A stretch of DNA of 22,747 nucleotides. Source: a virus. This document shows, piece by piece, positions 1-22,747 of this stretch (the first letter of the stretch is position 1; the number at the start of each line of letters is the position of its first letter). A program made the translations under genes and the position numbers. The stretch is taken from IMG/VR virus record IMGVR_UViG_3300047355_000145, positions 1 through 22,747 of that record; one strand, written 5' to 3'. The notes below the pieces were generated by a model that was not told the DNA's origin, did no database searches, and saw nothing but the letters and a program-made list of their open reading frames with translations.

Positions 1-517
1 AGGATAGTTTCTTTATCTCATCTCCACCCATCATAAGATACAATACTTCTTGGTCACCTTGGACAGGGTTTGCGAGACACTCGTTTGCCCAATCCTTTAG
101 TATACGAGGTGTTCCTTCTATCAAAACAACACCACTATTATACCATTTACCAAGTTCATTTCTTCGTGCCGTCCAAGGTCTATCTTCTACCATCCCTAGT
201 TTATGCGGTTCACTCAAATCAAATATATGGTCAACTCTTCCTGCAATCTCACAGTCTGTATCTAACCAACATACTTTCTTTACATCAGGTAGAGAAGATG
301 CGGCAAGCATAGCACGAGGTTTCTTGAACCAACCCTTCTCTCCAGATTGTATAGGTATCACAGTAAACATTGAGATATGACTTAACATCTCTTCACTCAT
401 ACCAAAGTCAGCAATCACTAGGTCTCCGCTAGGAACAAACCTATTAAACTTATTTATAAACCAAGGGAGTTGCCACTCAGTTTTTTTATCACATCCTGTT
501 AGAAATACCTCACGCAT
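1..517 (-). CDS. GT8-like glycosyltransferase, C-terminus cut by window edge
   Basis: A reading frame runs from an ATG at 517-515 to the left edge (172 codons visible, no stop), so the C-terminus is missing. It reads as a nucleotide-sugar glycosyltransferase of the GT8/GT-A type. A metal-binding DxD sits in WLDTDCEI (residues 84-91), a GT8-like WYNSGVVLI stretch is at 125-133 and GDQEVLY at 154-160. Such enzymes move a sugar from a nucleotide donor to an acceptor in the cytoplasm; donor and acceptor cannot be read here. The start overlaps the stop of the upstream gene by 8 nt, so it belongs to the overlapping operon that begins near 4113. The fold call rests on motifs only; another GT-A family is possible. 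Confidence 0.72.
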   Translation of the reverse strand, partial: MREVFLTGCDKKTEWQLPWFINKFNRFVPSGDLVIADFGMSEEMLSHISMFTVIPIQSGEKGWFKKPRAMLAASSLPDVKKVCWLDTDCEIAGRVDHIFDLSEPHKLGMVEDRPWTARRNELGKWYNSGVVLIEGTPRILKDWANECLANPVQGDQEVLYLMMGGDEIKKLS

Positions 518-1163
518 CGATAATCTCATATTCATCTCTGAAGTTATGTTTAGCAGTACAACCGCGTTCTACTTGTATTGTAGTGAAACTATCTCTTGCA
601 TCTGCAACGAAGGGATAGTACTCTTGTAACCAAGGAAATGTCGCAAGGTTCATATAGATATCAGTAGGTCTAGCATGAAGAGGTGCATTCTGTACAAGAA
701 GTTCTGCTCCAGCGGGAGTGACCATATATGCGTGTGCTCCACCAAAGTATCTCTTTGTGGTCAGGGGATTGACACCCAGTACAGATGGAGTATTATAACT
801 ACCATATGAGGGTTGACCTATATTCATTACATACGCAAACTTCGCGTTGACAGGAATAGGTGAATGTACGAATGCGTCGTGTTCAAATATAACAAAGTTC
901 TCATTACCCTTTGCGCACTTCTCCCAGAGAGAATGATGTGAAAGGAATGCCGCAATACAATTTAGATTTCGTGAGTAGACCTCATCAAATGCCTTTGGGT
1001 CAATACCTTTATCGGTAAGTAGTTTTACAGGGTCATCCTTTGGAGTAATCGCAGGAAACATTTCTACTTCTGTTCCTCTCAGTTGAGCAGACCCTACGCA
1101 TCTCTTTGCGACCTCCACCGATTTGTCATTATCCATTATTGTTATTACATATGCTTTTGTCAT
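510..1163 (-). CDS. GT25-like glycosyltransferase (copy 2)
   Basis: 217 residues. The start at 1163 is chosen because it forms an ATGA overlap with the stop of the upstream gene; a longer in-frame version adds 22 residues that merely read through that gene. The order of motifs matches family 25 (LPS-type) glycosyltransferases: an N-terminal AYVITIMDND strand (4-13), LSHHSLW (74-80), the acidic VIFEHDAFV (91-99) where the family usually has EDD, and GGAHAYMVTPAGAELL (141-156). The family transfers hexoses to LPS cores or protein hydroxylysine. The protein is clearly paralogous to the adjacent upstream gene. The His in the acidic triad could mean altered metal or substrate use. Function beyond sugar transfer is inference. 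Confidence 0.68.
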   Translation of the reverse strand: MTKAYVITIMDNDKSVEVAKRCVGSAQLRGTEVEMFPAITPKDDPVKLLTDKGIDPKAFDEVYSRNLNCIAAFLSHHSLWEKCAKGNENFVIFEHDAFVHSPIPVNAKFAYVMNIGQPSYGSYNTPSVLGVNPLTTKRYFGGAHAYMVTPAGAELLVQNAPLHARPTDIYMNLATFPWLQEYYPFVADARDSFTTIQVERGCTAKHNFRDEYEIIDA

Positions 1164-1876
1164 GATGATGTTGTTGACTTCAATCCTCTTTGTATCGTTG
1201 TATAGTATGGATACACCACTTGCATCCAAGGGAAAAATTGTTTACACATGACCGCATCATTTGGCCAAAGTCCAACCTCTCTTACTTTATCTAGTAGTTT
1301 CTTAGCACCCTTTGGTGTGATGAGATATGCGGAGTTTCCTGCGAGACCCTGTGGAACTTCTGCGTCATCTACACTTGGTACAGGTTGTAATCCCATCTTA
1401 GAACTTGCTATATTATGGAATACATCACTTCGTCTTGTTGCCCCACGAGGGTCATTCAATCCAAGTATCCCTCCCTTGAAGTCTTCTTTCAAAGGTTCGA
1501 AGTCAAACTTCCGAGTAAAGATTGCGTCGTGTTCAAGTATGATAATCGGTTTCTTACCTGTAGCACACTTATGCCATAGTCTCATATGAGAGACAGCACA
1601 GGCAACACGATTATTATTATTTGCGGTAGGGTAATGTCTCAGGTATAATCCCGATAAAATATCAAGACCATCTTCTTCTTTTGTGACAGGGTAAGTCCAT
1701 TCACAGTTACCCATATCAATCTCTTCAAGATGTCTCTTTACTTGACGTGGAACAGTTGCTACAAATACGGAAGGGTCTATCTCACTTTTCGTATTACGGA
1801 TTGAACCGATACATTTATGAGTTGCCTCAACACTTTCCTGATTATTATCAAGTGTTATAATATAACCTTTGATCAT
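1160..1876 (-). CDS. GT25-like glycosyltransferase (copy 1)
   Basis: 238 residues. It has the same architecture as its downstream neighbour: KGYIITLDNN (3-12), VSHMRLWHKC (95-104), IIILEHDAIF (111-120), then GNSAYLITPKGAKKLL near the C-terminal third. It reads as a GT25-type nucleotide-sugar transferase with EHD in place of the usual EDD. The segments around residues 50-90 and 135-165 are longer than in the paralogue, so the copies have diverged and may use different donors or acceptors. The start overlaps the upstream stop by one base (TAATG) and the stop overlaps the next start by four (ATGA), which suggests translational coupling. Donor and acceptor are unknown. Confidence 0.68.
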   Translation of the reverse strand: MIKGYIITLDNNQESVEATHKCIGSIRNTKSEIDPSVFVATVPRQVKRHLEEIDMGNCEWTYPVTKEEDGLDILSGLYLRHYPTANNNNRVACAVSHMRLWHKCATGKKPIIILEHDAIFTRKFDFEPLKEDFKGGILGLNDPRGATRRSDVFHNIASSKMGLQPVPSVDDAEVPQGLAGNSAYLITPKGAKKLLDKVREVGLWPNDAVMCKQFFPWMQVVYPYYTTIQRGLKSTTSS

Positions 1877-2454
1877 TATTTCATTTTCTTGATTACAGTA
1901 TATCCAACATTTCTAGTTTCACGTTCGAAAATCTCCCATTGATTTAATTCTTTACAGAATTTTTCAATCACATGATAGAGTGCTTCGTTAGGTTGTCTTG
2001 CAAGTTGTGAGGTGTCATGAAATACTATGTAGTCACTTACATACTCTTGATGAAATCTTAATTCTTGTGTCAAATAGTCTGGTGTATGTAAGGAATCTAT
2101 TAACAAAACTTGAGTAGGACTTCTAGATTGAGAATCTATACTGCTACATTCTTTTACGACCAACTCAATATTATTATCACTACAATACTTCTGAAATAGG
2201 TCTTTGCTCCAGTTATATTTTTCCAAAGTAATATCAATTAGTTCAACCTTTTTAGGGTTGCACAATATACCGCTTGCCGCAGAAGCACCTTGATGTAATC
2301 CTAATTCTTTATATGTATCACACTCTTGTAAACATCGTTTAACTGCATCGTGATGAGCACAGTAATGTTCCCCATGATATTTTTCTTGTTGACTTCGAAT
2401 TGACTCATAAAATTCTTCTAGGGTTTTACAATGCGCTGTATCTGCTGTTAACAT
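1876..2454 (-). CDS. Class I SAM-dependent methyltransferase-like protein
   Basis: 192 residues. The pattern fits a small class I methyltransferase of the Methyltransf_24 or cephalosporin-hydroxylase type: a motif I-like ELGLHQGASA loop (50-59) after a helix, an acidic strand end VELIDI with D74 placed to bind the SAM ribose, VLLIDSLHTPDYL (116-128), and YIVFHDT (142-148) where these families carry a metal-binding or catalytic acidic stretch. Motif I is not a textbook GxGxG, so loss of activity or a different cofactor use cannot be excluded. Lying between sulfotransferase and glycosyltransferase genes, it most plausibly O-methylates a sugar. The start overlaps the sulfotransferase stop by 7 nt. 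Confidence 0.58.
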   Translation of the reverse strand: MLTADTAHCKTLEEFYESIRSQQEKYHGEHYCAHHDAVKRCLQECDTYKELGLHQGASAASGILCNPKKVELIDITLEKYNWSKDLFQKYCSDNNIELVVKECSSIDSQSRSPTQVLLIDSLHTPDYLTQELRFHQEYVSDYIVFHDTSQLARQPNEALYHVIEKFCKELNQWEIFERETRNVGYTVIKKMK

Positions 2455-3161
2455 AATTTTCTCCAGTAGTTCTTTGTTGCTGAGGTATCAAAATCGAACC
2501 CCCAATAATCTATATCCTTTTTATACCAATCTGCTATAATCTGTATTGTCTCTTTATTGTATATATCCTTATAAGATGTACCATATCCTGTTTTACCATT
2601 ATCACCTGCTACACGAGTCACATTTCTTGGATTAGGATTTTGTAACAATCCGAGATACAATTTTGTATCTTCGTTGTAGTGTTCGAACCTTAGTATGTCG
2701 CACTTTACTTCCTCGCCTTTCTCATCACTTACATGGTCAAAGGCAGGATACCAACCTCTTACTGCGCGATGCCACATGAACTCATCGTTACCCCACTTAT
2801 GTCTTTCTTCTAGGAATGCTTCAAAGGATGATACATCAGCATAGTTTGGGGGTTGAGTTCCTTCGTGAAACATTATCTTCTTTGCAAAAAGATATCTTGA
2901 TACAACTCTGTCCCAAGGATTTCTTATGATAGCAAATGCTTTATATTCTTCTCGTAAATCCTTTCTCCAATCTCTCCAACGAGCATGTTCATATCCTTGG
3001 TGATCATTAGTACTATGCATCTTTCCTTCAAGTCTTTTAGTATAATCCATACTAATATGATTGCCGTGAGAACAAAACATTACTCTGTTTCGTATTCCGT
3101 CAATCTTACGGATTGTCATTCCGCCATTTTTGGGTATATGTATAAACAGTTTGAATTTCAT
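2448..3161 (-). CDS. Sulfotransferase (PAPS-dependent, carbohydrate type)
   Basis: 237 residues. Two hallmark PAPS-binding motifs are visible: the 5'-phosphosulfate loop in LFIHIPKNGGMTI (5-17) and the 3'-phosphate motif in FAIIRNPWDRVVSRY (76-90). This IPKxGG...RNPWDRxVS pattern is typical of Sulfotransfer_2-type carbohydrate sulfotransferases, which move sulfate from PAPS to a hydroxyl on a glycan. The length is normal for bacterial members. It lies between a glycosyltransferase (ATGA overlap) and a methyltransferase, so a phage-directed sulfated sugar is the simplest reading. PAPS would have to come from the host. I am confident of the family, not of the acceptor. Confidence 0.82.
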   Translation of the reverse strand: MKFKLFIHIPKNGGMTIRKIDGIRNRVMFCSHGNHISMDYTKRLEGKMHSTNDHQGYEHARWRDWRKDLREEYKAFAIIRNPWDRVVSRYLFAKKIMFHEGTQPPNYADVSSFEAFLEERHKWGNDEFMWHRAVRGWYPAFDHVSDEKGEEVKCDILRFEHYNEDTKLYLGLLQNPNPRNVTRVAGDNGKTGYGTSYKDIYNKETIQIIADWYKKDIDYWGFDFDTSATKNYWRKLC

Positions 3162-3952
3162 ATCGTTTTCATTAACTCCTCTATATTTTCTCCACTAGAG
3201 GGTAGTTTGTCTTTCAAGAAGAAATGAACAAAGTGACACTCTTTTATATTATTGACTGCCGTATAGAGACCATTCCATTTACCATCCATATGTTTAGTAG
3301 GTATCTTATATCTCTTCAGAAAATAGTTCAGGAGTGTCTGGTCTGTACTCCACTTCCAACCACCTTTACCATCAACAAAGTCTTTGAACTCTGCTCTCAT
3401 AAGAAAGTCATTTGCGTTCTGTCCTTTGAGATAAGGTTTGAAGAGTTGACAATTAATAAGTATCATACCCATATTGAAGAACTCATATCCTCTCTGTTTA
3501 GGTCGGAAGTCACATAGTCTGCCATGCAAACTTGCATACTGCATATGAGAATAGTTTTGTATCTTCCTTATATATGCCTCATTAATATCCATCTCACGTT
3601 CACTTACCGAACCCCATGCATTGTCATGTCCAAACTCAGTAAATATATTAGGTGAGTCAGGTCTGATATAAATGTCAGCATCTATAATACCTATCTGGTC
3701 ATAGTTATCAATGAGGTCAAAGGCATTCTCTTTCTCATAGATAGGTAGATATCCTCCATACTTTTCATAGGATTCTTTACTACGATAGTCCGTAAATACA
3801 TCTGGTTTAATTCGTAACTTAGGTTGTGTTAATACAATATGTTCTATATCATATTTCTTACAATAATCTGCTACGGATTGTATACAGTGTTCGTATAACT
3901 TACTTGGTTTACCTACCGATACCTGATAGATTAATCTTCTAATTTTTTTCAT
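3158..3952 (-). CDS. GT-A type glycosyltransferase with DAD motif
   Basis: 264 residues. An N-terminal strand (RRLIYQVSVG) is followed by QIGIIDADIYIRPD (86-99), whose DAD (91-93) serves as the metal-binding DxD, and by FFNMGMILINCQLFKPYL, resembling the xFNxGxxLxN helix of GT8-like enzymes. A WSTDQTLLNYF stretch corresponds to the late DQ motif of this group. It likely transfers a sugar from a nucleotide donor. The start lies in an ATGA overlap with the stop of the zinc-ribbon gene, and the stop overlaps the sulfotransferase start. It shares only general fold features with the partial gene at the left edge, so the two probably catalyse different steps. Confidence 0.72.
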   Translation of the reverse strand: MKKIRRLIYQVSVGKPSKLYEHCIQSVADYCKKYDIEHIVLTQPKLRIKPDVFTDYRSKESYEKYGGYLPIYEKENAFDLIDNYDQIGIIDADIYIRPDSPNIFTEFGHDNAWGSVSEREMDINEAYIRKIQNYSHMQYASLHGRLCDFRPKQRGYEFFNMGMILINCQLFKPYLKGQNANDFLMRAEFKDFVDGKGGWKWSTDQTLLNYFLKRYKIPTKHMDGKWNGLYTAVNNIKECHFVHFFLKDKLPSSGENIEELMKTI

Positions 3953-4113
3953 GTTCTATCTTTCCATTTATCATAAACAAATGATTTATGTTGTTCTCCA
4001 CAGTGTGGACAATACAGTTTCTTAGGTTTCCATTCATCCATTGTAGCAATACTAAACCATCCTTTACAAGATGAGCATACGAAATGCCATATATTTTCTT
4101 TACTAGTTCTCAT
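3949..4113 (-). CDS. Small zinc-ribbon protein, first gene of the sugar operon
   Basis: 54 residues from ATG 4113 to TGA 3949. Two cysteine pairs, CSSC (13-16) and CPHC (35-38), 18 residues apart, form a rubredoxin-like zinc knuckle; FVCSSCKGWF and LYCPHCGEQH are typical surroundings. A purine-rich GGGAAGG lies about 9 nt before the start. It is the first gene after the promoter at 4143-4171 and its stop overlaps the next start (ATGA). The role is unknown; such proteins often bind nucleic acid or act as partner subunits. The cysteine spacing and tight gene packing make it a likely real gene despite its size. Confidence 0.72.
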   Translation of the reverse strand: MRTSKENIWHFVCSSCKGWFSIATMDEWKPKKLYCPHCGEQHKSFVYDKWKDRT

Positions 4114-4142
4114 ATATACTACCTTCCCTAAAGAGTACTTTA

Positions 4143-4171
4143 AGTATACTATAAAACGTTTAAATAGTCAA
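4143..4171 (-). promoter_or_regulatory. Sigma70-type promoter of the sugar/sulfate operon
   Basis: On the minus strand, TTGACT (4171-4166) and TATACT (4148-4143) are separated by exactly 17 nt. The site lies in the only sizeable gap between 4180 and 4113 and faces the seven overlapping genes to the left. A bacterial-type promoter implies transcription by host RNA polymerase with its housekeeping sigma factor, so early expression is likely (inference). Confidence 0.75.
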
Positions 4172-4179
4172 GAACTATT

Positions 4180-4566
4180 TTATTTTCCGAATGCTTTTCC
4201 TGCTTCAGCAATACCAAATGAACCCAGTGTTACAACAACAAAAGATGTATAGATTGTATCGGATATTTCAAGAGGTGTTCCGTCCATTGCGGTAATTAAA
4301 TCAAATGTACCGAATGCGACCATCATGAGAAACGACGCGAAACCAATAATTGATTTCTCGTTAATATCATTCTCATCTCGGAAGATTGCCATAACCCCTT
4401 TGGGTCTTGGTTTTGCTACAGCAGTAGCGACTTTGAGTTCTTTTGAGAGAGACTCCATCTCTTTTATTTTGTCTTGTGCTTCATCTACTTTTAGGACAAG
4501 TTCCGTGTACTTTTCTAAGTCAACAGTTGCTTGTCCTGTAGGTGTGTCTACGGTTTCTTTTGCCAT
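4180..4566 (-). CDS. Small membrane protein with N-terminal coiled coil and two TM helices
   Basis: 128 residues. Residues about 18-48 are charged and heptad-like (probable coiled coil), followed by a basic stretch (KPRPKG, 52-57). Two hydrophobic segments follow, about 72-93 (IIGFASFLMMVAFGTFDLI) and 103-122 (TIYTSFVVVTLGSFGIAEAG), linked by a short acidic turn. Size and topology would suit a holin or another small inner-membrane phage protein, but no specific family is recognised. It starts 2 nt after the stop of the next gene upstream (4569-4805), so the two are probably translated together. An M15 peptidase gene lies about 1 kb upstream, which gives weak support for a lysis role. Confidence 0.6.
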   Translation of the reverse strand: MAKETVDTPTGQATVDLEKYTELVLKVDEAQDKIKEMESLSKELKVATAVAKPRPKGVMAIFRDENDINEKSIIGFASFLMMVAFGTFDLITAMDGTPLEISDTIYTSFVVVTLGSFGIAEAGKAFGK

Positions 4567-4568
4567 TT

Positions 4569-4805
4569 TTACTCTCCACCGTCAGAATCAGTTGGTGCAG
4601 CAATTACACCTAATTCAATTTTACGACTAACTGCAGCACCTACTTCACTAACTCTTTGTTCAGTAAGAGTTGCGTCGTAAGTCCCATCAGTAAAAACTGC
4701 ATTGACACCTCTAGTGTGTGTTATTTGTGGATTAGTTTCAGTAAAAGTAACTTCTACTGCGGTTACACCCTCTGCGGGGGTTTCATAAGTCCATGTTAAT
4801 GACAT
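4569..4805 (-). CDS. Small Thr-rich beta protein of unknown function
   Basis: 78 residues, acidic and rich in Thr, Val and Glu, with alternating polar and apolar residues that suggest a beta-sheet fold (LTWTYETPAEGVTAVEVTFTE). There is no cysteine, signal peptide or membrane segment. No family is recognised; small beta proteins like this are often virion decorations, but nothing here proves it. A Shine-Dalgarno AAGGAG lies 7 nt upstream of the ATG and is caught in a hairpin (see 4805-4840). Confidence 0.6.
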   Translation of the reverse strand: MSLTWTYETPAEGVTAVEVTFTETNPQITHTRGVNAVFTDGTYDATLTEQRVSEVGAAVSRKIELGVIAAPTDSDGGE

Positions 4806-4840
4806 TTTATTTCTCCTTGTTTACATTACAAGGATATTTA
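4805..4840 (-). promoter_or_regulatory. RBS-sequestering hairpin next to a late-promoter-like TAAATA
   Basis: In minus-strand RNA a perfect 7-bp stem (UCCUUGU at 4834-4828, ACAAGGA at 4820-4814) with a 7-nt loop covers most of the AAGGAG ribosome site (4818-4813) of the gene starting at 4805. Directly before the stem is TAAATA (4840-4835), resembling part of the T4 late promoter TATAAATA. If transcription began about 5-6 nt after this box, the transcript would lack part of the 5' arm and the ribosome site would be free, as known for several T4 late genes. The hairpin is seen; the promoter role is inference. Confidence 0.4.
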
Positions 4841-4843
4841 GTC

Positions 4844-5428
4844 TTATTTTAAGTACTCGTAAATTTCTTTCCAGTTGGCAAAACCAACCAAACCATTTGG
4901 TTCGATATCATCAATATTGAAACCATGCTTCATAACAGCACCTTCAAGACCAACCTTCGCGCCTTCTATGGCGTTCTCAATTTTATCTTCTACCCAAAGG
5001 TAATCCTTACCTTCATACTTCGCAAGAACTTCGTCCTTGTCAGCACCAGTGTCGAGGTAGGTAAACTTCTCAAAGACTGTCTCACCGAATAACTTTTTCA
5101 AGTTCATAGTACGCAACCTTTGCGCGTTCTCATCGTCACTCAAAGAAGTGATACAGTGAAAGATGTAACCTAACTCTTCGTGAATTTTTTTCACGTAGTG
5201 TATGGCGTCCCTGAGGGGAGGTAAGTACCCTATAGCAGCACTTTCATTAAAGTCTCGAACAAGACGTTTCGCTTCCTTCTTAGGTATATCGTAACACTCA
5301 GCGATATCATAAACATTTTTGTTTATCATTTCGTATCCGCGTTTCTCGGCATACACATCAAAAGCATATTTCCAGTTTAACAAGACACCATCAGCATCCG
5401 TTAAAATTACTTTATTATAATTTTCCAT
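4844..5428 (-). CDS. HAD-superfamily phosphatase, 5'(3')-deoxyribonucleotidase-like
   Basis: 194 residues. The N-terminal nucleophile motif is ILTDADGVLLNW (8-19), with D11 and D13 as nucleophile and acid/base. The second motif is CITSLS (92-97) with T94 or S95. An acidic WVEDKIENA (145-153) occupies the metal-binding third position. The helical cap between about 20 and 80 and the overall size fit 5'(3')-deoxyribonucleotidase-like or uncharacterised HAD proteins common in T4-like phages. A role in nucleotide dephosphorylation and pool control is possible, but the substrate cannot be read. A GAAAGGA ribosome site lies 8 nt before the ATG, and a strong promoter lies just upstream. Confidence 0.7.
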   Translation of the reverse strand: MENYNKVILTDADGVLLNWKYAFDVYAEKRGYEMINKNVYDIAECYDIPKKEAKRLVRDFNESAAIGYLPPLRDAIHYVKKIHEELGYIFHCITSLSDDENAQRLRTMNLKKLFGETVFEKFTYLDTGADKDEVLAKYEGKDYLWVEDKIENAIEGAKVGLEGAVMKHGFNIDDIEPNGLVGFANWKEIYEYLK

Positions 5429-5452
5429 AATATTTTCCTTTCTTATATTATT

Positions 5453-5481
5453 ACTATACTATAATAAAACCAAAAAGTCAA
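5453..5481 (-). promoter_or_regulatory. Sigma70-type promoter before the HAD gene
   Basis: Minus-strand TTGACT (5481-5476), 17-nt spacer, TATAGT (5458-5453). The spacer starts TTTTGGTTTT, and the leader carries TAATATAAGAAA and then GAAAGGAAAA before the ATG at 5428. This architecture is repeated almost identically at 9128-9156. No intrinsic terminator separates it from the upstream M15 gene. Confidence 0.75.
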
Positions 5482-5497
5482 GCATTATTTTAATTTT

Positions 5498-5962
5498 TTA
5501 TTCGATTAATCCTACAGAATATTTCGTCTTACCATCTACACGTGCGGCAGTCAATACTGACTTACGTTGTGGTCCACCATGTTTATAGGAACAATGTACC
5601 CATCCACTATCAGGTATACCAGATGTATAGAACTCAAGGATAAGTTGATCAAACTCTAAGTTCTCTTCTATCCACTTTGCAAGTTCATAGTTAGGAACTC
5701 CTGGAACTTCCATATCAACTGCTTCACCTTTACAGTGTTGACTTGTTGCGGAACCACCTACTGCTTTGTTCAACTCAGGACTACGATATCCAGAGTTTAG
5801 TCGGGTCACACCGAAGTGGTCTCTTACAGGTTGTACGACTTTCTCGAACAACTCTTTCGCACTTTCAAGGTGTTGACCTTGTGGTGTGTTGTCAATGCCA
5901 TGTCTAGTGGCAGTCTGTGATTTTGTAAACTCTCTTAGAGTAAAGTTTTTTGATAGGTTCAT
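5498..5962 (-). CDS. M15-type zinc peptidase, probable endolysin
   Basis: 154 residues from the ATG at 5962. This start is preferred over a longer in-frame version (26 more residues, read through phoH) because it gives an ATGA overlap with the phoH stop. The protein fits Peptidase_M15_3 (D-Ala-D-Ala carboxypeptidase/L-Ala-D-Glu endopeptidase type): LNSGYRSPELN (55-65), SQHCKGEAVDMEV (74-86) giving ligands H76 and D83, and GWVHCSY (120-126) giving H123. No signal peptide is seen, so export would need a holin, which suits an endolysin that cuts cross-links in peptidoglycan. A virion role is an alternative. The zinc site is complete. Confidence 0.8.
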   Translation of the reverse strand: MNLSKNFTLREFTKSQTATRHGIDNTPQGQHLESAKELFEKVVQPVRDHFGVTRLNSGYRSPELNKAVGGSATSQHCKGEAVDMEVPGVPNYELAKWIEENLEFDQLILEFYTSGIPDSGWVHCSYKHGGPQRKSVLTAARVDGKTKYSVGLIE

Positions 5963-6645
5963 TTTATGTCTCCTCGTTCTACCATATCTTTTGTCATTAT
6001 ATAGTCTCTTACAAAGTCTGACCGAACAATATCTGCCCACCCAAACTCTACCGTAACGAAGTTATTCATAACTTCCATTATATTTAGGAATTTTAGAATT
6101 CCTGCCTTTTCTGATTCCTTACTTAAATCTGTTTGATAGTAATCACCACTGAATATGATACGACTATTTCTACCCATTCTTGTTATGATACTATCAAGTT
6201 CATGAAAGGTAAGGTTCTGCATTTCATCAATAAGAACAACCGCATTGTCTAATGTAGTTCCTCGTATGAATGATGTTGATAAAAACTCTATAGTTCCCTG
6301 CGTCTCTAGTAACTCATATGCGTTATGTTGATCAAATAACTCTGCCGCAATACCTCTATAAGGAGCAGTGTATGTGTCTATCTTTTCGTCGATACCTCCA
6401 GGAAGATATCCCATATCCCTTGTAGGTACAACACTTCTTACAATAACAAGTTTCTTTTGGGGTTCGTCTTTGTCTAGTACTACTTCAAGTCCCAGATACA
6501 TTCCGATAAATGTCTTACCTGTACCCGCACTTCCTGCAAGCACCATATGACTTCCATCGTCCCACGCATCGTAGGCATCTTTTTGACTTTGTGTTATGGG
6601 GTCGAAGTTTAGGAGGTGTTCCTCCTTGAGACGTTTCATCGTCAT
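5959..6645 (-). CDS. phoH: PhoH-like P-loop ATPase
   Basis: 228 residues. Walker A is LAGSAGTGKT (36-45) and Walker B is VVLIDEMQN (136-144), followed by the PhoH signatures PTRDMGYLPGG (74-84), the sensor stretch FSGDYYQTDL (165-174) and DIVRSDFVRDYI (205-216). The length equals that of the stand-alone PhoH domain frequent in marine T4-like phages. The protein is a cytosolic ATPase with a helicase-like core; its role in infection is unsettled, and RNA metabolism or phosphate response have been proposed. The start overlaps the upstream stop (ATGA). A second ATG two codons in is possible. Confidence 0.88.
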   Translation of the reverse strand: MTMKRLKEEHLLNFDPITQSQKDAYDAWDDGSHMVLAGSAGTGKTFIGMYLGLEVVLDKDEPQKKLVIVRSVVPTRDMGYLPGGIDEKIDTYTAPYRGIAAELFDQHNAYELLETQGTIEFLSTSFIRGTTLDNAVVLIDEMQNLTFHELDSIITRMGRNSRIIFSGDYYQTDLSKESEKAGILKFLNIMEVMNNFVTVEFGWADIVRSDFVRDYIMTKDMVERGDIK

Positions 6646-6878
6646 ATCTTAAAGTTTGCCCCTTTACCAGAACCCTTCTTTACTGCTTTGAGTAAGTCTT
6701 TCCAGTCACTACTTGTTTTATTAACAATATTACCTGTATGTGTAACGAAACCCGGAGTGCCAATCACTTGTCTCCAAGGTTCTCCTCTTTTTTCTAATAT
6801 CTTTTGTAAATCTTCGTATGTACAGAATAGGTCTTCTGTCTCATCGGTCTTGTCGTTTGTGATTGTGTATAGTGCCAT
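6642..6878 (-). CDS. FmdB-like small protein without zinc cysteines
   Basis: 78 residues starting at MALYTI (6878). The longer in-frame version adds 19 residues covering a GC-rich hairpin in the leader, so I reject it. The layout of short N-terminal strands, a helix, a Gly-rich middle and the C-terminal TSSDWKDLLKAVKKGSGKG resembles the FmdB-type regulators of marine T4-like phages, which end in a similar 'GF.DVL..I...S' block. The usual CxxC pairs are absent; a single Cys remains at 19. Its position before phoH, with ATGA overlap, is reminiscent of T4-like phages. Function unknown. Confidence 0.55.
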   Translation of the reverse strand: MALYTITNDKTDETEDLFCTYEDLQKILEKRGEPWRQVIGTPGFVTHTGNIVNKTSSDWKDLLKAVKKGSGKGANFKI

Positions 6879-6901
6879 AATATATTTCTCTCTGTAACGT
6901 T

Positions 6902-6920
6902 GGGGGCGACTAGCACCCCC
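6902..6920 (-). other. GC-rich RNA hairpin in an intergenic leader
   Basis: Minus-strand RNA GGGGGUG (6920-6914), loop CUAGU, CGCCCCC (6908-6902): seven pairs, including one U-G wobble that would be an A-C mismatch in plus-strand RNA. It stands out in AT-rich surroundings, 24 nt before the ATG at 6878. No U-run follows, so it is unlikely to be an intrinsic terminator; mRNA stability or processing is more likely. Confidence 0.55.
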
Positions 6921-6943
6921 TACGAGATACATCACCTACCTTT

Positions 6944-7114
6944 TTATGCTGTTAAATCCATTTGTTCGTATTCGGTAATAGTTTGATTGAGATATTCTCT
7001 CTTCATCGTTATCTTATGTGCAAGATTGTCTTTGCCCCTTTTTCTTAGACGATGAATATAATTATCTAGTTGTCTAGAATCATTCTTCAATCTCTCTATT
7101 TGGTTTTTTGGCAT
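6944..7114 (-). CDS. Small basic helical protein, unknown
   Basis: 56 residues from the ATG at 7114 to TAA at 6944. AAAAGGA lies about 8 nt upstream of this ATG; an in-frame ATG two codons earlier overlaps that site and is less likely. The sequence (LKNDSRQLDNYIHRLRKR, then LAHKITMKREYLNQTITEYE) is Lys/Arg-rich and predicted helical, possibly coiled coil. No family is recognised. Support comes from the good ribosome site and its fit in the gap between neighbours. Confidence 0.6.
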   Translation of the reverse strand: MPKNQIERLKNDSRQLDNYIHRLRKRGKDNLAHKITMKREYLNQTITEYEQMDLTA

Positions 7115-7169
7115 AAGCATTCCTTTTATTGTTAGTGTTAAAATAACATATCGAACATAACGAAATGGA

Positions 7170-7583
7170 TTAAGATAAAAGTGTTGGAAACGCCTCCTCT
7201 ACTATTTTCTTTGTCAAACCTTTTGGTGCTTTACGTTGCATCATATCTATTACAATCACAGCATCTTCAGCGTGGATTGATTCTAATAGTTGAATATATT
7301 TCTTTTCTATAACATATCTGGGTTGTCCATCAGATTTAAGACCTTTGACATAACGTCCAAAGTCACGGTGTTTTCTTTTTAAAGATGATGGTACGCTCTC
7401 AGGTTTGTTTGGAGTGTAAGGTGGTTTACCTTCTGGAATAATGAACTCAAGTCGTTCATCATATATGCCACGACATACATCGCGTACTGCGGGAATGCCG
7501 TTGTCTTTGAGATACTGTATCTTTTCTTTACGAGTTTTGAGTTTCGCGTATCGTTCAAAGATTTCGAATACTTCTAGTTTCAT
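7170..7583 (-). CDS. Conserved T4-like phage protein, possibly DUF6433 family
   Basis: 137 residues, strongly basic. FEIFERYAKLKTRKEKIQYL (6-25) starts a helical region; then come a Pro-rich IIPEGKPPYTPNKPESVPS, a basic KRKHRDFGRYVKGL, and an acidic-to-aliphatic helix AEDAVIVIDMMQRKAPKGLTK. I recall this layout from a conserved unknown family of marine T4-like phages, tentatively DUF6433, from memory only. No catalytic motif is seen. The leader contains a 9-bp inverted repeat at 7600-7639. The start at 7583 has a weak ribosome site (AGAAAGA). Confidence 0.62.
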   Translation of the reverse strand: MKLEVFEIFERYAKLKTRKEKIQYLKDNGIPAVRDVCRGIYDERLEFIIPEGKPPYTPNKPESVPSSLKRKHRDFGRYVKGLKSDGQPRYVIEKKYIQLLESIHAEDAVIVIDMMQRKAPKGLTKKIVEEAFPTLLS

Positions 7584-7599
7584 ATTATTCTTTCTCTAT

Positions 7600-7639
7600 T
7601 ACTATATAGTCATTTTATTTTCTCTACAGGTATATAGTA
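7600..7639. repeat. 9-bp inverted repeat in the leader of the 7170-7583 gene
   Basis: TACTATATA (7600-7608) and TATATAGTA (7631-7639) are perfect inverted repeats 22 nt apart in a 75-nt gap. The minus-strand arms contain TATAGT, a -10-like hexamer, but no convincing -35 stands 17 nt before it (CTGTAG). It may be an operator pair, a weak hairpin, or chance in AT-rich sequence. Confidence 0.35.
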
Positions 7640-7658
7640 TAAAAATAAATTATATTTT

Positions 7659-7910
7659 TTATCCGTATATTATTCCGTATCGTCTGAATATTTCTACCAT
7701 AACAGCATCAACCTTTGGAGTTTGACAACTCTCTATGTAAGGGTTGTAGTTATTATTAGCGTAATCCCATAAGTCTTGTTTTGACCATGTTCTGAACTCT
7801 TTTACATAATCAGTCTTTTTATGCCACCATTGTCGTTCTCGGTCAGGGTTATCTTCATACAATTGTTTAGGAAATGCGTCCTTATCCCACTTTCCGTCTG
7901 CTCTTGACAC
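7659..7910 (-). CDS. Small Trp-rich unknown protein with GTG start
   Basis: 83 residues. The start is a GTG at 7910-7908, placed 6 nt after a strong AGAAGGAG inside the upstream gene, which makes the 29-nt overlap credible. The protein is polar and rich in aromatic residues (RERQWWHKKTDY, EFRTWSKQDLWDYANNNYNPY), with a C-terminal hydrophobic helix VDAVMVEIFRRYGIIYG. There is no cysteine pair or known motif. Unknown function. Confidence 0.55.
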   Translation of the reverse strand: MSRADGKWDKDAFPKQLYEDNPDRERQWWHKKTDYVKEFRTWSKQDLWDYANNNYNPYIESCQTPKVDAVMVEIFRRYGIIYG

Positions 7911-8121
7911 TCTCTTCTCCTTCTCTGCTTTTCATTTCTATAGTTAAGTCTTTTATAAGTTTTGAGTTGTAACCACTAACTCCATATTCCTTTAGAAACT
8001 CAAAGTCAATTCCACCAAATCTCTCCACGAGTTCTTGGTATCTACGTTCAAATTCTAAACGAGTATTGAAACATTCTTGTACGAACTCTTTCTCTTGAGT
8101 GTATCCTAATACTAATGCCAT
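7882..8121 (-). CDS. Small helical unknown protein
   Basis: 79 residues with a good ribosome site (AGAGGAAAAG). Helical, charged: KEFVQECFNTRLEFERRYQELVERFG, then a basic C-terminus SREGEESVKSRRKVG. Its 3' end carries the ribosome site and GTG start of the next gene. No family recognised. Confidence 0.58.
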   Translation of the reverse strand: MALVLGYTQEKEFVQECFNTRLEFERRYQELVERFGGIDFEFLKEYGVSGYNSKLIKDLTIEMKSREGEESVKSRRKVG

Positions 8122-8132
8122 AATCTTTTCCT

Positions 8133-8600
8133 CTACTTGTGTAATTCTATTGAGGTGTAATAACTTCTGCTAAAGTAATCTGTCATAACATCGTCATCAT
8201 TATAAAAGTCTTTACTATGCATAGAAGCATGTAACTCATTCAAGAATGCTTGGTCTTTCTCATCATGATTTTCCTCAATCCAACTAGTATTGACCGAATG
8301 TCCAAACTCAGATAACTCACGGTCAAGGTAAGTCATTCTAGAAAAGACAGATGGGTCAATCGGAGCATCCCAATCAATATCATCTTGTATTGAGTCACCA
8401 GTCTTGTCACGACCCGCAAGTATTCTGTTCTCTATCGTTTTTGAGTAAAGTCTTTCATAGATGTCTTCAGCACCTTTTACTTTTACAACTAAATCCATGT
8501 GGTTTCTGATACCGATAGTAACCTTGCGTCCGTATTTCTTAGCAACTGCTTTGATTGCGGGAGCGAGTTCTCTTTTTTCTTCTTGTGAAATATATGCCAT
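8133..8600 (-). CDS. Conserved phage protein of unknown function
   Basis: 155 residues. The N-terminus MAYISQEEKRELAPAIKAVA, followed by KYGRKVTIGIRNHMDLVVKVKGA, is a pattern I recall from small conserved proteins of many large tailed phages ('MAYVSQE.K..LAP.IKAV..KY'), none with a known function. The second half is acidic and aromatic (DWDAPIDPSVFSRMTYL, FYNDDDVMTDYFSRSYY). A strong ribosome site GGAGGTG lies 7 nt upstream of the ATG, inside the end of the preceding gene. Confidence 0.65.
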   Translation of the reverse strand: MAYISQEEKRELAPAIKAVAKKYGRKVTIGIRNHMDLVVKVKGAEDIYERLYSKTIENRILAGRDKTGDSIQDDIDWDAPIDPSVFSRMTYLDRELSEFGHSVNTSWIEENHDEKDQAFLNELHASMHSKDFYNDDDVMTDYFSRSYYTSIELHK

Positions 8601-8602
8601 TG

Positions 8603-8818
8603 TTACGCACCTCCTGCAAAAAGGAGACTGGCAAGCATCGCTTCATCTTCGTTGACGGCATCTTCTATTTCATTAACCTTTTCTTGGAACTTCAGAAACG
8701 TTGGGTCATCATCAAGGTCTTTAAAGAGTCCCAAAGTTATTCCTTCTTTGACTGATGCCTCAATCTGTTCTTCTAGAGTCAATTCATTTTCTACATTTTC
8801 GTAAGTTTCGTATTTCAT
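8603..8818 (-). CDS. Small acidic unknown protein
   Basis: 71 residues, very acidic (about 19 Asp/Glu), likely helical: NVENELTLEEQIEASVKEG, KFQEKVNEIEDAVNEDEAML, ending LLFAGGA. The leader AGAAAGGAAATATT before the ATG matches those at 5428 and 9088. Small acidic early proteins in phages often inhibit host enzymes, but there is no specific evidence here. Its last codons hold the ribosome site of the next gene. Confidence 0.58.
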   Translation of the reverse strand: MKYETYENVENELTLEEQIEASVKEGITLGLFKDLDDDPTFLKFQEKVNEIEDAVNEDEAMLASLLFAGGA

Positions 8819-8836
8819 AATATTTCCTTTCTAATT

Positions 8837-9088
8837 CTAATTTATGTAAGCAACACAACCGTAGACGGATTCTACCAATCTTCTAAGATTTGTTTTATCT
8901 TTAGTGTCGAGTTTACTTAGTTCAGCATCACGATTTATAGTTTCAAGTATATACTCGTGAGTAACATGACCTTTAGGGTTTATCATATCAGGATACACAT
9001 TTCGTGTTACTGATATACCACTATCAGGGTCAAGCAAACCTATCAGTCTGTCGACGTTACTTTCTGTTACAGAGTTTAAATAAAGCAT
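8837..9088 (-). CDS. Unknown protein, first gene behind the promoter at 9128
   Basis: 83 residues: MLYLNSVTESNVDRLIGLLD, then PDSGISVTRNVYPDMINPKG and a helical KLDTKDKTNLRRLVESVYGC. No motif or family recognised. It has a GAAAGGA ribosome site and lies 40 nt downstream of a sigma70-type promoter, so it should be the first gene of a group of small genes running to about 7659 or further. Early expression is inferred from the promoter type. Confidence 0.6.
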   Translation of the reverse strand: MLYLNSVTESNVDRLIGLLDPDSGISVTRNVYPDMINPKGHVTHEYILETINRDAELSKLDTKDKTNLRRLVESVYGCVAYIN

Positions 9089-9127
9089 AATAATTTTTTC
9101 CTTTCATTTATTATTTCTTATATTACC

Positions 9128-9156
9128 ACTATACCTGAAAAAAACCAAAAAGTCAA
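9128..9156 (-). promoter_or_regulatory. Sigma70-type promoter, twin of the one at 5453
   Basis: Minus-strand TTGACT (9156-9151), 17-nt spacer, TATAGT (9133-9128). CTTGACTTTTTGGTTTT (17 nt) is identical to the copy at 5482-5466, and TAATATAAGAAA in the leader is also identical, so the two sites look duplicated. Phased A-tracts precede it (9164-9198). Confidence 0.75.
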
Positions 9157-9163
9157 GGACTAA

Positions 9164-9198
9164 TTTCACTTTTTTTCACTTTTTTTCACTTTTTTTTC
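9164..9198 (-). repeat. 10-bp-phased A-tracts upstream of a promoter
   Basis: Three AGTGAAA units spaced exactly 10 nt apart, each followed by a long A-run on the minus strand, directly before the -35 box at 9156. Helically phased A-tracts bend DNA and act as UP elements for RNA polymerase alpha subunits. The repeat also encodes the last lysines and stop of the SegE-like gene (TGA at 9188-9186). Confidence 0.6.
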
Positions 9199-9602
9199 AA
9201 TACGTGCTTTCTGTGTATCTTACCGCCCACAAATGCGTTATAATATTCATCGGGTTTTAATAATACATCATTAATCATTTGTTCACGTAATTCGTGATAG
9301 GATAACTCACCTTTTGAAAAACATAGTCTCAGTATGTCTCTACGGAAGACGTTGCCCCCTTCCACAAGCAATTTTACCTCTGCTGACGAACCATAGTAAT
9401 CTCTCCAATCAGATTGAACTTTGGTCTTTATACGTTTTTTACGTTTACTGTTCTTTGGTAATATCTTTGGTTTCCAGAAAAACTTCTTACCGATATACTT
9501 TTTACCAGTTGATTCTTCTGTCACGACATAGACGAATCCTTGGTAAGGTTCCAAGAACTCGTCCGTCGGGGAAAACTCTTTATCTTCATACATCCATGTC
9601 AT
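9186..9602 (-). CDS. SegE-like GIY-YIG domain putative endonuclease
   Basis: 138 residues. GFVYVVTEESTGKKYIGKKFF (about 22-42) corresponds to the GIY...YIG strand pair; SDWRDYYGSS (64-73) and the C-terminal YYNAFVGGKIHRKHV (120-134) match the pattern of SegE-type GIY-YIG proteins of T4-like phages. W66-R67 and E105 or E109 are candidates for the catalytic Arg and Glu. These are often homing endonucleases that cut DNA and promote their own spread; some are stable phage genes. The start at 9602 has no clear ribosome site; a second ATG three codons in is possible. It ends in a poly-Lys tail encoded by an A-tract repeat. Confidence 0.72.
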   Translation of the reverse strand: MTWMYEDKEFSPTDEFLEPYQGFVYVVTEESTGKKYIGKKFFWKPKILPKNSKRKKRIKTKVQSDWRDYYGSSAEVKLLVEGGNVFRRDILRLCFSKGELSYHELREQMINDVLLKPDEYYNAFVGGKIHRKHVLKKK

Positions 9603-9621
9603 AGAAGTATATAGTATTTAT

Positions 9622-9744
9622 TTATTCCATCTCTGTCCCACACATGGGGCAGAAAAAAGGTTGTTCGTCAGAGTTCAATACTATCACCTCCGACTTAGTT
9701 TCACAGACGAAACAATCCAGTTCGAACGTTTCGTCCTCGTTCAT
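9622..9744 (-). CDS. Short zinc-ribbon protein after nrdB
   Basis: 40 residues from ATG 9744 to TAA 9622. CFVC (11-14) and CPMC (32-35) form a CxxC-17-CxxC zinc ribbon; the rest is acidic (MNEDETFELD at the start, TEME at the end). The ATG overlaps the nrdB stop by one base (TAATG), implying coupled translation, and it lies in the reductase operon. The role is unknown. It is a shorter counterpart of the zinc ribbon at 3949-4113, though the two share little beyond the cysteines. Confidence 0.7.
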   Translation of the reverse strand: MNEDETFELDCFVCETKSEVIVLNSDEQPFFCPMCGTEME

Positions 9745-10709
9745 TATGCCGCTTCCTCAGCATCCCAACCCCAATCGCCTTCCATGCCATTTACGGAATA
9801 TTCAGTAACACGTTTCTCAAAGAAGTTGTCATGTGATGCGCCATTCAGTACCCAATCTAACCAAGGTAGTGGATTGTCCTTCACCTTGAAGTTTGGTTTC
9901 ATACCAAGTTGTAGTAATCTACGGTCAGCAATATGTCTTATGTATTGTTTGACATCAGTCTCTGTAAGACCTTCCATCTCTAATCCGTTGAACGCAAGTT
10001 TGATAAACCTGTCTTCTAACTTCACGACATCCTTTGCCATTTGATATATCTTGGACTTCAGTTCATCGTTTACGATACGAGGATGTTCTTGACAAAACTC
10101 ACGGAATAACTTTGCGTTACCCTGAACGTGAAGTGTCTCATCTCGGATAGACCATTCTACAATCGTACCCATTCCTTTCATCTTACCATAGCGTTGGAAG
10201 TTCAGTAACATTACGAATGAGGCAAACACAGATAGTCCTTCGTTGAATACTGACTGCGCAAGAGAAAGTGCTAACCCAGTATGAGAGTTTATGTCACCCT
10301 GTTTCATAAAGTCAATCTTATCTGACATCTCGGTATACTCAAGGAACTTATGAAAGTCCTCATCAGGTAATCCTAGTGTATCGTTCAATAATGCGTATGC
10401 GCGTTGGTGTACTCCTTCACGATTTGCGAATGAGGATAACATATTGCGTGCTTCATTATTTCTAAACTTGGGTATGAGTAACTCGTGATAGTTCTCACCT
10501 ACCTGTACGTCAGACTGAGTAAACAATCTAAGTACCTGTGTGATGAAGTCTTTCTCCGCATCATTTAGTTTGGTCTTCCAATCCATTACGTCTTCAGAGA
10601 GTTCTGCCTCGTCTTCTACCCAATGGATTTCTTCGTGTTTCTTGGTGAGTTCTACTGCCCAAGGATACTTGAATGGTTTATAAGTTTTTGAAAATTCTAA
10701 TAAGGACAT
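9744..10709 (-). CDS. nrdB: Class I ribonucleotide reductase small subunit
   Basis: 321 residues. This is the di-metal, tyrosyl-radical subunit that starts the reduction of ribonucleotides by NrdA. Metal ligands are visible: D67 (FTQSD), E98 and H101 (REGVH), E158 (NEGLS), E191 and H194 (RDETLH). The tyrosine at 105 (HQRAY) matches the radical Tyr122 of E. coli. The ATG at 10709 is preferred over a GTG three codons upstream, because that GTG lies inside the AAAGGTG ribosome site. It is 27 nt downstream of nrdA and is followed by a zinc ribbon in TAATG overlap. Length is slightly short for the family (about 340-380) but all key residues are present. Confidence 0.95.
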   Translation of the reverse strand: MSLLEFSKTYKPFKYPWAVELTKKHEEIHWVEDEAELSEDVMDWKTKLNDAEKDFITQVLRLFTQSDVQVGENYHELLIPKFRNNEARNMLSSFANREGVHQRAYALLNDTLGLPDEDFHKFLEYTEMSDKIDFMKQGDINSHTGLALSLAQSVFNEGLSVFASFVMLLNFQRYGKMKGMGTIVEWSIRDETLHVQGNAKLFREFCQEHPRIVNDELKSKIYQMAKDVVKLEDRFIKLAFNGLEMEGLTETDVKQYIRHIADRRLLQLGMKPNFKVKDNPLPWLDWVLNGASHDNFFEKRVTEYSVNGMEGDWGWDAEEAA

Positions 10710-10736
10710 TAGTGTCACCTTTCTTTGTTTGTTTAT

Positions 10737-12719
10737 CTAACCTTCGCACGCCCGACATTCTCCGTCGTCACTCTCAAAGGGTTTCTCTAACCAAATCATA
10801 AAGTCATCATACCCACCGATATAGTCTCCTTGGATATATATTTGCGGTACAGTTTTGACATCACGACCTGTTACTTCTCTGGCAGTCTTACCTACCTCTT
10901 GTAAATCAATATAGTCATAAGGTATACCACGCAACTTCATCTCCTCTTTTGCGAGTTGACAATATGGGCAGTTTCTCTTTCCGTAGACTACATTTCTTTT
11001 ATCACCCTCAAGGGCAACTCTTTCTACTTTCTCCGATACATTCTCAGCACGTTGTTTTGCTTCTGTTCGTAGATAGTATAATCCTTTCAGACCTTTCTTC
11101 CAAGCAGATATATGAACCTTATTTACATAAGACTTCTCTGCCCCACTTGGGAAAAATAGATTTACTGATTGACCTTGACAGATAAACTCTTGTCTTTCTG
11201 CGGCATGTTTTACTACCCACATTTGGTCTAACTCTTGTGCGGTCTTGAAGACTGCTTTTTCTCCTTCTGTAAAGAAAGGTAGATGTTGTACTGAACCTTT
11301 ATTCGTAATAATAGAAGTCCAGTTTGAATCGTTATTCTCACCTTTCTCTTCAAGGAGTTGTGTAAGATACTTATTCTTTACTAGGAATGACCCTGCCCGT
11401 GTACGATGCGTATATGCGTTTGCCTTTAGAGGTTCGATAGAGGGACTTGTACTGAGAATAATACCAGAGGACGCATTAGGAGCAATCGCAAGTAGATGAG
11501 AGTTTCTCTTACCACTACCGATACCATCAGGATACTCACCGCGTTCTTCTGCAAGCAACTCTGTTTCTGCGTGTGCTTCTCTATTGATATGTTCAAACAC
11601 AGTCGTATTGATATCCCTTGCCGCTTCACTCTCCCACGCAACTCCGTGTTTTTGTAAGAGAGAATGAAAACCCATCGCACCAAGACCAATAGACCTCTCG
11701 CGTTGAGCACTATACTTCGCACGAGTAATAGTATCGGGTGCTTTCTCTATAAAGTATTCCAATACATTATCAAGCATTCTTACGAGGTCACGAATGATAG
11801 GTGTATCTTTCCACTCATCATAATACTCTAGATTGAGAGAACTCAAACAACACACCGCAGTTCTATCGGCACTCGTCGGTAGATGTATCTCATTACAAAG
11901 GTTCGAACCATTTATCTTGAGACCTAAATCCTTCAGGGGTTGTGGTAGAGTTGCGTTGGCAGTATCAATAAAGTTTAGATAAGGTTCCCCTGTTCTAAAT
12001 CTTGTCTCCAGTATTCTTTCCCAGAGTTTACGAGCATCTACAGTTTCTTTTACTGAGTTGTCTTTGGGGTCTCGTAGGTCAAAGTCTGTACCTTCTGTTA
12101 CTGCAGTCATAAACTCATCAGAGATATTAATTGCGTTGTGTAGGTTCAATGCCTTACGTTGTACGTCTCCAGTAGGAATACGCATATTCAAAAACTCAAG
12201 TATGTCGGGATGAGAGATATCTAGGTATGCCGCATAAGAACCCTTACGAGTTTTACCTTGTCTATACGCAATCATATCTGCGTCTACGGTATGAAGAAAT
12301 GGCATCGGACCCGGAGCAATGTCAGATACTGTTCTCACATCAGACCAATGACCGCCGACACCTCCACCATAAACAGATAACCATCTGAGTTCTGAAGAGT
12401 GACTTATTAATCCTTCGAGTGTATCGGGTACATAGGTAAGGAAACAAGAGATAGGCATACCCTTACTCTTGCTACTTCCGTTAGGTGCATTAGATAATAC
12501 TGGAGACGCAAACATAAACCACTTCTGCGACACATAATCATAAAGACGTTGTGCGAGTTCGTCATCTATCTCATCTCGGTATTTACTCCACGCTTCACTT
12601 GCTCTTTTAAATCCTTCTTGAGGACTTTTCTCATTACCTCTAAGGTAGAAATCTTTTAACATTCCTACCGCATAATCCGCTAATAGTTTATCTTTCTTGC
12701 GGTCAATCTTCACTGTCAT
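10737..12719 (-). CDS. nrdA: Class I ribonucleotide reductase large subunit with internal glutaredoxin domain
   Basis: 660 residues from ATG 12719, chosen for a GGAG 5 nt upstream; a start six codons earlier would overlap that site. Catalytic residues are complete: C92 (PISCFLT), N273, C275 and E277 (SNLCNE), C290 (VCCLSS), radical-path Y548-Y549 (GLYYLRT). A full glutaredoxin domain follows at about 573-646: CPYC (584-587), cis-Pro TVPQIYI (623-629) and GGYDDF (635-640). The usual redox tail is kept after it (CRAC, 655-658). Thus the glutaredoxin sits between core and tail and could recycle the tail disulfide within the chain. The N-terminus begins in the catalytic domain: no ATP-cone is seen, so dATP feedback through that domain is absent. 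It makes dNTP precursors with NrdB. Confidence 0.95.
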   Translation of the reverse strand: MTVKIDRKKDKLLADYAVGMLKDFYLRGNEKSPQEGFKRASEAWSKYRDEIDDELAQRLYDYVSQKWFMFASPVLSNAPNGSSKSKGMPISCFLTYVPDTLEGLISHSSELRWLSVYGGGVGGHWSDVRTVSDIAPGPMPFLHTVDADMIAYRQGKTRKGSYAAYLDISHPDILEFLNMRIPTGDVQRKALNLHNAINISDEFMTAVTEGTDFDLRDPKDNSVKETVDARKLWERILETRFRTGEPYLNFIDTANATLPQPLKDLGLKINGSNLCNEIHLPTSADRTAVCCLSSLNLEYYDEWKDTPIIRDLVRMLDNVLEYFIEKAPDTITRAKYSAQRERSIGLGAMGFHSLLQKHGVAWESEAARDINTTVFEHINREAHAETELLAEERGEYPDGIGSGKRNSHLLAIAPNASSGIILSTSPSIEPLKANAYTHRTRAGSFLVKNKYLTQLLEEKGENNDSNWTSIITNKGSVQHLPFFTEGEKAVFKTAQELDQMWVVKHAAERQEFICQGQSVNLFFPSGAEKSYVNKVHISAWKKGLKGLYYLRTEAKQRAENVSEKVERVALEGDKRNVVYGKRNCPYCQLAKEEMKLRGIPYDYIDLQEVGKTAREVTGRDVKTVPQIYIQGDYIGGYDDFMIWLEKPFESDDGECRACEG

Positions 12720-12789
12720 TTCATCTCCAAGGTGCAAGTGTTTTTATGAGGTAGTACTACTTATACTATCTCAAGTTTATAGAACCACC

Positions 12790-12818
12790 ATTATACTATA
12801 AAAGTGGTCAAAAGTCAA
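12790..12818 (-). promoter_or_regulatory. Near-consensus sigma70 promoter of the nrd operon
   Basis: Minus-strand TTGACT (12818-12813), 17-nt spacer, TATAAT (12795-12790), preceded by a long A-run (UP-element-like). ACCAC (12784-12788) and GTGGT (12804-12808) form an inverted repeat around the -10 box, and the leader holds a 10-bp palindrome GTAGTACTAC (12751-12760); either could be an operator. Confidence 0.8.
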
Positions 12819-12832
12819 ACTTTTTTTTTATT

Positions 12833-13300
12833 TTATTTTTTGTTACCGCGACTCTTGTCTATAGCACGAGAACCAAACCAGAATGATATAATAGCAGCAA
12901 AGATTGCCTTTGTATCATCATCCCATAGGATACCCAGTGAGTCTTGGATAGAGGAACCCTGATTGATTGCCTCCATTAATAACGTAACTTCGATTGCACA
13001 AAACAACCCAAAGAATGCATACGTTATGATAGGTCGTACTGACTTTTGCAATCCAGCAATAATCCCTACACCCTGATTGATTGATATGTCATGTTCTATC
13101 AATCTCTTATGTTCGTTGTCCGCTGCTTGCGTCTCGAACATTTTCATTTCATGGTCAAATCCAGCGGCACGTAGTTCCGCCATCTTTTCCATTTTCTTTA
13201 ATTCGAATTTATTGTTTGCCTTAGTCTTTAGATGGTCTGTTATTGCCGGAACAATAGAACCTCCAAAACCTAAAGCAGTTCCTAAAATACCACTTAACAT
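12833..13300 (-). CDS. Holin-like membrane protein (GTA-holin 3TM type)
   Basis: 155 residues. A short hydrophobic N-terminus (MLSGILGTALGFGGSIVPAI) is followed by a long charged helix (25-75), then two clear membrane segments: about 88-110, starting VRPIITYAFFGLF, and about 132-146, ending ISFWFGSRAIDKS. The RP...TY and WFGSR signatures and the topology match the three-TM holins of gene transfer agents and phages (PF11351 type). If so, it would form the inner-membrane lesion that releases an endolysin such as the M15 peptidase at 5498-5962. It has ribosome site GGAG before the ATG, lies downstream of the rimK-like operon and ends just before the nrd promoter. The family call is moderately secure. 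Confidence 0.6.
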   Translation of the reverse strand: MLSGILGTALGFGGSIVPAITDHLKTKANNKFELKKMEKMAELRAAGFDHEMKMFETQAADNEHKRLIEHDISINQGVGIIAGLQKSVRPIITYAFFGLFCAIEVTLLMEAINQGSSIQDSLGILWDDDTKAIFAAIISFWFGSRAIDKSRGNKK

Positions 13301-13320
13301 TATTTACTCCATTTTTGTTA

Positions 13321-13620
13321 TTATCTTCTTCTTTTTTTCTCTTTATCTAATAAAGCAGCAATCTTCATAAGTGTTTCTTTATCTTTGTCAGAGATATTAT
13401 CTAGTTGTTTCTGTTTGTTAATTTTTTCAAGAGACTTTGCCCATTCAGCATCAGATTCCTCAATAGAACTTTCGTACTTCTTTAAGACCTCTTTCCTTTT
13501 CTTTTTTTCTTTATCCATATGTACGGGTACAGTCTCGGAGTCATCTCCTGCTCCAGCAACTGCACCTGTCGTCATATTTTCTTTTACTTTTGATTCTACG
13601 AATTGTTTAAAATTTTTCAT
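13321..13620 (-). CDS. Lysine-rich small protein with capsid-targeting-like leader
   Basis: 99 residues, highly charged, Lys-rich and helical. The N-terminus MKNFKQFVESKVKEN resembles the T4 capsid-targeting sequence (MKTYQEFIAEA in internal protein III), followed by a Gly/Ala-rich GAVAGAGDD linker that could be cut by a prohead protease. The rest is a long charged helix (KEKKKRKEVLKKYE, EWAKSLEKINKQKQL) ending in KKRRR, suited to DNA binding inside the head. All of this is inference from pattern; no family is recognised. The start overlaps the stop of the rimK-like gene (TAATG). Confidence 0.58.
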   Translation of the reverse strand: MKNFKQFVESKVKENMTTGAVAGAGDDSETVPVHMDKEKKKRKEVLKKYESSIEESDAEWAKSLEKINKQKQLDNISDKDKETLMKIAALLDKEKKRRR

Positions 13621-14981
13621 TAGTATTCTCTTATATTTGTTAACATAAATTTACGAGACGGGTTTATCATTAGGTTCGCTCTCGCCATAAAGTCTCTGTT
13701 TGCTAGAAAAGGAATTGAGTTTCTATTATCTAACGATACTTCCATTTCATACTTAGTGTTTAGAAAGTCTAGTTCTACCATAACAACAGGTCGTTCTTCT
13801 TTGGGTTTTAACATTTTAATTACTCTTACTTGAGGTTTCTTATACTTAACCCCTGAAGTTGTCCAAGTAACTATTCCGTCTTTAACTTCAATATCCTCCG
13901 CATGTAACGCGCATGCAGTAGCATTATTTCCTGTATCCATTTTTACAACGAGTGGTTGCCCTTCAACGTCTATCGCCTCTAACACGCCACACTCGGTTGC
14001 ACTTTTTCTCCATACTCCCTTATCGAACATACTATCAAGAACAATCTTATTTACATCCCCCTTGATAACTTTATTTATACCTGTTGTACCCGCTGAATGA
14101 TTGACCTCTATCATATAGGGTACATCCTTCTCTCTGTTTTTTGCGGGCATAAAGTCAACCCCAACCCATTGACCATTCACTGCTTTCGCAGCAAGAAGAA
14201 CATTTTCTTCTTCTAACTTAGTGAGTTTGATTTCTTCTGGTTCAGAACCTTGAGATACATTACTTCGGAAGTCATCTAATATCTTAGGTCGTTTCATCGC
14301 GCCAATAATTTGTTTATCAACCACGATACATCTAACGTCGTAATCAACCTCAATATATTCTTGTATGAGTATATCTGCATAGGGGTCTACCTTATAGACT
14401 AACTGAACTGTTGCCTGTAATGACCTAGCGGATTCAACCAAGAGAACACCGACACCTTTACTTCCTTGTAATGTTTTCAAAACCATAGGAAATTTATTGT
14501 CTAGTGCCTTCGTTGCGAACTGAACACTTTCTTTTTCTGCGTTAGGTATCAATACAGACTTAGGTTGATTAAGACCAACCTCTTGTAGTTGTAGGTAACA
14601 TCTAAATTTATCGTTACATATTTCTATGGTTTGACGTGAGTTATTTACAGGAATTTTATATCTCTCTATCTGAGATATCAAGTCTAAGTGTGAGTCCTTA
14701 CAACCAACGTCGCCTCTAACAAGAACAACAGTATTATCATCAAGTTCAAACCCTGCCTCATCCCCTTCGTTATGAAGTTTAACTATACCAGATTTAGCAT
14801 CACGTGTAATATACGCACCTTCAATGCGACAATCGTATGCTTCCAATGACATTTTCTTTGCCATAGTAATGAGTTTATGACTAGTTGAGTTAGGGTCTTT
14901 TTCCTCAGGTCTTTCTGCGAGAACTACAAGACGGTATGTACTTACGGTCTTATCTTTATTCTCTCGAATAATAAGTCTCAC
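13620..14981 (-). CDS. RimK-type ATP-grasp ligase fused to RimB-like aspartic peptidase
   Basis: 453 residues. Residues about 15-320 are a RimK-type ATP-grasp enzyme: VLKTLQGSKGVGVLL (167-181), ILIQEYIEVDYDVRCIVV (204-221), DDFRSNVSQG (236-245) and YMIEVNHSAGTTGI (289-302). RimK proteins add glutamate or similar amino acids to carboxyl ends. Residues about 331-447 match the 'ATP-dependent zinc protease'/RimB fold of retropepsin-like peptidases: VKMDTGNNATACALHAEDIE (346-365), RPVVMVEL (397-404), LDNRNSIPFLANRDFM (417-432) and INPSRKFML. Ligase and putative tail-removing peptidase are thus one chain. The start is GTG at 14981, with AGGTGAG 8 nt upstream and a 4-nt overlap (GTGA) with the previous gene. 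The target, perhaps a virion or host ribosomal protein, is unknown. Confidence 0.83.
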   Translation of the reverse strand: MRLIIRENKDKTVSTYRLVVLAERPEEKDPNSTSHKLITMAKKMSLEAYDCRIEGAYITRDAKSGIVKLHNEGDEAGFELDDNTVVLVRGDVGCKDSHLDLISQIERYKIPVNNSRQTIEICNDKFRCYLQLQEVGLNQPKSVLIPNAEKESVQFATKALDNKFPMVLKTLQGSKGVGVLLVESARSLQATVQLVYKVDPYADILIQEYIEVDYDVRCIVVDKQIIGAMKRPKILDDFRSNVSQGSEPEEIKLTKLEEENVLLAAKAVNGQWVGVDFMPAKNREKDVPYMIEVNHSAGTTGINKVIKGDVNKIVLDSMFDKGVWRKSATECGVLEAIDVEGQPLVVKMDTGNNATACALHAEDIEVKDGIVTWTTSGVKYKKPQVRVIKMLKPKEERPVVMVELDFLNTKYEMEVSLDNRNSIPFLANRDFMARANLMINPSRKFMLTNIREY

Positions 14982-15586
14982 TTTTTAATCTCACCTGTCG
15001 AAAAGTACACCTTCTTATTAGATTTTAAATGAATACCTTCGTATATGTCTATACCTAAAATGCTGTCAATAGGAAGTGCTTTGTTTTCAACCACTCGTAT
15101 CTTATCGCCTCGTCTTACAATTTCTTCGCCTGTAGTAATTACAGTATCAAACTTAGAACGATAGACTCCCTGAGATAACTCTTTACCTTCTAACATATAC
15201 CATTGAGTTGTTTCTACAAGACAATCTAGGATATCGATACCTGTTTCTTCATGTATCATATTGATTTGTCTATCACTCAAGTTACCGTGTTCTTTGATGA
15301 GAAGTAATGCCGCACCATATCTTGCGATAACAGATTTACCGCCAGGAACTTTTGCCATGAGTTTCTTGAGGTTGATCACTAATCTAATGAATGAGGTATA
15401 ATGTGCCGCATATGCTTCACGATTGGCAACAGTATTAAACCAAGACGAGTTTTTAACAACTAACTTTTTACCGTCTTTATCTATGATACCGTGTTTGAAC
15501 GCACCTAACTTTTCGAAAGGTGTAACAAGAAGTTTTAGAAATCGGATTGTGTAGACTAGGTCTGCCGCACTCTTTAGAATTCCCAT
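14978..15586 (-). CDS. Conserved T4-like phage protein beside the RimK fusion
   Basis: 202 residues. The first half is helical and hydrophobic-basic (ADLVYTIRFLKLLVTPFEKLGAFKHGIID), then comes FIRLVINLKKLMAKVPGGKSVIARYGAALLLIKEHG. The second half reads as a small beta barrel (GEEIVRRGDKIRVVENKALPIDSILGIDIYEGIHLKSNKKVYFS). I recall the 'LVYTFRFLKLLVTPWEK...LMAKVPGG' pattern from marine T4-like phages, where its job is unknown. Overlap with the rimK-like start (GTGA) and abutment to the upstream gene (TAA then ATG) suggest a common function, perhaps as partner or substrate of the ligase. Confidence 0.66.
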   Translation of the reverse strand: MGILKSAADLVYTIRFLKLLVTPFEKLGAFKHGIIDKDGKKLVVKNSSWFNTVANREAYAAHYTSFIRLVINLKKLMAKVPGGKSVIARYGAALLLIKEHGNLSDRQINMIHEETGIDILDCLVETTQWYMLEGKELSQGVYRSKFDTVITTGEEIVRRGDKIRVVENKALPIDSILGIDIYEGIHLKSNKKVYFSTGEIKK

Positions 15587-15946
15587 TTAAATCTCTCTTA
15601 GTTTCATAACAACATTCTTATCCATATGAATGTTAGTATACATATCGTTCTTTATTGCTTTAAGAAAGATTAGAAATGGTTTTAGTGCTACCCAGTGTTC
15701 CTTCTCTATTCTTAGTTCTAACATATTCAAACCTGCTTCATAACCAAAGACATTGAATATAACAATCAAGTGATTCAATATCAGTCTTTCAGATATTTCA
15801 CTCGTATTTCTATATCGAATGAGGAGTCTCTTTATATACTTAAATCTCTTTAAGTCTGCAAAAAATTCCTCACTGTCTATGCTTTTAGGAGTATGGTAGT
15901 TCTTAGCAGCATAAAGTATAATATTGTCTTTAGTCAGTTGCATCAT
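15587..15946 (-). CDS. Conserved small T4-like phage protein
   Basis: 119 residues, helical and basic-aromatic. YAAKNYHTPKSIDSEEFFADLKRFKYIKRLLIRY (12-45) and SERLILNHLIVIFNVFGYEAGLNML, then WVALKPFLIFLKAI and ending VVMKLREI, match a conserved unknown protein that I recall across marine T4-like phages. No catalytic motif or true membrane segment is seen, although the LILNHLIVIFNVFG helix is apolar. Two ATGs in a row occur at the start (15946 or 15943), with a weak GGA before them. It abuts the following gene directly, so they are probably co-translated. Confidence 0.68.
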   Translation of the reverse strand: MMQLTKDNIILYAAKNYHTPKSIDSEEFFADLKRFKYIKRLLIRYRNTSEISERLILNHLIVIFNVFGYEAGLNMLELRIEKEHWVALKPFLIFLKAIKNDMYTNIHMDKNVVMKLREI

Positions 15947-15973
15947 TTATCCAAGTAAAAGTTATACCTTTAC

Positions 15974-16333
15974 TTAGTCTTTTAGTAAGTCCTTCATAGT
16001 TTCTACTAGAGTTTTTTTACTTTTTCTTCTATCAAGTTCAATACCGTGTTGACGACCTAGTGATTCTAATTGAACTTTAGACATTTTTTCAAGAGGTTTA
16101 TTGTTAGCAGGTGCTTCTGTTAACGTTATAACTTCAGGTTCAGGTGATAGTTCTTCTTCTAATGAAGGTTGGGGCGCAACAGGTTCGGGTAGGTTGCCAT
16201 GCCATTCTGCGATTTGTTCTGGCGAGAAACCTCTAGATGCAAATAGTTCTCCAGTAGTTGGGTGTTCCCATCCTCTATAGGTAGGTATTGCGTTTTTACA
16301 CCAACTTGGTGCTTGTATTTTTCCAGTATTCAT
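15974..16333 (-). CDS. Phage protein with C-terminal SAP/HeH-like domain
   Basis: 119 residues. The N-terminus has an aromatic block (WCKNAIPTYRGWEHPTTGELFASRG, then FSPEQIAEWHG) resembling short 'RGW.DP.TGE' segments in phage structural proteins. A Pro/Glu-rich linker (about 48-80) follows, and then MSKVQLESLGRQHGIELDRR, continuing to SKKTLVETMKDLL (84-117), a helix-extended-helix pattern like SAP or HeH nucleic-acid-binding domains. A role in binding DNA or RNA is possible. The ribosome site is weak (AAGAAAG). Confidence is good for the gene and moderate for the domain. Confidence 0.62.
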   Translation of the reverse strand: MNTGKIQAPSWCKNAIPTYRGWEHPTTGELFASRGFSPEQIAEWHGNLPEPVAPQPSLEEELSPEPEVITLTEAPANNKPLEKMSKVQLESLGRQHGIELDRRKSKKTLVETMKDLLKD

Positions 16334-16352
16334 AATTTTTCTTTCTTATAAT

Positions 16353-16613
16353 TTAGTAACTGAATCCGATGCCTACACCTAGTACTTCAACAGATGCAGC
16401 AAATATTTTATCAGTTTTTCTTTTACGGAGGATAAGTTTTTCCTTCGCGTCTATTGAAATAGTACCTATGTCAGTACCATCTGCTTTTTCAAGAGTGACA
16501 AGACGTATTGCTGTGCCACTGTTAAAAAGTCTTACCACACTCGCATCACCGAATGTAGATGCTGCGCCGGAGGTTATTCCGCACGCTGCTTCTGTGTTTT
16601 GTAGAGTTATCAT
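16353..16613 (-). CDS. Small beta-rich protein, possible virion decoration
   Basis: 86 residues, beta-rich and small-residue-rich: MITLQNTEAACGITSGAAST, GDASVVRLFNSGTAIRLVTLEK, then GTISIDAKEKLILRKRKTDKIFAASVEVLGVGI. The order of a 'VRL.N.GTA..LVT' strand, a 'GTI.I...E...L.K..TD..FA' strand and a glycine-rich end reminds me of small conserved structural proteins of marine T4-like phages. It starts directly after the stop of the 523-residue gene upstream. Function inferred only. Confidence 0.6.
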   Translation of the reverse strand: MITLQNTEAACGITSGAASTFGDASVVRLFNSGTAIRLVTLEKADGTDIGTISIDAKEKLILRKRKTDKIFAASVEVLGVGIGFSY

Positions 16614-18185
16614 TTACTTCTTGTCCTTCTTCTCGTTAGTGATTCCCCTTCTTTTATCCATACGCTGCATAAATTCTTTCGCCATTTTCATACGACCATC
16701 GTAAGGATTTTTTTCTTTAATCTCTTTCTTAAGAACTTTCTTGCTGAAGTCAACATTCTCACCAGCGAGATGAGCACGTGCCATATCGACAAGAGACTTC
16801 ATTTCTTCGGTTCCTTCTTTAACAGGATTAACGACTTTAGTATCTCCAACAGTATTATCTACATCACGTTTACCAGACTTTGGTTTAGTGGCATCAGAAC
16901 CTGCTTTAGTAACTACTTCGTGGGACTCTTCTTCTTTATCTTCAATCTTTTTATCAGAACCATCATGTTTCTTGATAAACTCTTTACTCTTTGGTGACTC
17001 TTTATCATCAATCTCTTCATCGTCGATTGCTTTCTTAGATAAATCTTTACCATCTTTATCTTTACCGTCAGACTTGAGTGCTGCTTCTAACATTGCAATA
17101 AAGTCTTCACCAATCTTTTCAATCTCTGCAGTCTTAGGAGACTTAGCGACATCACTCATTGGTTCGAAGTTTGCATCAGCAGATGCCTTGAGTTTTTTCT
17201 TTTTATTTTTACCTTTGACTTCTTCTTTCTTAGCAGGTTTCTTACCGCCATCAATTTTGTCATCAACTGTAGCACGACGATTGTGTAAATACTCGTCACT
17301 ATCATCTACATCACCATCGTTGTCAATGTCTTTATCCTTACGGTCTTTGAACTTCTTATCGTTCTCTTTATCATTAACAGGGTCAAGTGCTTCGTCTGTT
17401 TTATCTTTCTGATTCAATCTAAGACCTTTACCAAGTTTAGTCATTTCTTCTTGTTCTTTCTTATCTTTCTGATTTAACCTAAGACCATTGCCCATCTTAG
17501 TCATTTCTTCCTTAGATTTTTTATCTTTCTGATTTAACCTAAGACCGTTACCCATCTTAGTCATTTCTTTAACTGCCTCTAGTACAGAAATCATATCTGC
17601 GCCAGATACAGAACTTGGTAGTGCTTTCTCTAGTGACTTTTCTATGTCCATACTATCCATTGCCATTGAAGCAAACTTTTTTGCAAACGGTTTAAGTTTA
17701 CTGTTCTTACTCATCTTCGCAACGACTCTATCTATTTTCATTGCGAGGTCTTTTACACTACCTTCGTTTTTCATTTCTTCTTTCTCTTTTTTGCTTATGG
17801 CGATTGCCGCTTGTTGTTCAGGGGATACTGCTTCTTCTATCTGTTCTGCAAGACCCCAACCTTTTCTGAGATACTCTTTTTCTTTGGACTTGTCAACCAC
17901 AAGTACTTTATTATTCTTGACGACCATAACATCTTTCTTTGGGTCAAGCATTTGACGTGGTAACTTTTTCTCTTTTACCAAATCGGGTTCTTCGTGAGTG
18001 TAACCTAGTTTCTTCATACGTTCGTGGTCTTCAGGTTTCTCTGCCTTATGACCTTCTCCCGTTTCAGGGTCATACATCATATGAGGTTTGAAGTCTTTGT
18101 TATCAGAAACTTCTTCTTCTTTGGTCTTTGCTTCGTATATAGAACGATACGCATTACCAAGATTGTTTATATCAGATGTTTTCAT
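16614..18185 (-). CDS. Large Lys/Glu/Asp-rich protein with tandem repeats and EF-hand-like loop
   Basis: 523 residues, extremely charged, low in aromatics, mostly disordered or helical. The N-terminus MKTSDINNLGNAYRSIYEAK resembles the start of structural proteins in marine T4-like phages. Residues 207-266 are three tandem 20-residue copies (EMTKMGNGLRLNQKDKK type). Residues 286-297 (DIDNDGDVDDSD) fit a calcium-binding EF-hand/dockerin loop with ligands D286, D288, D290 and D297. The remainder is Lys/Asp/Ser-rich linker (DGKDKDGKDLSKK). A good ribosome site GGGAG lies 6 nt before the ATG. A virion or internal head protein is my best guess; nothing enzymatic is visible. Confidence 0.68.
   Translation of the reverse strand: MKTSDINNLGNAYRSIYEAKTKEEEVSDNKDFKPHMMYDPETGEGHKAEKPEDHERMKKLGYTHEEPDLVKEKKLPRQMLDPKKDVMVVKNNKVLVVDKSKEKEYLRKGWGLAEQIEEAVSPEQQAAIAISKKEKEEMKNEGSVKDLAMKIDRVVAKMSKNSKLKPFAKKFASMAMDSMDIEKSLEKALPSSVSGADMISVLEAVKEMTKMGNGLRLNQKDKKSKEEMTKMGNGLRLNQKDKKEQEEMTKLGKGLRLNQKDKTDEALDPVNDKENDKKFKDRKDKDIDNDGDVDDSDEYLHNRRATVDDKIDGGKKPAKKEEVKGKNKKKKLKASADANFEPMSDVAKSPKTAEIEKIGEDFIAMLEAALKSDGKDKDGKDLSKKAIDDEEIDDKESPKSKEFIKKHDGSDKKIEDKEEESHEVVTKAGSDATKPKSGKRDVDNTVGDTKVVNPVKEGTEEMKSLVDMARAHLAGENVDFSKKVLKKEIKEKNPYDGRMKMAKEFMQRMDKRRGITNEKKDKK
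17388..17567 (-). repeat. Three tandem 60-bp in-frame repeats
   Basis: Three head-to-tail 60-nt units inside the 523-residue gene, each encoding about EMTK-G-GLRLNQKDK. Units 1 and 2 differ at few bases over their shared core, unit 3 is more diverged (KLGKG for KMGNG), suggesting a recent duplication by slippage or recombination. The reading frame is kept. Confidence 0.85.
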
Positions 18186-18198
18186 TAGTATCTCCCTA

Positions 18199-18477
18199 TT
18201 ACATCCAGATTACATTGACAGTTCCTGCAATTATTGCGGCACTTATCAACCATACTACTTTATTTATAACCTTTATTGTTCCGTGATTACTATCACAGAC
18301 TTTCTCTATTTCATCAAGTTTCACAGAGAACTTATTCATTCTCTCTACTGCGTTTGAGCGAACTTCCTCGCTTGCCTGTAACTTCTCTTCAACTCGTGCG
18401 AGACTGACCATGACTTCTGCCATTTGATCAAGTTTAAACTCTATACGGTCTAATCTTTCTTTTTGTGTGTCTGCCAT
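18199..18477 (-). CDS. Coiled-coil protein with C-terminal TM anchor (XhlA-like)
   Basis: 92 residues. Residues 1-65 are a charged heptad-like helix (ERLDRIEFKLDQMAEVMVSL, ARVEEKLQ), and 70-90 form one membrane segment (VINKVVWLISAAIIAGTVNVIWM). This layout resembles haemolysin XhlA-like and related small phage proteins that act with holins at the membrane, but it is common and not diagnostic. The leader carries a perfect TATAAATA box 39 nt before the ATG, the best late-promoter candidate here. The gene body also contains TATAAATA at 18268-18261. Confidence 0.58.
   Translation of the reverse strand: MADTQKERLDRIEFKLDQMAEVMVSLARVEEKLQASEEVRSNAVERMNKFSVKLDEIEKVCDSNHGTIKVINKVVWLISAAIIAGTVNVIWM
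18261..18268 (-). promoter_or_regulatory. TATAAATA box inside the 18199-18477 gene
   Basis: A perfect match to the T4 late promoter box on the minus strand, 75 nt before the start of the 523-residue gene (18185). It lies within coding sequence, and such 8-mers are expected a few times by chance in this AT-rich window, so support is modest. Confidence 0.3.
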
Positions 18478-18515
18478 TTATCAGTTTCCCATTTGATGTA
18501 GAAATATTCTACTTC

Positions 18516-18523
18516 TATTTATA
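18516..18523 (-). promoter_or_regulatory. T4-late-type promoter candidate TATAAATA
   Basis: Perfect TATAAATA on the minus strand in the 52-nt gap before the gene at 18477, the sole intergenic full match found. Late promoters of T4 consist of this box alone, read by the phage sigma gp55. A leader of about 30 nt would result. The absence of sigma70-like -35/-10 pairs in this region supports the reading. Confidence 0.45.
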
Positions 18524-18529
18524 CTTATT

Positions 18530-18784
18530 TTACTCTTTAAAAACACGAATAACTAAATCATCGCACCCTTTTATTATACGATGATACTCCATCGCCTTTA
18601 TATTGTATTCTTTATTCTGTTCCATCACGATAGGAAGTTGATTGTCCTTTTGAAGTTTCCATCCGTTACCAGACTCAACCACAATCCTTCTGTCCTCTCT
18701 ATCACGATGCCATATTAAATCAAGTTCGTCAACTTCCTCAGAGAAAGTTCTTATATTATTATTATCACAATAAGGATTTACCAA
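18530..18784 (-). CDS. Small conserved protein, possibly cupin-like, TTG start
   Basis: 84 residues starting at TTG 18784-18782, chosen because GGAGG lies 9 nt upstream and no in-frame ATG gives a sensible length. The start overlaps the upstream stop (TTGGTAA). IWHRDREDRRIVVESGNGWKL followed by QLPIVMEQNKEYNIKAMEYHRII looks like the strands of a small cupin barrel, with His at 26 and 68 in roughly the positions of cupin ligands. I recall similar small proteins in marine T4-like phages ('HRD.EDR...L.G.GW..Q.D..LP'). Function unknown. Confidence 0.55.
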   Translation of the reverse strand: MVNPYCDNNNIRTFSEEVDELDLIWHRDREDRRIVVESGNGWKLQKDNQLPIVMEQNKEYNIKAMEYHRIIKGCDDLVIRVFKE

Positions 18785-19305
18785 AAGAAGTTGCCTCCTC
18801 CACTCAATCCTAGTTGTTTCGCATAACGAGGTAGTCTACATGCCCAATACCCTGCGGTCATCTTATCGTTCTTTGTATCACACTTATGTCGTGCAACAAA
18901 AGACTTACGTGCGGCAGGGTCATTTAGTTTCACCTTTAATCCTGTAGTGTCTCCCCACGAAATCTTTTTAATATTACCTGTAGTAGGGTCTTTGACATAT
19001 ACATAATACTTCTTTGTTCCACCGCGTTTCGGTTTGTTCAGTTCAGGTTCTTCCTCCTCAAAGATACAATCTAACGCAACATTATCCCCGTTAAACTCTG
19101 CAAACTCGCCAAGGTTACTCTCTATTATCTCAAGGTCATTACCTGTTACTTCTAGATTACCTTCATAATACTTATTACGTGCCTCACGGAAATACTCATA
19201 GTACTTCTCGGAACCTACACGATACCAGTTATCCTCAATCAAAGAAGAACATTGATTACAACAATCAGATGTACCGCAGTTCGTATGTTCCGTAAACTTC
19301 AACAA
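18778..19305 (-). CDS. Cysteine-containing conserved phage protein, TTG start
   Basis: 175 residues. The start is TTG at 19305 (a second TTG follows), directly after the TAG of the preceding gene; AGGTAG is the nearest ribosome site. An N-terminal CGTSDCCNQC (10-19) could bind zinc. The C-terminal half, KKYYVYVKDPTTGNIKKISWGD then RKSFVARHKCDTKNDKMTAGYWACRLPRY, matches a block I recall in many large phages ('...F.ARH.CD...D...YW.C..'), of unknown function. Ends GLSGGGNFFW, whose codons carry the ribosome site for the next gene. Coding potential is clear from length and pattern; no role is claimed. Confidence 0.62.
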   Translation of the reverse strand: MLKFTEHTNCGTSDCCNQCSSLIEDNWYRVGSEKYYEYFREARNKYYEGNLEVTGNDLEIIESNLGEFAEFNGDNVALDCIFEEEEPELNKPKRGGTKKYYVYVKDPTTGNIKKISWGDTTGLKVKLNDPAARKSFVARHKCDTKNDKMTAGYWACRLPRYAKQLGLSGGGNFFW

Positions 19306-21084
19306 CTATCTACCTAATATCTTCTTTACATCAGCAAGAGACTTGATAGATTTCTGAAACTTATCTTTCTCAAAAGACTTCTTCAAAGAATTAAACTTTA
19401 CCAACATTTGTTGAGCAGTTCTTCGGTCAACCTTTTTCTTACCAGAAGGGAATATTACTTCTGCTCCATTAGGTAAGTCTGCTGCTTTTCTAAGTTGCAT
19501 TATGATATTTTTATTTGCTGCTTTCTTATCTGAATCCGTTGCGCTATCATCGGTATCTCTCTTAAGAGAAGCAAGACCTCTTTTATCATCTCTTTTAAAC
19601 GCACGTCTTGCGTCAGCATAAGCAGATGCTTCATCAACAGGTTCTTTACCTTCTTCACTTGCCATATAGTCGCGAACACTATCCATATAGTCTACTGCTT
19701 TTGTCAACTTAGATTGAACCCACTCAGGTAGATTGTCCATCTCTTGTATAGATGCCATTAAATCTTCTACCGCAGACTTTGCAGTTCTGAGTTGACTTAG
19801 TGCCATTCCACCTTCGTTATCATACTCATCATTTTCCATCTTAACACCTTTCGCAACATTAGTAGCGATTGCCATTTTCTTACCCATAGGCATGTCTGGA
19901 CTATCTTTCTCGATTGCCTTCGCAACCTTTTCGCGTTTATCCATCTCTGCGTCAGTAAGTTTTCTTTCTACTACAACTGAGAAGATTTCGTCGTGGTCTT
20001 TTTTCTTTGAAAGGTCTTTCCATCTAGAAGGTAACTCAACACTTGTAGGTGTTTGTTTTATGATTTCCTTTGAAGCAACTGCTTGTTTCTTCATCCACTT
20101 AGTTTTCGCACCCTTACTATGGAAAGATATCTTGACATTTTCTTCAAGTGATTCTTTCATATTCTTAAGTTCTATTTGTGCCTTTTTAAAATTTACTTTA
20201 CCAATAAGTGATAAGATAGTATCTCTTGATTTAAGAACTGCTTCATAATCTTTGTTGTACTTAGTATCCTTAAGTTCTTTATCACCCATTACAACAATCT
20301 TCTGATAACCTTTTAGAACTGCCTGCATGTCCTTAGATAACTTTTTTAATGCGTCTACCTCTTTTTGTTGAACTTCATTTATCTGTACTGTTTCTTCAAG
20401 TTCAGTTGACTCCATATAGTCTCTTGCGTGTAATCGTTTACCACTTTTCTTTGCGTACTCACCCGCAGCAATCATAGATACAAACCTAATTTTTGCTCGT
20501 GCAATCTGTTCTAGTCTATCAACATCTAACTCGCTAATCTTTGTCTTCAACTTCTTATAGTTTTGAGAACTTGGGTCAATACGTTTGATAGTTGAATATG
20601 ACTTCTTCATTTTTTGTAGTTGTGCGTCTGAAAAACCTGCTTCGTCAAGTGATTCTTTTATCATATCCATAACTTCTGATGGCATCCTACCATGGGCATA
20701 CACAACACGACCTTCTTTGGGGTCTTTATAAAGGTATACTCCATCCCCAAAAGTAATTCGAGTCCAACCTCTATTCCTTGTTCGAAGTATCTCTTTTTTT
20801 CTAATAGGAATTTGTTTCTCAAAACCACCACGTTTAAATTTGATTTTGACAGTATCACCTACTTTTAGACTATCAAATACTTTTACTAACTTTGCTTTTC
20901 TTTCTTTCGATAAAGTGATTGGTCCAGATTGTCTTGTCCCTACTTCTTCTTGTTGACTCAGTCTTTCTTTTTCTGCCTTATGAGTTTGAACTAACTTTTC
21001 TTTCTCTTGAGCGTGCTTCAACGAAAGTTTCGCTCTCTCTTCAGGGGTTGCCTTTTCTTCTGATATTCCTTTAAACTTTTTCAT
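19306..21084 (-). CDS. Large Lys-rich modular phage protein, likely virion-associated
   Basis: 592 residues, rich in Lys and Glu. Modules in order: N-terminal charged helix (1-50); an SH3-like beta block, SLKVGDTVKIKFKRG, continuing to WTRITFGDGVYLYKD and ending MPSEVMDMIKESLDEAGFSD; helical middle (about 230-320); a Lys block (VERKLTDAEMDKREKVAKAI, then MPMGKKMAIATNVAKGVK) common in marine phages; a helical cassette (MALSQLRTAKSAVEDLMASI, then LPEWVQSKLTKAVDYMDSV) also common there; a final Lys-rich helix. The cassettes recur in different proteins of T4-like marine phages, so this is a mosaic. No enzymatic motif is seen. The stop directly precedes the TTG of the next gene; its ATG overlaps the previous stop by one base. 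Confidence 0.66.
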   Translation of the reverse strand: MKKFKGISEEKATPEERAKLSLKHAQEKEKLVQTHKAEKERLSQQEEVGTRQSGPITLSKERKAKLVKVFDSLKVGDTVKIKFKRGGFEKQIPIRKKEILRTRNRGWTRITFGDGVYLYKDPKEGRVVYAHGRMPSEVMDMIKESLDEAGFSDAQLQKMKKSYSTIKRIDPSSQNYKKLKTKISELDVDRLEQIARAKIRFVSMIAAGEYAKKSGKRLHARDYMESTELEETVQINEVQQKEVDALKKLSKDMQAVLKGYQKIVVMGDKELKDTKYNKDYEAVLKSRDTILSLIGKVNFKKAQIELKNMKESLEENVKISFHSKGAKTKWMKKQAVASKEIIKQTPTSVELPSRWKDLSKKKDHDEIFSVVVERKLTDAEMDKREKVAKAIEKDSPDMPMGKKMAIATNVAKGVKMENDEYDNEGGMALSQLRTAKSAVEDLMASIQEMDNLPEWVQSKLTKAVDYMDSVRDYMASEEGKEPVDEASAYADARRAFKRDDKRGLASLKRDTDDSATDSDKKAANKNIIMQLRKAADLPNGAEVIFPSGKKKVDRRTAQQMLVKFNSLKKSFEKDKFQKSIKSLADVKKILGR

Positions 21085-21320
21085 TACGCTAAATCCTGAT
21101 CATGGTTTAATCCACCCTTTTTCTTTTTGACTATGAATGCGTTGACTCTGGCATAACCCCACTGAGCAGGGTTGGTTCCAGGACGATGTCCTGTCCTCCA
21201 CGCGGCAACTCCTCTATCATAAACCTTCTTCAAAACGCCATAAGATATTCCAGACTTCTCACTCTTTTTCTTGAGTGCTTCGTCTGCTTCGTTTATAAAT
21301 TTTTTGAAACTAGATGTCAT
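21084..21320 (-). CDS. DUF5824-like protein with capsid-targeting-like leader
   Basis: 78 residues. After the leader MTSSFKKFINEADEALKKK comes SGISYGVLKKVYDRGVAAWR, then TGHRPGTNPAQWGYARVNAF and IVKKKKGGLNHDQDLA. This matches a small conserved phage domain, which I recall as DUF5824, whose hallmark is 'YG.L..VY.RG.AAW.TGHRPG....QW..ARVN.F'. Its function is unknown. The leader resembles the T4 capsid-targeting sequence (SFKKFINEA versus TYQEFIAEA), so it may be packaged in the prohead. Overlaps both neighbours by 1 and 4 nt. Confidence 0.72.
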   Translation of the reverse strand: MTSSFKKFINEADEALKKKSEKSGISYGVLKKVYDRGVAAWRTGHRPGTNPAQWGYARVNAFIVKKKKGGLNHDQDLA

Positions 21321-22747
21321 TTCTTCAACCTTCTTCGTGTTTCTATTATTCTCTTTGCGAGGTCTTTCTCATTGACACTTACATCTGACTTCATAAATGT
21401 TCTTGATTTACGATAGTCAAGACGCGCGGGTAATGCTTTCCTGTCAAAGATTTTGAATAGTGTTTTTTGTACATTATTAACATTACCACCTATGAGTCTA
21501 ACGAGGTCTCCTAAATGTTTTTGTGCTTGAGTTGCATCAAAATTCTTTCTCGCAACATCTTTTATCCACCTACGAATAATCTTTCTGTGGATATCTCCGT
21601 TGACAACACCATCAAAGTTTGATAGGAAAGGACGACCCGATAGGTCAATGTGTTTCCCAAATATTTCTTCTAGTGGTGTTTCGTCTGTGTATTTCTTTTT
21701 TAGTTTGTCTGTGCCTTCTTCCCCTGCGCCATGTTCTTCTCCGAACATTTTTTTATAATCTTTTGTAAACTTACTAGGTTTAGTTGTTGCTGATGCATCA
21801 CCCGGAGCAGGTTTGTAGGCATTTGGATTATCGTCATCCATTGCCTGTCCTTTCTTAAAGTGGGCGTCGCGTTTCGATTTGGTAGACTTTGCCATACCCT
21901 TACCTGTCGCGTCCTTCGCATAATATGCCGCAGGTTGGGTTCCCTTCTTGTCTTTTATATCGCTGTCCTGTCTTTCAACTAATTGAACTGCGTCTAACCA
22001 TTTTCGTAACTTCTTGTCGCCACATTCAACGATAACATAGTTCGCACCTAATACGGTTACGGTTCCTATCTCATCGCTCTCTTTTATTGCTACTGTATCG
22101 CCTAGTTCAAATAGAGTCCCGTTGACATATGCCTCACGAGTATCGTCTTTCTTACCAAGGTCGATGTGATTTTTAAATGTTGTTTGTTCTTTAAGACCAA
22201 GTCCTTTCCTTACGTCATTAAAGAGTTTGCGTGTATCTTTGTCATTCATACCCTTAGGAACACCCAAAGTGAATGCTTGATAGTTATTATCTGCTGCGTT
22301 CCTACGCTGTTTAGATGCAGACATTCCTTCTACACCCTCGGCATCAGGGTCTCTCTGTCCTGCAGATACTATTTTGATTGACTCAAAATTATAGAATCCG
22401 TGACGTGCCTTCTTGCCGTTATATTTGTTAAGTAATACATCAAACTCTCGTAGTCGGTCTTGTCCAACTACCATGCTGATGCGTTTGTATCCTGCGTCAT
22501 ATAGTGATACTGCTATATCGAAAACGTTTTTAACGTTCTTATCTACTATGATGTTACGACCATACTTTGGGAACATCTTGCGTAGGTGTTTAATCTTATC
22601 TGAATATGATAATGGGTCTTTCGTTCCTGTTGTGTGGGATAGATATACTTTCCAGTCTGAACCAGATGCTTTACTCGCAATCGTATCTAAAACTTTACCA
22701 TGCCCAATGGTAGGGGGATTCATTCTACCGAACGTGAAGAATACTTC
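21317..22747 (-). CDS. Nucleotidyltransferase-like protein, N-terminus beyond the window
   Basis: 476 residues visible; the frame is open at the right edge, and an internal Met should not be taken as the start. TFGRMNPPTIGHGKVLDTI is the HxGH-type (here TIGH) nucleotide-binding site of cytidylyl/adenylyl-transferases, followed by ISMVVGQDRLREFDVLLNKY and EGMSASKQRRNA, matching the family's SxSKxR motif. The core ends near residue 190. A beta block (FELGDTVAIKESDEIGTVTVL) and a Lys-rich module (GKGMAKSTKSKRDAHFKKG, then DNPNAYKPAPGD and KPSKFTKDYKKMFGE), found in many marine phages, follow, with a helical C-terminus. It likely transfers a nucleotide to a small acceptor or protein; the target is unknown. 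Confidence 0.75.
   Translation of the reverse strand, partial: EVFFTFGRMNPPTIGHGKVLDTIASKASGSDWKVYLSHTTGTKDPLSYSDKIKHLRKMFPKYGRNIIVDKNVKNVFDIAVSLYDAGYKRISMVVGQDRLREFDVLLNKYNGKKARHGFYNFESIKIVSAGQRDPDAEGVEGMSASKQRRNAADNNYQAFTLGVPKGMNDKDTRKLFNDVRKGLGLKEQTTFKNHIDLGKKDDTREAYVNGTLFELGDTVAIKESDEIGTVTVLGANYVIVECGDKKLRKWLDAVQLVERQDSDIKDKKGTQPAAYYAKDATGKGMAKSTKSKRDAHFKKGQAMDDDNPNAYKPAPGDASATTKPSKFTKDYKKMFGEEHGAGEEGTDKLKKKYTDETPLEEIFGKHIDLSGRPFLSNFDGVVNGDIHRKIIRRWIKDVARKNFDATQAQKHLGDLVRLIGGNVNNVQKTLFKIFDRKALPARLDYRKSRTFMKSDVSVNEKDLAKRIIETRRRLKK

What the first reader, a model, noticed from the sequence alone, without database searches (positions are those of the whole stretch)
1..4171. Phage operon for a sulfated, methylated glycan
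Seven overlapping genes share one sigma70-type promoter: a zinc ribbon, a DAD glycosyltransferase, a PAPS sulfotransferase, a SAM methyltransferase, two GT25-like proteins and a GT8-like protein. Motifs and overlaps are seen in the sequence. A joint pathway that decorates a host surface glycan, a virion protein or modified DNA is inference. The combination of three kinds of modification in one coupled phage operon is unusual.
Basis: partly seen in the sequence, partly recalled or inferred. Interest (0 to 1): 0.75.

Follow-up and report, generated by a model that had tools for sequence, protein, structure and literature searches.

The report
Marine phage sugar-decorating gene cassette
A T4-like ocean phage carries a tightly packed set of genes that very probably builds a short sugar chain and then adds sulfate and methyl groups to it; the same set, with swappable decorating genes, recurs in many uncultured marine phages, but what the sugar is attached to is not known.

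Summary
Seven overlapping minus-strand genes (zinc ribbon, GT-A glycosyltransferase "DAD", Sulfotransfer_2 sulfotransferase ST, O-methyltransferase-fold MT, two GT25 proteins, one GT8/glycogenin-like protein) follow one sigma70-type promoter (4171-4143). The promoter's hexamers are kept in three relatives while its spacer diverges.

The cassette is real and widespread. In IMG/VR contigs anchored on ST, DAD lies upstream in 47/49 and the GTs downstream in 36/37, never on the opposite strand. Anchored on MT, 72/78 have cassette genes nearby. Catalytic motifs are invariant or nearly so, and dN/dS is 0.07-0.16 for the four genes testable. No comparable cassette appears in 50,697 phage records; cultured HTVC008M has only a distant GT8L homologue inside another sugar-gene cluster.

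The region between DAD and the GT25 pair is an exchange slot: among four closest relatives ST and MT are kept, swapped or accompanied by other tailoring genes. Sulfation and methylation are therefore interchangeable decorations on a shared GT core.

Best reading: soluble, early-expressed enzymes that assemble and decorate a glycan, most likely on the host surface (superinfection/adsorption control). Virion glycosylation is the main rival; DNA glycosylation is disfavoured. Acceptor and sugars remain untested.

The parts
4143..4171 (-). sigma70-type promoter TTGACT-N17-TATACT upstream of the cassette
   Evidence: hexamers conserved in L002, L004, L070; same pattern before nrdA, HAD and another gene, 4 found vs 0.25 expected
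3949..4113 (-). 54-aa zinc ribbon (CSSC...CPHC); role unknown; found only in the closest relatives
3158..3952 (-). DAD: GT-A fold glycosyltransferase (264 aa) with invariant D91xD93, N160, D204Q205, H243
   Evidence: Pfam GT8 below cut-off
2448..3161 (-). ST: PAPS-type sulfotransferase, Sulfotransfer_2, 5'-PSB HIPKNGG and 3'-PB RNPW....SR conserved
   Evidence: dN/dS 0.07-0.14
1876..2454 (-). MT: SAM-dependent O-methyltransferase-fold protein (192 aa), invariant E50xG52..QG, D120, H123, HDT146-148
   Evidence: 425 relatives in viral contigs
1160..1876 (-). GT25b: glycosyltransferase family 25 protein, EHD motif
   Evidence: Pfam 49.8 bits vs cut-off 24; dN/dS 0.10-0.16
510..1169 (-). GT25a: glycosyltransferase family 25 protein, EHDA motif
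   Evidence: Pfam 43.2 bits vs cut-off 24; dN/dS 0.08-0.13
2..535 (-). GT8L: GT8/glycogenin-like glycosyltransferase, cut by the window end (221 aa in L004), invariant D92xD94, NSG, GDQ
   Evidence: distant homologue in Pelagibacter phage HTVC008M

Best explanation
The region is a modular glycan-tailoring cassette of T4-like marine myophages. A conserved core of soluble GT-A glycosyltransferases (DAD, GT25b, GT25a, GT8L) adds a few sugars, drawn from host nucleotide sugars, to an acceptor on the cytoplasmic side of the infected cell. Tailoring enzymes encoded in an exchange slot between DAD and the GT25 pair then decorate it: here O-sulfation from host PAPS and O-methylation from SAM. Transcription starts early or in the middle phase from a sigma70-type promoter. 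The most likely acceptor is a host envelope glycan such as LPS core or O-chain, so that the surface is altered during infection and other phages, or the phage's own progeny, adsorb less well. Shown: gene content, folds, motif conservation, purifying selection, synteny and modular exchange. Inferred: enzymatic activity, order of steps, early timing, acceptor and benefit.
For: Families, folds and motifs. Purifying selection on ST, DAD, GT25a and GT25b. Co-localisation from three anchors: ST (47/49 DAD upstream, 36/37 GTs downstream, none on the opposite strand), DAD (41/48 GTs downstream) and MT (72/78). Slot swapping and neighbouring tailoring families: several methyltransferase families, NodU carbamoyltransferase, HAD + sugar-nucleotidyltransferase fusion, GDP-mannose dehydratase, hexapeptide acyltransferase. 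No hydrophobic segment in any cassette enzyme. In near-complete relative G001 (149 kb) the cassette lies between endolysin/HAD and the gp32-like SSB, and sigma70 patterns are abundant in replication and early regions (33 vs about 1.5 expected) but rare in the structural module. Cultured HTVC008M has its GT8L homologue in a cluster with a second GT, methyltransferase, carbamoyltransferase and UDP-glucose dehydrogenase. GTs of pelagimyophages were read as O-chain modification against co-infection (PMC7029224).
Against: No direct evidence for the acceptor. No gene for a lipid carrier, flippase or polymerase is seen. The host is unknown. The MT family also occurs next to terminase and tail-sheath genes in a few contigs (L175, L176, L246). 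A late-type motif (CTAAATA) lies before g4569, so read-through at late times is possible.
Confidence: 0.5

Rival explanations
1. Virion glycosylation: the cassette builds a sulfated, methylated oligosaccharide on a capsid, tail or fibre protein, for stability, camouflage or adsorption, as chloroviruses do with their own GTs and methyltransferases.
For: All enzymes are soluble, compatible with glycosylating a cytoplasmic virion protein. DAD matches the PBCV-1 capsid glycosyltransferase among other GT-A folds (2p6w and 2p73, E 2e-6 to 3e-6). A late-type motif lies upstream at g4569. A few MT homologues sit beside terminase/tail genes.
Against: The promoter class is that of early/middle genes. 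The cassette is far from structural genes in G001. Foldseek's best matches are not capsid GTs.
Confidence: 0.25
2. DNA hypermodification: the GTs, ST and MT decorate phage DNA bases.
For: Phage glycosylation/sulfation systems for bases have been proposed (Iyer et al. 2013, cited in PMC10829341; the original was not readable here).
Against: No thymidylate-synthase/hydroxymethylase family protein in 4 large relatives, no C5 methyltransferase in 8, TET/JBP in 1 of 8. In that one (G004) the TET sits next to its own HMC-glucosyltransferase-like gene (PHROG 842), far from the cassette. Pfam, NCBIfam and PHROG scans of cassette proteins gave no credible DNA-modification family.
Confidence: 0.06
3. 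Separate auxiliary genes that merely sit together in a hypervariable island, each with its own substrate.
For: ST and MT are gained and lost independently. Unrelated genes such as a TctA-type transporter can enter the same slot (L063).
Against: The same order, strand and tight overlaps recur across contigs with proteins down to about 40% identity, found from three different anchors. Most slot genes belong to sugar-tailoring or methyltransferase families.
Confidence: 0.15

Closest known systems
Glycosyltransferase / LPS-gene clusters of pelagimyophages and cyanomyophages (PMC7029224; HTVC008M gp155-gp164)
   Same: T4-like marine phages; GT8-type GTs with methyltransferase, carbamoyltransferase and UDP-sugar enzymes; read as host surface modification against co-infection
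   Different: The paper does not mention sulfotransferases or methyltransferases. Its main island lies between VrlC and gp14, whereas this cassette lies between endolysin/HAD and gp32. The core here is DAD-GT25b-GT25a-GT8L.
Sulfotransfer_2 carbohydrate sulfotransferases (PF03567; PHROG 3347 'Galactose-3-O-sulfotransferase')
   Same: PAPS-binding motifs and family score over cut-off
   Different: A small (237 aa) soluble phage form; only one distant relative in annotated phage records (25% identity)
Sulfotransferases reported in other marine phages (PMC10580990, OM43 phages and cyanophage S-SRM01)
   Same: Phage-encoded sulfotransferase of unknown role
   Different: Those are reported as the Sulfotransfer_3 domain; the passages read mention no GT cassette
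GT25 glycosyltransferases (LgtB/LpsA type, PF01755)
   Same: Family score over cut-off, conserved acidic motif
   Different: Two diverged copies in tandem (about 28% identical) in a phage

Membership tests
Sulfotransfer_2 (PF03567) | Score over Pfam gathering cut-off | tested here: met
   43.3 vs 22 bits
Sulfotransfer_2 (PF03567) | 5'-phosphosulfate and 3'-phosphate binding motifs kept across homologues | tested here: met
   H8IPKN, G14; R80NPW and S88 invariant or nearly so in 46 sequences
Sulfotransfer_2 (PF03567) | Transfers sulfate from PAPS to a sugar hydroxyl | not testable with these tools
   needs enzyme assay
Glycosyltransferase family 25 (PF01755) | Score over gathering cut-off and conserved acidic motif | tested here: met
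   43.2 and 49.8 vs 24 bits; E96-H-D98 and E115-H-D117
Glycosyltransferase family 8 (PF01501), for DAD and GT8L | Score over gathering cut-off | tested here: not met
   16.7 and 15.8 vs 24.3 bits; so described as GT8-like / GT-A fold, not as members
GT-A fold glycosyltransferases, for DAD | Fold and DxD metal motif | tested here: met
   pLDDT 92.5, Foldseek to UGGT/LgtC/GT6; D91xD93 and H243 invariant
SAM-dependent O-methyltransferase, for MT | Rossmann O-MT fold and conserved SAM-site residues | tested here: met
   pLDDT 94.8, Foldseek to plant O-MTs and to sugar O-MT MeT1; E50/G52/D120/H146-D147 invariant
SAM-dependent O-methyltransferase, for MT | Score over a Pfam methyltransferase cut-off | tested here: not met
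   best hits below cut-offs
Pelagimyophage host-recognition cluster | Location between VrlC and neck gene gp14 | tested here: not met
   in G001 the cassette is at 67-81 kb, VrlC-gp14 at 112-134 kb
T4-type DNA glucosylation system | dCMP hydroxymethylase (TS-family), or 5mC methyltransferase plus TET, in the same phage | tested here: not met
   none in relatives except one TET with its own GT; the window's own genome is only a 22.7-kb fragment

The most novel reading that the evidence does not exclude
These phages make a phage-specific sulfated and methylated oligosaccharide, with a rapidly swappable set of decorations, and display it on their own virions or on the cell as a chemical identity tag. 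It would be a combinatorial glycan code for phage-phage competition or camouflage, analogous to bacterial serotype islands but virus-encoded.
Probability: 0.25. Interest if true: 0.8.

Novelty: new variant of a known kind. Interest (0 to 1): 0.52.

Why it matters
[quoted passage not shown] Here one sits inside a conserved, selected cassette with its probable partners, which turns the question into a testable pathway: does infection put a sulfated, methylated glycan on cells or virions? The swap slot offers a natural series of decoration variants on one GT core, spread over many marine T4-like phages and nearly absent from annotated phage records.

Tried and rejected
Direct sequence search of PDB with ST gave nothing; the profile gave only marginal SULT hits and spurious serpins. 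The MT and DAD profiles found nothing credible in PDB by sequence, so folds were used instead. A single-sequence scan with MT found no relatives; the alignment scan found 425, so an early impression that MT is rare was wrong. DAD in bacterial genomes gave 8 MAG contigs. The informative ones carry the same cassette with phage genes and look like phage contigs binned into MAGs, and the short ones are undecided, so there is no clear cellular source. PAPS supply by the phage: an APS kinase search was negative in 7 of 8 relatives, with one weak P-loop hit in G008. NCBIfam gave nothing useful. No paper on phage C48C1 was found. The zinc ribbon could not be assigned. DNA modification was considered and disfavoured.

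Full report
What the window is. It is a 22.7-kb IMG/VR virus record from a T4-like marine phage. It carries nrdA/nrdB, PhoH, an endolysin, a nucleotidase-like HAD gene and a cytidyltransferase, and it is colinear with a 149-kb relative, G001, that has a T4-type core. Among annotated phages the nearest nrdA is in phage C48C1 (76%), then Methylophilales phage Melnitz (65%). The host is unknown. The window's G+C is 35-41% by 2-kb block.

The seven overlapping minus-strand genes exist as stated, and the window end cuts the last one (221 aa in L004). The sulfotransferase and both GT25 proteins pass Pfam cut-offs; the other two GT assignments and the methyltransferase do not. AlphaFold models with 52 and 15 aligned homologues are confident, and they match GT-A glycosyltransferases (DAD) and class I O-methyltransferases (MT). 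The GT8L profile finds glycogenin.

The promoter. TTGACT-17-TATACT at 4171-4143 keeps both hexamers in L002, L004 and L070, while the spacer differs in L002 and L004. The strict pattern occurs four times on the window's minus strand against 0.25 expected, and 33 times in G001 against about 1.5, mostly in the replication and small-gene regions and rarely in the structural module. I infer early or middle expression. A late-type CTAAATA lies before g4569 upstream, so late read-through is not excluded.

Active sites and selection. In 46 sulfotransferases the HIPKNGG and RNPW...SR motifs are invariant or nearly so. In 85 DAD proteins D91, D93, D204, Q205 and H243 are invariant. GT8L, both GT25s and MT keep their acidic and SAM-site residues. 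dN/dS is 0.07-0.16 for ST, DAD, GT25a and GT25b against the closest relatives; for MT and for more distant ST and DAD pairs synonymous sites are saturated, so no ratio could be computed.

Synteny, tested from three anchors. Anchored on ST: DAD upstream in 47 of 49 contigs with enough flank, GT25/GT8L downstream in 36 of 37, and no member on the other strand. Anchored on DAD: GTs downstream in 41 of 48, PhoH/endolysin/HAD upstream in 40. Anchored on MT (425 relatives; best 80 read): 72 of 78 have cassette genes nearby, 62 with GT25b and 62 with GT25a. Related contigs are not independent, but the range of identity (down to about 40%) is wide. The refuter of independent scattering is not met.

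Modularity. The four closest relatives share 84-98% identical DAD, GT25 and GT8L proteins, yet the slot between DAD and GT25b differs: window ST-MT; L004 ST plus another methyltransferase family; L070 two methyltransferases and no ST; L002/L003 ST, that other methyltransferase, an HAD + nucleotidyltransferase pair and a further gene. Over the first two contig sets the slot holds ST only in 56, both in 6, MT only in 7 and neither in 24. Other slot or flank genes are several methyltransferase families, NodU carbamoyltransferase, radical SAM/SPASM, a glutamine amidotransferase, a cupin, GDP-mannose dehydratase and a hexapeptide acyltransferase. I read this as a fixed GT core with exchangeable decorations.

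Acceptor. No cassette enzyme has a membrane segment. DNA as acceptor is disfavoured: no TS-family enzyme in 4 large relatives, no C5 methyltransferase in 8, one TET/JBP in 8, and that one sits beside its own glucosyltransferase-like gene away from the cassette. Host envelope glycan is preferred because of the promoter class, the LPS-type GT25 family, and the published reading of GTs in the related pelagimyophages (PMC7029224). Virion glycosylation remains a serious rival. None of this is direct evidence.

Novelty. In 50,697 annotated phage records ST has one distant match, GT25a one distant match, GT8L one homologue (HTVC008M), and DAD and MT none. Phage glycan-modification clusters and phage sulfotransferases are known separately. 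This conserved modular combination is, as far as my searches go, undescribed. I rate it a new variant of a known kind.

Noticed in passing
L008, L022, L099 and about 25-31 loci, between DAD and ST (e.g. L008:4364-8007): A conserved six-gene block: weak ferritin-like protein, class-I glutamine amidotransferase, cupin, two unknowns, methyltransferase; with the HAD + nucleotidyltransferase fusion after ST. From memory it faintly recalls the phosphoramidate capsule pathway of Campylobacter; untested.
   Followed up: partly
L173:9444-11578 (G004, about 129-132 kb): A TET/JBP dioxygenase gene directly followed by an HMC-glucosyltransferase-like gene (PHROG 842): a probable DNA hypermodification pair in a cassette-bearing phage.
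   Followed up: partly
L063:4493-5920: A full-length TctA tricarboxylate-transporter membrane protein gene inside the cassette slot of a phage contig.
   Followed up: no
L175:1785, L176:1061, L246:1: MT homologues (45-66% identical) lie next to terminase or tail-sheath genes instead of in the cassette.
   Followed up: no
L087:3321-4289 and 86 other loci; L080:717-1568 and 91 other loci: A radical SAM/SPASM protein and a 283-aa protein without any family match lie just upstream of DAD in most relatives but are absent from the window.
   Followed up: no
L004:6035-6670, L010:14210-14839 and about 60 loci: A conserved ~209-aa protein without Pfam, PHROG or NCBIfam match follows GT8L on the same strand; possibly another cassette member.
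   Followed up: partly
window 13620-14981: RimK-like ATP-grasp ligase gene (phrog_2599, S6 glutaminyl transferase) in the same phage.
   Followed up: no
L002 (G002:C1:32706-33498): DAD is split by a stop or frameshift in this contig, and GT8L is in two pieces: inactivation or assembly error.
   Followed up: no
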